This document shows positions 1 to 64,000 of a DNA stretch of 64,000 bases, piece after piece (the first letter of the stretch is position 1; every line of letters begins with the position of its first letter). The notes under the pieces are model-generated. The model had not been told where the DNA came from and searched no databases. It saw nothing but the letters and a program-made list of their open reading frames with translations. The position numbers and the translations under genes are program-made. The DNA comes from Paracoccaceae bacterium (lineage in GTDB: Bacteria > Pseudomonadota > Alphaproteobacteria > Rhodobacterales > Rhodobacteraceae): the NCBI GenBank assembly GCA_030750975.1, contig JASMHC010000016.1, positions 62,001 to 126,000 on the forward strand, in the 5' to 3' direction.

Positions 1-994
1 CCGGCTGGCAGTGGAACGCGGGCATGCGGTGGTGAACCTTGATGCGCTGACCTATGCGGCCTGTCTTGATAACGTGGCCAGCGTGGCGGACAGCCCGCTT
101 TATGCGTTCGAGCATGCCGATATCCGCGACCGCGCGGCGCTTGACCGGATTTTTGACCGGCATCAACCGGAGGCGGTGATGCATCTGGCGGCCGAAAGCC
201 ACGTGGACCGCTCGATCGACGGGCCGGGCGATTTTATCGAGACGAATATTACCGGCACCTATAATATGCTGGAAGCTGCGCGGTCTTATTGGGTCGGGCA
301 AGGCAAGCCCGAGGCGTTTCGATTTCACCATATTTCAACGGACGAGGTATATGGCTCGCTCGGGGCGACAGGGATGTTCACCGAAGACACGCCCTATGAC
401 CCGCGCTCGCCTTATTCCGCGTCCAAGGCGTCAAGCGATCATCTGGTCCGCGCCTGGCATGAAACCTATGGTTTGCCGGTCGTCCTGACGAATTGCTCTA
501 ACAATTACGGGCCGTTTCATTTCCCTGAAAAGCTGATCCCCGTGGTGATCCTGAATGCGCTGGCCGGAAAAGACCTGCCGATTTATGGCGATGGATCGAA
601 TATCCGCGACTGGCTTTATGTCGAGGATCACGCAGACGCGCTGTTGCTTGTCGTCGAAAAGGGGCAAGTGGGACGAAGCTATAATATCGGCGGCGAGAAC
701 GAGCGCAGCAACTTGCAGCTGGTGCGGGCTTTGTGCACAATTCTGGACGAGATGCGGCCCAAGGCGCAAGGCAGCTATGCCGACCAGATCACCTTTGTCG
801 CCGATCGTCCGGGACATGATGCCCGCTATGCCATTGATCCGACACGTATCCGAACGGAACTGGGCTGGCGCCCGTCCGTGACGGTCGAGGAAGGCTTGCG
901 CAAAACGGTGCGGTGGTATCTTGAAAACGAAAGCTGGTGGAAAGCCCTGCAAAACCGCAAGGGCGTCGGCCAGCGGCTGGGGGTCACATCATGA
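1..994 (+). CDS. rfbB: dTDP-glucose 4,6-dehydratase, 5'-truncated by window start
   Basis: Converts dTDP-glucose to dTDP-4-keto-6-deoxyglucose, the second step of dTDP-L-rhamnose synthesis in the cytoplasm. The reading frame is open from the first bases (R-L-A precede the first possible GTG at 11), so about 20 N-terminal residues with the first part of the NAD-binding fold lie outside the window. Visible are the extended SDR features: the DEVYGS segment with the Asp-Glu catalytic pair, the YSASK motif (Tyr and Lys), and the [11 protein letters not shown] stretch typical of RfbB. The stop overlaps the next gene by ATGA. The family assignment is secure; the true start cannot be seen. Confidence 0.95.
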
Positions 995-2040
995 ACCTGC
1001 TGAAAGACAGCCCAAAGATCGGTGATCTTGCCCATGGGCGGGACAACAATTTCAATCTGATCCGCATGCTGGCGGCGTTCGGGGTCATGGTGTCCCATGC
1101 CTATCCATTGGCTCTTGGACCCGAGACAACGGAACCGTTCGAGACTTTTCTGAAAGGCGATAACCTTGGCAGGGCCAGCGTGTTCGCGTTTTTTGCGATT
1201 TCGGGCTTTTTCATCACCAAGAGTTTTCATTTCAAAACAAGCTTCGGCACCTTTGTCCGCGCACGGGTGCTCAGGCTGTTTCCGGCCCTGATCGTCATGA
1301 CCGTGATCGTGGCCATTCTGGGGGGGCTGTTTATCTCGGCCGATCCGGATTACTGGACGATTGCGCCGAAATACGTGGCGTGGATTATTACATTTCAGGG
1401 TCTGGTGTTCACCGGCGGCCCCAAGCTGCCCGGTATGTTTGCCGACAACATCTATCCGGATGCGGTGAATGGTTCCTTGTGGACATTGCGCTATGAGGTT
1501 CTGTGCTACATCGGCGTCGCCATAGCCGGATTGCTGGGGATTTTCCTGCGTCCCAGGCTGTTTCTGGCGCTGGCCATCGCCTATGTCGCGCTTTACCTGA
1601 TTGTTCCGATGTATACGGGCCGGCCGGTTATCACGACCATGCTGTATATCGGCATCCCCTTTGTCTTCGGCGCGGGGTTCTTTGTGTTCCGCGACCAGAT
1701 ACCGCTGACGATCTGGGGGGCGCTGTTGCTGTCGGTTCTGGTGGTGTTGCTGCGCCCGACAATTCTGTTCCTGCCGACATTCATGCTGGCACTGGCCTAT
1801 TGGGTGTTCCTGCTGGGCTATGCGAATATTCCGGCGTTGAAGCAGTACAACCGGCTGGGCGATTATTCCTACGGGTTTTATATCTATGCTTTCCCCGTGC
1901 AACAGCTTGGCAGCATGCTGGGTTTCACCACGCCGTTAAGCAATATCCTTTTCGCCTTTCCGGTTACGATGATCCTGTCGGCCCTGTCATGGCATTTGCT
2001 GGAAGCCCCGGCATTGACGTTGAAAGCGTCACGCGCATGA
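991..2040 (+). CDS. Acyltransferase-3 (OafA/YrhL-type) membrane protein
   Basis: A 349-residue integral membrane protein of the acyltransferase-3 family, which O-acylates (often O-acetylates) surface sugars. It begins with the family pattern [21 protein letters not shown], where the Arg and the His about ten residues later form the conserved R-x10-H motif. Roughly ten hydrophobic segments follow. The ATG at 991 is preferred over an earlier in-frame start at 937 because it overlaps the rfbB stop (ATGA). Lying between rfbB and rfbD, it probably acylates the rhamnose-containing polysaccharide made by this cluster. The acceptor sugar is inference. Confidence 0.85.
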
Positions 2041-2885
2041 TTTTGGTCTTTGGCAAATCCGGTCAGGTGGCGACCGAGCTTCAAAGACAGGGCCGGGTCA
2101 CGGCACTGGGCCGCGAGGATGCGGATTTAAGCGATCCCGATGCCTGCGCCCGGGCCATCCGGCAGGCTGGCGCAAGCTCGGTGATCAACGCGGCGGCCTA
2201 TACGGCAGTGGACAAGGCCGAAGAGGACGAGGCCCTGGCCAATGTGATTAACGGCGATGCGCCGGGCGCCATGGCGCGCGCTTGCGCGGCGCTGGGCATA
2301 CCGTTTTTGCATGTATCAACCGATTACGTATTCGCCGGAGACGGAACATCGGCCAGAACCGAGGAGGATCCGGTTGCGCCGCCAAATGCCTATGGCCGGT
2401 CGAAATTGTCGGGCGAACGGCAGGTGGCCGCCGCCAGAGGCAACTGGGCCATTCTGCGCACCTCTTGGGTGTTTTCGGCACATGGCCATAATTTCGTTAA
2501 AACCATGTTAAGGCTTTCGGAAAGCCATCAGGCCCTGAAGATCGTGAACGATCAGACCGGCGGACCAACCCCCGCCGCCGCGATTGCCGCCGCCCTTCTG
2601 GTGATGGCGAATGCCATGCAAAAAGGCCAGACAGGCGGGGTCTATCATTTTGCCGGCAAACCCGATCTGTCCTGGGCCGAATTCGCGAAAGAAATCTTCC
2701 GCCAGTCCGGGCGGGTGGTTGATGTTACGGGCATACCGACCAGCGCCTATCCGACACCGGCTGTCCGGCCGCTGAATTCGCGGCTGGAATGTTCAAAAAT
2801 CCGGCGCGATTTTGGTATTGAGCCGCCCGACTGGAAAGCCGGTCTGGCGCAGGTTTTACGAGATTTGAAAGTGAGTGCAGCATGA
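2037..2885 (+). CDS. rfbD: dTDP-4-dehydrorhamnose reductase
   Basis: Catalyses the last step of dTDP-L-rhamnose synthesis using NAD(P)H. The 282-residue product has the N-terminal Rossmann motif VFGKSGQVATEL, the STDYVFAG segment and the catalytic YGRSK (YxxxK). Its length is normal for the family. The ATG at 2037 overlaps the acyltransferase stop and the 3' end overlaps rfbA, so the genes form one translationally coupled operon. An open frame runs upstream to 1503 in the same register but lies inside the acyltransferase gene and is not coding. Confidence 0.95.
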   Translation: MILVFGKSGQVATELQRQGRVTALGREDADLSDPDACARAIRQAGASSVINAAAYTAVDKAEEDEALANVINGDAPGAMARACAALGIPFLHVSTDYVFAGDGTSARTEEDPVAPPNAYGRSKLSGERQVAAARGNWAILRTSWVFSAHGHNFVKTMLRLSESHQALKIVNDQTGGPTPAAAIAAALLVMANAMQKGQTGGVYHFAGKPDLSWAEFAKEIFRQSGRVVDVTGIPTSAYPTPAVRPLNSRLECSKIRRDFGIEPPDWKAGLAQVLRDLKVSAA

Positions 2886-3754
2886 CCAACCGCAAAGGCA
2901 TCATTCTGGCCGGGGGATCGGGCACGCGGCTTTATCCCATCACCATGGGCCTGTCGAAACAATTGCTGCCCATCTATGACAAGCCGATGATCTATTACCC
3001 GATATCGGTTCTGATGCTGGGTGGCATACGCGAGGTTGCGATCATCACCACGCCGCAGGATCAGGAACAGTTCCAGCGGATGCTGGGCGACGGGCATCAA
3101 TGGGGCATGTCCTTCACCTATATCGTCCAACCATCGCCTGACGGGCTGGCGCAGGCCTTCATTCTGGCCGAAGATTTTCTTGCGGGCGCCCCGTCGGCGC
3201 TGGTGCTGGGCGACAATATCTTCTTTGGTCACGGGTTGCCGGACCTGCTGAGACGCGCGGACCAGAAAACCGGGGGCGGAACGGTGTTTGGCTATCGCGT
3301 GAAAGACCCCGAACGCTATGGCGTGGTCGGGTTTGACGCGGATGGCAAGGCCGAAACGATCATCGAGAAACCGGACCGGCCCCCGTCAAATTTCGCGGTG
3401 ACGGGCCTTTATTTTCTTGACGAAACCGCACCAGAGCGTGCCAGACAGGTAAAACCCTCGGCGCGGGGCGAGCTTGAGATCACATCGCTGCTCGAGCTGT
3501 ATCTGCGCGAAGGCAGTCTTAGCGTTGAGCGGATGGGGCGCGGCTATGCCTGGCTGGATACCGGCACCCATGCCAGCCTTTTGGACGCGGGAAATTTCGT
3601 GCGCACGCTCGAGGAACGTCAGGGTCTGCAAACCGGATCACCGGACGAGATCGCGTTTGCCAATGGCTGGATTGACGAAGGACAGCTGCGCCAGCGTGCA
3701 GAGATGTTCGGCAAGAATGCCTATGGCAGATATCTGCTTGGGCTGATCAGGTAA
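2882..3754 (+). CDS. rfbA: Glucose-1-phosphate thymidylyltransferase
   Basis: Makes dTDP-glucose from dTTP and glucose-1-phosphate, the first committed step of dTDP-rhamnose synthesis. The 290-residue protein shows the nucleotidyltransferase signature LAGGSGTRLYPIT near the N-terminus, the LGDNIFFGHG metal-site segment, and EKPDRPPSNFAVTGLYF in the sugar-binding region. Full length. It is the last gene of the plus-strand operon, and its last 8 bases overlap the convergent DUF2478 gene. The fourth rhamnose gene, rfbC (3,5-epimerase), is not in the window and may lie upstream of rfbB. Confidence 0.96.
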   Translation: MTNRKGIILAGGSGTRLYPITMGLSKQLLPIYDKPMIYYPISVLMLGGIREVAIITTPQDQEQFQRMLGDGHQWGMSFTYIVQPSPDGLAQAFILAEDFLAGAPSALVLGDNIFFGHGLPDLLRRADQKTGGGTVFGYRVKDPERYGVVGFDADGKAETIIEKPDRPPSNFAVTGLYFLDETAPERARQVKPSARGELEITSLLELYLREGSLSVERMGRGYAWLDTGTHASLLDAGNFVRTLEERQGLQTGSPDEIAFANGWIDEGQLRQRAEMFGKNAYGRYLLGLIR

Positions 3755-4244
3755 TGTCAGAGAACCAGTCGTTCAACCCGTCAAACGTGGCGTTGAGCGG
3801 AACGGCAAATTCGCCCGCGAAGTCCAGGAAATCCTTGTGCAGCGCCGGGTTCACACCCAGCAAAACCGGGATCGCGTGATCAAGCGCCTGCACGATCACA
3901 TCCCGAAACCCCTGACCATCCCGTTCCTGTTTTCCGAATTTGTTGAGGATCAGCAAAGCCTCGTCACCGCGCATCGCGTCGGCAACCGCATGTGCGGCAA
4001 TCTCAAGCCCTTCGGCATCCAGACGACAGCCGGTTGCATGGGGGCCAAGCTCTTGCGAGATTTTGATCACGCGGCCATTCGCCAACAGCTCGACCAGCAT
4101 CGGGCGGCGGCCGGTTTCGCAATCGCCGTCATTGATCTGAACCGCTCCGGCCAGTTTTACGCCGTCGCTTTGCAGATGTCGCGCGAAACGCTCAAGCAGT
4201 CGGTCGCTGGCACCTCTTCCATCCGTGGCAATGTATCCCAGCAT
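3747..4244 (-). CDS. DUF2478 family protein, putative nucleotide-binding, Mo-associated
   Basis: A 165-residue protein of the DUF2478 family, often found beside molybdate or molybdopterin genes. Its biochemical role is not established. The N-terminus MLGYIATDGRGASD, the central LDAEGLEIAAHAVADA and the GDEALLILNKFGKQE segment resemble a degenerate P-loop NTPase fold. I place the start at the ATG at 4244, which has a GGGA ribosome-binding site about 7 bases ahead; an in-frame ATG at 4268 has none. It is divergent from fdhD across 92 bases and convergent with rfbA, and probably belongs functionally to the cofactor block to its right. Confidence 0.75.
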   Translation of the reverse strand: MLGYIATDGRGASDRLLERFARHLQSDGVKLAGAVQINDGDCETGRRPMLVELLANGRVIKISQELGPHATGCRLDAEGLEIAAHAVADAMRGDEALLILNKFGKQERDGQGFRDVIVQALDHAIPVLLGVNPALHKDFLDFAGEFAVPLNATFDGLNDWFSDIT

Positions 4245-4336
4245 GGTCGTCCCGTGATTGGATCGCATCGCGCAAAGGCCGCTTGCACAGGGCCAAGGGC
4301 GAATTCATAGTAAGTGGCGCACAGGAACCCGATGTC

Positions 4337-5206
4337 ATGCCAGATTTCAAGCCCATTCTGCCCAAACCCGAAGATCCGCGCCTGACCCGCGAGGTGGAAG
4401 GCGTCGACCATCTGGGGCAAGTGGTGGAAACCCCGGTGGTCGAGGAACGGCCCTTGACGATCTATCTGAACCGGCAGGAAATCGTGACGGCGATGACGAT
4501 CGGCGACTACCCCGACCTGCTGGCGCTGGGGTTTTTGCGCAATCAGGGCATGCTGCTGGCCGACGACCAGGTGACCGGCGTTGATTACGATGAAGAGCTG
4601 GAAACCGTCGTTGTGCGAACCGAACGTCAAACCAGCTATGAAGACAAGCTGGCCCGCAAGACCCGAACATCCGGCTGTGCCGTCGGCACCGTTTTCGGCG
4701 ACATGATGGAAGGGCTTGAGGGGGTCAGATTGCCGAAGGGGCAGGTGCGCACGTCCGATCTTTATGCTTTGGCCAAGGCGATCAACACCGTGCCGTCGCT
4801 TTATCTGAAATCAGGGGCCATTCACGGCTCGGTTCTGTGCGAAGAGAACCGGGTGCTGGCGTATTTTGAGGATGTCGGGCGGCATAACGCGGTGGACAAG
4901 CTGGCGGGGTTGATGTTCCGTGATCAGATCAAGGCCGAAGGCAAGCTGCTTTATACGACGGGGCGGCTGACCTCGGAAATGGTGATCAAGACCGCCCAGA
5001 TGGGGATTCCGGTGCTGGTGTCCCGATCCGGCTTTACCGCCTGGGGGGTCGAGATTGCGCGGCAGGTGGGCCTGACCTTGATCGGCCGGATGCGGGGCCA
5101 GCGGTTTGTTTGCCTGTCCGGCCATGACCGCCTGCTGCGCGATGCCGACCTGACCCGCGTTGCGGATGACCCGAAATCGGCCCGAAGGAAAGCCGCGCAT
5201 GACTGA
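4337..5206 (+). CDS. fdhD: Formate dehydrogenase accessory sulfurtransferase FdhD (FdsC)
   Basis: FdhD passes sulfur from IscS to the molybdenum (or tungsten) bis-MGD cofactor of formate dehydrogenase. The 289-residue product has the family blocks RPLTIYLNRQEI, SGAIHGSVLC, EDVGRHNAVDKL and TTGRLTSEMV. The loop that holds a C-x-x-C pair in Escherichia coli reads TSGCAVGT here, so only one cysteine remains; single-Cys versions are, as I recall, common in alphaproteobacteria. The start at 4337 has AGGA upstream and fits the usual length; an earlier frame start at 4283 lacks a good site. First gene of an overlapping run with mobA and mobB-moeA. Confidence 0.93.
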   Translation: MPDFKPILPKPEDPRLTREVEGVDHLGQVVETPVVEERPLTIYLNRQEIVTAMTIGDYPDLLALGFLRNQGMLLADDQVTGVDYDEELETVVVRTERQTSYEDKLARKTRTSGCAVGTVFGDMMEGLEGVRLPKGQVRTSDLYALAKAINTVPSLYLKSGAIHGSVLCEENRVLAYFEDVGRHNAVDKLAGLMFRDQIKAEGKLLYTTGRLTSEMVIKTAQMGIPVLVSRSGFTAWGVEIARQVGLTLIGRMRGQRFVCLSGHDRLLRDADLTRVADDPKSARRKAAHD

Positions 5207-5849
5207 GCATATCGTCGGGATAATTCTGGCCGGAGGGCGGGCCACGCGGATGGGCGGAGGTGACAAATGCCTGATGCCCTTGACGGATAAGGCCAACCTG
5301 CTGGACGTGGTGATCAAGCGGCTTGATCGGCAGGTCGAAGCGATGGCGCTGAACGCCAATGGCGATCCAGCCCGCTTTGCCAATTATGGCTTGCCGGTGC
5401 TGGCGGACGATGTAGACGGCTTTGCCGGTCCGCTGGCCGGCATCCTTGCCGGTCTCGACTGGGCGGCTGGTTTGGGTGCAAGCCATGTCGTCTCGGTCGC
5501 GGCCGACACGCCGTTTTTCCCGCGCGATCTGGTGCCACGGCTTTACGAAAACCGAGGCCCCGAGGGGCTGGCGCTGGCTGCAAATTATGATGAGAATGGC
5601 AATTATTGGCGGCAACCGACCTTTGGTATCTGGCCGGTCGCGCTGCGCGGGGCGCTGAGGGCGGCGCTGTTGGACGGAATGCGGAAAATTGTCCTTTGGA
5701 CCGATACGCATCAGGCGGGTGAGGCTGTCTTTGGGTCGGCAGACGGCAGCGGCGCAACCGTGGCCGGGGTCGATCCGTTTTTCAACGTGAACACGCCCGA
5801 GGATCTGCAAAAGGCGCAGCACTTGGCACGGCATAGGGGCAGGGCATGA
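5199..5849 (+). CDS. mobA: Molybdenum cofactor guanylyltransferase MobA
   Basis: Adds GMP to molybdopterin to give the MGD form used by formate dehydrogenase. The 216-residue product carries the GTP-binding signature LAGGRATRMGGGDKCL at its N-terminus and a DDVDGFAGPLAGIL segment typical of MobA. The ATG at 5199 overlaps the end of fdhD, and the 3' end overlaps the next gene by ATGA, so the three genes are translationally coupled. SoxC, the other molybdoenzyme in the window, uses undecorated Moco, so MobA serves the formate dehydrogenase rather than sox. Confidence 0.94.
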   Translation: MTEHIVGIILAGGRATRMGGGDKCLMPLTDKANLLDVVIKRLDRQVEAMALNANGDPARFANYGLPVLADDVDGFAGPLAGILAGLDWAAGLGASHVVSVAADTPFFPRDLVPRLYENRGPEGLALAANYDENGNYWRQPTFGIWPVALRGALRAALLDGMRKIVLWTDTHQAGEAVFGSADGSGATVAGVDPFFNVNTPEDLQKAQHLARHRGRA

Positions 5850-7603
5850 AAGTGTTTGGCGTCACCGGATGGAAGAACGGCGGCAAAACCGGTCTGGTGG
5901 AACGGCTTGTGTCGGAACTGACCGCGCGGGGGCATAGGGTTGCGACGATCAAACACGCCCATCACGTGGCCGACGTCGATCATGAAGGCACCGACACCTA
6001 TCGTCACCGCGCGGCGGGGGCCAGGCAGGTGATCCTGTCGTCGCCCTTGCGCTGGGCAAATATGACCGAGCTTCATGGCGATGACGAACCCAGCTTGGAC
6101 ACGCTTCTGGCACGGATTGACGAGGCGGATATCGTTTTGGTCGAGGGTTACAAATCCGAGAACCACCCGAAGATCGAGGCGTATCGCGACGAGAACGGCA
6201 AATCCCCGTTGGCTTTGACCAACGCCACCGTCGTGGCCGTGGCCGCAAAGACCCGGTTGGACCTGCCGGTGCCGGTGCTTGATCTGGACGATACTTCAGC
6301 GATTGCGGATTTTGTTGCCGAATTTGTCGGGCTGGCACCGACGCCGAAAGGCAGGACGCTGCGCAACGATTGCTTTGCCTTGCCGCCGGGTGTCGACTGG
6401 GTGCCGGTAGAGGACGCCCTGAACCGGCTGCGCACCCGGCTTGTGCCGGTTGCTGACATGGAAACTCTTGATGTGCGCGATGGATGCGATCGCATCCTTG
6501 CCGCAGATGCCATCGCCATTCGGCCAAACCCGCCTGCTGCCAATTCCGCCGTGGATGGGTACGGGTTTGCCCATAAGGCGCTGTCTGGCGGCAAGACGAG
6601 TTTGCCTTTGGTCGATGGTCGGGCCGCGGCCGGTGCGCCTTTTGCGGGGCGGGTGCGCGACGGCCATGCGCTGCGGATTTTGACCGGCGCGATTATTCCC
6701 GACGGGGTGGATACCGTCGTTCTGGAAGAAGATGTTCAGGCGGCAAACGGCCAGATCAGTTTTGACGGAGCTGTGAAAAAGGGCAGCAATACGCGCAAGG
6801 CGGGCGAGGATGTGCAAAGCGGCGAGGTGGTGATCAAGGCAGGCCACGCATTGCGCCCTGCCGATCTGGCATTGCTGACCGCGGTCGGGGTCCGATCCGT
6901 CGATGTTCGCAAGCCGTTAAGAATTGGCGTTTTGTCCACCGGCGACGAAATTCTGGATCGCCCGATTGAGCGGCCAAAGGATCACAGGATCTTTGACGCG
7001 AACCGGCCCATGCTGCTGTCACTGGCCGCAAAATGGGGGCACGTGGCGGTTGATATGGGGGTGGCCCGCGACGACGAGGATGAGATCAGGAAGCGTCTGG
7101 ACGATTTCGCGGGAAAAGTTGACGTGATCCTGACCTCGGGCGGGGCTTCGGCCGGGGACGAGGATCACGTCTCGAAATTGCTCAGAACACATGGATCGCT
7201 GACCAGTTGGCGGGTCGCGATCAAACCGGGCCGGCCTTTGGCGATGGCGATGTGGCAGGGGGTGCCGGTATTCGGCCTGCCGGGCAATCCCGTGGCGGCC
7301 TTTGTCTGCGCGCTGGTCTTTGCCCGTCCGGCATTGTCATTGCTTGCCGGGTCGGGTTGGAAAATGCCCGCCGGGTTCATGGTGCCGGCGGCCTTTACCA
7401 AGGCCAAAAAGCCGGGACGCCGCGAATTTCTTCGGGCGCGTTTGAACGATCAGGGGCAGGCAGAGGTTTTCAAGTCCGAAGGGTCGGGCCGGATTTCCGG
7501 GCTGGTCTGGGCCGACGGGCTGGTCGAGCTTGCCGATCAGGCCGCCGAGATCAGCCATGGCACAATGGTCCGCTATATCCCGTTGGGAAGTTACGGGATC
7601 TAA
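5846..7603 (+). CDS. MobB-MoeA fusion: Mo-cofactor GTP-binding adaptor and Mo/W insertase
   Basis: A 585-residue fusion. Residues about 1-165 are MobB, with a P-loop (GWKNGGKT, Lys14) and the IKHAHHVADVDHEGTDTYRH block. Residues about 185-585 are MoeA, the enzyme that ligates molybdate or tungstate to adenylylated molybdopterin, with NSAVDGYGF, STGDEI, TSGGASAGDEDHV and FGLPGNPVAAF motifs. The join is a short linker with no frame break, so this is a genuine fusion rather than two overlapping genes. It overlaps mobA by ATGA and ends the fdhD-mobA-mobB/moeA operon. MobB-MoeA fusions occur in other Rhodobacterales. Confidence 0.93.
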   Translation: MKVFGVTGWKNGGKTGLVERLVSELTARGHRVATIKHAHHVADVDHEGTDTYRHRAAGARQVILSSPLRWANMTELHGDDEPSLDTLLARIDEADIVLVEGYKSENHPKIEAYRDENGKSPLALTNATVVAVAAKTRLDLPVPVLDLDDTSAIADFVAEFVGLAPTPKGRTLRNDCFALPPGVDWVPVEDALNRLRTRLVPVADMETLDVRDGCDRILAADAIAIRPNPPAANSAVDGYGFAHKALSGGKTSLPLVDGRAAAGAPFAGRVRDGHALRILTGAIIPDGVDTVVLEEDVQAANGQISFDGAVKKGSNTRKAGEDVQSGEVVIKAGHALRPADLALLTAVGVRSVDVRKPLRIGVLSTGDEILDRPIERPKDHRIFDANRPMLLSLAAKWGHVAVDMGVARDDEDEIRKRLDDFAGKVDVILTSGGASAGDEDHVSKLLRTHGSLTSWRVAIKPGRPLAMAMWQGVPVFGLPGNPVAAFVCALVFARPALSLLAGSGWKMPAGFMVPAAFTKAKKPGRREFLRARLNDQGQAEVFKSEGSGRISGLVWADGLVELADQAAEISHGTMVRYIPLGSYGI

Positions 7604-7628
7604 GGGCGTCGCGGGCAAGGGCCTTTGA

Positions 7629-7856
7629 TCAGGCTTTCTTGATGAAATAGGCCGTGTGGCCGTCGCAATCCTGACTTCCAAGAAATATGTGGCCGCTTTC
7701 ATTGCAGAAATGCGGAACGTCCACCGCGGCTGCCGGATCGCTGGCAAGAAGCTTGATAACGGTTCCCGCCCGCATCGGCATGCTGCGTTTGCGCAGCCGT
7801 AACACGGGCAGCGGGCAAAGCAGGCCGATCGCGTCGATTTCCTCGTCGAAATTCAT
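7629..7856 (-). CDS. TusA/SirA-family sulfur carrier protein
   Basis: A 75-residue protein with the TusA fold. The Cys-Pro motif is LLCPLPVLRLRKR, with the active cysteine at about residue 14 that would carry a persulfide. It is convergent with mobB-moeA and divergent from the formate dehydrogenase genes. TusA proteins deliver sulfur for tRNA thiolation, molybdenum cofactor sulfuration or sulfur oxidation. Being beside fdhD and the formate dehydrogenase, a role in sulfur delivery to the cofactor is the simplest reading, but the sox cluster 8 kb away makes a sulfur-oxidation role possible. Confidence 0.85.
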   Translation of the reverse strand: MNFDEEIDAIGLLCPLPVLRLRKRSMPMRAGTVIKLLASDPAAAVDVPHFCNESGHIFLGSQDCDGHTAYFIKKA

Positions 7857-8012
7857 GCCGCTGATCTAAGTGGTGACGGGGGGAATGTCCATCCATTCGG
7901 CAATAGAAGATATTTATTAAACAACGGAAGTTTGATATTGAAATTGGGATTGAACTTCTTCAACTGGGATTTGGACTACAAAAGATTTGGCCTTGTGAAA
8001 AAGGAATTTGGC

Positions 8013-9698
8013 ATGGCTTTGGACAACCCAAAAGGTGTTTGGAAATCGGGCAAGGGCAAGGGCCGCAGAACCCCCAAGGGGCGGCAGTTGGACGAAACCG
8101 CCTGGGACGAGGTCAAGGCGCTGTTGGGCGACCAGCCCCGTCGCCGCGATTTGCTGATCGAGTTTTTGCATTTGATCCAGGATGCTTACGGGCATTTGTC
8201 TGCGCCGCACTTGCGGGCCTTGGCCGAAGAATTGCGCATTTCGATGGCCGAGGTCTGGGAAGTTGCGACTTTCTACGCCCATTTCGATCCGGTGCGCGAA
8301 GACGACACACCTCCGCCCGATCTGACCATTCGGGTGTGCGATTCGCTGGCGTGTGAGTTGGCTGGGTCCGAGGCGTTGCTGGCCGCTTTGGAAGCGGGGC
8401 ATGATCCGGCCAAGGTGCGGGTTTTGCGTGCGCCTTGCATGGGACGCTGTGACACGGCTCCGGTGATTGAGGTCGGGCATCGCCACGTAGACCACGCGAC
8501 GCCGGATTTGATTTCCGATGTGATCGTATCGGGCGCTTTGCATCCCGTTATCCCTGACTATGAGGATTTTGCCGCCTATCAAGCCAACGGTGGCTATGCC
8601 ATGCTGGCCGAATTGCGCGATGGTGGTGATCCCGAAGCGGTGCAGGACACTCTGCTGGAAAGCGGGCTGCGCGGGCTTGGCGGGGCGGGCTTCCCCTCGG
8701 GGCGGAAATGGTCGTTCGTGCGGATGAACGAAGGTCCGCGCTATCTGGCCGTGAACGGCGACGAAGGCGAACCGGGCACGTTCAAAGACCGCTATTATCT
8801 GGAACGCACCCCGCATCTTTTCCTCGAAGGCATGCTGATCGCCGCATGGGCGGTTAAGGCCGAGACCTGTTTCATCTACCTGCGCGATGAATACCCCGCC
8901 GCGCGGCAAATTTTGCAGACCGAGATCGCGGCGCTGGAAGCCGCTGGCATCGTCGAGAAAGGCTATATCGACCTGCGACGCGGAGCAGGGGCCTATATCT
9001 GCGGCGAAGAAAGCGCGATGATCGAGTCGATCGAGGGCAAGCGCGGCTTGCCGCGTCATCGCCCGCCATTTGTGGCGCAGGTCGGCGTGTTCAACCGCCC
9101 GACGCTGGTGCACAATATCGAGACCCTGCTTTGGGTGGCGCGGGTCTGTCGCGAGGGGCCAGAGGTTCTGAACAGCGTTGAAAAGAACGGCCGCAAAGGG
9201 CTGCGCAGCTATTCGGTGTCGGGGCGGGTGAAGAACCCCGGGGTGCATTTGCTGCCTGCGGGATCGACCATCACCGACATTATCGAGGCCTGTGGCGGGA
9301 TGCTGGAAGGGCATGAGTTCAAGGCCTACCAGCCCGGCGGGCCTTCGGCGGGGCTGCTGCCTGCCGCGATCAATGACGTGCCGATGGATTTTGACACGCT
9401 GCAACCGTTGGGCACTTTCATCGGCTCGGCGGCGATTGTGATCCTGTCGGATCAGGACAGCGCGAAAGAGGCGGCGCTGAATATGCTGCGCTTCTTTGAA
9501 GACGAAAGCTGCGGGCAATGCACGCCGTGCCGAGTCGGTTGCGAAAAAGCGGTCAAGCTGATGTCGGCGGATCGCTGGGATCAGGGGCTGCTTGAGGAGT
9601 TGTGCCAGACCATGGCCGATGCCTCGATCTGCGGGTTGGGGCAGGCGGCGCCGAACCCGATCCGGCTGATGATGAAGCATTTTGCGGATGAGGTGTGA
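8013..9698 (+). CDS. NAD-dependent formate dehydrogenase beta subunit, fused FdsG-FdsB (NuoE-NuoF type)
   Basis: A 561-residue electron-transfer subunit. Residues about 1-150 are NuoE-like, with the 2Fe-2S cysteines in CDSLAC and CMGRC. The rest is NuoF-like: GLRGLGGAGFPSGRKW (FMN/NADH), NGDEGEPGTFKDR, and the C-terminal 4Fe-4S motif ESCGQCTPCRVG with a later Cys in SICGLGQ. It reduces NAD+ with electrons from the alpha subunit. This fused form matches the tungsten-containing FDH1 of Methylorubrum rather than the separate fdsG and fdsB of Rhodobacter capsulatus. The ATG at 8013 has AAAAAGGA just ahead; the open frame back to 7932 has no such signal. Confidence 0.93.
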   Translation: MALDNPKGVWKSGKGKGRRTPKGRQLDETAWDEVKALLGDQPRRRDLLIEFLHLIQDAYGHLSAPHLRALAEELRISMAEVWEVATFYAHFDPVREDDTPPPDLTIRVCDSLACELAGSEALLAALEAGHDPAKVRVLRAPCMGRCDTAPVIEVGHRHVDHATPDLISDVIVSGALHPVIPDYEDFAAYQANGGYAMLAELRDGGDPEAVQDTLLESGLRGLGGAGFPSGRKWSFVRMNEGPRYLAVNGDEGEPGTFKDRYYLERTPHLFLEGMLIAAWAVKAETCFIYLRDEYPAARQILQTEIAALEAAGIVEKGYIDLRRGAGAYICGEESAMIESIEGKRGLPRHRPPFVAQVGVFNRPTLVHNIETLLWVARVCREGPEVLNSVEKNGRKGLRSYSVSGRVKNPGVHLLPAGSTITDIIEACGGMLEGHEFKAYQPGGPSAGLLPAAINDVPMDFDTLQPLGTFIGSAAIVILSDQDSAKEAALNMLRFFEDESCGQCTPCRVGCEKAVKLMSADRWDQGLLEELCQTMADASICGLGQAAPNPIRLMMKHFADEV

Positions 9699-9722
9699 GG
9701 GATGGCACGGAATTCACATCGC

Positions 9723-9782
9723 GCCCCGGACTTGATCCGGGGCCTCGCTCCGCAACCAGAGGTCCCGGGTCAAGCCCGGGAC
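9723..9782. repeat. Double-palindrome REP-like intergenic element
   Basis: Two GC-rich hairpins lie in the 127-base gap between the formate dehydrogenase genes: GCCCCGGA-N5-TCCGGGGC at 9723-9743 and GTCCCGGG-N5-CCCGGGAC at 9762-9782. The loops (CTTGA and TCAAG) are reverse complements, so the two hairpins are inverted relatives. Similar paired palindromes are scattered through many alphaproteobacterial genomes. Here the element may stabilise or attenuate the bicistronic message. No second copy was noticed in this window. Confidence 0.75.
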
Positions 9783-9825
9783 GGGATATCGAAAATGAAC
9801 GCTGTGAAAGCGGGGAAATAGGCCG

Positions 9826-12603
9826 ATGACAAACACCATCACATTCACCCTCGACGGGCAGCAAGTCACCGCTGAAAAGGGCCTGACCATCTGGGAAGTC
9901 GCCAACGGGCGCGGTCTGAAAATCCCGCATCTTTGCCACAAACCGGCCCCCGGCTATCGGCCCGACGGCAATTGCCGCGCCTGTATGGTCGAGATCGAGG
10001 GTGAGCGCACTTTGGCCGCGTCCTGCATCCGCGAACCCAGCGAGGGCATGGTCGTTACCACCAACAACGCGCGGGCCGAGAACGCCCGTAAAATGGTGAT
10101 GGAACTGCTGCTGGCCGACCAACCCGAACAAGACGTGGCGCATGACAAATCCAGCCACCTTTGGGATATGGCCGCCGAGAACGACATCAGCGAAAGCCGC
10201 TTTCCGACGATGGAGGCGGATCACATTCCGCTGCTCGATGACAGCCATGTGGCGATGCGCGTCAACCTTGATGCCTGCATCCAATGCGGCCTTTGCGTGC
10301 GTGCGTGCCGCGAGGTGCAGGTGAACGACGTGATCGGCATGGCGGGACGGGGTCATAACGCCTATCCGAGTTTCGATTTGAACGACCCGATGGGCGCGTC
10401 CACCTGTGTGGCTTGTGGCGAATGTGTTCAGGCCTGCCCGACGGGGGCTTTGATGCCCGCGACGGTGGTGGATGCCGACCAACAGGGCGACCGCGCCGAT
10501 TTCGACAGCGAGACCGAAACCGTCTGCCCGTTTTGCGGCGTTGGGTGCAAGGTCAGCCTGAAGGTCAAGGACGGCAAGGTCAAATATGTCGAAGGGCTGA
10601 ATGGACCCGCCAATGAAAACCGGCTCTGCGTCAAGGGACGGTTCGGCTTTGACTATATCCACCACCCGCACCGGCTGACCAAACCGCTGATCCGGCGCGA
10701 GGATGCGCCAGCCAAGGGGTTGAATGTCGATCCGGGCAACCTGTCGACCCATTTCCGCGAGGCGACCTGGGACGAGGCGATGGCGCTTGCGGCCAAGGGG
10801 CTGGTCGATCTGCGCGACACCCACGGGGGACAGGCGGTCGCCGGTTTCGGCAGCGCCAAATGCACCAATGAAGAGGCCTATCTGTTCCAGAAATTTATCC
10901 GGCAGGGATTTCTGCACAACAATGTCGATCACTGCACGCGGCTGTGTCATGCCTCTTCCGTCTCGGCGCTGATCGAAAATGTCGGCTCGGGTGCCGTGAC
11001 CGCGACCTTCAACGAGATTGAAAACGCCGATGTGGCCATTGTCATCGGGGCCAACCCGATTGAAAACCACCCCGTTGCCGCGACCTATTTCAAGCAGTTC
11101 ACCAAGCGCGGCGGCAAGCTGATCGTGATGGACCCGCGCGGCGTTGGCCTGCGGCGGTTCGCAACCGAGATGCTGCAATTCCGCCCCGGCGCGGATGTAT
11201 CGCTGCTGAACGCGATCATGAACGTGATCGTCGAGGAAGAACTTTACGATCCCGCCTATATTGAGAAATTCACCGAAAACTGGGACGCCGAGAAAGCGCA
11301 TCTGAAAGGGTTCTCGCCCGAGGCGATGACCGGGATTTGCGGCATTTCGCCCGAGCAGATCCGCCGCACGGCGCGGACCTTTGCGCAAGGCAAGGCGGGC
11401 ATGATTTTCTGGGGCATGGGCGTATCGCAGCACATTCACGGCACCGACAATTCGCGCTGCCTGATCTCGCTGGCTTTGATGACCGGCAATGTCGGCAAAC
11501 CGGGCGCGGGGCTGCATCCGCTTCGGGGGCAGAACAACGTGCAAGGGGCCTCGGACGCGGGGCTGATCCCGATGTTCCTGCCGGATTACCAGTCGGTCAC
11601 GGATGATACGGTGCGCAAAAGCTTTACCGATGTGTGGGGCGGCGGCGATTTCTCGGGCGAAAAGGGGCTGACCGTCACCGAAATCGTTGACGAGGTCTAT
11701 GCCGGAAACATCAAGGGGATGTATATCCAAGGCGAAAATCCCGCCATGTCCGACCCCGATGTGGACCACGCCCGCGACGCCTTTGCCAAGCTGGAATTGC
11801 TGGTCGTGCAGGATATCTTCCTAACCGAAACCGCGAATTTCGCCGATGTGATCCTGCCCGCCTCGGCGCTTTACGAAAAGAACGGCACGGTGTCGAACAC
11901 CAACCGGCAGGTGCAGCGGGTGCGGCCTGCGGTGGCGCCTCCGGGGGAAGCGCGCGAAGATTGGAAGATCACCGTGGAACTGGGCCAGCGGATCGGCCTG
12001 CCGTGGGATTACAGCGATGTCAGCGAAGTTTTTGCCGAGATGAAGCTGAACATGAAGTCGCTGAACAACATCACCTGGGAGCGGCTTGAGACCGAGACGA
12101 TCACCTATCCGTCGCTCAGCCCGACAGACCCCGGTCAGGCGATTGTGTTTGGCGATGGTTTCCCGCGCCCTGAGGGCCGTGCGCGGTTCACCCCCGCATC
12201 GGTGATCCCGCCCGACGAGGCACCGGACGACGATTATCCGATGATCATGACCACCGGCCGCCAGCTTGAGCATTGGCATACAGGCTCGATGACCAGACGC
12301 TCCAAGGTGCTGGACGCTGTCGAGCCTGAGGCGAATTGTTCGCTCCATCCCAAGACGCTTCGGCGTTTGGGTGTCGAACCGGGGGAGTATCTGAAAATCT
12401 CGTCACGGCGTGGCGAGATCACCATCATGGCCCGCGCCGACCGCGCCATCGCCGAGGATATGGTGTTTGTTCCCTTCGCCTATGTCGAAGCCGCAGCGAA
12501 TGTGCTGACCAATCCGGCGATTGACCCTTACGGCAAAATTCCCGAGTTCAAATTCGCAGCCGTTCGCATCGAAAAACCCGCAGAACACGTGGCGGCCGAG
12601 TGA
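9826..12603 (+). CDS. fdsA: NAD-dependent formate dehydrogenase alpha (catalytic) subunit
   Basis: A 925-residue Mo/W-bis-MGD subunit oxidising formate to CO2. Domains in order: N-terminal 2Fe-2S ferredoxin (Cys37, 50, 53, 67), two 4Fe-4S sites (CIQCGLCVRAC and CVACGECVQAC), a further 4Fe-4S site (CPFCGVGC with Cys in NRLCVKG), then the catalytic molybdopterin domains. The metal ligand is a cysteine, in the segment DHCTRLCHASS, not selenocysteine (no in-frame TGA). The C-terminus is the usual beta-barrel. No small delta subunit (fdsD) follows; the 3' end instead overlaps the tungstate permease gene by ATGA. Layout and size match two-subunit W-dependent FDH1 enzymes; metal identity is inference from context. 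Confidence 0.95.
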   Translation: MTNTITFTLDGQQVTAEKGLTIWEVANGRGLKIPHLCHKPAPGYRPDGNCRACMVEIEGERTLAASCIREPSEGMVVTTNNARAENARKMVMELLLADQPEQDVAHDKSSHLWDMAAENDISESRFPTMEADHIPLLDDSHVAMRVNLDACIQCGLCVRACREVQVNDVIGMAGRGHNAYPSFDLNDPMGASTCVACGECVQACPTGALMPATVVDADQQGDRADFDSETETVCPFCGVGCKVSLKVKDGKVKYVEGLNGPANENRLCVKGRFGFDYIHHPHRLTKPLIRREDAPAKGLNVDPGNLSTHFREATWDEAMALAAKGLVDLRDTHGGQAVAGFGSAKCTNEEAYLFQKFIRQGFLHNNVDHCTRLCHASSVSALIENVGSGAVTATFNEIENADVAIVIGANPIENHPVAATYFKQFTKRGGKLIVMDPRGVGLRRFATEMLQFRPGADVSLLNAIMNVIVEEELYDPAYIEKFTENWDAEKAHLKGFSPEAMTGICGISPEQIRRTARTFAQGKAGMIFWGMGVSQHIHGTDNSRCLISLALMTGNVGKPGAGLHPLRGQNNVQGASDAGLIPMFLPDYQSVTDDTVRKSFTDVWGGGDFSGEKGLTVTEIVDEVYAGNIKGMYIQGENPAMSDPDVDHARDAFAKLELLVVQDIFLTETANFADVILPASALYEKNGTVSNTNRQVQRVRPAVAPPGEAREDWKITVELGQRIGLPWDYSDVSEVFAEMKLNMKSLNNITWERLETETITYPSLSPTDPGQAIVFGDGFPRPEGRARFTPASVIPPDEAPDDDYPMIMTTGRQLEHWHTGSMTRRSKVLDAVEPEANCSLHPKTLRRLGVEPGEYLKISSRRGEITIMARADRAIAEDMVFVPFAYVEAAANVLTNPAIDPYGKIPEFKFAAVRIEKPAEHVAAE

Positions 12604-13310
12604 TGAACGGCTTTGCTGACAGCCTGCAACTGGCCCTGGGCCTGATCCTTTCCGGGGATGCAGACCTGTGGGCGATTGTGGGGTTGTCGCTGCGCGTCTC
12701 GTTGACGGCTGTGGTGATCGCCGCCCTTGTCGGGATGCCGTTGGGCGCGGTGCTGGCGGTAACGCGGTTTGCCGGGCGCAAGGGGGTGATCGTGCTGATC
12801 AACGCCCTGATGGGATTGCCGCCGGTGGTCGTCGGTCTGGCGGTGTATCTGATGCTTTCGGCATCAGGACCGCTGGGCGTGCTGCAATTGCTTTATACGC
12901 CGACCGCGATGATCATCGCGCAGGTGGTTCTGGTGGCGCCAATCATCACGGCGCTGTCACGGCAGGTTGTGGAAGATATGCATGCGGAATATGCGGACTA
13001 TCTTGGCTCGTTCGGAATGCGCGGGGTGCGCACCATTCCAACCCTGCTTTGGGAAGGGCGTTTCGGTCTGACAACGGCCCTGCTGGCAGGGGTTGGCCGC
13101 GCCATAGCCGAGGTCGGGGCGGTGATGATCGTGGGCGGCAACATCAACCATGTAACCCGCGTGATGACGACCACCATCGCGCTTGAAACCTCAAAGGGTG
13201 ATCTGGGCATGGCGCTGGCTTTAGGCGTTATCCTGATCGGTCTGGCGATTTCGGTGAATGCGCTGATTGCGGGGATGACACAGGCTTCGGCGCGGCAGTC
13301 CTATGCGTGA
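12600..13310 (+). CDS. tupB: Tungstate ABC transporter permease TupB
   Basis: A 236-residue inner-membrane permease with about five hydrophobic segments and the EAA-type coupling loop (YADYLGSFGMRGVRTIPTLLWEGR). With the TupA-like binding protein downstream it is best assigned to tungstate rather than molybdate uptake. Its ATG at 12600 overlaps the stop of the formate dehydrogenase alpha gene (ATGA), making oxyanion import translationally coupled to the metalloenzyme. It overlaps tupC by 8 bases. Confidence 0.9.
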   Translation: MMNGFADSLQLALGLILSGDADLWAIVGLSLRVSLTAVVIAALVGMPLGAVLAVTRFAGRKGVIVLINALMGLPPVVVGLAVYLMLSASGPLGVLQLLYTPTAMIIAQVVLVAPIITALSRQVVEDMHAEYADYLGSFGMRGVRTIPTLLWEGRFGLTTALLAGVGRAIAEVGAVMIVGGNINHVTRVMTTTIALETSKGDLGMALALGVILIGLAISVNALIAGMTQASARQSYA

Positions 13311-14058
13311 TCTCGGCCGCGAAATACTTGTGCAATCGCTGCGGCAGGTGCTGCCAGAAAATGGCGGGCCGGACAGCGTTTTGACGGTGACGGGTTTGCG
13401 ATCAAACCTGTCGGATGATCTGGTGCTTGATATCCCCCGGCTAACATTATCGGGCACCGGAATATCCATGGTTCTTGGCACGAACGGTGCCGGCAAAAGC
13501 ATGCTGATCCGAATGTTGCACGGCCTGACCAAGCCCGATGCCGGCAGGGTGATCTTTACCGGCGGATCGCAGGCGATGGTGTTTCAGAACCCTGTGCTGC
13601 TGCGGCGGTCGGTTTTCGCCAATCTGAAATTTGCGTTGAAAGACCAGCGCTTGTCGCGCGGCGACAGGGCGGAAAAACTGGCCTACCTTCTTGAGCTTGC
13701 GGGCTTGAAAGGAAAAGAGCGCCAATCCGCGCGATCCCTTTCAGGCGGCGAGGAACAGTGCCTGGCATTGGCCTGCGCATTGGCCCGCAGGCCGCGATTG
13801 CTGTTTCTTGATGAGCCGACTTCGAGCCTGGATCCGACGGCGACCCACCGGATTGAAACCATCCTGCGGCAGGTCGCTTTGATGGGCATTAAGATCGTCA
13901 TGGTCAGCCATGATTTGGGTCAGGTCGAGCGTCTGGCGGACGAGGTTATTTTTCTGAACCGGGGTCGCATTTGCGAACGGCTGCCGGTTGAAAGCTTCTT
14001 TTCCGGGCCGGATTCGGCCGAGGCGCGGGCCTATTTGTCTGGACAGTTGGTGTTGTGA
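13303..14058 (+). CDS. tupC: Tungstate ABC transporter ATP-binding protein TupC
   Basis: A 251-residue ATPase driving tungstate import. Walker A is GTNGAGKS, the signature is LSGGEEQ, Walker B is LLFLDEP and the switch His lies in VSHDLG. The Q-loop reads MVFQNPVLLRR. The protein has a roughly 35-residue N-terminal extension before the first beta strand. The start at 13303 overlaps the tupB 3' end by 8 bases. A molybdate or general phosphate-like oxyanion specificity cannot be excluded from this subunit alone; the assignment rests on tupA. Confidence 0.88.
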   Translation: MRDLGREILVQSLRQVLPENGGPDSVLTVTGLRSNLSDDLVLDIPRLTLSGTGISMVLGTNGAGKSMLIRMLHGLTKPDAGRVIFTGGSQAMVFQNPVLLRRSVFANLKFALKDQRLSRGDRAEKLAYLLELAGLKGKERQSARSLSGGEEQCLALACALARRPRLLFLDEPTSSLDPTATHRIETILRQVALMGIKIVMVSHDLGQVERLADEVIFLNRGRICERLPVESFFSGPDSAEARAYLSGQLVL

Positions 14059-14870
14059 TGCGACGGCTTTGGGCGGCGGTGATTGCGCTATTGCTTTCCG
14101 CGCATGGGGCGGTGGCGGCCGAGTTTATCGTGCTGCAATCGACGACCAGCACCCAGAATTCAGGATTGCTGGATGCGATCCTTCCCCAATTCACAAAAGA
14201 CAGCGGCATCGAGGTTCGTGTTGTGGCCGTCGGCACCGGACAGGCCCTGCGCAATGCACGCAACGGGGACGGGGACGTTCTTTTGGTCCATGCGCGCGCG
14301 GCGGAAGACGCCTTTGTGCGCGAAGGGTTCGGCGTTGCGCGTTTTGATGTGATGTATAATGACTTTGTTCTGGTCGGCCCGGCCGATGATCCGGCCGGGA
14401 TTGCGGGCAGTGAGGATGCGCTGGACGCCTTTGTTCGCTTGGCAACAGCACGGCAAAGATTCGTATCGCGCGGCGATGATTCCGGTACCCATCAGGCGGA
14501 ACTTGGCCTGTGGGAAATGGCGGGGCAGGCACCGCAGGCCGATAGCGGCACCTGGTATATCGAAACCGGGTCCGGCATGGGGGCCACGTTGAACGTGGCG
14601 GTCAGCCTGTCGGCCTATGCCATGACCGACCGGGCCACCTGGGCCGCGTTTGGCAATAAGGGCAGCCATAAAATCCTGTTTGAAGGGGATGAAAGACTGT
14701 TCAATCAATATGGCGTCATCGCCATTGATCCCGAGCGGCATCCGCAGGTGAAAACCGCAGCGGTTGATCAGTTTCTTGCCTGGATACTGGGGCGCGACGG
14801 GCAGCGGGCAATTGCCGATTTCCGTCTGGATGGTCAACAGGTGTTCTTTCCCAATGCCGCCCAGCGTTAG
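14058..14870 (+). CDS. tupA: Tungstate ABC transporter substrate-binding protein TupA
   Basis: A 270-residue periplasmic binding protein. A signal peptide ends near AHGAVAA-E. The following TTSTQNSGLLDAILP is the TupA ligand-binding signature (T-T-S-T followed by S-G-L-L), distinct from ModA. Later blocks FVSRGDDSGTHQAEL and GMGATLNVA also fit the family. The ATG at 14058 shares its first base with the tupC stop; a GTG three bases earlier is an alternative. Last gene of the formate-tungstate operon. Confidence 0.9.
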   Translation: MRRLWAAVIALLLSAHGAVAAEFIVLQSTTSTQNSGLLDAILPQFTKDSGIEVRVVAVGTGQALRNARNGDGDVLLVHARAAEDAFVREGFGVARFDVMYNDFVLVGPADDPAGIAGSEDALDAFVRLATARQRFVSRGDDSGTHQAELGLWEMAGQAPQADSGTWYIETGSGMGATLNVAVSLSAYAMTDRATWAAFGNKGSHKILFEGDERLFNQYGVIAIDPERHPQVKTAAVDQFLAWILGRDGQRAIADFRLDGQQVFFPNAAQR

Positions 14871-14873
14871 GAC

Positions 14874-14887
14874 CTGATCCAGATCAA
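14874..14887. promoter_or_regulatory. FNR/FnrL-like binding site
   Basis: The sequence CTGATCCAGATCAA matches the FNR-family consensus TTGAT-N4-ATCAA in 9 of 10 fixed positions. It starts 3 bases after the tupA stop and 58 bases before the Rrf2 gene, a place suited to controlling that regulator's transcription in response to oxygen or nitric oxide. Function is inferred from the motif only. Confidence 0.55.
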
Positions 14888-14945
14888 GGGCATATTCCGG
14901 CTAACCGTGTATGGCAAACACAGGTTTAATCTGCCGAGGAAAGCT

Positions 14946-15431
14946 ATGCGCGTTACCAAACGATCCAACCTCGCCCTGAGGGTGCTGATGTTTTGCGGAG
15001 TGAACTCTGGCAGGCTTGTCACCAAGCATGACATCGCCGAGAAATGCAATTCGTCCGAGAACCACCTTGGACAGGTCGTCAATCAACTGGCCCAGCGGGG
15101 TGTCGTCGATACCGTGCGGGGCCGGGGCGGGGGCATTCGGCTTGGACGCCCGGCCTCGGACATCAAGATCGGTCAGATTTTCCGCATGCTCGAAGCGGAT
15201 TCACCGGTTGCGGAATGTTTCGCCGATGTGGACAACACCTGCCCGCTGACATCCGCCTGCCGATTGAAGGCGGCGATTTCGATGGCGGTTGATGCGTTCT
15301 ATGCCAAGCTGGACGAGCTGACATTGCATGACCTGATCGAAGACAACCGGTCGCTTGAGCAGATACTCTGCCTTGATCTTGATCTAAGCTGTGCGGCCGA
15401 GACGCGGCAGGTGGCCTATTCAGCGGGCTGA
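14946..15431 (+). CDS. Rrf2-family Fe-S transcriptional regulator, NsrR-like
   Basis: A 161-residue Rrf2 regulator. The N-terminal winged helix includes NHLGQVVNQLAQRGVV and the wing RGRGGGIRLGRP typical of NsrR. Three cysteines, C-x7-C-x5-C in ECFADVDNTCPLTSACRLK, would hold an Fe-S cluster that senses nitric oxide or redox state; the first spacing is longer than in E. coli NsrR (x4). The ATG at 14946 follows a GAGGA site 5 bases away; a GTG at 14907 is weaker. Its 3' end overlaps soxT by 16 bases. Targets are unknown: sox, formate or denitrification genes are all plausible. Confidence 0.85.
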   Translation: MRVTKRSNLALRVLMFCGVNSGRLVTKHDIAEKCNSSENHLGQVVNQLAQRGVVDTVRGRGGGIRLGRPASDIKIGQIFRMLEADSPVAECFADVDNTCPLTSACRLKAAISMAVDAFYAKLDELTLHDLIEDNRSLEQILCLDLDLSCAAETRQVAYSAG

Positions 15432-16471
15432 AAACCGGCAATCAGATGACGCAATCCCAATGCCGCGCCCGCAAAGATCGCGGCAAAAGTGACCGGTGCG
15501 GAATAGGCAAGCACCGAAAAGGCGGTGATCCCCTGACCAATCGTGCAGCCCAGCGCCACGACAGCCCCGCCGCCCATTAGCATGGCGCCAAAGATCTGGC
15601 GCCGCAGCTCGCGCGGGTCTTCGCAGGCTTCCCAGCGGAAATGGCCCTTGATCAGACTTCCCAGGAACGAGCCGACCAAGACGCCAACGACCGAGCCGAC
15701 CGCAAAGGACAGGCTGCGCCCCGAGGCTGTCATCGTATAAAGGATGGCTTCGCCCAGCGGGGCCGAATAGCTGTGCGACACCACGGGCAGATCTTCAAAG
15801 CCGGTATTGGCAACCCATTGGGTTCCGGCCCAGCCCGAAACGATGGCAAGCCCCACCATGGCGCCCCAAAGGATCGACGAAGGCTTGGCACGGAATTCGG
15901 CAGAGGAAACCATGAAGGCGACAATGGCCGCGCCGATTGCAATGCCGACATAGTTGGCGGAAATGCCGGTGTAATAGCCAATGGCATGGGCGATCCCTTG
16001 CGGAATTTCCGTTGTCGGTTCGATATGCGGGAAGACGTAGATGCGCAAGAATGCAAACGGGCCGGACAGCACGGCATAGGCCGAAACCCCCATCACCAGC
16101 ACGATGACGAAGGCCCGCATGTCGCCGCCGCCCAGTCGGGCGATAGATCCGAAAGCGCAATTCCCCGCCATGGCCATGCCATATCCGAACGCCAGCCCGC
16201 CGAGGATGCTGGCAAGGGGCATCCATGTGACCGAGAAATAGAAAGTCTGTCCGATATTCAACAGGCCGGTCTGGCTTAGAATGAAGGTGCCCAGAATGGC
16301 GCTGCCGATGGCCATTCCCCACATCCGCATCCGCAGATCGCTTTGGGCATAAAGAAGGTCTTCGATGGCCCCCATGGTGCAAAACCGCCCCAAACGCGCG
16401 GCCAGCCCGAGGACCAGACCTCCGCCAAGTCCGATCAGCGCAACAATCGTTGTTTCCGGTAGAAACTCCAT
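15416..16471 (-). CDS. soxT: YeeE/YedE-family sulfur transporter SoxT (TsuA-like)
   Basis: A 351-residue multi-spanning inner-membrane protein of the YeeE/YedE family, which imports thiosulfate or related sulfur. Conserved cysteine motifs are visible: RFCTMGAIED near the N-terminus, GNCAFGSIARLGGGD in the middle and GCTIGQGITAFS near the C-terminus, matching the thiosulfate-relay cysteines described for TsuA. The ATG at 16471 begins MEFLPETT; the open frame continues upstream to 16645 inside the regulator gene and is not coding. Transcribed with soxR and soxS as the left arm of the sox locus. Confidence 0.88.
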   Translation of the reverse strand: MEFLPETTIVALIGLGGGLVLGLAARLGRFCTMGAIEDLLYAQSDLRMRMWGMAIGSAILGTFILSQTGLLNIGQTFYFSVTWMPLASILGGLAFGYGMAMAGNCAFGSIARLGGGDMRAFVIVLVMGVSAYAVLSGPFAFLRIYVFPHIEPTTEIPQGIAHAIGYYTGISANYVGIAIGAAIVAFMVSSAEFRAKPSSILWGAMVGLAIVSGWAGTQWVANTGFEDLPVVSHSYSAPLGEAILYTMTASGRSLSFAVGSVVGVLVGSFLGSLIKGHFRWEACEDPRELRRQIFGAMLMGGGAVVALGCTIGQGITAFSVLAYSAPVTFAAIFAGAALGLRHLIAGFQPAE

Positions 16472-16529
16472 GCCATCCCCCCTTGTTCCGATATGAACCG
16501 CGTCAGGGGACCATAGCTGCCGCTTTTGG

Positions 16530-16865
16530 TCAATCCTCGCCGCAGAAAAGTTCGTAGACCGTTTCGAGGATTTTCTGGGGCCGGTTGTCTGCGAGACGAT
16601 AATAGATGGCCTTGCCTTCACGCCTTGGAACCACCAGACCCTCAAGCCGCAGACGCGACAATTGCTGTGACACGGCGGCCTGACGCGCTGACAAAAGCTC
16701 TTCCAGTTCGGTGACGGATTTTTCGCCTGTTACCAGATGGCAAAGGATCACCATTCTTCCCTCGTGGCTTAGTGCCTTAAGGAAGTTGCTTGCCCGTGTG
16801 GCGTTGTCGATAAGCGTGTCCAGTTCGGCGTCGCTCATCCCTGGCTCGATTTGTGGCAGTCCCAT
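16530..16865 (-). CDS. soxR: ArsR-family sulfur-responsive repressor SoxR (SqrR/BigR/YgaV type)
   Basis: A 111-residue winged-helix repressor. The recognition helix region is SARQAAVSQQLSRLRLEGLV. Two cysteines, Cys42 (VILCHLV) and Cys108 (ELFCGED), sit where SqrR and BigR have the pair that forms a tetrasulfide or disulfide with persulfides, so it is very likely a reactive-sulfur sensor. Lies between soxT and soxS, as in other sox clusters. Inverted repeats at 17353-17373 and 18736-18755 are its candidate operators. This is not the MerR-type SoxR of superoxide stress. Confidence 0.9.
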   Translation of the reverse strand: MGLPQIEPGMSDAELDTLIDNATRASNFLKALSHEGRMVILCHLVTGEKSVTELEELLSARQAAVSQQLSRLRLEGLVVPRREGKAIYYRLADNRPQKILETVYELFCGED

Positions 16866-16910
16866 TTTTGTTACCTCTCAGCGTCCGTGGTGCCGCCTGG
16901 CCGTCAAATA

Positions 16911-17324
16911 TCAAGTCCCCGTCTTTTCATGCGGATGGATGTGATCCCCAGATTGCCGGAATTCTGTCGTGTCCTCTAGCAGTTTCTCCAGAATTGGCCA
17001 GAAGAAATCCTCGCCGTTGTAGCCCAGAATACGCCCGACTTCCTGACCATCATCGACGATGACAAAGGTTGGCGTGTACACAACGGGCTGCGTATACCCC
17101 CCTTCGAACGGGGCTTCTTCGCTGATGTCGATAATCGTTACCGGCGCAAATTTACCGGCTTCGGTCTTTGGGTAAATGGGGCCAATAACCCGTTTCCATT
17201 CAATGCAGTAGGAACAGCCGGGGCTTTCCACCATCAACAGTTCCGCGCCTTGCGCGGGGGCCGCAACCAGCCATGCGCCAAACGCAGCGGCGACGGCAGT
17301 TCCTGATCGAAAAACAAACTTCAT
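16911..17324 (-). CDS. soxS: Periplasmic thioredoxin-like SoxS
   Basis: A 137-residue thioredoxin-fold protein with a signal peptide ending near AAPAQGA. The redox motif is CSYC in MVESPGCSYCIEWKRV. In Paracoccus, SoxS keeps SoxYZ active by reducing a wrongly oxidised SoxY cysteine, with electrons from SoxV. It is divergent from soxV, sharing the 59-base control region that contains a perfect inverted repeat, so both arms of the locus can be co-regulated. Confidence 0.88.
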   Translation of the reverse strand: MKFVFRSGTAVAAAFGAWLVAAPAQGAELLMVESPGCSYCIEWKRVIGPIYPKTEAGKFAPVTIIDISEEAPFEGGYTQPVVYTPTFVIVDDGQEVGRILGYNGEDFFWPILEKLLEDTTEFRQSGDHIHPHEKTGT

Positions 17325-17352
17325 TTGACCTGCTCCTGTCCGACAACGTAAT

Positions 17353-17373
17353 TTGAATATGTGAATTATTCAA
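17353..17373. promoter_or_regulatory. Perfect inverted repeat, candidate SoxR operator between soxS and soxV
   Basis: TTGAATA-N7-TATTCAA is a perfect 7-base inverted repeat in the soxS-soxV divergent region, 11 bases before the soxV start. AT-rich inverted repeats of this type are bound by SqrR/BigR-class ArsR repressors. The position would let bound repressor block expression to both sides. Motif and position are seen; the bound protein is inferred. Confidence 0.65.
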
Positions 17374-17383
17374 GGATTGGATT

Positions 17384-18121
17384 ATGTTCGAGATTTCCTT
17401 CGCGGGTGCTGCCCTTGCTGGGATTTTGTCCTTTTTCACGCCTTGCGTTCTTCCGATGGTCCCGTTTTACCTAAGTTACATGGCCGGAATATCCATGTCT
17501 GAACTGAACGATAAGGGGGAAATCTCGGCAGGCGCGCAATCGCGTTTGCTGGTATCTGCGGTCTTTTTTGCCTTGGGCGTGACGTCGATTTTCGTGCTGT
17601 TGGGCATGGGGGCGACGGCCTTGGGGCAGCTTTTTGCCCAATGGAAAGGGGCGTTGTCCTATCTGGCCGGAGGCATTCTGTTCCTGTTCGGATTGCATTT
17701 TCTGGGCGTGATCCGAATTGGATTTCTGTATCGCGAAGCGCGGCTGAACAGCGGTGCCCAGCCCAGCACTGCGTTCGGCGCCTATGTGATGGGGCTGGCC
17801 TTTGGTTTCGGCTGGACGCCTTGCGTGGGTCCGGCGCTGGCCGCGATCCTGATGATTGCCAGCGGGTTCGGGGATATCTGGAAAGGCGGCGCTTTGTTGT
17901 TTGTCTACGGCATTTCGATGACCGCGCCATTCATCATCGCCGCGATATTCGCCAAGCCCTTTTTGCGCTGGGCGCAGAGAAACCGCAAATATCTGGGGCA
18001 TGTGGAAAAGATCATGGGCGGTATGCTGATCCTGTTTGCCATTCTCATAGTGACCGGCAGTGTGAACCTGATCGCGAATGCGCTGATCCGCTGGTTCCCA
18101 TGGTTTGTAAGTATCGGATAA
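17384..18121 (+). CDS. soxV: CcdA/DsbD-type thiol-disulfide transporter SoxV
   Basis: A 245-residue inner-membrane protein with six predicted helices that carries reducing equivalents from cytoplasmic thioredoxin to periplasmic SoxW and SoxS. The paired redox cysteines are in FFTPCVLPMVPFY (near residue 26) and GWTPCVGPALAA (near residue 147), the CcdA signature. It starts the plus-strand sox operon, 14 bases before soxW. A cytochrome c maturation CcdA is the main alternative, but the sox context decides. Confidence 0.9.
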   Translation: MFEISFAGAALAGILSFFTPCVLPMVPFYLSYMAGISMSELNDKGEISAGAQSRLLVSAVFFALGVTSIFVLLGMGATALGQLFAQWKGALSYLAGGILFLFGLHFLGVIRIGFLYREARLNSGAQPSTAFGAYVMGLAFGFGWTPCVGPALAAILMIASGFGDIWKGGALLFVYGISMTAPFIIAAIFAKPFLRWAQRNRKYLGHVEKIMGGMLILFAILIVTGSVNLIANALIRWFPWFVSIG

Positions 18122-18134
18122 GGGGGACAGAAAA

Positions 18135-18689
18135 ATGAAAAGGCTTATCACATCATTGCTGGCATTCGCGATTTCCGTCTCGGTGGCGGTGGCGGCCGAG
18201 TTGGGCGATGACGGTCTTTATAAAACCGATTGGATGCGGGACACGTTTCTTGATCTGCGCGAGGATCTGGCCGAGGCGAATGCCGAGGGCAAACGGTTCG
18301 CCATCATCGTCGAGCAACGCGGATGCATCTATTGCAAGAAAATGCACGAGGAAGTTTTCCCCGAACCCGAAATCGCGACCCTCATCTCGGATAATTTCTT
18401 CATCATTCAGCTGAACATGTTTGGCGACCGCGAGGTGACGGATTTTGACGGTGTGACCATGTCCGAGAAAGAGATGATGTTTCGCTGGGCGGTGAACTAT
18501 ACACCGACATTGCTGTTTTTCCCGACAGACGTGCCCGAAGGTTTGAACGCGCGTCAGGCAGCGGTTGCGCAAATGGCCGGCGCATTTGGCAAAACCACGA
18601 CTTATGCGACCTTCGACTGGATTTTGAAGGAAGGCTACGCCAACGGCGTATCGCTGCAAAAGCACGTCGCAACCATCGCAAATCGCTGA
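18135..18689 (+). CDS. soxW: Periplasmic thioredoxin SoxW
   Basis: A 184-residue thioredoxin-like protein with a signal peptide ending near VSVAVAA. The active site is CIYC in EQRGCIYCKKMHEEVF, a form common in SoxW. It takes electrons from SoxV and keeps periplasmic Sox thiols reduced. The plus-strand gene follows soxV closely with a GGGGGA ribosome-binding site and is followed by a 144-base regulatory gap before soxX. Confidence 0.88.
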   Translation: MKRLITSLLAFAISVSVAVAAELGDDGLYKTDWMRDTFLDLREDLAEANAEGKRFAIIVEQRGCIYCKKMHEEVFPEPEIATLISDNFFIIQLNMFGDREVTDFDGVTMSEKEMMFRWAVNYTPTLLFFPTDVPEGLNARQAAVAQMAGAFGKTTTYATFDWILKEGYANGVSLQKHVATIANR

Positions 18690-18735
18690 AATTCACCTGA
18701 CATTTCTTGTCGGAATATGATGCCGCAGCGCAACT

Positions 18736-18755
18736 AAATTCACACTTATGAATTT
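18736..18755. promoter_or_regulatory. ATTC-N8-GAAT inverted repeat before soxX, candidate SoxR/SqrR operator
   Basis: AAATTC-N8-GAATTT is a 6-base inverted repeat containing exactly the ATTC-N8-GAAT pattern reported for the sulfide-responsive repressor SqrR of Rhodobacter. It lies in the soxW-soxX gap, 78 bases before the soxX start, where a promoter for the structural genes is expected. The motif is seen directly; identity of the regulator is inferred from the SoxR gene nearby. Confidence 0.7.
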
Positions 18756-18833
18756 GTTGTTGCGATAATCCGGGCTGTGGCCTACGGTATACGAAGCTAA
18801 CCGTGCCAAGAATGGTAGCCAATGGGAGGAAAC

Positions 18834-19313
18834 ATGAGGCTGACTAAAATAACAACGGTCGCCGCAGTGCTTACTGCAGGCGCCGCAGTCGCAGAGATCG
18901 TCGCTCCGGGTGATGTTGTCTTTGACGAATATGGAGCAATCGAAAAGTCCCTGACGGGTGTCGCCGGTGATCCGGCGAATGGTGAAAAAATCATGGTCAC
19001 CAAATCCAAGGGGAATTGTATTGCCTGTCACGAGGTGACAGCGCTGGATTACGCGCCGTTCCACGGTGAAGTCGGCCCGATCCTGGATGGTGTCGGTTCG
19101 CGTTGGAACGAAGCCGAGCTGCGGGGCATAATTGCCTTCGCCAAGATGACCTATGAGGGTTCGATGATGCCGAACTTCTACCAGGTCGAAGGCTTTATCC
19201 GCCCGGGCGATGGTTTCACCGGCAAGGCAGGCACCGAACCGCTGCCGCCGCTGCTGGCCGCACAGGAAATCGAAGACGTTGTGGCGTATCTGCTCACTCT
19301 TGAAGACGAGTGA
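18834..19313 (+). CDS. soxX: Sulfur-oxidising c-type cytochrome SoxX
   Basis: A 159-residue periplasmic monohaem cytochrome, partner of SoxA in the complex that attaches thiosulfate to SoxY. Signal peptide about residues 1-20 (cleavage after AAVA). The haem motif CIACH is at 62-66, and Met ligand candidates lie in MTYEGSMMPNF. The ATG at 18834 follows a GGGAGGA site; an in-frame ATG at 18822 overlaps that site and is rejected. First structural gene of the sox operon. Confidence 0.93.
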   Translation: MRLTKITTVAAVLTAGAAVAEIVAPGDVVFDEYGAIEKSLTGVAGDPANGEKIMVTKSKGNCIACHEVTALDYAPFHGEVGPILDGVGSRWNEAELRGIIAFAKMTYEGSMMPNFYQVEGFIRPGDGFTGKAGTEPLPPLLAAQEIEDVVAYLLTLEDE

Positions 19314-19342
19314 TCAGGGACATCTACACTAAGGAGTTTACT

Positions 19343-19759
19343 ATGGAATTCACAAGACGTGACACTCTGGCGCTTGGGCTTGGCGCAGCGGCGCTGACCG
19401 TGCTGCCGATCCGGGCCGTTGCCGCCTGGGACGACGTGATCACCGCCTTCACTGGCGGCGCAGAGGTGGGCGAGGGCGGTCTGACGCTGACCGCACCTGA
19501 AATCGCGGAAAACGGAAACACGGTTCCGGTCTCGGTCGATGCGCCCGGCGCGGCGGCGATCATGATCGTGGCAACGGGCAACCCGACCCCCAATGTGGCC
19601 ACCTTCAATTTTGGTGAGCTTGCGGGATCGCAGTCGGCATCAACCCGCATCCGCCTTGCCGGAACCCAGGACGTTGTGGCCGTCGCCCGCATGGCGGATG
19701 GCAGCTTTGTCCAGACGCAATCGACCGTAAAAGTCACCATCGGCGGCTGCGGCGGCTAA
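19343..19759 (+). CDS. soxY: Thiosulfate carrier subunit SoxY
   Basis: A 138-residue periplasmic protein that carries sulfur intermediates covalently on a C-terminal swinging arm. The C-terminus ends in the diagnostic GGCGG. The N-terminus has a twin-arginine signal (TRRDTLALGLGAAAL) ending near AVAA, consistent with export as a folded SoxYZ pair. The start at 19343 has AAGGAG 6 bases ahead; the frame is open back to 19310, overlapping soxX, but that start is poorer. Confidence 0.95.
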   Translation: MEFTRRDTLALGLGAAALTVLPIRAVAAWDDVITAFTGGAEVGEGGLTLTAPEIAENGNTVPVSVDAPGAAAIMIVATGNPTPNVATFNFGELAGSQSASTRIRLAGTQDVVAVARMADGSFVQTQSTVKVTIGGCGG

Positions 19760-19779
19760 AGTTCAAGGAGACAGAAACA

Positions 19780-20109
19780 ATGGCAATTGGTGTAAAACCC
19801 CGCGTTAAGGCTCCGAAAACGGCTGAAGTCGGCGAAGTGGTGACGATCAAGACTTTGATCAGTCACAAAATGGAATCGGGACAACGCAAAGATGGTGACG
19901 GCAACGTCATTCCACGCTCGATCATCCACCGGTTTACTTGTGATTATAACGGCGTGAACGTCATTGATGTGGAAATGCATCCGGCGATTTCGACCAACCC
20001 GTATTTCGAGTTCGAGGCCACGATCCCGGAAGCGGGCGACATGGTCTTCACCTGGTATGACGACGACGGTGACGTCTACACGACGACCAAAACGGTCGCA
20101 ATCGGCTAA
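19780..20109 (+). CDS. soxZ: Thiosulfate carrier complex subunit SoxZ
   Basis: A 109-residue immunoglobulin-like protein that pairs with SoxY. It begins MAIGVKPRVKAPKTAEVGEV and includes HPAISTNPYFEF, both typical. No signal peptide: it is exported by riding with the Tat-targeted SoxY. It starts 20 bases after soxY with an AAGGAG site. Confidence 0.94.
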   Translation: MAIGVKPRVKAPKTAEVGEVVTIKTLISHKMESGQRKDGDGNVIPRSIIHRFTCDYNGVNVIDVEMHPAISTNPYFEFEATIPEAGDMVFTWYDDDGDVYTTTKTVAIG

Positions 20110-20162
20110 TAGCCAAACCCTTGTCCCTTTTGGGGCAGGGGGACGCTAAGGGAGGAAAAATA

Positions 20163-21023
20163 ATGAAAATCAAAACATTGTCCGCGATTGCAGCCATGCT
20201 GGTCTCAACCCCGTTCGTGGCTGTTGCAGATGAAGCAGACAAGGACGCGAACCTGGTCGTCAATGGCGAGGTCGAGCTGGTAACACGCGCGCCGGCGCCG
20301 GCCCATCTCGAGGGGGCTGTGGACGAGGTCATTTCAGGCTGGCTTTTCCGCACTTCGGAAACGCAATCCCTGCAAATGGACGATTTTGACAATCCGGGCA
20401 TGATCTTCGTGGATCAGGCGATGGATGACTGGGGCACAGCTGTGGGATCCGAAGGCAAATCCTGCGCTGACTGTCACGGCGCTGTCGAGGACAGCATGGA
20501 AGGTGTCCGGGCCGTCTATCCCAAGTGGAACGAAACCGCTGGTGAAGTCCGCACAGTGGCTCAGATGATCAATGAATGCCGCACGGATCGTATGGGCGCG
20601 GACGCTTTGGGTTACACCAGCGCCGCGATGGCGCGTATGGAGGCCCTGATCTCGATGCAGTCGCGCGGCATGCCTGTGAACGTCGCGATCGACGGACCGG
20701 CGCAAGAGACCTGGGAGTGGGGTAAAGAGCTTTACTATACCCGCACCGGCCAGTTGCAGATGTCCTGCGCAAACTGTCACGAGGATAATTACGGCAACAA
20801 TATCCGCGCAGACCACCTGTCGCAGGGTCAGATCAACGGTTTCCCGGTTTACCGCCTGAAGAACGCCAAGCTGACCACGCCGCATGGCCGCTTCAAGGGC
20901 TGTGTCCGTGACACCCGCGCCGAAACCTATGGCACCGGCAGCGATGCATTTGTTGCGCTCGAGCTTTACGTGGCATCCCGAGGCAACGGGCTTTCGGTCG
21001 AAGGGGTTTCGGTCAGAAACTAA
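20163..21023 (+). CDS. soxA: Sulfur-oxidation dihaem cytochrome SoxA
   Basis: A 286-residue periplasmic cytochrome that, with SoxX, conjugates thiosulfate to the SoxY cysteine. Signal peptide about residues 1-22. Two haem motifs are present, CADCH at 101-105 and CANCH at 202-206, so this is the dihaem form as in Paracoccus. Cys247 in FKGCVRDTRAE is the active-site cysteine that ligates haem as a persulfide. The ATG at 20163 follows GGGAGG; an open frame to 20121 has no site. A strong terminator follows. Confidence 0.95.
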   Translation: MKIKTLSAIAAMLVSTPFVAVADEADKDANLVVNGEVELVTRAPAPAHLEGAVDEVISGWLFRTSETQSLQMDDFDNPGMIFVDQAMDDWGTAVGSEGKSCADCHGAVEDSMEGVRAVYPKWNETAGEVRTVAQMINECRTDRMGADALGYTSAAMARMEALISMQSRGMPVNVAIDGPAQETWEWGKELYYTRTGQLQMSCANCHEDNYGNNIRADHLSQGQINGFPVYRLKNAKLTTPHGRFKGCVRDTRAETYGTGSDAFVALELYVASRGNGLSVEGVSVRN

Positions 21024-21031
21024 GACAACCA

Positions 21032-21067
21032 AACCCGCATCCGGCAGATACGGATGCGGGTTTTTTA
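21032..21067 (+). terminator. Rho-independent terminator after soxA
   Basis: AACCCGCATCCG and CGGATGCGGGTT form a 12-base stem with a 7-base loop, followed directly by a T run. It separates soxXYZA from soxB and would reduce transcription of soxBCD unless read through or restarted by a promoter near 21068-21124. Confidence 0.85.
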
Positions 21068-21080
21068 TACAGAAACATAT

Positions 21081-21100
21081 GCACAAAAGTGAATTTGTGC
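21081..21100. promoter_or_regulatory. Perfect inverted repeat upstream of soxB
   Basis: GCACAAA-N6-TTTGTGC is a perfect 7-base inverted repeat between the soxA terminator and the soxB start (24 bases away). It differs from the ATTC-N8-GAAT type before soxX. It may be an operator for a second regulator or a promoter-proximal hairpin; which protein binds is unknown. Confidence 0.5.
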
Positions 21101-21124
21101 GACTTAACCTGAAAGGTCACGCAG

Positions 21125-22822
21125 ATGATTTCGCGTCGGGATTTTCTTCAAACCAGCATGGCGGCATCGGCCATTGTCGGTGGTTCTGGGTTTGGAAATT
21201 GGGCGGCCCTTGCCGCACAGCAAAGCCTGACGCAGGATCAGCTTTTACAGTTTGACACTTTCGGGAATGTCTCGCTGATCCATGTGACCGATATTCACGG
21301 CCAGCTGAAGCCGATCTATTTCCGCGAGCCTGAAATCAACCTTGGCGTGGGGGCGGCGTCTGGTCAGATGCCGCATATCACCGGCGCGGATTTCCGCCGC
21401 GCCTATGGTATCGCTGACGGGTCGGCATCGCATTACGCGCTGACCTATAACGATTTCACCGCTCTGGCGCAGACCTATGGCAAGGTTGGTGGTCTGGACC
21501 GTGTGTCAACCGTGATCAATTCGATCCGCGCCGATCGCCCGGACGCGCTGCTTCTGGACGGGGGGGATACTTGGCACGGGTCTTATACGTGCTACCACAC
21601 GCAAGCGCAGGATATGGTCAATGTCATGAACGCGCTCAAGCCCGATGCGATGACCTTTCATTGGGAATTCACGCTTGGGTCTGATCGTATCAGCGAACTG
21701 GTCGGCGGCCTTCCTTACGCGGCTTTGGGTCAGAACATTTTTGACGCCGAATGGGACGAACCGGCCGAGCTGTTCAGCCCGTATAAATTCTTTGAACGTG
21801 GCGGCGTTAAAATCGGAGTGATCGGACAGGCCTTTCCCTATATGCCAATCGCCAACCCCGGCTGGATGTTCCCGGAATATTCTTTCGGTATCCGCGACCA
21901 GCGCATGCAGGAAATGGTCGATGAGGTTCGCGCCATGGGGGCCGAGCTGGTGGTTGTGCTGTCGCATAACGGTTTCGATGTGGACAAGAAAATGGCCGGA
22001 CGGGTGCAGGGCATTGATGTCATCCTGTCGGGTCATACCCATGATGCGCTGCCTGAGCCGGTGCAGGTGGGGCAGACGTTTGTCATCGCCTCGGGGTCTA
22101 ACGGCAAGTTTGTCAGCCGCGTTGATCTGGATGTGCGCGACGGAAAGATGATGGGTATCCGTCACAAGCTGATCCCGATCTTCTCGGATGTGATCGCCCC
22201 TGATCCGGCGATCACCAGACTGATCGACGAACAACGCGCGCCGTTTGAAACCGAACTGACCGAGGTGATCGGACAGGCCGACGGGCTGCTGTATCGCCGT
22301 GGCAATTTTAACGGCACCTGGGATGATCTGATCTGTCAGGCGCTGATCGAAGAGCGCGACGCCGATATCTCGATGTCGCCGGGTGTGCGCTGGGGGCCGT
22401 CAATCCTGCCAGGCCAGGACATTACCCGCGAAGACATCTGGAACGTCACCTCGATGACCTATCCGAATGCGTATCGCACTGAAATGACCGGTGAATTCAT
22501 TCACGTGATCATGGAAGACGTTGCCGACAACCTGTTCAATGTCGATCCCTATTACCAGCAGGGCGGTGACATGGTGCGCGTTGGCGGCATGGGTTACAAA
22601 ATCGACGTCAGCAAGAAACAGGGCGAGCGGGTGACCGATATGGTCCTGCTGAAAACCGGCGAAAAGATTGACCCGGCCAAGACCTATACAGTGTCGGGAT
22701 GGGCCTCGGTCAATGAAGGCACCGAAGGTCCGCCGATCTGGGATGTGGTTGAAAACTACATCCGTCGCAAGGGCGTTGTCGAAGTCAAAGAGAACACAAG
22801 CGTCAGCTACAGCGGCGCTTAA
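21125..22822 (+). CDS. soxB: Sulfate thiohydrolase SoxB
   Basis: A 565-residue di-manganese enzyme of the 5'-nucleotidase superfamily that releases sulfate from SoxY-bound S-sulfonate. Tat signal MISRRDFLQTSMAASAIVGG. Metal-binding motifs in order: TDIHGQLKP (about 55-63), LDGGDTWHGSYTCY, SHNGFDVD and SGHTHDALPEP. The C-terminal 5'-nucleotidase domain is complete. It follows the soxA terminator, with an inverted repeat just ahead, so it may have its own promoter. Confidence 0.96.
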   Translation: MISRRDFLQTSMAASAIVGGSGFGNWAALAAQQSLTQDQLLQFDTFGNVSLIHVTDIHGQLKPIYFREPEINLGVGAASGQMPHITGADFRRAYGIADGSASHYALTYNDFTALAQTYGKVGGLDRVSTVINSIRADRPDALLLDGGDTWHGSYTCYHTQAQDMVNVMNALKPDAMTFHWEFTLGSDRISELVGGLPYAALGQNIFDAEWDEPAELFSPYKFFERGGVKIGVIGQAFPYMPIANPGWMFPEYSFGIRDQRMQEMVDEVRAMGAELVVVLSHNGFDVDKKMAGRVQGIDVILSGHTHDALPEPVQVGQTFVIASGSNGKFVSRVDLDVRDGKMMGIRHKLIPIFSDVIAPDPAITRLIDEQRAPFETELTEVIGQADGLLYRRGNFNGTWDDLICQALIEERDADISMSPGVRWGPSILPGQDITREDIWNVTSMTYPNAYRTEMTGEFIHVIMEDVADNLFNVDPYYQQGGDMVRVGGMGYKIDVSKKQGERVTDMVLLKTGEKIDPAKTYTVSGWASVNEGTEGPPIWDVVENYIRRKGVVEVKENTSVSYSGA

Positions 22823-22909
22823 ACGGATCGGGTTCCCCGTATTTTTTCCTGAGGAACCCTTCGAACACATGCGCCCCGTTTAGGGGCAAAGAATTCAAGG
22901 AGACAGAGA

Positions 22910-24193
22910 ATGTCTGATAGCTTCAAGGGGCTAAAGCCCTCGCGTCGTCAATTTTTGGCGGGCGCGGCCTCGGTCGGGGCCGGGGTGTTGGCCACAAGTG
23001 CTGCGAAAGCCGCCGAGGGGGATCCCCTGATCACCGAGGTTCAGGAATGGGCGTCTGGTCTGGGGGAAGGGGTCGACGAAACGCCTTATGGGATGCCGAT
23101 TGAATTTGAAAGCGATGTCATCCGCCGCAATGTGCCGTGGCTGACCGCTGATCCGATCAGCTCGATCAATTTCACGCCGATCCATGCGCTGGACGGTACG
23201 ATCACCCCGCAAGGCTGCGCGTTCGAACGCCATCACTCGGGTGCAATCGAGCTGCGCAAGGAAGATTACCGTTTGATGATCAACGGTCTGGTCGATGCGC
23301 CGCTGGTATTTACATATGACGATCTTGAGCGTTTCCCGCGCGTGAACCACACCTATTTCTGCGAATGCGCGGCGAATACCGGAATGGAATGGGCCGGTGC
23401 CCAGCTGAATGGTGCCCAGTTCACCCATGGTATGATCCATAACATGGAATATTCCGGTGTGACGTTACGCACCCTTCTGGAAGAGGCCGGGCTGACTGCC
23501 GCTGGCGATCTGACCGACAAATGGATTTATGTCGAAGGCGCGGATGCATCATCGAACGGGCGTTCCATACCGATGGAAAAGGCCTTGGACGATTGCATCA
23601 TTGCCTTCAAGGCCAATGGCGAAGCACTGCGGAAAGAGCATGGCTATCCCGTCCGGCTGGTCGTGCCCGGCTGGGAAGGCAATATGTGGGTCAAATGGCT
23701 GCGCCGGATCGAGGTTATGGACGCTCCGGTTCAATCGCGGGAAGAGACCTCGAAATACACCGATACCCTGGCCGATGGCACCAGCCGGAAATGGACCTGG
23801 GAAATGGATGCGAAATCTGTTGTCACCAGCCCCAGCCCTCAATCGCCGATCAAACACGGCACAGGCCCCTTGGTCATAACCGGCCTTGCCTGGAGCGGAC
23901 GCGGTGCGATCACCGGTGTCGATGTGTCCCTTGATGGCGGAATAAACTGGCAGCGTGCCCGGCTTGCGGCCCCGGGCGAACCGATGGCGCTGACCCGTTT
24001 TTATCTGGACATCAACTGGGACGGTTCGGAAATGCTGCTGCAAAGCCGCGCCATTGACGACACCGGATATGTACAGCCGACAAAACAGCAATTGCGGGAT
24101 GTGCGGGGCGAAAACTCGATCTACCACAATAACTGCATCCAGACCTGGTGGGTCCGCACAAACGGGGAGGCTGAGAATGTCGAAGTTTCCTGA
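22910..24193 (+). CDS. soxC: Sulfane dehydrogenase molybdenum subunit SoxC
   Basis: A 427-residue sulfite-oxidase-family molybdoenzyme that, with SoxD, oxidises the outer sulfur on SoxY by six electrons. Tat signal SRRQFLAGAASVGAG. The Moco-binding segment is HTYFCECAANTGMEW, with a cysteine at 151 or 153 as metal ligand. The C-terminal Mo-co dimerisation domain is present. The ribosome-binding site AAGGAG precedes 22910. Presence of soxCD means thiosulfate can be oxidised fully to sulfate without stored sulfur globules. The MoeA-containing fusion gene upstream would supply its cofactor. Confidence 0.95.
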   Translation: MSDSFKGLKPSRRQFLAGAASVGAGVLATSAAKAAEGDPLITEVQEWASGLGEGVDETPYGMPIEFESDVIRRNVPWLTADPISSINFTPIHALDGTITPQGCAFERHHSGAIELRKEDYRLMINGLVDAPLVFTYDDLERFPRVNHTYFCECAANTGMEWAGAQLNGAQFTHGMIHNMEYSGVTLRTLLEEAGLTAAGDLTDKWIYVEGADASSNGRSIPMEKALDDCIIAFKANGEALRKEHGYPVRLVVPGWEGNMWVKWLRRIEVMDAPVQSREETSKYTDTLADGTSRKWTWEMDAKSVVTSPSPQSPIKHGTGPLVITGLAWSGRGAITGVDVSLDGGINWQRARLAAPGEPMALTRFYLDINWDGSEMLLQSRAIDDTGYVQPTKQQLRDVRGENSIYHNNCIQTWWVRTNGEAENVEVS

Positions 24194-24231
24194 CCGTCGC
24201 AATACCTACATGAAGTTTGGGGCATAACGGC

Positions 24232-26091
24232 ATGAGAACGCTTTCTTTATATGCCGGAGCAGGGCTTGGCGCGGCGGTCGTTCTGACGCTCGCCTCGGTT
24301 TATGCCGACCGGAATATTTCGCCGGTTCAGGGTGACTTTTCCGTGATCGGAACCGGCGGATCGAACCCGGACAGTTTGTTGATCGCAAATGGGACGATCC
24401 CTGAACATAGCGGGGTTTTCCGGCTTGGCCGGGTCGCGACCAAAGATGAAATCGCGGCCTGGGATCTGGACATTCTGCCCGATGGCACAGGTCTTCCTGT
24501 TGGCCGGGGCAATGTTGAGGACGGCGAGATGCTGTTTGTAGACTATTGCGCGGTTTGCCACGGTGATTTTGCCGAAGGTGTTGGCAATTGGCCCAAGCTT
24601 GCCGGGGGCGAAGATACGCTGGCCGATGAGGACCCTTTGAAAACTGTCGGGTCCTATTGGCCTTATCTGTCCACGACCTTTGATTATGTGCGCCGGTCGA
24701 TGCCTTTCGGGAATGCGCAAAGCCTGAGCGATGACGAGGTTTATGCCATCGTCGCCTATATCCTTTATTCGAATTATCTGGTCGAAGAGGATTTCGAGCT
24801 GTCGAACGAAACCTTCCTTGGTGTCGAAATGCCGAACGCGGACGGGTTTATCGTCGATGATCGGGCAGAGGCCGAATACGCGATCTGGACCACGGACAGC
24901 GATGCCTATTGCACGGTGGATTGCAAGGACAGCGTGGAAATCACCATGCGGGCGGCGGTTCTGGACGTGACCCCGGAAGAGACCAAGGATCGTCGCATTC
25001 AGGAATTGGTCGATGAAACCGATCCGGATTCGGTGCGCCTGGCCGAGGCGCTGGCCTCGGCTGATCTGCCTGAACATCAAGGGGCATTCGGTCTGGGCCG
25101 CGTGGCGCTGCCCACTGAAATCGCGGCCTGGGATCGGGACATTCTGCCCGATGGCACGGGTCTTCCTGTTGGCCGGGGCAATGTTGAGGACGGCGAGATG
25201 CTGTTTGTCGACTATTGCGCCGTTTGCCACGGCGATTTTGCCGAAGGTGTTGGCAATTGGCCCAAGCTGGCCGGGGGCGAAGACACGCTGGCCGATGAGG
25301 ACCCTTTGAAAACTGTCGGGTCCTATTGGCCTTATCTGTCCACGACCTTCGACTATGTGCGCCGGTCGATGCCATTCGGGAATGCGCAAAGCTTAAGCGA
25401 TGACGAGGTTTATGCCATTGTCGCCTATATCCTTTATTCAAACTATCTGGTCGAAGAGGATTTCGAGCTGTCGAACGAAACCTTCCTTGGCGTCGATATG
25501 CCGAACGCGGACGGGTTTATCGTCGATGACCGGGCAGAGGCCGAATATGCGATCTGGACCACGGACAGCGATGCCTATTGCACTGTGGATTGCAAGGACA
25601 GCGTAGAGATTACCATGCGGGCGGCGGTTCTGGACGTGACCCCGGTAGAGACCGAGGCGGAAGAGTTGCAACAGCTTGTCGAAGCAACCGATCCGGATGC
25701 CGGGGGTGCGGCAGAGGTTGCGGCCATGGCAGGCGGCGGGTCTTCGATTGTGATGACCGGCGCGTTTGATGCCGAGCTTGTGGCAAGCGGTGAAAAGGTC
25801 TTCAAAAAGTGTAAGGCCTGCCACCAGATCGGTGCGGGGGCTGAAAACAAATCCGGTCCTCAGTTGAACCAGATTGCCGGTCGCCTGATTGGTGGCGCGG
25901 ACGGGTTTAAGTATTCAGGCGCACTTTCCGGCATGGCCGATCAGGGGCTGATCTGGACGGATGAAGCGCTGGCCGGGTTTTTGAGAAACCCGAAAGCCTA
26001 TGCGAAGGGGACGAAAATGTCTTTCGCGGGTCTGAAGAAAGAAACCGATATTTTGGCGGTCATTGAGTATCTGAAATCCGCCGGACAATGA
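24232..26091 (+). CDS. soxD: Sulfane dehydrogenase cytochrome subunit SoxD with tandemly duplicated haem domain
   Basis: Electron-accepting c-type cytochrome partner of SoxC. Usual SoxD proteins are about 380-400 residues with two haems; this one is 619 residues with three: CAVCH at 106-110, CAVCH at 329-333 and CKACH at 527-531. The N-terminal SoxD domain occurs twice, period 223 residues, nearly identical except for three substitutions in the core. Each copy also keeps a YCTVDCKDS cysteine pair. The C-terminal domain is an ordinary class I cytochrome c. Residues 1-25 form a signal or anchor. The start is taken at ATG 24232; a TTG at 24217 is possible. Confidence 0.93.
   Translation: MRTLSLYAGAGLGAAVVLTLASVYADRNISPVQGDFSVIGTGGSNPDSLLIANGTIPEHSGVFRLGRVATKDEIAAWDLDILPDGTGLPVGRGNVEDGEMLFVDYCAVCHGDFAEGVGNWPKLAGGEDTLADEDPLKTVGSYWPYLSTTFDYVRRSMPFGNAQSLSDDEVYAIVAYILYSNYLVEEDFELSNETFLGVEMPNADGFIVDDRAEAEYAIWTTDSDAYCTVDCKDSVEITMRAAVLDVTPEETKDRRIQELVDETDPDSVRLAEALASADLPEHQGAFGLGRVALPTEIAAWDRDILPDGTGLPVGRGNVEDGEMLFVDYCAVCHGDFAEGVGNWPKLAGGEDTLADEDPLKTVGSYWPYLSTTFDYVRRSMPFGNAQSLSDDEVYAIVAYILYSNYLVEEDFELSNETFLGVDMPNADGFIVDDRAEAEYAIWTTDSDAYCTVDCKDSVEITMRAAVLDVTPVETEAEELQQLVEATDPDAGGAAEVAAMAGGGSSIVMTGAFDAELVASGEKVFKKCKACHQIGAGAENKSGPQLNQIAGRLIGGADGFKYSGALSGMADQGLIWTDEALAGFLRNPKAYAKGTKMSFAGLKKETDILAVIEYLKSAGQ
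24448..24985 (+). repeat. SoxD internal tandem duplication, unit 1 core
   Basis: First copy of the near-identical core within soxD, from the EIAAWD codons to the VTPEET codons. It aligns with 25117-25654 at a constant offset of 669 bases (223 codons). By eye about 25 mismatches occur in roughly 535 bases, nearly all at third codon positions. Weaker similarity continues on both sides, including the linker ending in TDPD. Confidence 0.9.
25117..25654 (+). repeat. SoxD internal tandem duplication, unit 2 core
   Basis: Second copy of the duplicated SoxD haem domain core. The only residue differences from unit 1 in the core are Leu to Arg after AAWD, Glu to Asp in LGVEMPN, and Glu to Val in TPEET. 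The copy is in frame with unit 1 and with the C-terminal cytochrome domain, so the gene is not broken. Confidence 0.9.
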
Positions 26092-26101
26092 CAAACCGGG
26101 G

Positions 26102-26120
26102 CGCCCCGGCTTTCGGGGCG
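26102..26120 (+). terminator. Hairpin after soxD, possible weak terminator
   Basis: CGCCCCG-N5-CGGGGCG forms a 7-base stem 10 bases after the soxD stop. It is not followed by a T run, so it is more likely a message-stabilising or partly terminating hairpin between soxD and soxE than a strong terminator. The rest of the 141-base gap shows no clear motif. Confidence 0.4.
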
Positions 26121-26232
26121 TCTCGAACCGAACTACGCGCGAATTGCGCAAAGACTGCTGAAACTGTTCGCGTGAGTTGTTTGGCGACAGTGTAATTCCT
26201 CGGGCTGTTTTCGGCTGAGTGGGGGGTGTGTA

Positions 26233-27084
26233 ATGAGTAAATCCACCGGCATGAACGGCTTGGTCCTGTTCGCAGCCGCCGCGACCGCATCGATTGCAGT
26301 GCTGGGATTGGCATCGATCTTGGCCAGCCAGAGCGTTGTGACCGTCGGCTCGGACTATGCCGAAATGGGTGCGGGCCGATTAAATCCAGACAGCATTTTT
26401 ATGGCCGGCACCAAAGGTGATACCGATCTCAGCCGGGCATCCATGCCCGGTCAGATCGGCGATGCCGACAAGGGTGCGCGGCTTTGGAAAAAATGCGTCG
26501 CGTGCCATCAGATCGGTCCCAATGCCAGCAACCGTGTCGGTCCGCATCTGAATTTCGTGTTTGACCGTAAGGCCGGCACCGTTGCGGATTATCGCTATTC
26601 CGAGGGCATGGCCCGGCTTGGTGACGAGGGTCTGATCTGGTCAATCGGCACGCTGAACACCTTTATTGAAAACCCCAAGGCGGTGGTGCCGGGCACGAGG
26701 ATGAATTTCTTAGGCATGGAAAGCCAGGCCGAGCGGAACGACTTGCTGGCGTTCCTGCGCCAGTTTTCAGACGATCCGTCGAATATCCCCGAAGCTGCGG
26801 CAACCGCGATCCCGCCCGAAGTGACGCTTGCGCCCGAGGTTTTGGCGATGGTCGGGGACCGGGACTATGGCGAGTATCTGGGCAGCGAATGCACAACCTG
26901 CCACCAGCGCGACGGGTCGGATGACGGTATTCCGGCAATTATGGGCTGGCCAGCCAAAGACTTTGTGATCGCAATGCATGCTTACAAACAAAAAATCCGG
27001 GAAAACCCGGTGATGCAATTGATGGCTTCGCGGCTGTCGGATGAAGAGATCGCCGCACTTGCCGCGTATTTTGAGGAGTTCTGA
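26233..27084 (+). CDS. soxE: Dihaem c-type cytochrome SoxE
   Basis: A 283-residue periplasmic or membrane-anchored cytochrome with two haem motifs, CVACH at 88-92 and CTTCH at 220-224. Residues about 8-30 are a hydrophobic signal or anchor. The first haem domain closely resembles the C-terminal domain of SoxD (KKCxACHQIG, DEGLIW, NPKA, GTxMxF), and its leader shares the NPDS pattern with SoxD, so the two are paralogues. SoxE is thought to pair with SoxF or shuttle electrons. Starts at ATG 26233. Confidence 0.85.
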   Translation: MSKSTGMNGLVLFAAAATASIAVLGLASILASQSVVTVGSDYAEMGAGRLNPDSIFMAGTKGDTDLSRASMPGQIGDADKGARLWKKCVACHQIGPNASNRVGPHLNFVFDRKAGTVADYRYSEGMARLGDEGLIWSIGTLNTFIENPKAVVPGTRMNFLGMESQAERNDLLAFLRQFSDDPSNIPEAAATAIPPEVTLAPEVLAMVGDRDYGEYLGSECTTCHQRDGSDDGIPAIMGWPAKDFVIAMHAYKQKIRENPVMQLMASRLSDEEIAALAAYFEEF

Positions 27085-27160
27085 GTAACCAATAACGAGC
27101 CGGAACATAGCGTAAACTCCTAAAGTTCCGGCCAGTGTGATTTTAACAAAGGAGGAACAA

Positions 27161-28423
27161 ATGAATTTAGACAGACGTCGTTTTATAGGGGCTGGTGTGG
27201 CCGTTTCGGCAACCCTTTCCGCGCCGATGGTCATGGGGCAAGGCAAGCCGCGCGTTGTTGTTGTCGGCGGTGGCGCCGGTGGTGCTACGGCGGCGCGTTA
27301 TATCGCCAAGGGGTCGCAAGGCGCCATTGATGTGACGCTTGTTGAGCCGTCGCGCAAATATTACACCTGCTTCTTTTCGAACCTGTATATCGGTGGGTTC
27401 CGCACGCTTTCCAATATCGGTCATACTTATGGCACGCTGGCCGCCGAATACGGTATCAACGTCGTCCATGACTGGGCGATTGGCGTGGATCGTAACGCAA
27501 AAACGGTTTCGTTGGCCGGAGGCGCAAGCCTGCCATATGATCGGCTGGTCCTGTCGCCGGGTATCGATTTTGTCGATGGCGCGGTTCCGGGCTGGGATAT
27601 TTCGGCGCAAAACGCGATGCCGCACGCCTATAAGGCGGGCAGCCAGTCGGAATTGCTGAAAGCGCAGATCGAATCGATGCCGCAGGGCGGTGTTTATTGC
27701 ATGGTCGCGCCACCGAACCCGTATCGCTGTCCTCCGGGACCTTATGAGCGGATTTCGATGGTCGCCCATGTGCTGAAACAGAAAAACCCCACGGCCAAGA
27801 TATTGATTGCCGACCCGAAAGAGAAATTCTCGAAACAGGCTTTGTTCGAAGAAGGCTGGGAAAAGCATTATGGGGGCATGATCGAACGGCTTGGTCCGGA
27901 TTTTGGCGGCAATAATGTTACCGTTGATCCAAAGGCAATGACGGTCGATATCGACGGTGAAGTCGCCAAGGTGGACGTGTGTAACGTCATTCCGGCGATG
28001 AAAGCGGGCCGTATCTGCGAGATGGCGGGCGTGAACGACGGCAATTGGGCACCGACGATCGCCCACACCATGCAAAGCAAGGCGGACGAGAATATCCACA
28101 TTCTTGGCGATGCGGCGGCGCAGGGGGATATGCCGAAATCGGGCTTTTCGGCCAATAGTCAGGCAAAGGTCGCGGCAATGGCCATTCGCGGTGCGTTGAC
28201 CGGTTCGAAGGTCTTCCCTGCGAAGTTTTCGAACACGTGCTGGTCGCTTATCGAAACGGATGACGGTGTCAAAGTCGGCGCCTCCTATGAGGCGACGGAC
28301 GAGAAGATTGCCAAAACTTCGGGGTTTGTTTCGTCCACCGGTGAAGACGCTGCCTTGCGCAAGGCCACTTATGACGAGTCGGTTGGCTGGTATGCGGGCA
28401 TCACGGCAGACATGTTTGGCTGA
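27161..28423 (+). CDS. soxF: Flavocytochrome c sulfide dehydrogenase flavoprotein SoxF
   Basis: A 420-residue FAD protein that can oxidise sulfide and can stimulate the Sox system. Tat-like signal RRRFIGAGVAVSATL, then the dinucleotide fold VVVVGGGAGGATAARYI. The redox cysteines characteristic of the flavocytochrome c family appear as YYTCFFSNLY and FSNTCWSLIE. The C-terminus has the FCSD-type domain. The ATG at 27161 has a strong GGAGGA site; the frame open to 27137 is less likely. Ends the sox operon; a terminator follows. Confidence 0.92.
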   Translation: MNLDRRRFIGAGVAVSATLSAPMVMGQGKPRVVVVGGGAGGATAARYIAKGSQGAIDVTLVEPSRKYYTCFFSNLYIGGFRTLSNIGHTYGTLAAEYGINVVHDWAIGVDRNAKTVSLAGGASLPYDRLVLSPGIDFVDGAVPGWDISAQNAMPHAYKAGSQSELLKAQIESMPQGGVYCMVAPPNPYRCPPGPYERISMVAHVLKQKNPTAKILIADPKEKFSKQALFEEGWEKHYGGMIERLGPDFGGNNVTVDPKAMTVDIDGEVAKVDVCNVIPAMKAGRICEMAGVNDGNWAPTIAHTMQSKADENIHILGDAAAQGDMPKSGFSANSQAKVAAMAIRGALTGSKVFPAKFSNTCWSLIETDDGVKVGASYEATDEKIAKTSGFVSSTGEDAALRKATYDESVGWYAGITADMFG

Positions 28424-28443
28424 TTGCCGCTGAAAGATATGGG

Positions 28444-28474
28444 AAAGGGCCGTTGCAGATGTGGCGGCCCTTTT
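28444..28474 (+). terminator. Rho-independent terminator after soxF
   Basis: AAAGGGCCG and CGGCCCTTT form a perfect 9-base stem with a 12-base loop, ending in TTTT, 20 bases after the soxF stop. Marks the end of the sox operon. The remaining bases to clpP (28475-28639) presumably hold the clpP promoter; no convincing heat-shock motif was assigned. Confidence 0.8.
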
Positions 28475-28639
28475 GCCTGCGGGATCTGTTAACCTTGTGT
28501 TAACCATTGAGAGCAAAGGCGACGAAATCCTGCGCCGAAACGCTAAGTTTGTGCGACTGCCCTTGCAGGCCCTTTGACGCAGCACTAAGACTCGGTGAAC
28601 AGAAATATTTCAGCGATTAGTGCAGCAGGCAGGTCCAGG

Positions 28640-29272
28640 ATGAATGATCCCTTTGATACTTACATGAACACCCTTGTGCCAATGGTGGTTGAACAGACCA
28701 GCCGTGGCGAACGCGCGTATGATATTTTCTCGCGCCTGTTAAAAGAGCGGATCATCTTCGTGAACGGCCCGGTTCATGATGGCATGTCGTCTTTGATCGT
28801 GGCCCAGCTGCTGCATCTGGAAGCGGAAAATCCGAAGAAAGAAATCAGCATGTATATCAACAGCCCCGGTGGTGTCGTCACCTCGGGCCTGTCGATCTAT
28901 GACACGATGCAATATATCCGCCCCAAGGTTTCGACCCTCGTGATCGGGCAGGCGGCGTCGATGGGGTCGCTTTTGCTGACCGCAGGCGAACAGGGCATGC
29001 GCTTTTCTCTGCCCAACAGCCGCATCATGGTGCACCAGCCTTCGGGCGGGTATCAGGGTCAGGCGACGGATATCATGATCCATGCCGAGGAAACCCTGAA
29101 ACTGAAGCGCCGGTTGAACGAGATTTACGTCAAGCACACCGGCCGCAAGCTGGAAGAGGTTGAAGAGGCGTTGGAGCGCGACAACTTTATGTCGCCCGAA
29201 GACGCCAAGGAATGGGGCCTGATTGACGAGATCGTCGAGGCCCGTGTTCAGGCCGGAGGCGAAGAAGACTGA
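28640..29272 (+). CDS. clpP: ATP-dependent Clp protease proteolytic subunit
   Basis: A 210-residue serine peptidase that forms the tetradecameric ClpP chamber and works with ClpX downstream. Catalytic Ser lies in [10 protein letters not shown], His in IMVHQPSGG and the Asp in the following helix region. The start is the ATG at 28640 ([12 protein letters not shown]), giving the usual length; an in-frame start at 28595 would add 15 unlikely residues. Separate terminator before clpX. Confidence 0.96.
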
Positions 29273-29277
29273 TCTAT

Positions 29278-29302
29278 TGCCCCCGCAAGCCGGGGGCATT
29301 TT
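29278..29302 (+). terminator. Rho-independent terminator after clpP
   Basis: TGCCCCCG-N5-CGGGGGCA followed by TTTTC, 5 bases after the clpP stop. clpX may therefore be transcribed largely from its own promoter. Confidence 0.8.
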
Positions 29303-29332
29303 CGCATTGTGGCCGAGGTGAAGCTGCCTTAG

Positions 29333-29346
29333 GCTTTAGCTAAAGC
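29333..29346. promoter_or_regulatory. Perfect 14-base palindrome upstream of clpX
   Basis: GCTTTAGCTAAAGC lies 45 bases before the clpX start, in the likely promoter region. It could be an operator. No regulator is assigned; a chance palindrome of this length is possible. Confidence 0.3.
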
Positions 29347-29391
29347 AAAGATACTTGTTTGATTTTCGGGCACGGCCCAAAAGGATGAAAG

Positions 29392-30657
29392 ATGGCGAAC
29401 TCTTCAGGCGACAGCAAGAACACGCTTTATTGCAGCTTTTGCGGTAAAAGCCAGCACGAGGTACGCAAGCTGATCGCAGGTCCGACCGTGTTCATCTGCG
29501 ACGAATGTGTCGAATTGTGCATGGATATCATTCGCGAGGAAACCAAATCCTCGGGTCTGAAAACCAAGGACGGTGTTCCGACGCCAAAGGAAATCTGCGA
29601 GGTTCTGGACGATTACGTGATCGGTCAGGCAACGGCGAAAAAGGTTTTGTCCGTCGCGGTGCACAATCACTACAAGCGTCTGGAGCATGCCCAGAAGACG
29701 GGCGACATTGAACTTGCCAAGTCAAACATCCTGCTGATCGGGCCGACCGGTTGCGGCAAGACATTGCTTGCGCAGACGCTGGCCCGCATATTGGATGTGC
29801 CGTTTACCATGGCGGACGCCACCACTCTGACCGAGGCCGGGTATGTTGGCGAGGATGTGGAAAACATCATTCTCAAGCTGCTTCAGGCGTCGGAATACAA
29901 TGTCGAACGCGCCCAGCGCGGCATCGTTTATATCGACGAGGTCGACAAGATCACCCGCAAGTCGGAAAACCCGTCGATCACCCGCGATGTGTCGGGCGAG
30001 GGTGTGCAGCAGGCGCTGTTGAAACTGATGGAGGGCACGGTGGCCTCGGTTCCGCCGCAGGGGGGGCGCAAGCATCCGCAGCAGGAATTCCTGCAAGTGG
30101 ACACAACGAATATCCTGTTTATCTGTGGCGGTGCATTCGCGGGACTGGACAAGATCATCGCCCAGCGTGGCAAAGGTTCGGCCATGGGCTTTGGTGCGGA
30201 TGTGCGCGACAATGATGATCGCGGTGTCGGTGAGCTGTTCAAAGAGCTTGAGCCGGAAGATTTGCTGAAATTCGGTCTGATCCCGGAATTCGTCGGTCGC
30301 CTGCCGGTGATTGCGACGCTCGAGGATCTGGACGAAGACGCGCTGGTCACGATCCTGACACAGCCCAAGAACGCCCTGATCAAGCAATATCAGAAATTGT
30401 TCGAGCTTGAGGAAACCGACCTGTCCTTCACCGATGAAGCTCTTCACGCAGTGGCCAAACGCGCGATTGAGCGCAAGACCGGTGCGCGGGGGCTTCGATC
30501 AATCCTTGAAGACATTTTGCTCGACACGATGTTCGATCTGCCGGGCATGGACGATGTCACCGAGGTTGTGGTGAACGAAGAGGTTGTCACCAGCGGAGAA
30601 GTGCCGCCGTTGATGATCTATGCCGAGAACCAGGCCGAAGGGGCCGAGGCGGGCTAG
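29392..30657 (+). CDS. clpX: ClpX unfoldase, ATP-binding subunit of ClpXP
   Basis: A 421-residue AAA+ unfoldase. N-terminal zinc domain with Cys pairs CSFC and CDEC (about residues 14-42), Walker A GPTGCGKT, pore loop GYVGEDVE, Walker [10 protein letters not shown], sensor region and a C-terminal [12 protein letters not shown] domain. Standard length. Feeds substrates to ClpP and in alphaproteobacteria is central to cell-cycle control. Followed by a structured intergenic repeat rather than an ordinary terminator. Confidence 0.97.
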
Positions 30658-30670
30658 GGCTGGAAGCCAC

Positions 30671-30791
30671 TTTAATGCGTTTCGAGATTAACTTGAGACG
30701 CGAAGTTGATTTCGAAACGCAGCGCAACACCTCAATGTTTCGCGCGTTTCGCCCAAAACCCGTGTGTCAGGTTTTGGGAGAAACGCTTTAG
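30671..30791. repeat. Structured intergenic repeat, copy A (MITE-like)
   Basis: About 121 bases filling the clpX to GT61-gene gap. Terminal arms are GCGTTTC and GAAACGC. It folds as two modules: GCGTTTCG...CGAAACGC at 30677-30720, and GCGTTTC...AAAACC-loop-GGTTTT...GAAACGC at 30744-30786. Related elements are at 52038-52153 and 57413-57531. The TTA at 30788-30790 in its right end is the TAA stop of the minus-strand gene. Confidence 0.75.
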
Positions 30792-32581
30792 TAGCTTTCA
30801 AACAGCTCGAACCCGTCGCCCAGCAATTTTTCCACGCCTGCAACGCTGTAGGACGTCCATGTTCTGGCCGTAGCGTCGATAAAGCCGGCCCTGATCAATT
30901 GGCTGCGCACCGATGACATGTTGATTTCGCCCAATCCCATGCGCTTGCGGGTTTTTCCAACCGGCATCCATGTGCGTTTCAGCGCGTTGATCGGCACAGG
31001 CGGTGTGCCGCTGAAGCTGTGGACATGGCGTTCGATCTGATCGGTTGCCCCGGAATTTCGGCGGGCGATCACCGCCAGTTTCTGGTCAGGCCGGGCCACC
31101 ATTGCAAACAGGTGAACGGCCGAGCCTTCGGCGGCGATGATATGGCTTGCCGCCTTGTACCGGCTGATCTGGCTGCGCAGATCATGCTCTTCGGGGTGGA
31201 AAATGTCATAGCCTTGCTCGCTCAGATAGCCTTCCAGCCGCTCTTCGCCGATCAATGCGCCTTTGCGAAAGCCGATTTTACTGCGGCTGATATACAGCTT
31301 TTTTTCGCCTTTGGCTTCGACATCGGCTGCAAAATTGGCGTGAACGGCTGCGCGATAGGCCTGGGTTCCGTCAACGATTTGCCCCAGACCAAAGCCTTGA
31401 CCGGGCACAACAAGTTTTTCAACTTCGGTCGGTTCGGTGACGATGCGAATTGGCAGGTCGCTTCCCATGAGCTTCACAAAATCAGTTTGGTAGGACACCA
31501 GCTTGTCCCCCACCCGGGGCCGCTTGGGGATAAACACGATCCCGTCCGCATCCTGCACCTGATCCAAGGCCCAAAGTCTGCTGGTGCTTTCCACGAGGAA
31601 ATGGCCGAAATGCATCCACATCACACCGCCCCAAATCCACGTGCCGTCCAGCTTTTGCGTGGCCGGAGCGGCATTGCGTGGTCGGGTGGTGATCGGTCTT
31701 TTGTTCCGCCACAAGGCCCCGATGGCGCAGTACGAATTATCCGCCCGCAAAACGCCCGCTTCCTGCACGAGTTCGCTTGTCACCGGGGGGATGACCCTGG
31801 CGTTTTCAACCGTTTCGATGCGTTCCGACCAGCCGCCGCTTGGCGATGGGGGCTTATCATAGTCCGAGACCGAGCGGGTGCAGGTCCAGACCAGACGGGT
31901 CGAAACCTTGTCGTTTTTGTCAAACCCCTGATCGCGCAGGATATTCTTGCATTCGCGCATACCGTCCACGCCATAGGCGTCGGGGTGGAATTCGATCACG
32001 ATGGCCCGGATACCATCCAGATTGGCATGGCGCAGCAACTCAAGCTCGCCCCCTTCGATGTCCATCACAAGGATCGTAGGCGAGAACCTGCGGCGCACTT
32101 CTTCAAAATCGCGCGTTTTAACCTTTACTTCGCGGGTCGCCCGCCCCGCTTTGGCAACCAGCGACGACCCGAGATAGCTGTTCTGGACATGAAAGCTGAT
32201 TTCGTCCGGTCTGTCAGGCGCCGAAAGCAACACCTCGTTCACAACCGAAATGCGGTCGCTTAGACCATTAATCGAATAAAGGGTGTTGATCGTGCCAATC
32301 AGGGCTGGGTTCGCCTCAAACGACAGAACCCTTTGTGGCTTGCGGTTATGTGCGGCCACCGCGCCGACCACGCCAATGCCCGCCCCAAGCTCAAGCACGC
32401 GATCACTTTCAGAGACAGTGGAAAGAACCCCCAGTATTTCCTGCCCCTCGTATCGGCCCGCATTCAACCGCTCGATCCGGCTTTCGTTCAGAAATGGGGA
32501 AGGGGGGATTTTCACCCCAAGACAGTTGGCTGCCTGTTCCATTGCTCTACCTGCTTCGTGCATTCTGGTTGTTTCGGCCAT
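30788..32581 (-). CDS. FkbM-type methyltransferase fused to GT61-type glycosyltransferase
   Basis: A 597-residue two-domain protein. Residues about 60-220 are an FkbM-family SAM methyltransferase, with VLELGAGIGVVGAVA as SAM motif I and ILVMDIEGGELELLRH typical of FkbM. Residues about 290-520 match the GT61/DUF563 glycosyltransferases, with WMHFGHFLVESTSRLW and IIAAEGSAVHLFAM. It probably builds and methylates a surface glycan, though no other glycan genes adjoin it. A 16-base palindrome overlaps its ribosome-binding site. Its stop codon lies in repeat copy A. The exact sugar and acceptor are unknown. Confidence 0.82.
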   Translation of the reverse strand: MAETTRMHEAGRAMEQAANCLGVKIPPSPFLNESRIERLNAGRYEGQEILGVLSTVSESDRVLELGAGIGVVGAVAAHNRKPQRVLSFEANPALIGTINTLYSINGLSDRISVVNEVLLSAPDRPDEISFHVQNSYLGSSLVAKAGRATREVKVKTRDFEEVRRRFSPTILVMDIEGGELELLRHANLDGIRAIVIEFHPDAYGVDGMRECKNILRDQGFDKNDKVSTRLVWTCTRSVSDYDKPPSPSGGWSERIETVENARVIPPVTSELVQEAGVLRADNSYCAIGALWRNKRPITTRPRNAAPATQKLDGTWIWGGVMWMHFGHFLVESTSRLWALDQVQDADGIVFIPKRPRVGDKLVSYQTDFVKLMGSDLPIRIVTEPTEVEKLVVPGQGFGLGQIVDGTQAYRAAVHANFAADVEAKGEKKLYISRSKIGFRKGALIGEERLEGYLSEQGYDIFHPEEHDLRSQISRYKAASHIIAAEGSAVHLFAMVARPDQKLAVIARRNSGATDQIERHVHSFSGTPPVPINALKRTWMPVGKTRKRMGLGEINMSSVRSQLIRAGFIDATARTWTSYSVAGVEKLLGDGFELFESY

Positions 32582-32583
32582 GT

Positions 32584-32599
32584 TACAGGAATTCCTGTA
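32584..32599. promoter_or_regulatory. Perfect 16-base palindrome covering the GT61-gene ribosome-binding site
   Basis: TACAGGAATTCCTGTA sits 2 bases before the minus-strand ATG at 32581 and includes the AGGA ribosome-binding site. It could act as an operator or as an RNA hairpin hiding the site. Seen directly; function inferred. Confidence 0.45.
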
Positions 32600-32693
32600 C
32601 GTTCACCAAGCGATTTAGCGCCAAAGGGTTGCTGGCCTCTGGACGTTTTTCACTGCATGGGGCATATAACTGTCAGGATTTCCGGAGGACCCA

Positions 32694-33077
32694 ATGGGCA
32701 TTCTCAATACCATGCTTCGCGCCGTCACCTGGTGGAACGGCCAAACCCTGAACACGCAGTTTTACACCTGGCGCAAAGGTGTCAAGGTCGGCGAAGACGA
32801 GCAGGGCAATGTGTTCTACACAACCCGCGACGGCAAGCGCCGTTGGGTGACATTCAATGGCGAACCCGAGGCAAGCCGGATCAGCCCCGATTGGCACGGA
32901 TGGCTTCATGGCACTTGGGAAAACACGCCTGACAAGGAACCCTTGGCGCATAAAAGCTGGCAAAAACCGCATCAGGAAAACCTGACCGGGTCCGCTCTGG
33001 CCTATGCGCCTGCGGGATCGATGCGTCAGGCACAACCGGCCGACCGCCGTGATTACGAGGCCTGGTCGCCGGAGTAA
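32694..33077 (+). CDS. NDUFA12-family accessory subunit of NADH:ubiquinone oxidoreductase
   Basis: A 127-residue homologue of mitochondrial B17.2 (NDUFA12), an accessory subunit of complex I retained in alphaproteobacteria. The family patterns [21 protein letters not shown] and [13 protein letters not shown] are clear. No signal peptide, so it would sit on the cytoplasmic side. First gene of a group with mlaD and a DUF2155 protein, a common Rhodobacterales order. Confidence 0.92.
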
Positions 33078-33090
33078 GGGCAGCCCCTTG

Positions 33091-33531
33091 ATGAACGAGA
33101 AACGCTCAGAAATTCTGGTTGGCGCGGCAGTTCTTGCGGTGGCTGTCGGGTTTTTGATTTTTCTGCTTCAGTCCACATCCGTTGGCGGTGGTGACAGATA
33201 TGCTTTGACCGCGTCGTTCCGCTCGGCCGAGGGGGTCACTGTGGGCACGGATGTTCGATTGGCAGGGGTTAAGATAGGCTCGGTTGCCAGCATCAGCCTT
33301 GATCCGCAAACCTATCGCGCCAAAACCGAGATGAGCATTAACAGCGACATTCAAGTCCCTGACGACAGTGCCATAATTGTTGCATCAGAGGGTCTTCTGG
33401 GCGGCAGCTATATCGAAATTCAGCCCGGCGGTTCGCCGTTTTATGTCGAACAAGGGGGCGAAATCGAAGACACGCAAAGCGCGGTAAGTCTGGTCAGCCT
33501 TCTGCTGAAATTTGTGACGGGCGGCGAATGA
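33091..33531 (+). CDS. mlaD: Outer-membrane lipid asymmetry protein MlaD (MCE domain)
   Basis: A 146-residue periplasmic MCE-domain protein anchored by one N-terminal helix (about residues 8-26). The MCE pattern VTVGTDVRLAGVKIGSV is clear. MlaD binds phospholipids on the way between membranes as part of the MlaFEDB transporter; mlaE and mlaF are not adjacent. The ATG at 33091 follows ndufA12 by 13 bases; a TTG at 33088 is an alternative. Overlaps the next gene by 4 bases. Confidence 0.9.
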   Translation: MNEKRSEILVGAAVLAVAVGFLIFLLQSTSVGGGDRYALTASFRSAEGVTVGTDVRLAGVKIGSVASISLDPQTYRAKTEMSINSDIQVPDDSAIIVASEGLLGGSYIEIQPGGSPFYVEQGGEIEDTQSAVSLVSLLLKFVTGGE

Positions 33532-33980
33532 TCAAACGATTTGTAATTACTGTTTCCCTGCTTCTTGGAACATCATTGTCCGCGCAGGAAGACATCGAAG
33601 TCACCCCGCTTGAGCCGTTGGATCTGGAGGCGATCATTCAAGATGTGATCGAGCAGGACAAGGCAGAGGTGCCCACGGTCAGCGTCGATCAGGCCTTGCT
33701 TCGCGGGATCGACAAGCTGGACGGCACGGTGGACGATCTGTCGCTGACGGCCGGCGTGCCGCTGCGCTTTGGAACGATGGACATCACCATGTCCGATTGC
33801 CGGTATCCGGCGGATAACCCAAGCGGCGAGGCGTTTGCGTTTCTCACCATCACGGACGGTGGTGAAACGGTCTTTGCGGGCTGGATGATTGCAAGTTCAC
33901 CGGCGCTGAACGCGCTGGATCATCAAAGATATGATGTTTGGGTGTTGCGCTGCAAGACGTCGGAAACCGACGGCGGATAA
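33528..33980 (+). CDS. DUF2155 family periplasmic protein
   Basis: A 150-residue secreted protein. Signal peptide ends near SLSAQ. The C-terminal half holds the DUF2155 domain: GTMDITMSDCRYP, then FAGWMIASSPALNALDHQRYDVWVLRCK. Two cysteines (SDCRYP and VLRCK) may form a disulfide. Function is unknown, though it is regularly found beside mlaD and aat. The last 58 bases overlap the convergent aat gene. Confidence 0.85.
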   Translation: MIKRFVITVSLLLGTSLSAQEDIEVTPLEPLDLEAIIQDVIEQDKAEVPTVSVDQALLRGIDKLDGTVDDLSLTAGVPLRFGTMDITMSDCRYPADNPSGEAFAFLTITDGGETVFAGWMIASSPALNALDHQRYDVWVLRCKTSETDGG

Positions 33981-34564
33981 GCCCGTTTGTGAAATTTCTC
34001 GGGCTGAACAACGGCCTGTTCCAGCAGGGCCTGATAGGCGTCACGACGTATTTCAATCGCGCCCAGCGAGGCGAGGTGAGGCGTCAGATATTGCGTATCG
34101 AACAGCGTGAATCCGCAATTGCGCAGATGAGTGACCAGATAGGCCAGCGCGATTTTCGAAGCATTGGTCTGGCGCGAGAACATGCTTTCGCCAAAAAAAG
34201 CCGCCCCCAGCGACACACCGTATATTCCGCCGATCAGTGACCCGCCACGCCAGACCTCGAGCGATTGAACATGGCCCATTTCGTGCAGTTTCACATAGGC
34301 GCTTTGGATTTTCCGGCTGATCCAGGTTTCATCCCGTTCGGCACATCCTTCGACGACGCCTTCAAAATCCCTGTTCAGCGTGATCTGATATTCCGCACGG
34401 GCAATCGCCTTGCCAAGTGATTTGGAAATGCGAAACCCGTCCAGCGGGAATATCCCCCGCATCGGCGGGTCCATCCAGAACAGATCACGGCTGTCCCGCC
34501 CTTCGGACATCGGAAAAATGCCAAGAGAGTAAGCGTGTAACAACAGTTGCGGGGTCAGCTCCAT
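33923..34564 (-). CDS. aat: Leucyl/phenylalanyl-tRNA-protein transferase
   Basis: A 213-residue enzyme that adds Leu or Phe to proteins with N-terminal Arg or Lys, marking them for ClpAP under the N-end rule. Family features: LLLHAYSLGIFPMSEGRD, FWMDPPMRGIFPL, GSLIGGIYGVSLGAAFFGESMFS. Normal length. It is convergent with the DUF2155 gene and the two overlap by 58 bases, so the C-terminal 18 residues share DNA with that gene. Confidence 0.93.
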   Translation of the reverse strand: MELTPQLLLHAYSLGIFPMSEGRDSRDLFWMDPPMRGIFPLDGFRISKSLGKAIARAEYQITLNRDFEGVVEGCAERDETWISRKIQSAYVKLHEMGHVQSLEVWRGGSLIGGIYGVSLGAAFFGESMFSRQTNASKIALAYLVTHLRNCGFTLFDTQYLTPHLASLGAIEIRRDAYQALLEQAVVQPEKFHKRAYPPSVSDVLQRNTQTSYL

Positions 34565-34603
34565 GGCTGGACTATCTGCCGTTCAATGGGTCGTCGCAAT
34601 ATG

Positions 34604-34633
34604 AAAAACGCCCCAGTATATCGGGGCGTTTTT
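34604..34633. terminator. Bidirectional-looking terminator between accC and aat
   Basis: AAAAACGCCCC-N7-GGGGCGTTTTT is a symmetric hairpin with a T run on either strand, just after the accC stop on the minus strand (accC ends at 34638). It ends the accBC message. Confidence 0.85.
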
Positions 34634-34637
34634 GGGG

Positions 34638-35993
34638 TCAGCTTGTCGGGCCGAACTGATTTTCCAGCCAGGTCTCAAGCCAGTGAATGTTGAAATTGCC
34701 CGACCGGATATCCTCTTCCTCAAGCAATGCGTGAAAAAGCGGTACCGTAGTGTCGATGCCGTCAACGATCAGCTCGCTTAGCGCCCGTTTCAAGCGGGCC
34801 ATCGCCTCGGGGCGGTCGCGCCCGTGGACGATCAGCTTGGCGATCAGGCTGTCATAATAGGGCGGGATCGAATACCCGTCGTAAAGCGCCGAATCCATCC
34901 GGACACCAAGGCCCCCCGGGGCATGGTATTGCGTGATCTTGCCCGGGCAGGGGGCAAAATTAGGCAAGCGCTCGGCGTTGATCCTCACTTCGATCGCGTG
35001 GCCGTTAATCTCAAGATCGTCTTGCGTGAAAGACATCGGCAGGCCTTCTGCGACGCGAATTTGTTCGCGAACCAGATCAACGCCGAAAATGCCTTCGGTC
35101 ACAGGATGTTCGACCTGAAGCCGGGTGTTCATTTCGATGAAATAGAACTCGCCGTTTTCATAGAGAAACTCGATGGTTCCGGCACCGATATAGTTGATCT
35201 TGGCCACGGCCTCGGCGCAAATCTTCCCGATCCGGTTGCGTTCTTCGGCCGAGATGCTGGGGCCGGGGGCCTCTTCGAAAACCTTTTGGTGACGGCGTTG
35301 AAGCGAACAGTCGCGTTCGGCCAGATGAACCGCGTTGCCTTTGCCATCGCCAAACACCTGAACCTCGATGTGACGCGGCGTGGTCAGGTATTTTTCGATA
35401 TAAACCTCGTCATTGCCGAAATTGGCTTTGCCCTCGGCACGTGCGGTCTGGAACGCGGATTTCATTTCTTCGGCGCTGTTGGCAACCTTCATACCCTTGC
35501 CACCGCCGCCTGCGGTGGCCTTGATGATGACGGGATAGCCAAATTCCTCGCCGATTTTCAAAGCCGATTCGAGATCGGGCACGCCGCCATCGGAACCGGG
35601 CACGCAAGGGACGCCCAATTCCTTCATCGTGTCTTTGGCGGTGATCTTGTCACCCATGACACGGATGTGTTCAGAGGACGGGCCGATAAAGGTGATGTCG
35701 TGATCTTCGAGGATCTGAACAAAATTCGCGTTCTCGGACAAAAAGCCATAGCCCGGATGCACGGCCTGAGCGCCGGTGATTTCGCAGGCCGAAATGATCG
35801 ACGGGACCGACAGATAGCTTTGCGCGGCGGATGGCGGGCCGATGCAGATGGATTCGTCGGCCATACGCACATGCATTGCATCGGAATCGGCGGTTGAGTG
35901 AACCGCCACCGATTTGATGCCCATTTCCCGGCAGGCACGGATCACGCGCAGCGCAATCTCGCCCCGGTTTGCGATGAGGATCTTGTCAAACAT
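34638..35993 (-). CDS. accC: Acetyl-CoA carboxylase biotin carboxylase subunit
   Basis: A 451-residue ATP-grasp enzyme that carboxylates biotin on AccB in fatty-acid synthesis. ATP-binding glycine loop [11 protein letters not shown], the metal and substrate segment [14 protein letters not shown], and the N-terminal [17 protein letters not shown] are all present. Full length. Follows accB by 9 bases on the minus strand. Confidence 0.97.
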
Positions 35994-36002
35994 GGCAGAT
36001 CC

Positions 36003-36536
36003 TTATTCGATAATGACCAGAGGGGCGCCAAATTCGACCGCGGCGCCGTCTTCCACAAGAATGCGCTTCACGGTGCCCGCTTTCGGGGCAGGGATGTGGT
36101 TCATGGTTTTCATGGCCTCGACGATCAGCAATGTATCCCCTTCGCTGACCGATGCCCCGACCGAGATAAACGGCGGTGTGCCCGGTTCGGCCTGCATGTA
36201 AACAGTGCCGACCATTGGAGAAGTGACCGCGCCCGGATGGCTGGCCGGATCGTCAACCGCGGCGGGCGAGGCGTCTGCGGTTGCCGGTGCAGCCGCCAGG
36301 GCCGCAGCAGGTGCCGCCGCCGCAACTGGGGCCGCAGCAGGTGCCGCCGCCGCAACTGGGGCCGCGGCTACGGCGGTTGCCGCAACAGGTGGGAAACCCC
36401 GGCTGACACGGACGGTCAGGCTGTCATCTTCGCCATATTCGCGCATGACTTCGATTTCGTTCAGGTCTTTGTCGCGCAGTAATTCTGCCAGTGCCTCGAT
36501 GAAGGCCACGTCTGCATCGCGTGTGCTTTCGGTCAT
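36003..36536 (-). CDS. accB: Acetyl-CoA carboxylase biotin carboxyl carrier protein
   Basis: A 177-residue carrier. The C-terminal biotinyl domain has the biotin attachment motif [10 protein letters not shown]. The N-terminal helix domain and the biotinyl domain are joined by an Ala/Pro-rich linker of about 45 residues, part of which is encoded by a perfect 30-base tandem repeat. The ATG at 36536 has GAGGGGAA before it; the frame is open to 36617 but that start is unlikely. Confidence 0.95.
36301..36360. repeat. Perfect 30-base tandem repeat in the accB linker
   Basis: Two identical 30-base units, 36301-36330 and 36331-36360, each encoding ten Ala/Pro/Val residues of the flexible linker. Replication slippage would change linker length in frame by ten residues without harming either domain. 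Confidence 0.9.
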
Positions 36537-36640
36537 GATTTCCCCTCGACCATTATATATCGGTTCTGACGTAGGTTTATAGGCAATGAACAGGCAAGTG
36601 AAAAGCGCGGTTTTCACACCCTGTTAGCGGAAACAAAAAG

Positions 36641-36662
36641 GGCCGGCCCTAAGGCCGGCCTT
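36641..36662 (-). terminator. Terminator after acsA
   Basis: GGCCGGCC-N4-GGCCGGCC hairpin; on the minus strand the sequence continues into CTTTTTGTTT. Located 22 bases past the acsA stop. Confidence 0.8.
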
Positions 36663-36683
36663 AAAGAACACGCGAAGAGGGGA

Positions 36684-38633
36684 TTATCCGCGGTTCATCC
36701 GGTTGTCGATGAGATCATCGACAACTGATGGATCTGCAAGTGTCGAGGTGTCACCAAGCGAGCCATAGTCGTTCTCGGCGATCTTGCGCAGGATCCGGCG
36801 CATGATTTTTCCCGAACGGGTTTTCGGCAAGCCCGGTGCCCATTGAACAAGGTCAGGCGATGCGATCGGGCCGATTTCGTTGCGCACCCAAGTGCGCAAT
36901 TCCTTGCGCAATTCTTCCGAGGGTTCTTCGCCGGTCATCAAGGTGACATAGCAATAGATGCCCTGACCCTTGATTTCATGCGGGTATCCGACCACGGCAG
37001 CCTCGGCCACTTTCGAATGCGCGACAAGGGCGCTTTCAACTTCGGCGGTGCCCATACGGTGACCCGATACGTTGATCACGTCATCGACACGTCCGGTAAT
37101 CCAGAAATCGCCGTCTTCGTCGCGTTTGCAGCCGTCACCCGAAAAGTAATAGCCTTTGTAATCGCTGAAATAGGTTTTCTCGAACCGGTCGTGATCGCCC
37201 CAGACGGTGCGCATCTGGCCCGGCCAGCTGTCCTTGATCGCGAGGACGCCCTCAACAGGGTAGGTGTGGATTTCCTCGCCTGTGGTTGGCTCAAGAACGA
37301 CAGGCTGAACGCCAAAGAACGGTTTCATTGCCGATCCGGGCTTGGTTGCATGAGCGCCCGGAAGCGGGGTCATCATGTGGCCGCCCGTTTCGGTTTGCCA
37401 CCAGGTATCAACAATCGGGCAGCGCCCGTTGCCGACAACATCATTATACCAGTTCCAGGCTTCCGGGTTGATTGGCTCGCCCACGGTTCCAAGAATGCGA
37501 AGGCTGGACAGATCGCATTTCTCGACCCATTCGGTTCCCTGACCCATAAGGGCACGGATCGCGGTCGGGGCGGTGTAGAACTGGTTGACTTTGTGTTTTT
37601 CACAGACCTGCCAGAAACGCGATGCGTCGGGATATGTGGGAACGCCTTCGAACATCAGCGTGGTCGCTCCATTGGCCAGCGGGCCATAGACGATATAGCT
37701 GTGGCCAGTCACCCAGCCAACATCGGCCGTGCACCAATAGATGTCACCGTCATGGTAATCGAAGGTGATTTCCTGCGTCATGGACGCCCAGACCAGATAA
37801 CCGCCCGAGGTATGAACAACCCCTTTCGGCTGACCTGTCGAGCCTGACGTATAGAGGATAAACAAAGGGTCTTCGGCGCTCATTTCCTCGGCCGGACAAT
37901 CGTCAGAGGCGTTTTCAAGCTCTTCGTGATACCAGAAATCCAGTCCGTTCCGCCACGCGACCTGATCACCGGTGCGGCGAACAACAAGGCATTTCACGTC
38001 ATCCACATCATGCAAAAGCGCCTGGTTCACGTTGTCTTTCAGCTTGGTCCGGCGGCCGCCGCGGGGCGCGGAATCCGCGGTGATCACAAGCTTGGCGTCA
38101 CAGCCATTCACCCTGGCCCCCAATGCATCGGGAGAGAAGCCTGCAAAGACGACCGAGTGAATGGCACCGATGCGCGCACAGGCCAGCATTGCATAGGCGG
38201 CCTCGGGGATCATCGGCAGATAGATAACCACGCGGTCGCCCTTGCCAATGCCGAGGTTCTTAAGAACATTCGCCATACGGCAGACATGACCGTGCAGTTC
38301 GCGATAGGTAATATACTGGGCCTCGTCCGTAGGCTCATCGGGTTCAAAGATGATCGCGGTTTGGTCCCCGCGTGTTTCAAGATGCCGGTCGATACAGTTT
38401 GCAGCGACGTTCAGGGTGCCATCGTCAAACCATTTGATCGCGACTTCACCCAGTTTGAAGTTAACGTCCTTGACCTTGGAATAGGGCTTGATCCAGTCGA
38501 TCCGCTTGCCGTGCTCGGCCCAGAATGCTTCGCTGTCATTAACGGAAGCCGCATACAATTCATCGTATTTTGCCGTGTCCACATGCGCGTTGGCGGCCAT
38601 ATCATCGGACGGTGGGTAGGTCGGGGAAGTCAT
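36684..38633 (-). CDS. acsA: Acetyl-CoA synthetase (AMP-forming)
   Basis: A 649-residue enzyme activating acetate to acetyl-CoA through acetyl-AMP. Motifs: P-loop-like [42 protein letters not shown], and the C-terminal [11 protein letters not shown] with the lysine normally controlled by acetylation. Propionate is a possible side substrate. It lies downstream of a HAAT-type ABC transporter on the same strand, after a hairpin at 38662, and near an acetate-type sensor kinase, so the region looks like a small-acid uptake and activation unit. Confidence 0.95.
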
Positions 38634-38661
38634 AATTTCATCCGTTTCTAAAGAAGTAAGA

Positions 38662-38684
38662 GGACCCGCCCGATGGGGCGGGCC
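38662..38684 (-). terminator. Hairpin between livF-like gene and acsA
   Basis: CCCGCCC-N4-GGGCGGG stem 12 bases after the livF-like stop on the minus strand, followed by a pyrimidine-rich stretch (CTCTTACTTCTT). It may partly end the transporter message before acsA. Confidence 0.55.
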
Positions 38685-38695
38685 CGCCTTAAAGA

Positions 38696-39451
38696 TCAGA
38701 TAGCCAGGTATTCGGCACGCAATTCGTCGTTTTCAAGCACCTCTTCCGCGGTGCCATCAAATACGATGCTGCCCGTGTCGAGAATAACCGCGCGGTCAGC
38801 CAGTTGCAAAGCGCGAACTGCGTTTTGTTCAACGATGATCGTGGTGATACCCTGTTCCTTAATATGGCGCAGCGTCTTTTCGATCTCGTCCACGATCACC
38901 GGTGCCAGACCCTCGTAGGGTTCGTCCAGCAGCAGCACCTTGATGTCACGCACAAGGGCGCGGGCAATGGCCAGCATCTGCTGCTCACCACCGGAAAGCG
39001 TTACACCTTCCTGCTTGCGACGTTCCCCAAGACGCGGGAAAAGGTCAAAGACACGGTCGATTGACCAGCCGATTGGCGGAGCGATCTGTGCCAGTTCCAG
39101 GTTTTCCTGCACGGTCAGGCCCGGAATGATGCGGCGGTCTTCGGGAACCAGGCCCAAACCGACCGAGGATGCCTCATACGAGGTCATGTTGTGCAAAGGC
39201 TGGTGGTCCAGCCAGATTTCACCATGCTGAACCTGAGGATGGTCCAGACGCGCGATCGAGCGCAGCGTGGTGGTTTTTCCGGCACCGTTCCGCCCCAGAA
39301 GGGCAAGGATTTCGCCTTCGTGGACGTTAAAGTTGATGCCCTGGATGATATAGCTTTCACCATAGTAAGAATGCATATCCCAGACCGACAAAAAGGCCGG
39401 TGCTGTTTCGGCCTTATTGCCGTGCTTTGAGAAATCGGGTCTGACGTTCAT
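38696..39451 (-). CDS. livF: HAAT-family ABC transporter ATP-binding protein (LivF-like)
   Basis: A 251-residue ATPase. Walker A GRNGAGKT, signature LSGGEQQM, Walker B VLLLDEP with the LivF-typical YEGLAP that follows. Works with the LivG-like ATPase and the two permeases to import a substrate bound by the 42561-43916 protein. The leading 20 residues (to FLSVWDM) are a short extension. The true substrate is not clear from sequence: amino acids are usual, but acetate or other small acids are suggested by the neighbouring acsA. Confidence 0.9.
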
Positions 39452-39463
39452 TGCGTCCCCTCC

Positions 39464-40219
39464 TTACGCGGCTTCGCCGAGATACGCTTCTTGTACCTTC
39501 GGGTGGCCTTTGATTTTGTCAGGCGTGTCTTCGACAAGCGGTGTGCCCTGTGCCAGAACGGTGATCCGCTCGGCCAGCGAAAACACGACATGCATGTCAT
39601 GTTCGATGATGGCGATGGTGATGTCACGATCTTCCTTGATCTGCTTGAGCAGATCGATGGTGTTGTTCGTGTCAGCACGCGCCATGCCTGCAGTCGGTTC
39701 GTCAAGCAACAGCAGACGCGGCTCTTGTGACAGGCACATCGCGATCTCGAGGCGGCGTTTGTCACCCCGTGACATCGACGCCGTATGATCATGACGTTTG
39801 TCGATCATGGCCATGTCTTCGAGCATTTTCTCGGCCTTTTCGACAACTTCCTTTTCGCGGTACATGTCAGCCATTGCCTGCATGCGAAACGCGCCGTCGC
39901 GCTTGGCGAAACATGAAATCATCATGTTCTCCATCACGTTCAGCTCGCCGAAAATCTCGGGCGTCTGAAACACGCGGCTGATCCCCATCTGGTTGATCTC
40001 GTAGGGCAGGCGACCCAGAACCGATTGACCGTCGAACATGACGCTTCCGGTATCGGGGATCAACTTGCCAATAAGACAATTCAGCAAGGTGGATTTACCG
40101 GCCCCGTTCGGGCCGATAATCGCGTGGACCGTGTTTTCCTGAACGCTCAGGTTCACATTTCCCAGAGCCTGCAGCCCGCCGAAACGCTTGTTCACGTCTT
40201 TGACTTCAAGAATTCCCAT
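39464..40219 (-). CDS. livG: HAAT-family ABC transporter ATP-binding protein (LivG-like)
   Basis: A 251-residue ATPase. Walker A GPNGAGKS, Walker B LLLLDEPTAGM, switch His in IIEHDMHVVF. The signature region reads MSRGDKRRLEIAM rather than LSGGQ, a change common in this branch of LivG proteins. Twelve bases before livF and 13 bases after livM. Confidence 0.9.
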   Translation of the reverse strand: MGILEVKDVNKRFGGLQALGNVNLSVQENTVHAIIGPNGAGKSTLLNCLIGKLIPDTGSVMFDGQSVLGRLPYEINQMGISRVFQTPEIFGELNVMENMMISCFAKRDGAFRMQAMADMYREKEVVEKAEKMLEDMAMIDKRHDHTASMSRGDKRRLEIAMCLSQEPRLLLLDEPTAGMARADTNNTIDLLKQIKEDRDITIAIIEHDMHVVFSLAERITVLAQGTPLVEDTPDKIKGHPKVQEAYLGEAA

Positions 40220-40232
40220 TGGTCATTCCTCC

Positions 40233-41432
40233 TTATTCAGCGGGTTGAGCGGTTTTGCCGGTGTCATTCGACTTGGCACCAAAACGAGCTGCCAGTCGCT
40301 GTCCACCTTCAACCAGACCACCTGGCAGGAAGATGATGACCAGCATGAAGACGACACCTTGCGTCATGTGCCAGCCCTCGCCGGTGAACCAGCTTGCGAC
40401 CCAGACGATCGAGTATTCAAGGCTGTCAGGCAGGAAGCCAAACCATTCGTGAAGAAGCTTTTCGTTCATCTTCGAAATGATGTTCTCCATGTACTTGATC
40501 GTGCCTGCGCCAAGAACCGGACCGATCAGCGTGCCAACGCCGCCGAGAATGGTCATGATCACAACCGCGCCGGATTCTGTCCAGTACATACGCTCGGCAC
40601 CCGCCAGCGGATCCATCGAGGCCAGAAGACCACCCGCCAGACCGGCATACATGCCCGAGATTATGAACGCGGCCAATGTATAGGGGCGCGGGTTCAGACC
40701 GGTATAGGTCATACGCTGGTTGTTCGACTTGACCGCGCGCAGCATCAGGCCGAATGGCGACCGGAAGATGCGGATCGACAGGTAGAACGCAAGAACCAGG
40801 AAAAGCGCGCTGAAGTAGTAGCCGACAGGGAAGACGAATTCCCACGGGCCAATCGGCAGGGTCAGGCGCGCATTCATCTCAAGACCGAAGATATGCGGTA
40901 CGATTGGGCTGTTTTCACCCAGCAGGATTTGCGGATCGTTGCTATAGACCTGCAGACCGGTTTCCCCGTTGGTCAGCGTGATGCCCAGCCACCGGCCAAA
41001 AAGGTCCGAATAGGCAATCGAATACATCATCTGCGCAAATGCCAGCGTCAGGATCGAGAAGTAAATGCCCGAACGACGCAGCGAGACATAGCCGATGACG
41101 ACCGAAAGCAGACCTGCAACGATAACGCTTAGGATCAGGCCGGGGACGACGTTGTAGCCAAGAAGCTTGAACATCCAGACGGCCGCATAGGACCCCACAC
41201 CCAGAAACGCCGCGTGACCGAAGGAAAGATAGCCGGTCAGGCCGAACAGGATGTTAAATCCGATGGCAAAAATCCCAAAGATCGCGAAACGCTGCATCAG
41301 GTCAGGATAGCCCCCGTTGAAGAACGCCATGGCGCTGTCTTTGGGGAAGATATTCAGGATGAAGGGGGCGAACAGGCTCAGCCCCACGACCACCATCAAA
41401 AGATTGAAGTCTTTTTTGTTGAGACCCAGCAT
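40233..41432 (-). CDS. livM: HAAT-family ABC transporter permease (LivM-like)
   Basis: A 399-residue inner-membrane permease with about ten hydrophobic segments. The [20 protein letters not shown] and [20 protein letters not shown] blocks are typical of LivM. It is longer than usual (about 350), with a soluble loop near the [13 protein letters not shown] region and an extended C-terminus. Starts 3 bases after livH stops. Confidence 0.88.
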
Positions 41433-41434
41433 GA

Positions 41435-42454
41435 TTAATCCTCCATCACGCCTTTTTTGCCCATCAGGCCGCGAGGCCGCGTAAGCAAAATGATGATTGC
41501 AACGAGGTAGATGATGATCTGGTCCAGACCGTCAAAGACCTTGAAGCGCTCCCATGAGGCGAAGCTTTCAAGAATGCCGAGCAAAAAGCCTGCTGCAACC
41601 GCACCGGGCAACGAACCCATGCCACCAACAACAACCACAACAAAGCTGAGTACCAGAAAGTCCATGCCCATGTGATAGTTCGGCGCGTTGATCGGCGCGT
41701 ACATAACGCCCGCCCAACCAGCCACGACAGCGGCGATTGCAAACATGATCGTAAAGCGCCTGTCGATGTTGATGCCCATCAGGCCCACGGTTTCGCGGTC
41801 GGCCATACCTGCCCGAACAACCATACCGAAGGTCGTGAATTGCAGGAAGGCAAAGACGCCGCCAATGGTGGCGAGTGCGAAGAAGAAATAGACCATCCGC
41901 CATGCGGGATAGACGATCTCAAGCCCCAGGGCACCACCAAGCTGTGCCACCGAAGACAGCGCCTCGGGGGCAGGGGTCTGGATCGGGTTTGCACCGTAAA
42001 AGCCGCGAATGATTTCCTGAAGGATGATGGCCAGACCGAAGGTTACAAGGATCTGGTCGGCATGCGGGCGCTTGTAGAAATGCTTGATAAGCCCGCGCTC
42101 CATCGCGATGCCAACGGCAATCATGATCGGAATCGAGAAAAGAATGGCCAGAGGGACAGACCAGTCAATGATCGCGCCACCGATATCCGGACCAAGCCAG
42201 CTTTCCATATAGGTTGATTTGACCTTCAGAGGGTTGCCCAGAAAGTCCTTTTGCGTGGGGTCCACGGTTTCATAGCTTGCACTTAAAATCCGCGACAATG
42301 TCACGGAACAGAAGGCACCGATCATGAACAAGGCCCCGTGGGCAAAGTTCACAACACCAAGTGTGCCGAAAATCAGCGTCAGACCAAGGGCGATCAGCGC
42401 ATAGGCGGATCCCTTGTCGAGGCCGTTCAGGATTTGAAGAATGAATTCGCTCAT
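41435..42454 (-). CDS. livH: HAAT-family ABC transporter permease (LivH-like)
   Basis: A 339-residue inner-membrane permease. Opens with [23 protein letters not shown] and has the [18 protein letters not shown] block of the LivH family. Contains an insertion of about 40 residues after the first helices ([20 protein letters not shown]), making it longer than E. coli LivH (308). Second gene of the operon, after the binding protein and a hairpin. Confidence 0.88.
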
Positions 42455-42519
42455 CTTCCCCCACCTCTAGATGATTGAATGACCTTCGCTATCTACTGCG
42501 TCAGGCCTTTTGAATAGAC

Positions 42520-42546
42520 GTAAGGCGGGGAATACCCCCGCCTTAC
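42520..42546 (-). terminator. Intercistronic hairpin after the binding-protein gene
   Basis: GTAAGGCGGGG-N5-CCCCGCCTTAC, a perfect 11-base stem 14 bases past the binding-protein stop on the minus strand. Such hairpins usually protect the binding-protein message and lower expression of the permease genes downstream. Confidence 0.75.
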
Positions 42547-42560
42547 ACAGAGTATACGGC

Positions 42561-43916
42561 TTATGCGCCAGGGTTACAGGTGCCAAGCGAAGCTTCGGCG
42601 CCACCGAACATCGGATGATCCGGTGCGTAAGTAACCTGTGCAACCGGTGTTTGGTCGACGATTTCAAGGGTGTCGTATTCGTTGGTCGGGTTCTCTTTAC
42701 CCTTCACAACAAGAACGTCCTTGAAGCACTGGTGGTCGTCGGCGCGATACAGGGTCGGACCGTTGCCCAGTCCGTCAAATTCGAAGCCTTCCAGAGCTTC
42801 TGCAACGCCGCATGGGTTGAAGGTGCCGGCACGCTCGCAGGCGTCTGCATAAAGCAGGGTCTGAGCATAGCAGGTCTGCGCCGAGTTGGATGGCGGACGA
42901 CCGTATTTTTCACCGAACGATTTAACGAATGCGCGCGAGCCTTCGTTGTCCAGCTGCCAGTTGTAGTTCATCGAGCCAAGCACGCCTTGCACGTTTTTAC
43001 CTGCACCAGCTGCCATCAGCTCAGAGTACAGTGGAACAACGATTTCAAACTGCTTGCCGTTGACCATCTTGTCACGCAGACCAAACTGGATCGCGTTGGT
43101 CAGCGAGTTCACCATGTTGCCGCCGTAGTGGTTCAGAACCAGAACGTCAGCACCCGAGTTCAGAACCGGCGTGATGTACGACGAGAAGTCGGTTGCCGCC
43201 AGCGGGGTCAGCACGTTGTTGACGGTTTCCCAGCCCATGGCTTCGGTCGCTGCCGCGATCGATTCCTGCTGCGACCAGCCCCAAGTGTAGTCTGCGGTCA
43301 GGTGATACGCGCGACGATCAGCGCCGTACTCGGACTTCAGCACAGGTGCCAGCGCTGCCGCCGACATATAGGCGTTGAAGAAGTGACGGAAACCGTTCGC
43401 CTTGCGGTCTTTACCGGTGGTGTCGTTCGAGTGGGTCAGACCGGCCATGAAGATCACGCCAGCTTCCTGACACAGGCCCTGAACAGCGATTGCAACGCCC
43501 GAAGACGAACCACCGTTGATCATGATGGCGCCGTCTTTTTCGATCATCGACTTGGCCGATGCACGTGCAGCGTCTGATTTGGTCTGGGTATCGCCGGTTA
43601 CGAACTGAACCTTCTTGCCAAGGATGCCGTTGCCCTTCAGTGCTTTCGAAGTGAAGGTGTTCAGGCAGCCGCCATCGCCTTCGCCATTCAGGTGCTCTAC
43701 GGCAAGCTCTTGTGCGCGAAGCTCGTCAAGACCTTCTTCTGCATAGGGGCCGGTCTGCGGTACGTTAAAGCCCAGGGTAACCGTCGAACCGGTTGGTTCG
43801 TTGGTGTATGCCTGCGCCGAAGCCGACGAGGCGGTGAAGATCGTCGGCAATGCGACGCCGGCACCGGCAACGGCACCTGACTTCAGTACACCACGGCGAG
43901 TCAATTTATTTGTCAT
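42561..43916 (-). CDS. HAAT-family ABC transporter substrate-binding protein
   Basis: A 451-residue periplasmic binding protein with a Tat-type signal (TRRGVLKSGAVAGAGVALP, cleaved near ASAQA). It has the type I periplasmic fold of the Liv/amide family (LGFNVPQTGPYAEEG, INGGSSSGVAIAVQ). Several cysteines (GGCLNTF, GLCQEAG, CERAGTFNPCG, HQCFKD, LGTCNPG) suggest disulfides. It is larger than LivJ (about 345 mature). Substrate unknown. Divergent from an XRE regulator across 211 AT-rich bases. Confidence 0.88.
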   Translation of the reverse strand: MTNKLTRRGVLKSGAVAGAGVALPTIFTASSASAQAYTNEPTGSTVTLGFNVPQTGPYAEEGLDELRAQELAVEHLNGEGDGGCLNTFTSKALKGNGILGKKVQFVTGDTQTKSDAARASAKSMIEKDGAIMINGGSSSGVAIAVQGLCQEAGVIFMAGLTHSNDTTGKDRKANGFRHFFNAYMSAAALAPVLKSEYGADRRAYHLTADYTWGWSQQESIAAATEAMGWETVNNVLTPLAATDFSSYITPVLNSGADVLVLNHYGGNMVNSLTNAIQFGLRDKMVNGKQFEIVVPLYSELMAAGAGKNVQGVLGSMNYNWQLDNEGSRAFVKSFGEKYGRPPSNSAQTCYAQTLLYADACERAGTFNPCGVAEALEGFEFDGLGNGPTLYRADDHQCFKDVLVVKGKENPTNEYDTLEIVDQTPVAQVTYAPDHPMFGGAEASLGTCNPGA

Positions 43917-44047
43917 GGAATTCCTCCCGTTTCATGAAATGCGGTCTGGTGCTCCTCAACACCGGGCCGCGGGCACAGATTGTGCAAAGTAATTATCGCG
44001 TTGAACAAGAAAATTTCGCAACAACTGCTTTTGAGGAAATAATTTTT

Positions 44048-44065
44048 TTGTAAATTGAATTACAA
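44048..44065. promoter_or_regulatory. Inverted repeat between the binding-protein gene and the XRE regulator
   Basis: TTGTAA-N6-TTACAA in the AT-rich 211-base divergent region (43917-44127), 62 bases before the regulator start. A candidate operator for the regulator encoded next door, controlling itself and the transporter-acsA genes. The rest of the gap is AT-rich with no clear further motif. Confidence 0.5.
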
Positions 44066-44127
44066 GTATGTTAACGAATGTGTAAAAAGATTTTCTCGCA
44101 ACCGCAGAAAGTGATTGAAATTAAAAG

Positions 44128-45432
44128 ATGAGTTCCGCACGTAAACTTTCCTCGATCGGGTCGCGAATACGCGAACGACGCATGTTGTTGGGAACCCGGC
44201 AATCTGCTTTGGCCAAGCAAATCGGGATTTCACCGGCATACCTTAATCTGATCGAGCATGACCGGCGCAGAATCGGCGGTAAATTGTTGTTGGACATTGC
44301 CGAACGTCTGGAAATCGATCCGAATGTCCTGCGAGAAGGGGCCGAAGCGGCCCTGGTATCTGAGCTTCATCACGCCGAGGCGGATGCCTCGGACGTTGCG
44401 GTCGAACATGAAAGAGCCGATGAGTTTGCCGGCCGCTTTCCGGGCTGGGCGCAACTGGTTTCCGCGCAGCATCGCGAAATAGGCTCGCTTCGCTCGGCCG
44501 TTGAAACATTGAACGACCGCTTGTCCCACGATCCGTTCTTGGCGGATGCCATTCACGAAATTCTGTCGACCGTCACCGCGATCCAGTCCAGTGCGTCAAT
44601 TCTGGTTGAGGCGGAAGATATTGAAAAAGAATGGAGAGACCGGTTTCAGCGCAACATTTTTGAAGACAGCAGCCGTCTGTCGGAAACCAGTCAGTTGCTG
44701 GTCGGCTATCTTGACCCCGGACGCGAGGATGAATTCGCCCCGTCAAGCGCAGAGGAAGAACTGGATCGGTTTCTTAAATCCCGGAATTATTCCTTTTCCG
44801 AATTGGACGAAAATCCGGCGACCGAACCTGCGGCGGTGGTTGAGAACGAAACCTTTCACACCCCTTCTGCGAAACAGGCGGCCATAAAATTCATGACGCA
44901 GTATCGCGAAAGCGTGGCGCGGCTTTCGGATAGTCAGTTATTCGCGATTGAGGCGCAAACCGAAGATCCGTCCGAAATTGCCCGCATGGCGGACGTGCCT
45001 GTTACCGAGGTGATGATGCGCCTGGCCTTTCGTGCGCCCGGACAGGGGCGGGCCGAGTTTGGCTATGTCGTTGCCGATGCGTCGGGTGCGTTGCTTCTGA
45101 AGCGGCCGATCACAGGGTTTGCCATGCCAAGTCTGGGGCAGGCCTGCCCGCTTTGGCCATTGTTCAAGTCTCTTTCGCGGCCACTGGTGCCCATTCGGGA
45201 ACCCGTCATACAAATCGGGCGCGATTCCGTGGCTATGGCGAGTTTCGCGATTGCGCTTCCTGTGGAAACTTACGGCTATGGCGAGGAACCGCGCTATCAT
45301 GCGCATATGCTGGTGAAAGCCGCCGATACGGATCAGGTCGATCCGCAATCTGTCGGCGTCAACTGCCGGATATGTTCGGTTGCGGACTGTCAGGCGCGAC
45401 GCGAGGCCTCAATCCTGTCGGATGGGTTTTGA
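44128..45432 (+). CDS. XRE-family short-chain fatty-acid regulator (ScfR/RamB-like)
   Basis: A 434-residue regulator. The N-terminal helix-turn-helix (about 8-65) includes RQSALAKQIGISPAYLNLIEHDRR. The C-terminal part is the DUF2083-type domain ending in NCRICSVADCQARREASI, where closely spaced cysteines may bind metal. Members such as RamB and PrpR-like proteins control acetate and propionate metabolism. Placed divergently from the transporter-acsA genes, it likely regulates them in response to an acyl-CoA. No strong ribosome-binding site is visible. Confidence 0.85.
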   Translation: MSSARKLSSIGSRIRERRMLLGTRQSALAKQIGISPAYLNLIEHDRRRIGGKLLLDIAERLEIDPNVLREGAEAALVSELHHAEADASDVAVEHERADEFAGRFPGWAQLVSAQHREIGSLRSAVETLNDRLSHDPFLADAIHEILSTVTAIQSSASILVEAEDIEKEWRDRFQRNIFEDSSRLSETSQLLVGYLDPGREDEFAPSSAEEELDRFLKSRNYSFSELDENPATEPAAVVENETFHTPSAKQAAIKFMTQYRESVARLSDSQLFAIEAQTEDPSEIARMADVPVTEVMMRLAFRAPGQGRAEFGYVVADASGALLLKRPITGFAMPSLGQACPLWPLFKSLSRPLVPIREPVIQIGRDSVAMASFAIALPVETYGYGEEPRYHAHMLVKAADTDQVDPQSVGVNCRICSVADCQARREASILSDGF

Positions 45433-45490
45433 CAAGGCCCCGCAAACTGGCAATAGTTGAAACAAATAACAAAAGCGCACAGGCCGGCTC

Positions 45491-45859
45491 ATGGGGAAGT
45501 CAGTTCTCTTAATCGAAGACGAACCGAACATTATCGAAGCGATCAGCTATATCCTGTCCAAAGATGGCTGGCGTGTTGCATCGCATTCAAACGGCGCAAC
45601 CGCGCTTGACGAAATCAGCCGCCGTGCGCCGGATGTGGTCATTCTGGATGTCATGCTGCCCGGCAAGACCGGATTTGAGGTTCTGCGCGATTTGAGAAAC
45701 GAGGACGGTTTAGCCCATATACCGGTCTTGATGCTGACAGCCCGCGGGCAGACCAAAGACCGTGAACTGGCCGAAAAGGTGGGGGCCACGCATTTCATGA
45801 CAAAACCGTTTTCGAATTCCGAGGTGCTCGACAAAGTGCGGGCGATGGTGGGCGGTTGA
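45491..45859 (+). CDS. Single-domain response regulator
   Basis: A 122-residue CheY-like receiver with no output domain. Acidic pocket in LLIEDEP, phospho-acceptor Asp53 in VVILDVMLPG, Thr83 in LMLTARG and Lys105 in MTKPF. It overlaps the next small gene by 4 bases and precedes the sensor kinase, its likely partner. With no DNA-binding domain, it must act through protein contacts or a phosphorelay. Confidence 0.9.
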   Translation: MGKSVLLIEDEPNIIEAISYILSKDGWRVASHSNGATALDEISRRAPDVVILDVMLPGKTGFEVLRDLRNEDGLAHIPVLMLTARGQTKDRELAEKVGATHFMTKPFSNSEVLDKVRAMVGG

Positions 45860-46143
45860 GCCGCGAAACACGCACCATCTATCTTGAGCGTTCAAGCTAT
45901 CGTCGGCGGCGGGCGCGGGATGCGGCGCGATTGTTGCCTTTTTTGGCTCTGGTTCTGTTTTTCATTCCGGCTCTTTGGCAAATCAGTTCGGAAAGCGCCG
46001 GTATCAGCGCCAAGTCTGCCTTGGTCTTTCTGTTTCTGGCATGGATCGCGGTCATTGTGCTTTCGTTTTTTCTGGCGCGTTATCTGAAAGCTCCGGTCGT
46101 CAAGGAAAGCGACCCCCAAAGCGAAACGGCCGGTCATGATTAA
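45856..46143 (+). CDS. Small membrane protein linking response regulator and sensor kinase genes
   Basis: A 95-residue protein with two hydrophobic segments (about 26-46 and 55-75), a basic N-terminus (SSYRRRRARDAARLL) and a polar tail. It overlaps the response-regulator gene by 4 bases and the kinase gene by 8, so its production is coupled to both. I do not recognise the family by function; it may assist the kinase in the membrane. Confidence 0.75.
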   Translation: MSRETRTIYLERSSYRRRRARDAARLLPFLALVLFFIPALWQISSESAGISAKSALVFLFLAWIAVIVLSFFLARYLKAPVVKESDPQSETAGHD

Positions 46144-48799
46144 CACGCTGGTCGTTGTTTCACTTGCCTATGTCGCGGCATTATTCCTGATCGCTTTTTA
46201 TGCCGAGCGTCTTGCCGCGCGTGGAAAAGGGGCCTGGCTGCGAAGCCCGCTTGTTTATACATTGTCCCTGTCAATCTATTGTACCGGATGGACATTTTAC
46301 GGCGCCGTAGGGTCGGCTGCGCGGGGTGGGTTGGAGTATCTGGCCATTTACCTTGGCCCAACCCTAGTCCTTGTCGGATGGTGGTGGATCCTGCGCAAGA
46401 TCGTGCGGATCGGCCGGGCGCAACGGATCACCTCAATCGCGGATATGATTTCGTCGCGCTATGGCAAATCCAACTCGATTGCGGTCGTTGTGACGATCAT
46501 GGCCGTCGTTGGCGTGACCCCCTATATCGCGCTACAGCTTCAGTCTGTGTCCCTGTCATTTAATACCTTTCTTCAGTTTTCAGGCGAGGAACCGCGATAT
46601 CTGGACAGCCAAAGCACCGCATTCTGGGTTGCCGTTGGTCTAGCCATTTTCACGATCATATTCGGGACGCGAAATCTTGATGCCAACGAACGCCACCACG
46701 GGGTTGTTACCGCGATTGCGGTTGAGGCTGTCGTCAAACTGGCCGCCCTGGTCACGCTTGGTATTTACGTCGTTTGGGTTCTGTTCGGCGGTGTCAGCGA
46801 AACCATGGCCGCAATAGATCAATCCGCGATCAACGTCTGGCAGTTCGATGGTGCGCGTTGGACCAGCATCATGTTTCTATCCGCAGCCGCGTTTATCGCC
46901 CTGCCGCGGATGTTTCAGGTGATGGTCGTGGAAAACGAAGACGAAAGCCATTTGTTTACCGCCAGTTGGGCCTTCCCGATATACGTGCTTTTGGTAAGCC
47001 TGTTTGTTGTGCCTATCGCCATCACCGGGCTTGAAAAATTCCCCAGCGATGCCAATCCCGATCTGTTCGTTTTGACCGTACCGCTTAGCGAAGGTCGCAA
47101 CGGACTGGCGATGTTCGCCTTTATCGGCGGGTTTTCGGCCGCAACTTCGATGGTGATCGTTGCCGCCATCGCCCTGTCGACCATGTTGTCGAACCATGTG
47201 GTCATGCCCATCTGGCTGGCGTTTTCGGACAATCGAGTTTCTGTTGCGGGGGATGTTCGCCAGATCGTTCTATTCGCGCGACGGCTGTCCATTGGCGGTG
47301 TGGTGACGCTGGGATATTTTTATCTGAAAATTTCCGGCGGGGGGGCCGCGCTTGCGTCGATCGGGCTGATTTCCTTTGCCGGGGTCGCTCAGCTTTTGCC
47401 CGCTATGATGGGCGGTATCGTGTGGCGGGCGGCCAACAGATTTGGCGCACTTGCGGGCCTGCTGACCGGCTTCACCATTTGGGCGTACACACTTTTCCTG
47501 CCCAGCTTTGGTCCGGATGCCATACTATCGTCGAGCATTCTGAACGAAGGCCTTTTCGGACTGCAATGGCTGCGCCCATACGCTTTGTTCGGGATTTCGG
47601 GCATGGACAATCTTGTCCACTCGTTGTTCTGGAGTATCTCGCTTAACCTGCTTGTTTTCGTCGTGGTCTCGCTTTTGACCTTTCCAAACCCGCTGGAGCG
47701 ACTTCAAGGTGCGCAATTCGTCAACGTATTCGACCATACGGTCGGTGCCAGCACCTGGACAAAAGGGCGGGCCGAGACCGAGGATTTGTTGATCATGTGC
47801 CAACGGATCATCGGCCCGCAGGAAGCGCAGGAATTGTTCAAACAAGAGGCGGGCCGGCAAGGGAAAATCGGGTATCTTCCTGATACAACACCGGAATTCC
47901 TTCAAACGCTTGAGCGTGAATTGGCCGGGTCGGTTGGCGCTGCAACGTCGCATGCGATGATCGCACAAATCGTCGGACGGTCCAGTGTTTCGGTCGATGA
48001 CCTGATGCGCGTTGCCGATGAAGCGGCCCAGATCATGGAGTATTCCAGCCAGTTGGAAGCCAAAACCGAAGAGCAGGCCCGAACGGCCCGCCAGCTGACG
48101 GAAGCCAATTTGAAACTGACAGCAATATCTGAACAAAAGGACGCTTTCCTGTCCAAGGTCAGCCATGAATTGCGCACCCCGATGACTTCCATCCGGGCGT
48201 TTTCTGAAATTCTTGGCGAGACAGAAGATTTGGCAGATGACCAACGGTCAAAATATGCGGGGATTATTCACGGCGAAACCATCCGGTTGACGCGCCTGCT
48301 GGACGATTTGCTGGATCTGAGCGTGTTGGAGAATGGCGAGGTCAAGCTTAGCTATTCCAGATGCAATCTTGGTGCGATCATTGATCAGGCCGTGGCGGCG
48401 ACAAACTTTGTTGATTCCCATTTGGCGCTCAGACGCGATAAGCCGTCCGAAGATATCTGGGTTGTCACCGATCAGGACAGGTTGTCACAGGTTATCATCA
48501 ACCTGATCACCAATGCGGCCAAATATTGCGATAACCGGTCTCCGCTTCTGAAGATTTCCGTCCGGCGTAGCGACAAAGGGGTTCAGATAGATTTTGTGGA
48601 CAATGGCAGCGGTGTTTCGCGGGAAAATCAGGATGTTATCTTTGAAAAGTTCTCGCGTGCGACGGATCGATCTTCGGGGGCCGGTCTGGGGCTTGCCATT
48701 TGTCGCGAGATCATGAGCAAGCTGGGCGGTTCAATCAACTACGTACCGGCCCAGGGCGGTGCTGTTTTCCGCGTTCTGGTGCCGCTGAGCCAAAATTAA
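46136..48799 (+). CDS. SLC5-type transporter/histidine kinase hybrid sensor (CrbS-like)
   Basis: An 887-residue sensor. Residues about 1-480 form a sodium-solute symporter-like (SLC5/PutP) region of about 13 helices. A STAC segment follows (TWTKGRAETEDLLIMCQRI). Then a coiled linker, HisKA with His677 in SKVSHELRTPMTSI, and an ATPase domain with the N box NLITNAAKYC and G boxes DNGSGVS and GAGLGLAI. CrbS kinases of this architecture control acetyl-CoA synthetase in Vibrio and Pseudomonas. Here an acsA gene lies 7.5 kb away. There is no PAS domain. Starts at ATG 46136. Confidence 0.88.
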   Translation: MINTLVVVSLAYVAALFLIAFYAERLAARGKGAWLRSPLVYTLSLSIYCTGWTFYGAVGSAARGGLEYLAIYLGPTLVLVGWWWILRKIVRIGRAQRITSIADMISSRYGKSNSIAVVVTIMAVVGVTPYIALQLQSVSLSFNTFLQFSGEEPRYLDSQSTAFWVAVGLAIFTIIFGTRNLDANERHHGVVTAIAVEAVVKLAALVTLGIYVVWVLFGGVSETMAAIDQSAINVWQFDGARWTSIMFLSAAAFIALPRMFQVMVVENEDESHLFTASWAFPIYVLLVSLFVVPIAITGLEKFPSDANPDLFVLTVPLSEGRNGLAMFAFIGGFSAATSMVIVAAIALSTMLSNHVVMPIWLAFSDNRVSVAGDVRQIVLFARRLSIGGVVTLGYFYLKISGGGAALASIGLISFAGVAQLLPAMMGGIVWRAANRFGALAGLLTGFTIWAYTLFLPSFGPDAILSSSILNEGLFGLQWLRPYALFGISGMDNLVHSLFWSISLNLLVFVVVSLLTFPNPLERLQGAQFVNVFDHTVGASTWTKGRAETEDLLIMCQRIIGPQEAQELFKQEAGRQGKIGYLPDTTPEFLQTLERELAGSVGAATSHAMIAQIVGRSSVSVDDLMRVADEAAQIMEYSSQLEAKTEEQARTARQLTEANLKLTAISEQKDAFLSKVSHELRTPMTSIRAFSEILGETEDLADDQRSKYAGIIHGETIRLTRLLDDLLDLSVLENGEVKLSYSRCNLGAIIDQAVAATNFVDSHLALRRDKPSEDIWVVTDQDRLSQVIINLITNAAKYCDNRSPLLKISVRRSDKGVQIDFVDNGSGVSRENQDVIFEKFSRATDRSSGAGLGLAICREIMSKLGGSINYVPAQGGAVFRVLVPLSQN

Positions 48800-48854
48800 C
48801 CGTTTCCCAACCAATTAAGCATTATCTGGGTGCCTCGTTGCCTTGATCATTGCT

Positions 48855-49769
48855 ATGCCAATTTCTTCAGAACAATCCGTGTTGCGCCAGAAAGCCAATC
48901 GATCAGACACCCCGAAACGTGGCAACACGGGTGTTTTCGGCCGCCCATTGATACGGGCCGCCGAAAGCGAATTGGGATTGAAACTGGTTGTTGGATCAGA
49001 GCGATCCGATAAACTGGGATTGCAGGATGTTCTTGATAAGGCCGATGACCAGATGTTTTTGGTGCTGGATGGCCCCGAAGGGCAAACCGGTGCCATGCTT
49101 TTTGATCAGGGCTTTGTCTCGCAAGTCACCGAGTTTCTGACCATGGGCCGGATTGGCCCCGCTGTGCATCGCAAGATGACCCGCACTGACGCCGCCTTGT
49201 TGCAGCCCTTTGTGGACAAGGCTTTGTCCAGGCTTCACGCGGCCGATAACGGGGCAGAGCTTTTTCGGTTTGGTGCCTTTGTTCCGGATGCCCATGGGCT
49301 TGGGATTCTTCTGGAGAACACGCAGTTTCAACTTTGGACGGTGCAGGTTGATATCAGCGAGGGTGAAAATCAGGCAGATATTTGCCTGATGTTGCCCCAG
49401 CGTCGATCAACGCAAAAAGATGCGGCTGATGCCGGTCAGACCACGAAACGGGCACCTTCACTGCGTGCCACCCTTATGGACACACAAGTTTCTGTGACGG
49501 TGTCGCTTTGTACATCGCGGCTGTCTTTTGATGCGCTTCGCAGTCTTAAGCCGGAAGACATTATTCCGCTGCCCTCTGGCGCATTGAAACAAGCAGCTTT
49601 GACATGCGGGGGCGAACCTATTGCCGAAGGAACATTGGGGCAGTTGAACGGCCATCGGGCCGTTAGGATTTCAGGGCAGATGGCCCAGATGCTGCATGGT
49701 CCGGCGCAGACTACAGACGTTTCAACGCCACAGCCGTCACCCGGTTCGGAACTTGCCTTACCGGTGTAA
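48855..49769 (+). CDS. FliM/FliN-family (SpoA-domain) protein, orphan
   Basis: A 304-residue protein with a FliM-like central region and a C-terminal SpoA domain (LSFDALRSLKPEDIIPLPSGAL and GQLNGHRAVRISGQM), as in flagellar switch proteins. No flagellar genes adjoin it. It follows the sensor kinase by 55 bases on the same strand. It may be the FliM-like protein known in Rhodobacterales flagellar systems, or a switch-like protein used elsewhere. The ATG at 48855 is preferred to an in-frame TTG at 48843. Ends with an Ala/Pro-rich tail. Confidence 0.72.
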   Translation: MPISSEQSVLRQKANRSDTPKRGNTGVFGRPLIRAAESELGLKLVVGSERSDKLGLQDVLDKADDQMFLVLDGPEGQTGAMLFDQGFVSQVTEFLTMGRIGPAVHRKMTRTDAALLQPFVDKALSRLHAADNGAELFRFGAFVPDAHGLGILLENTQFQLWTVQVDISEGENQADICLMLPQRRSTQKDAADAGQTTKRAPSLRATLMDTQVSVTVSLCTSRLSFDALRSLKPEDIIPLPSGALKQAALTCGGEPIAEGTLGQLNGHRAVRISGQMAQMLHGPAQTTDVSTPQPSPGSELALPV

Positions 49770-49772
49770 ACA

Positions 49773-49800
49773 TGGGCCTTGGAGGGATATCCAAGGCCCA
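49773..49800. terminator. Bidirectional hairpin between convergent genes
   Basis: TGGGCCTTGGA-N6-TCCAAGGCCCA is an 11-base stem between the FliM-like gene and the convergent membrane-protein gene. No long T run, yet the position suits termination from both sides. Confidence 0.7.
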
Positions 49801-49808
49801 ATTCCTGA

Positions 49809-50243
49809 TCAGACGGGTTCAGGCATGGCCAGATCCAGCCGAGTTTTCAACGCCGGTGCAATGAACATCCCGGCAGCCATGGCAACGACAAAGACGATAC
49901 CGCCAATCCCGCCGATACTGAGCGAAGCAATCGCGGGGCCGGGACAAAGACCGGCAAGCGCCCAGCCCATCCCGAACATCGTGGACCCGATCACCAGATT
50001 GCGATCCGCCTGCGCCGCAGGGGGCTTGGGAAACTCGCCACCAGCCAGGGGGCGACGGTTTCGGGTAAGACGCCACGCGATGGCCATCGGAAGGATGGCC
50101 CCGCCCATGACGAATGCCAGCGTCGGGTCCCAATCGCCGAATATGTCAAGCCAACCCTGTACCTTGGTCGTGTCGATCATACCCGAGACCGTCAGGCCTA
50201 TTCCAAACAGGCTTCCGGCAATCAATGCATAAAGATTTCTCAT
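49809..50243 (-). CDS. YeeE/YedE-type membrane protein, half-size (PmpB-like)
   Basis: A 144-residue membrane protein with about four helices, one half of a split YeeE/YedE transporter. It begins MRNLYALIAGSLFGIGLTVSGM and has the conserved GMGWALAGLCPGPAI, whose cysteine is the likely sulfur-relay residue. It overlaps the preceding gene by ATGA, and the two halves presumably pair. PmpAB genes accompany blh and bigR in other alphaproteobacteria and are linked to sulfide export or thiosulfate handling. Confidence 0.82.
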   Translation of the reverse strand: MRNLYALIAGSLFGIGLTVSGMIDTTKVQGWLDIFGDWDPTLAFVMGGAILPMAIAWRLTRNRRPLAGGEFPKPPAAQADRNLVIGSTMFGMGWALAGLCPGPAIASLSIGGIGGIVFVVAMAAGMFIAPALKTRLDLAMPEPV

Positions 50244-50668
50244 CAGATGATCTCCAGTACATGACGGGCAAAGATCATCATCGCGCCGCCTGCCATGATG
50301 TAAAATACAGTGGCAACAAAGCCGCGAAGCGACAGACGCGAAATGCCGCAAACGCCGTGACCTGACGTGCAGCCATTGGCAAACCTGGTGCCGATCCCGA
50401 CCAAAAGTCCGGCGGCAATAACGACCCAAAGGTTTGTCGTCAAATTTGTGTTCACTTCCCGGTAAAACGGGATGATGAACATCGGCGCGACAAGAAGGCC
50501 CGCCAAAAAGTAGATGCGTTCCCTTGCGGTGTTGCGGCCCGAACCATCAACCAATCCACCGATAATTCCACTGGCCCCCATTATCCGGCCATTGGCCAAA
50601 AGATAGACAGCGCCTGCCATCCCGATCAGCAAGCCGCCGATCAGGCCCCAAATCCAATCCTGTTCCAT
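50243..50668 (-). CDS. YeeE/YedE-type membrane protein, half-size (PmpA-like)
   Basis: A 141-residue membrane protein with about four helices and the family motif GTRFANGCTSGHGVCGISRLS, containing two cysteines, a hallmark of YeeE/YedE transporters. Pairs with the overlapping gene at 49809-50243. Downstream of the persulfide-dioxygenase-like gene, from which a hairpin separates it. Confidence 0.85.
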   Translation of the reverse strand: MEQDWIWGLIGGLLIGMAGAVYLLANGRIMGASGIIGGLVDGSGRNTARERIYFLAGLLVAPMFIIPFYREVNTNLTTNLWVVIAAGLLVGIGTRFANGCTSGHGVCGISRLSLRGFVATVFYIMAGGAMMIFARHVLEII

Positions 50669-50728
50669 TTTCGCGTTTCCTGTAAGTGGTTTAGAGGGCG
50701 ATCTTAAAGTCGCCTCTCGTCGTGCAAA

Positions 50729-50757
50729 CTGGCGGTCCCATTTTTTGGGGCCGCCAG
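50729..50757 (-). terminator. Hairpin between the persulfide-dioxygenase-like gene and pmpA
   Basis: CTGGCGG and CCGCCAG with inner CCC/GGG pairs form a stem with a T-rich loop, 8 bases past the upstream gene's stop on the minus strand. Probably a partial terminator or stabiliser within the operon. Confidence 0.6.
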
Positions 50758-50765
50758 AAGTTTCG

Positions 50766-51629
50766 TTAGATTTTGTTGACTGGGACTTTCAGGAACACAT
50801 CGCCCTTTTCGTCCGCCGGAGGCATCTGGCCCGCGCGCATGTTGACCTGAAGTGACGGGATAATCAGCTTCGGCATCGCCAAAGTCGCGTCGCGCGTGTC
50901 GCGCATTTCGACGAATTCCTCTTTTGATTTCCCTTGTCCGATATGAACATTGGCGGCTTTCTGCTCGGCCACGGTGGTTTCCCACGCATATTCGTCACGG
51001 CCCGGTGCCTTATAGTCATGGCCGACGAAAATTCGGGTCTCGTCCGGCAGCGAAAGGATCTTCTGGATCGAGTTGAACAGCGTTTCAGACGAACCGCCGG
51101 GGAAGTCACATCGCGCGGTGCCGAAATCGGGCATGAACAGCGTATCGCCAACAAACGCGGTGTCGCCAATCACATAGGTCAGGCAGGCCGGCGTATGGCC
51201 GGGGGTGTGCAGAACATCGCCGCGCAGCTGTCCGATATGAATGCTGGAGCCTTCGACAAACAACTCGTCAAACTGAGAGCCATCGCGTTCAAATTCGGTG
51301 CCTTCGTTGAAGACTTTGCCAAACGTATCCTGAACGATTTTGATATTGTCGCCAATGCCGATTTTTCCGCCCAGTCGCTCCTGAATATAGGGTGCGGCTG
51401 ACAGATGGTCCGCGTGGACATGGGTTTCGAGGATCCACTGAACCTCAAGCCCTTCCGATTTTACATAGTCGATGATCTCATCGGCGGATTTCGTGTCGGT
51501 GCGACCCGAAGAATAGTCAAAGTCCAGAACGGAATCGATGATGGCACAGGCATTACCGTTCGGATCCTTGACAAGGAAGGATATGGTATTCGTGGCTTCG
51601 TCAAAGAAGGCTTTTACGTCGGGTGTCAT
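50766..51629 (-). CDS. blh: Metallo-beta-lactamase-fold persulfide dioxygenase-like protein (Blh type)
   Basis: A 287-residue enzyme of the ETHE1/Blh group, which oxidises persulfides to sulfite. Metal motif THVHADHLSAA, later His in HTPGHTPACLTY, Asp in FVGDTLFMPDFG and His in FVGHDYKAPGRDE, the set expected for a mononuclear iron site. There is no fused rhodanese domain, so persulfide supply must come from elsewhere. With the PmpAB-like genes it matches the blh-pmpAB part of BigR operons, but no bigR is adjacent; the ArsR gene at 16530 is the candidate regulator. Confidence 0.85.
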   Translation of the reverse strand: MTPDVKAFFDEATNTISFLVKDPNGNACAIIDSVLDFDYSSGRTDTKSADEIIDYVKSEGLEVQWILETHVHADHLSAAPYIQERLGGKIGIGDNIKIVQDTFGKVFNEGTEFERDGSQFDELFVEGSSIHIGQLRGDVLHTPGHTPACLTYVIGDTAFVGDTLFMPDFGTARCDFPGGSSETLFNSIQKILSLPDETRIFVGHDYKAPGRDEYAWETTVAEQKAANVHIGQGKSKEEFVEMRDTRDATLAMPKLIIPSLQVNMRAGQMPPADEKGDVFLKVPVNKI

Positions 51630-51666
51630 AGCGTCTCTCCGTGTTCTCTGGGAATGTATATGATTG

Positions 51667-51684
51667 TTGGAATATGTATTTCAA
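51667..51684. promoter_or_regulatory. Inverted repeat upstream of blh, candidate persulfide-regulator operator
   Basis: TTGGAATA-N2-TATTTCAA matches in 7 of 8 arm positions and lies 38 bases before the blh start. It shares the AATATGT core with the perfect repeat before soxV at 17353, suggesting the same ArsR-type repressor serves both sulfur loci. Confidence 0.5.
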
Positions 51685-51782
51685 GGGGTGTTTTGACCTG
51701 CATCAATATAAATATCTCACCCTCATGATTTAGTGCCCTTTGACGGCAATTCTAGCTGTAAACATTGAAATCGGAGACTGAA

Positions 51783-51971
51783 ATGCCTGCGCATGTTTAT
51801 GCCGACATCACCAAACTTCTGGAAAAATGGATAGAAGAAGGCGTGAGCGCCGAAGCTCAGGCGGGTGCCCTTCAGCAGGCTTTGGATGACGTGTCCGCGC
51901 GAATTGCCCCGGCCAAAGTGCCCAGCGAAGCCGGTTCAGACGACGACGAATTTGATAATATGCCGGTCTGA
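51783..51971 (+). CDS. Small acidic hypothetical protein
   Basis: A 62-residue protein, MPAHVYADITKLLEKWIEEG at the start, then a predicted helix and an acidic tail (GSDDDEFDNMPV). No signal peptide or membrane segment. The start at 51783 follows CGGAGAC, a fair ribosome-binding site. Not recognised by function. The gap to the next gene is occupied by repeat copy B. Confidence 0.6.
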   Translation: MPAHVYADITKLLEKWIEEGVSAEAQAGALQQALDDVSARIAPAKVPSEAGSDDDEFDNMPV

Positions 51972-52037
51972 GGCCGGTTTGCGTTCTCTGCACTTGTCTG
52001 CAAATCCGAAATTTGCTCAACTGCTTCAAGTATTTGA

Positions 52038-52153
52038 TTAAAAGCGTTTCGAGATTAACCTGAGACAAAAGTTGATTGCGAAACGCCCGCAACGCCTTTA
52101 AGCACCGCGCGTTTCGCCACATTGTTGTGCAGCAACAATATGTCGAAACGCTT
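52038..52153. repeat. Structured intergenic repeat, copy B (MITE-like)
   Basis: About 116 bases. Perfect 11-base terminal arms AAGCGTTTCGA (52042-52052) and TCGAAACGCTT (52143-52153). Shares with copy A the left half GCGTTTCGAGATTAACNTGAGAC...AGTTGATT and the right half CGCGCGTTTCGCC. The inner right stem is ATTGTTG...CAACAAT here, different in sequence but equal in pairing to copy A (AAAACC...GGTTTT). Confidence 0.75.
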
Positions 52154-52180
52154 GAAGTGCTTGAACGCAGGAGGGTGGCC

Positions 52181-54199
52181 GTGCGTGATGCGCCGATCAG
52201 CGTTGAATTGGGCATCGCCCGCGTCGATCTTTGCCGATACGACATTCCCACGCTTGGTCCGCCGCTTTGCGAAGCGCTTGAGACCGCGTTTCTTGAATTC
52301 ACCACTCAACCTGAAATTCGGGCCGTCGTCATTGATGCGGTGGCCTGCGGGATGCCGAAAAACCCGGTTCTGGCCCGGCGGCCATCCGCTGATGAAGCCA
52401 AGCGGATTTCTTCGGTTCTAAGCCATATCGAATGCTTCCCAAAGCCGGTTGTCGCCTTGTTCAGCGGGCCTTGCATGAACGAGGGGTTAGAGCTTGCCCT
52501 GAGCGCGCATTACCGGATTTGTGGCGCGGACACTGTGTTCGGATTTAACCAGATTTCCTTGGGTTCAATCCCATGTTTCGGGGGAACCCAAAGACTGCCG
52601 CGTCTGACAGGTGCAAAAACCGCGCTGGATATGCTGTTGAATGGCCGAAGCCTGACGGCTGACGCCGCGCTTTCGGCAGGGTTGGTCGATTATGTTTTCC
52701 CAGACAATCTGATGCAAAACGCATATTCGGTCATAGCGGATCAGATACTGCCCGCAGGCGCGCGACCAACAAGGTCGCTTATGTCGGGCAAGGACGACCC
52801 ATTGCGGTATCAAAAGCGGATGAAAGACGCCAAACAGGCCGTTGCCAGCTTTCACTTGCCGGCGGCCGAGGCGTTGGTCGATTGTGTCGAAGCCGCACAG
52901 TTGATGCCGATCGAGACCGGATTGACGCTCGAGCGGTCACTCTTCGAAAGCTGCGAGGCTTCGGGCGAGGCGCGTTCGCTACACTACCTTATGACGAGTG
53001 AACGAATACTGATGCCCATACCCAACCTGCCACCCGTCGGCGGTGTTGTTCTTGTGGGCGCGGGATTAAGCGAAGCGGGGCTTTGTGTGACTGCGTTGGA
53101 CGCGGGATTTCCTGTCGATGTGGTGTCTGTGAGCGACGAAACCGCGGCAGGCCTGAAATATCGCATCGAGTCGATCTACCGGATCGCGGAAGAACGCGGC
53201 AGGATCACGCCCCGGGATGGCGCGGCGCGGCAAGCAAGGCTGAGGTTTCTAAAAACGCTCGGTGACGTGCCGCCAAGTTCCGTTCTGATTGACGCTGGGT
53301 TGGCAGAACCGGCGCTAATGGAAAAGGCCGCCAACACCTCATTTGCCATTAGGTTTCGTCAGAGAAATGAGAGCGCATTAACCGATTTGCCTGACGGCGT
53401 CAGAAGTATCGGTCTTCACTTCGACAAACCTGCGCATATCGGTAAAGTTGCTGAGCTTTTTGTCTTATCCGATACAGCGCAGGGTGATCTGGAAAAGGCA
53501 CGCGGGTTCTTGGGCCATTTGGGAAAGATCCCAGTCACTCTGCGGAAAACCGAGCATGTGGTTTCGCCCATTCTTCGCAAGGCGCTGTACGACGCAGCCG
53601 AGGTTTTGCTGCTGTATGGCGCTGAACCAAGATTGATTGACGACACTTTGACCGAATTCGGGTTTCGCAAAGGCCCATTGATCTTGAGAGATGAGGTTGG
53701 TCTGGAAGCCGGATTCGTAAAAGGCGAGCAACCGGCCACGGATGCATTGCTTGCGTCTGGCCGGTCTGGTCGAAAGGATGGGATCGGCTATTACCGCTAT
53801 GCCAAAGGCGATCCGACGCCGCGCCCTGATGGGACGATTATTTGGGCGCTCTCGGGTTTGCGTGAACGCATGGGAATTACGGCGGTTGATTTCTCAAAGG
53901 ACGAGGTTTTGAAGCTATGCCTTGGTGCCATGATGAATGCCGGGGCGGCGCTGGTGGCAAACGGGATCGTTACGCGGGCGTCGGATATCGATGTTCTGGC
54001 TGTCCATAATCTGGATTTCCCGCGCCACATGGGTGGTCCGATGCGGGCGTGCGAAAATCTCGGGCTGTTTGCGGTGAAGCTTTGCATGGCCGAGCATGAC
54101 CACAAAGCGCGGCAGCTTTGGTCATTGCATCAAAGCGTTTCCGATTTCATAAAAAACGGGCGCGGGTTTGACAGGGAACCCCTGTCTTTTTCGCCTTAA
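52181..54199 (+). CDS. Multifunctional enoyl-CoA hydratase/3-hydroxyacyl-CoA dehydrogenase (FadJ/MFE-like), divergent
   Basis: A 672-residue fatty-acid oxidation-type protein. Residues about 1-190 form a crotonase domain, about 290-450 an NAD-binding domain (VVLVGAGLSEAGLCV), then two C-terminal HCDH domains with catalytic His in IGLHFDKPAHIGK. In the crotonase site the first Glu is kept (Glu104 in EGLELAL), but the second position is Gln124 (GFNQISLG instead of the usual PEVxLG), so hydratase activity may be weak or lost. The GTG at 52181 has AGGAGG 6 bases ahead; an in-frame TTG at 52076 lies inside the repeat and is rejected. Confidence 0.85.
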   Translation: MRDAPISVELGIARVDLCRYDIPTLGPPLCEALETAFLEFTTQPEIRAVVIDAVACGMPKNPVLARRPSADEAKRISSVLSHIECFPKPVVALFSGPCMNEGLELALSAHYRICGADTVFGFNQISLGSIPCFGGTQRLPRLTGAKTALDMLLNGRSLTADAALSAGLVDYVFPDNLMQNAYSVIADQILPAGARPTRSLMSGKDDPLRYQKRMKDAKQAVASFHLPAAEALVDCVEAAQLMPIETGLTLERSLFESCEASGEARSLHYLMTSERILMPIPNLPPVGGVVLVGAGLSEAGLCVTALDAGFPVDVVSVSDETAAGLKYRIESIYRIAEERGRITPRDGAARQARLRFLKTLGDVPPSSVLIDAGLAEPALMEKAANTSFAIRFRQRNESALTDLPDGVRSIGLHFDKPAHIGKVAELFVLSDTAQGDLEKARGFLGHLGKIPVTLRKTEHVVSPILRKALYDAAEVLLLYGAEPRLIDDTLTEFGFRKGPLILRDEVGLEAGFVKGEQPATDALLASGRSGRKDGIGYYRYAKGDPTPRPDGTIIWALSGLRERMGITAVDFSKDEVLKLCLGAMMNAGAALVANGIVTRASDIDVLAVHNLDFPRHMGGPMRACENLGLFAVKLCMAEHDHKARQLWSLHQSVSDFIKNGRGFDREPLSFSP

Positions 54200-54411
54200 C
54201 CCAGAGAAATTCCGACAATCACGATCATCAGGCCCAGAACCGACAGGCCAAGCGACCCGAGATTAAGCGGCAAAACCTTTTGGACCAATGCGCGAAGCTC
54301 TTCATCCGAGGTGGCGGTTTTTCTGGCTTTTGCGACTTTGCGGATGCTTTGAACCAGACCCAACAGGCCCAAAATCGAAACTGCGGCACCAATCCAAACC
54401 AAATATTCCAT
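54196..54411 (-). CDS. Small membrane protein, hypothetical
   Basis: A 71-residue protein with two hydrophobic helices (about 3-22 and 48-69) separated by a charged loop (RKVAKARKTATSDEELRAL). Starts at ATG 54411 (MEYLVWIGAAVS); the frame is open to 54459 but GGAGAGGA upstream supports 54411. Convergent with the FadJ-like gene, overlapping by 4 bases. No function recognised. Confidence 0.65.
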   Translation of the reverse strand: MEYLVWIGAAVSILGLLGLVQSIRKVAKARKTATSDEELRALVQKVLPLNLGSLGLSVLGLMIVIVGISLG

Positions 54412-54530
54412 GACCGTCCTCTCCTGAATAGTCACCGCGCCGCCTAATACATTGCGCATCGCCAGACAACCCCTTGCGGTGGATCGGCGGCAAGGCTACC
54501 TAGGGCCTCCACACCTTAGGAGACCTGATA

Positions 54531-54785
54531 ATGCAAGACAGCACCCCTGAAAGCTACCGCGTGACCGCAGATGAATTGCGCCAGTTCATCGAGCGTATCG
54601 AGCGCCTTGAGATGGAGAAAAAGGACATCGCGGATCAGCAAAAAGAGGTGATGGCAGAAGCGAAAGGCCGGGGGTATGACACCAAGGTCATGCGCAAGCT
54701 GGTGGCCCTTCGCAAACGTGACAAGGACGATATCGCAGAGGAAGAGGCGGTGCTGGAAATGTATAAAGAAGCCCTTGGGATGTAA
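54531..54785 (+). CDS. gapR: DUF2312 nucleoid protein GapR
   Basis: An 84-residue coiled-coil protein of the DUF2312 family. In Caulobacter GapR binds overtwisted AT-rich DNA ahead of replication and transcription forks and helps topoisomerases. Family blocks: ADELRQFIERIERLEMEKKD and GYDTKVMRKLVALRKRDK. Full length. Strongly typical of alphaproteobacteria. AGGAGA precedes the start. Confidence 0.93.
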   Translation: MQDSTPESYRVTADELRQFIERIERLEMEKKDIADQQKEVMAEAKGRGYDTKVMRKLVALRKRDKDDIAEEEAVLEMYKEALGM

Positions 54786-54791
54786 GCCCCG

Positions 54792-55667
54792 TCAAGGTGT
54801 GATCAGCGTTACCCCCGGGATCTTTTCGATCTCGTACAGATCTTCTTCATAGGCTTCGGTCATTTCGATGTAATGCTGCTCGGTCAGGCCGGGCAGGGCC
54901 AATTCCTCTTCGATCTCGTCCTCAAGGGCGTATTTGTCCAGAAACGCCGCGATCACACGGCGCTGATGCACTTCGGTCTGCGGGGGATTTTTGTGCAGAT
55001 AATCGCGAAATCGCAGCATCCCTTCGTCGCTCATGATTTCGCGCAGAACGGCAAACCCGCCTTTAAGCTTGGTGCCGTGTTCCAGACCTGAAATGTCGCG
55101 GATCAGATGGCTCCAGATCAGGGGGGTATCTTCGTTGCACCAGACCGTGATCGGCATTTTGGGAACCGCGGCACGCATCCGCCAAAGCACGTCCGACCAG
55201 CGCAGTGACAAAGGGTTCATGCCGTCGATAAAATCGTGAAAGCTTCGGCCTTCGACCTTGCCAAATGCGGCAGAAAGAAATGTCGCCGGGTTTCGCACCG
55301 CCATGTAAACCTCAAGCTCGTCACCTTGCATGAGTTGTTGCATCGAAGACAGGCGGCGCGGGGCCAAGCGGTAAAACTGGCCATTTTCAAAAATCCGCTG
55401 AGGCTGACAAATGAAATTTTCATTTGAAAGGATCAGCCGTTCGCAATCTATGCCCCCCAAAACATCGTTCAGGAAAATCTCGCGTGCGTCGGGCTTTGGC
55501 GCGGACTTTGCCATGTGAAACAAGGTTTCGCGCAAAAGATTACGATAGCTGTTGGGGTTCGGAACGGCAGTACCGTTTTGCTCAAGCAGTTTTTCATTGC
55601 GCATCAGGCTGCCAATTAAACGGTCTTCGTCCGTGCAGTGGACACCGATGTGTAAAATGACCTGCAT
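54792..55667 (-). CDS. Sulfotransferase-like hypothetical protein
   Basis: A 291-residue protein. The N-terminal MQVILHIGVHCTDEDRL and the segment VYMAVRNPATFLSAAF resemble the 5'- and 3'-phosphosulfate regions of PAPS sulfotransferases, but the usual GTT of the P-loop is absent, so activity is doubtful. Starts at ATG 55667; an open frame to 55751 is unsupported. Seen in Rhodobacterales as a hypothetical protein. Stands alone between gapR and an ABC permease. Confidence 0.6.
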   Translation of the reverse strand: MQVILHIGVHCTDEDRLIGSLMRNEKLLEQNGTAVPNPNSYRNLLRETLFHMAKSAPKPDAREIFLNDVLGGIDCERLILSNENFICQPQRIFENGQFYRLAPRRLSSMQQLMQGDELEVYMAVRNPATFLSAAFGKVEGRSFHDFIDGMNPLSLRWSDVLWRMRAAVPKMPITVWCNEDTPLIWSHLIRDISGLEHGTKLKGGFAVLREIMSDEGMLRFRDYLHKNPPQTEVHQRRVIAAFLDKYALEDEIEEELALPGLTEQHYIEMTEAYEEDLYEIEKIPGVTLITP

Positions 55668-55760
55668 AAGCGTCTTGTTCCGGCTGATGTGGTGCTTTGC
55701 CTCGTTCACAATATACGGTCTTTTCTGGACAGTTAAACCGCATTCGGGCATGTGGGCCTT

Positions 55761-57416
55761 ATGGCAGATACGTCAACCAACCGTTCTGGATTTATCCGGC
55801 TTGCGCGCACCAACATCTGGTCGCTTGGCGCATTGCTGATCGCTGCGATTGTTCTGGCACCGATCCTTTCAGTTGTTTGGATATCGCTGACCCCCAGCGA
55901 AAACATCTGGCCGCATCTGGTGCGCACCACATTGCCGCGATATTTGTCGAACTCGATCATTTCGATGTTTGCGGTTGGGCTTCTGTCCGCCTTCGTGGGA
56001 ACCGGAGCCGCCTGGCTTGTGGCCAGATACCGCTTTCCGTTTAGCAGGTGGCTGGAATGGTTGCTGCTTTTGCCGCTTTCGATCCCCGCCTATATCGGTG
56101 CCTACGCGCTTGTCGATTTTCTTGAATATGCCGGACCGGTGCAGACCGGTCTGAGGCAATTATTCGGTTGGAGCACGTCGCAGGATTACTGGTTCCCGGA
56201 AATCCGTTCGATGGGGTCTGCGGTCATCGTTCTTTCCGCATCGCTTTATCCGTATGTTTACCTGCTGGCCCGAACCGCTTTTCGCGAACAATCGGGTTGT
56301 GGGTTTGAGGTGGCTCAGTCGTTAGGGGCCGGACCGTTTACCCGGTTCCGCCGTTTGGGATTGCCCCTGGCCCGTCCGGCGATTGCCGCAGGCGCGGCCA
56401 TCGTGATGATGGAAACCATCAACGATTTCGGCACAATGGACTATTTCGCCGTCCAGACCCTGACCACCGGGATTTTCAGTGTTTGGCTGGAAAGCAACAA
56501 CGCCGGCGGGGCTGCACAAATCGCGGTTGTGATTCTGATGCTTGTGGTGCTGCTGGTTGCGCTTGAGAAATTCAGCCGGAAGAAAGTGCGCCACTACAGC
56601 CTGTCCAATCGTGCCCGCCCGCTGGATCATGTGCGTTTACACGGCTGGGCGGCCTGGGCGGCCACGGCGCTTTGCTTACTGCCATTTCTTGTCGGATTTG
56701 TGCTTCCGGTCAGCGTGATCTCATGGCACGCGCTGGGCAATCTTGATCAGTTCACGGCAAAAGGCCTGATCGCGGCGCTGACAAACACATTGGTCGTCGG
56801 AGGGATTGCGGCCAGCGTCACCGTTCTTGCCGCCCTGTTTATGGTCTATGGCGTTCGCTTGTCAGGGCGGAGGCTGCCGCAATTTCTGCTGCCGGTGACA
56901 ACCATTGGTTATGCCGCCCCGGGCGCCGTTCTTGGCGTCGGGTTGCTTATTCCGTTGGCCGCAATGGACAATGCCGTCGCAGATGCGATCTGGGCGGCGA
57001 CCGGATATGACATCGGGCTGATCATGACCGGTTCGGCTTTTGCGCTGGTTCTGGCTTATTCGGTTCGATTCTTTGCCATAGCTCAAGGCGCTGCGGATGC
57101 CGCGATGGGGCGGGTTTCGCCCAGTCTGCCTATGGCCGCCCGATCTTTGGGGCGGAGTTTGGGGGGAACGCTGAAAGATGTGTATATGCCGCTGATCCGA
57201 GGATCGGTCGGCTCGGCCTTGCTTTTGGTCTTCGTCGATTCTGTGAAAGAGCTGCCCGCGACCTTGCTTCTAAGGCCGTTCAATTTTGAAACCCTTGCGA
57301 CCCGGGTGCATCAGCAGGCGTCGCTTGAAAATCTCGGGGATGCCGCGCCATCGGCGGTTTTGATTGTTCTTGTCGGTCTGGCAGCCGTTATTTTACTGGC
57401 GCGAACGAACCGATAA
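55761..57416 (+). CDS. Iron(III)-type ABC transporter permease, fused two-domain (FbpB/SfuB-like)
   Basis: A 551-residue inner-membrane permease with two repeats of the MetI-like domain, about 12 helices. EAA-type loops appear as VAQSLGAGPFTRFRRLGLPLARP and AARSLGRSLGGTLKDVYMPLIR, and VKELPATLLLRPFNFETLA is characteristic of iron permeases. No binding protein or ATPase adjoins it. Start taken at ATG 55761; a GTG at 55752 is possible. Its TAA stop (57414-57416) lies in the left end of repeat copy C. Confidence 0.88.
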   Translation: MADTSTNRSGFIRLARTNIWSLGALLIAAIVLAPILSVVWISLTPSENIWPHLVRTTLPRYLSNSIISMFAVGLLSAFVGTGAAWLVARYRFPFSRWLEWLLLLPLSIPAYIGAYALVDFLEYAGPVQTGLRQLFGWSTSQDYWFPEIRSMGSAVIVLSASLYPYVYLLARTAFREQSGCGFEVAQSLGAGPFTRFRRLGLPLARPAIAAGAAIVMMETINDFGTMDYFAVQTLTTGIFSVWLESNNAGGAAQIAVVILMLVVLLVALEKFSRKKVRHYSLSNRARPLDHVRLHGWAAWAATALCLLPFLVGFVLPVSVISWHALGNLDQFTAKGLIAALTNTLVVGGIAASVTVLAALFMVYGVRLSGRRLPQFLLPVTTIGYAAPGAVLGVGLLIPLAAMDNAVADAIWAATGYDIGLIMTGSAFALVLAYSVRFFAIAQGAADAAMGRVSPSLPMAARSLGRSLGGTLKDVYMPLIRGSVGSALLLVFVDSVKELPATLLLRPFNFETLATRVHQQASLENLGDAAPSAVLIVLVGLAAVILLARTNR

Positions 57417-57531
57417 AGCGGTTCAAGATAAATTTGGGACACATGGTGATTTTGAGACGCTCAAAACATCAATAGGTTTCGCGCGCTTCGCCATATTGGC
57501 TGCCTCTCAGCAATGTGGTGAAATGTTTTAG
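57413..57531. repeat. Structured intergenic repeat, copy C (MITE-like, diverged)
   Basis: About 119 bases between the permease gene and the tRNA. Left end ATAAAGCGGTTCAAGATAAA, right end GTGAAATGTTTTAG. The central GGTTTCGCGCGCTTCGCC matches copies A and B, followed by ATTGGCTG-loop-CAGCAAT, again a hairpin. The left end supplies the permease stop codon. More diverged than A and B. Confidence 0.65.
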
Positions 57532-57539
57532 CGGCGAAA

Positions 57540-57616
57540 TGGTAGGCCCGGCAGGACTTGAACCCGCAACCAAAGCGTTATGAGCGCTCTGCTCTAACCA
57601 ATTGAGCTACAGGCCC
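57540..57616 (-). tRNA. tRNA with CAT anticodon, probably tRNA-Ile2 (lysidine type)
   Basis: On the minus strand 57616 to 57540, 77 bases including an encoded CCA. The acceptor stem pairs GGGCCTG with CGGGCCT (two G-U pairs). The D arm AGCTCAATTGGTTAGAGC, an anticodon arm with CAT in the loop CTCATAA, and a T arm with GGTTCAAGTCC are all visible. CAT can be initiator Met, elongator Met or Ile2. The TTCAAGTC loop and the acceptor resemble Ile2 types, so lysidine-modified Ile2 is my preferred call; elongator Met is the alternative. Confidence 0.9.
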
Positions 57617-57722
57617 GCCATGAGGGCAGTGTTTAGCAGCCCCGAAAGCCGCGTCAAGGCTTTCACATTGCCCTTCTTGCACCGATGGTCTAATCGCTCA
57701 GCCAAGCCAGAAGGAGAGTGCG

Positions 57723-58769
57723 ATGACTGCCGGGAAAAACGGTCTGACCTATGCGGATGCGGGTGTGGATATCGACGCGGGCAACGATCTTGTTGAACGG
57801 ATCAAACCGGCGGCCAAAAGAACCAGGCGGTCAGGGGTTATGGCGGGTCTTGGCGGGTTTGGCGCCTTGTTCGATCTGAAAGACGCAGGTTACGCGGATC
57901 CGATCCTTGTTGCGGCCACCGATGGCGTGGGCACCAAGCTGCGCATCGCCATTGATACAGGAAATGTCGACACGATCGGCATTGATTTGGTGGCGATGTG
58001 TGTGAACGATCTGGTTTGTCAGGGGGCAGAACCGCTGTTGTTCCTCGATTATTTCGCGACCGGCAAGCTTGAGACGGAAAGCGCCGTGCGCATCATTGAG
58101 GGCATCGCCAAGGGCTGTGAACTGTCGGGTTGTGCGCTGATTGGTGGCGAGACCGCGGAAATGCCGGGCATGTACGATGCAGGCGATTTTGATCTGGCCG
58201 GATTTGCGGTGGGCGCGATGGAGCGCGGAGCGGATCTGCCGGATGGTGTGGTCGCGGGCGACGTGCTGCTGGGCCTTGCATCGGATGGTGTGCACTCAAA
58301 CGGGTATTCGCTTGTTCGCGCGATTGTGGCCCAGTCAGGTCTTGAATGGGATGATCCCTGCCCCTGGGGCGAGGGCACGCTGGGGGCTGCTTTGCTTGCG
58401 CCGACGCGGCTTTATGTCAAGCAAGCGCTTGCGGCAGTACGGGCAGGGGGCGTTCATGCACTGGCGCATATCACTGGTGGCGGTCTGACCGAAAACCTGC
58501 CGCGCGTTTTGCCGCAGGGTCTTGGCGCAGAGATTGATCTGAACAGCTGGGCTTTGCCGCCTGTCTTCCAATGGCTGGCCGATCAGGGCGGAATGGAACA
58601 AGCTGAGATGCTGAAAACCTTCAACGCGGGCGTGGGCATGGTGTTGTCGGTTTCCGCCGAACAGGCCGATGCGATTTCCGCGTTGCTGACCGAAACCGGC
58701 GAGACGGTCTTTCGCTTGGGCCATGTGACCAAAGGCGAGGGCGTTTCCTACACGGGATCGCTTTTGTGA
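57723..58769 (+). CDS. purM: Phosphoribosylformylglycinamidine cyclo-ligase (AIR synthetase)
   Basis: A 348-residue purine-synthesis enzyme that closes the imidazole ring using ATP. Motifs: [17 protein letters not shown] near the N-terminus, [23 protein letters not shown] and [16 protein letters not shown]. Full length. Overlaps purN by 4 bases (ATGA-type), the standard purMN pair. Confidence 0.97.
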
Positions 58770-59350
58770 CCTTGCGCGTCGCCATTTTGATTTCGGGCGG
58801 CGGTTCGAACATGGTCAAGCTGGTCGAAAGCATGACCGGCGATCATCCGGCACGGCCGGTTCTGGTGGCTTCAAACGACCCGGACGCAAAGGGTTTGGAA
58901 CGTGCGGCAAGCATGGGCATCGCGGTGGCATCCGTTGATCACCGCCGCTTTGGCGGCGATCGTCATGCGTTTGAAACCGAGTTACAGGCGGTTCTGGATG
59001 CGGCAAAGCCCGACATCATTTGTTGCGCCGGGTTCATGCGCATTCTGACCGCTGAATTTACGGGTAAATGGCAGGGGAAAATGCTGAATATTCACCCGTC
59101 GCTTTTGCCGAAATATAAAGGTTTGAACACCCACGCCCGCGCAATCGAAGCGGGCGACGATGAGGCAGGTTGCAGCGTACATGAACTGACCGCCGAACTT
59201 GACGGGGGGCCGATCCTTGGCCAGTCGCGTGTTCCGATCCTTCCTGATGACACACCCGAAACGCTTGCGGCGCGCGTGCTTGTCGAGGAACACAGGCTAT
59301 ATCCGCGAGTATTGCGCAATTTTGCAGAAGAAATGGTACAAAAACAGTAG
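58766..59350 (+). CDS. purN: Phosphoribosylglycinamide formyltransferase
   Basis: A 194-residue enzyme using 10-formyl-tetrahydrofolate. Substrate loop [11 protein letters not shown], catalytic Asn-His in [16 protein letters not shown], and Asp in [15 protein letters not shown]. Starts with GTG or the overlapping TTG region at 58766, coupled to purM. An 80-base gap leads to rnd. Confidence 0.95.
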
Positions 59351-59430
59351 GTTGCCGTCTGATTTGCCTAAACTGCGGCAAGACGATATACGCAGCTTGA
59401 AACCTTGATCAATCGGACGAACCGATACTT

Positions 59431-60588
59431 ATGAAAACACTGAAAACGACGGAAGATCTGGCTGAATATTGCACCTATGCAAGCGGCTTTGATTATGTCA
59501 CCGTAGATACTGAATTTCTTCGCGAACGCACCTATTATTCCAAGCTTTGTCTGATCCAGCTGGCCGTAAACGGCGATGCCGAGGATGACGCGGTGCTGGT
59601 TGACCCGCTTGCCGAAGGTCTGTCGCTTGAACCGCTGTATGAGCTGTTTCGCAACGAAGCGGTGGTCAAAGTATTCCACGCGGCCCGTCAGGACCTTGAG
59701 ATATTTTTCGTGAATGCCTCGGTCATTCCGCAGCCATTGTTTGACACACAAGTTGCGGCGATGGTATGCGGCTTTGGCGAGCAGGTGGGTTATGAAACGC
59801 TTGTCAGGAAGATCGCCAGGCAATCGCTGGACAAAAGCTCTCGTTTTACCGATTGGTCGCGCCGTCCGTTGACGGATGCGCAGGCAAGCTATGCCTTGGC
59901 CGATGTCACGCATTTGCGGACGATTTATGAATTCCTCCGTGATCAGCTTCGCAAAACCGGCCGCGAGAAATGGTTGCGCGAAGAATTGATGATCCTGACC
60001 GATCCCGAAACCTATATCGTCCGGCCCGAGGATGCCTGGAAGCGGGTCAAATCCCGCACGACTTCGGGCAAGTTTCTGGCCATAGTGCGCGAACTGGCAC
60101 GGTTTCGTGAAACTTATGCGCAGAAAAACGATGTTCCGCGAAATCGTGTGTTCAAGGATGATGCGTTGATCGAGCTTGCCTCGACCAAGCCGCGCTCCGA
60201 GCAGGATTTGGGGCGTTCGCGCCTGCTTTTGCGCGAAGCGCGGAAAGGCAAAATCGCCGAGGGTATCCTGAACGCAGTGCAGGACGGGGTAAACTGCCCG
60301 CCTGAAAATGCGCCCAAGCCTGACAACGGCCGGGACAAGTTGCAGGTCAATCCTGCACTGGCGGATTTGTTGCGTGTGTTGCTGAAAGCAAAAGCCGAAC
60401 AAACCGGCGTGGCGCAAAAACTGATTGCCACCTCGGCTGATCTGGACAGTATCGCCTCGGGTGCACGTGATGTCGCTGCGCTAAAAGGGTGGCGCAAAGA
60501 AGTGTTTGGCGGCGATGCGCTGCGCTTGTGTAATGGCGAAATCGCATTGTCGGCCAAGGGCAGCAGCGTGAAAATCGTTAACGTTTAA
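59431..60588 (+). CDS. rnd: Ribonuclease D
   Basis: A 385-residue 3'-5' exoribonuclease trimming tRNA and other stable RNA ends. DEDDy motifs: VTVDTEFLRERTYY (Exo I), VKVFHAARQDLEIFF (Exo II) and YALADVTHLR (Exo III with Tyr). HRDC-type helical domains follow in the C-terminal half (about 210-370). Normal length. Confidence 0.95.
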   Translation: MKTLKTTEDLAEYCTYASGFDYVTVDTEFLRERTYYSKLCLIQLAVNGDAEDDAVLVDPLAEGLSLEPLYELFRNEAVVKVFHAARQDLEIFFVNASVIPQPLFDTQVAAMVCGFGEQVGYETLVRKIARQSLDKSSRFTDWSRRPLTDAQASYALADVTHLRTIYEFLRDQLRKTGREKWLREELMILTDPETYIVRPEDAWKRVKSRTTSGKFLAIVRELARFRETYAQKNDVPRNRVFKDDALIELASTKPRSEQDLGRSRLLLREARKGKIAEGILNAVQDGVNCPPENAPKPDNGRDKLQVNPALADLLRVLLKAKAEQTGVAQKLIATSADLDSIASGARDVAALKGWRKEVFGGDALRLCNGEIALSAKGSSVKIVNV

Positions 60589-60613
60589 TCCCGGGATCAA
60601 GCAGGAGCAAACC

Positions 60614-61021
60614 ATGTCAGACGCTTTTGAAGACATCGTCGAGGATTTCGAATTCCTTGATGACTGGGAAGACCGTTATCGCCATGTCATCGATCTGGGC
60701 AAGGCGATGGCGCCGTTGGAAGATGCGCTTAAGGTCGAGATGAACAAGGTGCACGGCTGCGCCAGTCAGGTGTGGTTATACCCTGAAATATCCGGTGGCG
60801 TATTTGCCTTTCGTGGTGACAGCGACGCGATGATTGTGCGCGGCCTGATCGCCGTTCTGGCGGCGCTTTATAACGGAGTTCCCGTTGCCGACGCCGCCAG
60901 GATCAACGCATCGGCTGAACTTGAGCGTTTGGGGCTTCACGAACACTTGTCGTCGCAGCGATCCAACGGCCTGAAATCGATGGTTGAACGGCTGCGAATG
61001 CTGGCCGAGGCTGCCGCCTAA
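60614..61021 (+). CDS. sufE: SufE sulfur acceptor protein
   Basis: A 135-residue Fe-S assembly protein that accepts persulfide from the SufS cysteine desulfurase. Catalytic Cys in NKVHGCASQVWL. Typical DWEDRYRHVIDLGKAM opening. Separate here from any suf operon. AGGAG precedes the start at 60614. Its TAA stop overlaps the edge of a possible repeat derivative. Confidence 0.94.
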   Translation: MSDAFEDIVEDFEFLDDWEDRYRHVIDLGKAMAPLEDALKVEMNKVHGCASQVWLYPEISGGVFAFRGDSDAMIVRGLIAVLAALYNGVPVADAARINASAELERLGLHEHLSSQRSNGLKSMVERLRMLAEAAA

Positions 61022-61071
61022 ATCGTTTCGTCATAGTGTTGAAACGCAGGCAATCTGCCAATACGCCTTAG
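61018..61071. repeat. Possible short derivative of the structured intergenic repeat
   Basis: CTAAATCGTTTCG...TGAAACGCAGG...CGCCTTAG resembles the left arm, first hairpin and right end of copies A-C with the centre deleted. TAA at its left end is the sufE stop, and TTA in its right end (61068-61070) is the stop of the minus-strand permease. Could also be a plain convergent terminator hairpin. Confidence 0.35.
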
Positions 61072-61874
61072 CGGATCAGGTTCGGCCGTATCCGCAATTT
61101 CCGACGCGAATCCTGTGGCAGATGCCGGTTCAGCCGCCTGTTGACCAATCCGAAAAACCCGATGACGATCAGCGTCAGCAGGATGAAATATCCCGCCAAA
61201 ATCGGGTAAGGCACGAAGGGATTAAATGTCTTGTCCGCAAAATATTTCGCGTAATACAGTGCATCGCCTTTTTGCTGGAACGCTGGAAAGCCAGAGAAGA
61301 AGACCAGCGTGGTCGCGTGGAACAGGAAGATCGCTTCATTGGTATAGGCCGGCCAGGCAAGGCGAAGCATGGTGGGCCAGGTGATTTTGCGAAACCGCAG
61401 GAAGCCTGAAAACCCATAAGCGTCGGCGGCCTCTAAATCGCCCTTGGGGATCGACAGCAAAGCCCCGTAGAAAATCTCGCCCGAATAGGCGGCGGTGTTC
61501 AAAAACAGCACCACCAAGGCCCCAAGCCACGCCGCGGTGAACGGGGCCAGGATCGGGATGGCCCCCTTGAGGTTCAGAAACAGGAAATAGGCAAAGAAGA
61601 ACTGGATAAACAGCGGAGAGCCGCGGAACAGGAATATGAACCACTCGGAAAACTTGCGGACCCACCAGATTTGCGAGGCCTTGCCCAAGGCCACGGCGGT
61701 CGCGAGAAAGAAACCGCCAAACAGGGCAAGCACACCGAAATAGATGTTCCACAGCATGCCCGAGCCGATCAGCACTACCTGCTGGCAAATGGTGAAATCC
61801 GACCGGGGCAGCAGCCGCTCTCCGATTCCGATCGAGCGGAGACTGTAATCGGCGATAACCTCAAGGCAGCTCAT
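61068..61874 (-). CDS. Polar amino-acid ABC transporter permease (HisM/ArtM-like)
   Basis: A 268-residue inner-membrane permease with about five helices and the EAA-loop region IPKGDLEAADAYGFSGFLRFRKITWP. The FRGSPLFIQFFF motif is usual in His/Arg/octopine permeases. The ATG at 61874 (MSCLEVIADYSLRS) overlaps the second permease gene by 4 bases; the frame is open further upstream inside that gene. Works with the permease, binding protein and ATPase that follow to the right. Confidence 0.88.
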   Translation of the reverse strand: MSCLEVIADYSLRSIGIGERLLPRSDFTICQQVVLIGSGMLWNIYFGVLALFGGFFLATAVALGKASQIWWVRKFSEWFIFLFRGSPLFIQFFFAYFLFLNLKGAIPILAPFTAAWLGALVVLFLNTAAYSGEIFYGALLSIPKGDLEAADAYGFSGFLRFRKITWPTMLRLAWPAYTNEAIFLFHATTLVFFSGFPAFQQKGDALYYAKYFADKTFNPFVPYPILAGYFILLTLIVIGFFGLVNRRLNRHLPQDSRRKLRIRPNLIR

Positions 61875-62755
61875 GCGGCGGCCTTTCTTTGGGCTTCGCC
61901 GCCTGCCGTGGCCTGACCATGGGTCAGGCGCTTCATGATGCGATCCAGAACGACCTCGGAAACCTTGGTGAACGCGAGGTAAAACACCAACAGGACAAGG
62001 AAGTACCACATGCGCCAGTCCCCATGGGGGTAATCCGTGAATCTCGGGCTTTTTGTTCCGCCCAGTTCGCGTGCCCAATAAACGATGTCTTCAACCCCCA
62101 GCAGGAATAAAAGAGGTGTTGCCTTGATCAAGACCATCCAAAGATTGGACAAACCGGGCAATGCATAAACCCACATCTGCGGAACGAGGATTCGCCAGAA
62201 GGTTTGCCGTTGGGACATCCCATAGGCTTCGGCGGTTTCCAGTTGCGCCTTGGGAACCGCACGCATGGCACCGTAAAGCACATTTGCCGCGAAAGCGCCG
62301 AAAACGATTGCGAAGGTCAGGACCGCCAGAAAGAACCCGTATGTTTCGTGAACCCACTGGGGTGCATTGCCAAGTGGCAATTTGGCCGCCTGACAGACGA
62401 TGAAGTCATTGCCCTGGCGGATTGGTTCCTCCCAATCCGGGCATTTTACTTTGTGGCGCAGATACTCAAAGGCCTGGTCCAGCGCGATCACGAAAAACAG
62501 GAAGAACGCGATGTCCGGTACGCCGCGCACGATGGCGATGTAACCTTTTCCCAGCACGGCCAATGGGCCAATCCGCGACCGTGCCAACATGGCCCCGCCA
62601 AAGCCGAATGCAAGCGCGGTGGGGGCGGTGATGGCCAATAGCGCCAGAACCGTGAAAAATGACAGATAGAACGAGATTTGCTTGCCAATCGTCAGATAGC
62701 AACTCAGCCAGGTCAGGCCTTCCAACGTCGATGGGTCTGCGCAATAGCTGAACAT
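61871..62755 (-). CDS. Polar amino-acid ABC transporter permease (HisQ/ArtQ-like)
   Basis: A 294-residue permease. Family motif AIVRGVPDIAFFLFFVIALDQAFEYL and EAA loop VPKAQLETAEAYGMSQRQTFWRILVPQMW. It is longer than HisQ (228), with an inserted periplasmic loop (KCPDWEEPIRQGNDFIVCQAAK). Downstream of the binding protein after a hairpin, so it is likely expressed at lower level. Confidence 0.88.
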   Translation of the reverse strand: MFSYCADPSTLEGLTWLSCYLTIGKQISFYLSFFTVLALLAITAPTALAFGFGGAMLARSRIGPLAVLGKGYIAIVRGVPDIAFFLFFVIALDQAFEYLRHKVKCPDWEEPIRQGNDFIVCQAAKLPLGNAPQWVHETYGFFLAVLTFAIVFGAFAANVLYGAMRAVPKAQLETAEAYGMSQRQTFWRILVPQMWVYALPGLSNLWMVLIKATPLLFLLGVEDIVYWARELGGTKSPRFTDYPHGDWRMWYFLVLLVFYLAFTKVSEVVLDRIMKRLTHGQATAGGEAQRKAAA

Positions 62756-62854
62756 GTTACATTTCCCCCAAGGGATTCCTTTCGTATGCGACGGCTTTAG
62801 TCAACATTGGGCTTTGAAAAGCCCAAAGGACGCCAAAAGCGCCAATCGCAAACA

Positions 62855-62882
62855 ACAAGGGGCGCAGGTTGGCGCCCCTTGT
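62855..62882 (-). terminator. Intercistronic hairpin after the amino-acid binding-protein gene
   Basis: ACAAGGGGCGC-N6-GCGCCCCTTGT, an 11-base stem 25 bases past the binding-protein stop on the minus strand. It would end or reduce transcription into the permease genes. The rest of the 151-base gap (62756-62906) holds no other clear signal. Confidence 0.75.
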
Positions 62883-62906
62883 CTTGAATTGGTTTGCAGA
62901 CCTGTC

Positions 62907-63623
62907 TTACTGCCAGGTCGAGGAAACTTCCCATTTCTCGATCAAAGCGTTCAGGCTGCCGTCGTCTTTCATCGACTGGATGGCTGCGTTGAAGGTTTCG
63001 CGCAGTTCGCCGTCGCTTTCACGGATACCCATGCCGACACCGCCGCCGATCTGCTCCATCCGATCAAGGATGACCATGCCATCCTGACCGTCGAACGTTG
63101 CCAGATAGCTCTGATCGGCAAGAACCGCGTCGGCTTCGCCGTTGCGTACAGCCGCAACGGTTTCTTCCGGTGTCGCGAATTCGATCAGCGTCCAGCCCGC
63201 GTTGGCAACGAAGGCGGCCTGAATGGTTGCGGTCTGTGCCGCAATCACGCCAGAGGTCACATCAAGACCGCTGTCCATGGCAAGGAATACCGACGGATCG
63301 GGCGGGGTATAGGCTTGGGTGAAGTCGATTACTTCGTCACGCTCGTCAGTTACGGACATTCCGGCGATAATGGTGTCATAGTTGCCTGACACGAGGTTCG
63401 GAATGATCGAATCCCATTCATTTGTGACCCATTCACATTCCAGATCGGCGCGGGCGCACAATTCGTCACCCAATTCACGCTCGAACCCGTCGATTTCGCC
63501 GGCATCGTTGATAAAGTTCCATGGTGCATAGGCACCTTCCGTGCCCATACGGACGACTGAATCGGCCATTGCAGCGCTTGCCGCGATTGCCAATACAGTG
63601 GTTGTCATTAGCAGTTTCTTCAT
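62907..63623 (-). CDS. Polar amino-acid ABC transporter substrate-binding protein
   Basis: A 238-residue periplasmic protein with a signal peptide cleaved after ASAAMA. Type II fold of the HisJ/LAO group: VRMGTEGAYAPWNFINDAGEIDGFE and IIAGMSVTDERDEVIDFTQAY. The Arg in the second segment usually binds the amino-acid carboxylate. Likely binds a basic amino acid or an opine-like compound; exact ligand cannot be told from sequence. Confidence 0.88.
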   Translation of the reverse strand: MKKLLMTTTVLAIAASAAMADSVVRMGTEGAYAPWNFINDAGEIDGFERELGDELCARADLECEWVTNEWDSIIPNLVSGNYDTIIAGMSVTDERDEVIDFTQAYTPPDPSVFLAMDSGLDVTSGVIAAQTATIQAAFVANAGWTLIEFATPEETVAAVRNGEADAVLADQSYLATFDGQDGMVILDRMEQIGGGVGMGIRESDGELRETFNAAIQSMKDDGSLNALIEKWEVSSTWQ

Positions 63624-63638
63624 TGCTTTCTCCCTTGG

Positions 63639-64000
63639 TTACGCATGAGACGTTGCAGAAAGAAATCCCTGCAAACGCTCGGTTTGGGGGCTGCCAAACA
63701 ATCTGTCCGGCGGCCCTTGTTCTTCGATTCGGCCCTGATGCAGGAACACGACGTGATCAGACGTGTCGGCGGCCATCTTCATGTCATGGGTGACCAAAAG
63801 CATGGTGCGCCCCTCGGACGCCAAATCTTTGATGACCTTGACGACCTCTTGTTCAAGCTCGGGATCCAATGCCGATGTCGGTTCGTCAAACAACAAGGCC
63901 TCAGGCTCCATGCACAATGCCCGGGCAATGGCGGCACGTTGTTGTTGCCCACCCGAAAGCTGGGCTGGCCAGGCGTCACATTTGTCGCCGATACCGACCT
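63639..64000 (-). CDS. Polar amino-acid ABC transporter ATP-binding protein, truncated by window end
   Basis: The C-terminal ~120 residues of an ATPase are visible; the N-terminal part with Walker A lies beyond 64000. Present are the signature LSGGQQQRAAIARAL, Walker B EALLFDEPTSALDPE, and the switch His in LLVTHDM. HisP/GlnQ family. 15 bases before the binding protein, so the operon order is ATPase, binding protein, permease, permease. Confidence 0.9.
   Translation of the reverse strand, partial: VGIGDKCDAWPAQLSGGQQQRAAIARALCMEPEALLFDEPTSALDPELEQEVVKVIKDLASEGRTMLLVTHDMKMAADTSDHVVFLHQGRIEEQGPPDRLFGSPQTERLQGFLSATSHA

Follow-up and report, generated by a model that had tools for sequence, protein, structure and literature searches.

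The soxD gene described here lies in a 64,000-nucleotide stretch of DNA from a Paracoccaceae bacterium (the whole of which we call the window), and very probably encodes a three-haem variant of SoxD. Its haem-1 domain is present twice, in frame and at a period of 669 bp, ahead of the C-terminal cytochrome domain that is usual in SoxD. The protein has its CxxCH sites at 106, 329 and 527, as the original prediction had it. The open reading frame extends from 24217 to 26091, and translation is likely to begin at the ATG at 24232, which gives a protein of 619 aa and lines up with the MSKSLNLY... N-termini of relatives. The features of the gene are as follows.

24232..26091, + strand: soxD, with three CxxCH motifs and a doubled haem-1 unit (ORF; CxxCH count; PDB match)
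24241..24315, + strand: N-terminal hydrophobic helix, residues 4-28, a putative membrane anchor or signal (AlphaFold helix; long N-terminus class)
24400..25029, + strand: unit 1, the first haem-1 copy with its homologous flanks (blastn repeat; 2xts_B match)
24448..24984, + strand: near-identical core of unit 1, 179 codons (24 of 537 bases unlike unit 2)
24547..24561, + strand: CxxCH haem site 1, residues 106-110, CAVCH (motif)
24973..25092, + strand: inter-unit linker, residues 248-287 (sequence; low-confidence AlphaFold model)
25069..25698, + strand: unit 2, the second haem-1 copy with its homologous flanks (blastn repeat; best stretch of the 2xts_B match)
25117..25653, + strand: near-identical core of unit 2 (comparison with unit 1 core)
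25216..25230, + strand: CxxCH haem site 2, residues 329-333, CAVCH (motif)
25768..26088, + strand: C-terminal cytochrome c550/c552-like haem domain (Cytochrom_C; NCBIfam; PDB chains)
25810..25824, + strand: CxxCH haem site 3, residues 527-531, CKACH (motif)

The protein is classed as a SoxD variant on homology and gene context, haem number being a usual trait of the family and not its basis; the usual two haem sites give way here to three CxxCH motifs. The best sequence match of the whole protein in the PDB is 2xts_B (E 3.4e-69), from what we take to be the SoxCD structure of Paracoccus pantotrophus with SoxD as chain B. Unit 2 provides the best stretch of this match and unit 1 by itself matches the same chain with E 1.5e-66; these matches, together with the position of both units among SoxD units in trees, place each of them as homologous to the SoxD haem-1 domain. 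Both also carry the CxxCH motif, the conserved haem-1 residues and the RSMPFG methionine, which is presumably a haem ligand, and the CxxCH motifs suggest that haem would be attached at all three sites. The likeness to the P. pantotrophus protein includes, besides the unit sequence, a soxC gene directly upstream, the same operon setting and a second, C-terminal cytochrome domain, whereas that protein has one haem-1 domain and the window SoxD has two, as well as a long anchor-like N-terminus. Cytochrom_C matches three stretches of the window protein, and the C-terminal domain has c-550-type NCBIfam matches below cut-off and matches to c552-type PDB chains. Cytochrome c552 and cytochrome cy (PDB 8ed4, 3m97, 6xkx) resemble this domain but do not have it in a SoxC-docking chain; cytochrome cy is a tethered cytochrome that delivers electrons at the membrane.

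The gene lies in a sox operon, directly downstream of soxC, with the following neighbours.

18822..22822, + strand: soxX, soxY, soxZ, soxA and soxB (TIGR04485, TIGR04488, TIGR04490, TIGR04484 and TIGR04486, all above cut-off)
22910..24193, + strand: soxC, molybdenum catalytic subunit (TIGR04555, 586 bits, cut-off 420)
26233..27084, + strand: soxE-like dihaem cytochrome (two cytochrome c stretches), which we name SoxE from the Paracoccus gene order
27137..28423, + strand: soxF-like flavoprotein (ORF; SQR-type NCBIfam matches below cut-off), likewise presumed to be SoxF from gene order

Upstream of these genes, at 15416-18689, the window encodes a Sulf_transp family protein, an ArsR-type regulator, a DsbD/CcdA-type membrane protein and a thioredoxin-like protein, all of which are usual neighbours of sox genes.

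The divergence between the two units is almost entirely silent. Their cores differ at 24 of 537 bases, where about 25 of 535 had been predicted, and the three replacing changes (L79R, E199D and E249V in unit-1 numbering) agree with the predicted number, the other 21 being silent. By the Nei-Gojobori method dS is 0.193 and dN 0.0073, a ratio of 0.038, and were changes random over sites, the binomial probability of three or fewer replacing changes among 24 would be 4e-11; both copies thus look to be under purifying selection. The flanks of the units are homologous yet far more diverged, with dS about 0.8 on each side against 0.19 in the core. Some 11 of 22 synonymous sites differ in the flanks as opposed to 21 of about 124 in the core (Fisher p 0.0015), a contrast drawn from 31 flank codons, for which a narrower test, restricted to same-residue codons, has p 0.059. 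The silent sites of the flanks differ between the units at a pS of 0.5, compared with 0.78 between the units of the window and that of G001, a genome of the same genus. Because silent sites too are more diverged in the flanks than in the cores, gene conversion is suggested, and we think it probable that the core has been homogenised in this way. Purifying selection or gene conversion had been offered as alternatives for the near-silent divergence, and signs of each are seen.

An assembly artefact, in which strain variants or a repeat were wrongly put in tandem, could produce a doubled gene, and the genome is a draft of 22 contigs. The longest run common to the two copies is however 65 bp, which fits inside one short read, and an erroneous tandem join is therefore unlikely; ordinary short reads should separate copies that are not identical over a read length. 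Diverged flanks beside a near-identical core are not the expected outcome of strain mixing, but are what one would look for if a duplication had later been homogenised in its core. By blastn, the window has no direct repeat longer than 100 bp besides that of soxD, 24400-25029 against 25069-25698 (90.9% identity over 636 aligned columns), and two other assemblies have the same architecture, with a longest common run of 116 bp in one of them (Pacificoceanicola onchidii, P. onchidii below). The original reading of the near-silent divergence as an argument against misassembly is borne out by these observations, and we regard an artefact as highly improbable. Single domains in all close relatives, together with absence of the copy from raw reads, had been named as grounds for abandoning the duplication. 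The first half of this is borne out in so far as G001, of the same genus, carries one unit, its gene order (read by eye) being that of the window; a single unit there is equally compatible with a derived duplication and with an artefact, and doubled genes turn up in other genomes too.

The search for long SoxD proteins in relatives, which the original prediction had proposed, provided these two further cases. In P. onchidii XY-301 (NZ_SRXY01000007.1, L036) the unit occurs twice in one 648-aa frame at a period of 208 aa; the copies differ at 25 of 543 bases, with dS 0.203, dN 0.0072 and a ratio of 0.035. In the genome G289 (L160, L191) both units lie in one 737-aa frame at a period of 216 aa and are 81% identical; their silent sites are saturating (dS about 2.2) and dN/dS is 0.075, and we therefore take this doubling to be old and both units to be still constrained. 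Both proteins resemble the window SoxD in having the haem-1 unit twice in one frame ahead of a c550-like domain; they differ from it in period (223 aa in the window) and in their linkers, and their units group apart from those of the window.

The G289 protein, unlike that of the window, continues at its C-terminus into the second haem half of a protein like SoxE, a fusion that brings its CxxCH motifs to four; there is no separate frame for that half before the flavoprotein gene, and the fusion perhaps came from a deletion that joined soxD and soxE at their similar c550 domains. A different rearrangement is seen in the SoxD of G018 (L026/L190), which has three CxxCH motifs like the window protein (at 156, 353 and 479) but in which the C-terminal cytochrome domain, not haem-1, is doubled, the reverse of the case described here. 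The soxD of G010 (L027) has three TGA stops in the matched stretch and is perhaps a decayed gene with only the haem-1 domain left. In L187, L188 and L189 (G721, G930 and G1007, of one genus in another alphaproteobacterial family) a cytochrome like SoxD haem-1 heads a frame of 1171-1288 aa. The one of these that was scanned, L189 (2392-6255 and 1458-2759), has a NapH-type ferredoxin match at 393-577, below cut-off, and a NosR match at 632-1279 (798 bits, below the cut-off of 1000), and its neighbour is a SoxC that scores above cut-off. Together these could form a sulfane or sulfite dehydrogenase connected to a NosR-like module on the quinone side.

Doubled SoxD is rare, and the nearest relatives are without it. 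Among the best 80 of 533 loci (79 distinct frames), 79 have two CxxCH motifs, in keeping with the prediction's statement that a standard SoxD has two haems, and one, P. onchidii, is doubled. A draw of 394 genomes from the family included 240 with the unit and nine with two matches, these being the window genome (G000), G289 and seven with separate genes. The order draw (390 genomes, 244 with the unit) holds the tandem of the window genome and no further tandem case, and its seven new two-match genomes all have separate genes; of the eight two-match genomes whose genes were inspected at this step, these seven have separate genes and the exception is P. onchidii. In the class draw (385 genomes, 42 with the unit) both matches lie in one place only in the window's genome. 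The tandem counts are lower bounds, since the three draws overlap, at most eight candidates were scored per genome, which could let a tandem unit escape, and young repeats can be lost by collapse in short-read assemblies. Like G001, the one genome of the same genus as P. onchidii, G671, has a single unit. In other families there are short frames resembling SoxD, some 220-270 aa long, that seem to be without the second, C-terminal cytochrome domain. No doubling was found in the 37 plasmid records that matched; the longest stretch among them, about 1.1 kb, is too short to hold two units and a C-terminal domain.

None of the units in the doubled proteins looks degenerate. The comparison uses 91 positions that are at least 90% conserved across 130 single-unit domains, counted without four long-branch units (L030, L031, L147 and L026). 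The two window units differ from each other at 0 of the 91, those of P. onchidii at 1 and those of G289 at 5; departures from the consensus number 1 and 1 for the two units in the window, 4 and 3 in P. onchidii and 4 and 6 in G289, all within the range of single-unit proteins, whose own departures have a median of 1 and a 90th percentile of 8. By this comparison it seems likely that both heads are functional.

The relationships among the units point to more than one origin. In a tree of 140 units the two from the window form a pair whose next neighbour is the single unit of G001, those of P. onchidii form one within a nine-row group that holds the single unit of G671, and those of G289 pair elsewhere, away from both. 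The units of each of the three genomes also pair in a second tree of 40 of the 140 units, hand-picked around the doubled cases, in which G289 lies nearer P. onchidii; both trees use 180 columns, many of their deep forks are open, and the placement of G289 differs between them. Tests on the 40-unit tree, run after the 140-unit tree had been seen, rejected a clade of all six units (p-AU 0.009) and a clade of the three first units (p-AU 2e-63), but not a common origin of P. onchidii and G289 (p-AU 0.47). With the six units not grouping together, one origin for all of them would call for repeated losses, and at least two independent duplications is the simplest reading. A much older duplication, homogenised genome by genome and lost in most relatives, is formally permissible, with parsimony alone speaking against it. 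Both window units have a three-residue insertion near a CxxxC motif that is absent in the same-genus relative L037 (whose protein is the same as L014). The duplication in the window probably postdates the divergence from its closest relative known so far.

The length of the protein before the core falls into two classes, one of 22-33 aa that is signal-peptide-like and one of at least 47 aa with a hydrophobic helix and a tether. The long class accounts for 51 of the 125 rows with a recognisable start (one masked row in it, L142, is probably misplaced), and all three doubled proteins, with 62 aa (the window), 108 aa and 66 aa, are of this anchor-like kind. A link between doubling and anchored SoxDs is thus suggestive only (3 of 3 against 51 of 125, p about 0.07). 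The N-terminal helix of the window protein would serve as a membrane anchor; it appears at residues 4-28 of an AlphaFold model, in which low-confidence helices are also predicted in the linker (residues 248-261 and 265-276). With a mean pLDDT of 67 and a pTM of 0.36, the model is too poor to tell the arrangement of the heads or to discriminate between mechanisms.

SoxCD is described as oxidizing the sulfane sulfur carried on SoxY in a six-electron reaction (PMC9959259, PMC5573963). We suggest that the haem-1 domain, which is presumed to dock on SoxC, the molybdenum subunit, underwent a tandem duplication within the soxD frame, that gene conversion would have kept the central 537 bp alike as the flanks drifted, and that selection would maintain both copies as haem domains. 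The product may be a membrane-anchored arm that bears a pair of equivalent heads for SoxC docking, together with a single c552-like output domain. Electrons from SoxC could enter at either head during oxidation of the sulfane sulfur and go on to the output domain and then to the respiratory chain, and the heads might bridge two SoxC protomers, or alternate or make docking from the membrane more probable. In Paracoccus, the haem-2 domain was reportedly found by Bardischewsky in 2005 to be dispensable for activity, so haem-1 is presumably the domain that takes electrons from SoxC, and the essential domain would then be the one that is doubled in the window. On balance we favour this explanation as a whole, from duplication and core conversion to selection on both copies and two docking heads, and hold to its last element, the equivalence of the heads as opposed to a specialised relay or no gain, tentatively and with slightly less than even confidence.

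The original prediction had put forward a longer electron wire on SoxC, or docking of two SoxC units, as possible. As the two units are nearly identical, equivalent heads are more probable than a relay in which only one of them would dock on SoxC, its partner acting as an extra electron store or as a wire between SoxC and the C-terminal domain. Three haem sites in one chain and six electrons per sulfane sulfur would suit a relay, as would the four CxxCH motifs of the G289 chain with its SoxE-like C-terminus, but a relay predicts changes specific to each unit, and the conserved positions that differ (none in the window, one in P. onchidii) do not provide them; the five in G289 are few, yet leave room for specialisation in that protein. 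We consider a relay improbable. It is less so, though still doubtful, that the duplication brings no gain and recurs as a near-neutral event, the extra head staying clean only as a damaged one would compete for SoxC or misfold, and the repeat being lost again by recombination. Purifying selection can indeed act on both units if a broken head merely poisons the complex, and a transient repeat would accord with the scarcity of tandem genes (two among the 240 unit-bearing genomes of the family draw, and the window genome alone among the 244 and the 42 of the other draws), with the single units in the one same-genus genome available for each of the window and P. onchidii, and with the similar dS of those two cases (0.19 and 0.20), as of one young age class. 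G289 has nevertheless kept both units under constraint through saturating silent divergence, and as recombination easily deletes repeats, such persistence suggests a benefit. Within the favoured explanation of two docking heads, SoxCD being a tetramer with two SoxC protomers, one SoxD might bind both protomers to give a membrane-tethered SoxC2SoxD1 complex that would have another subunit ratio and draw on a common pool of haems during the six-electron step, the layout having apparently arisen in the family on at least two independent occasions; we put this forward as a speculation that is rather unlikely to hold in full.

We found no description of a three-haem or tandem SoxD in the titles and abstract openings brought up by searches of the open-licence literature; a SoxD with three haem sites, both of its heads apparently under selection, occurs in three of the several hundred genomes examined. 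The six-electron step of SoxCD is what lets bacteria take thiosulfate fully to sulfate, and to our knowledge it is not settled how SoxD passes on the six electrons, or why a second haem domain is kept although it is dispensable in Paracoccus. The three cases form a series, from the near-identical whole units of P. onchidii through the homogenised core and drifted flanks of the window to the old, diverged units of G289. Natural doubling of the SoxC-docking domain, with both copies intact and apparently on more than one occasion, would provide ready-made variants for asking which is limiting for the enzyme, the docking of haem-1 or the export of electrons.
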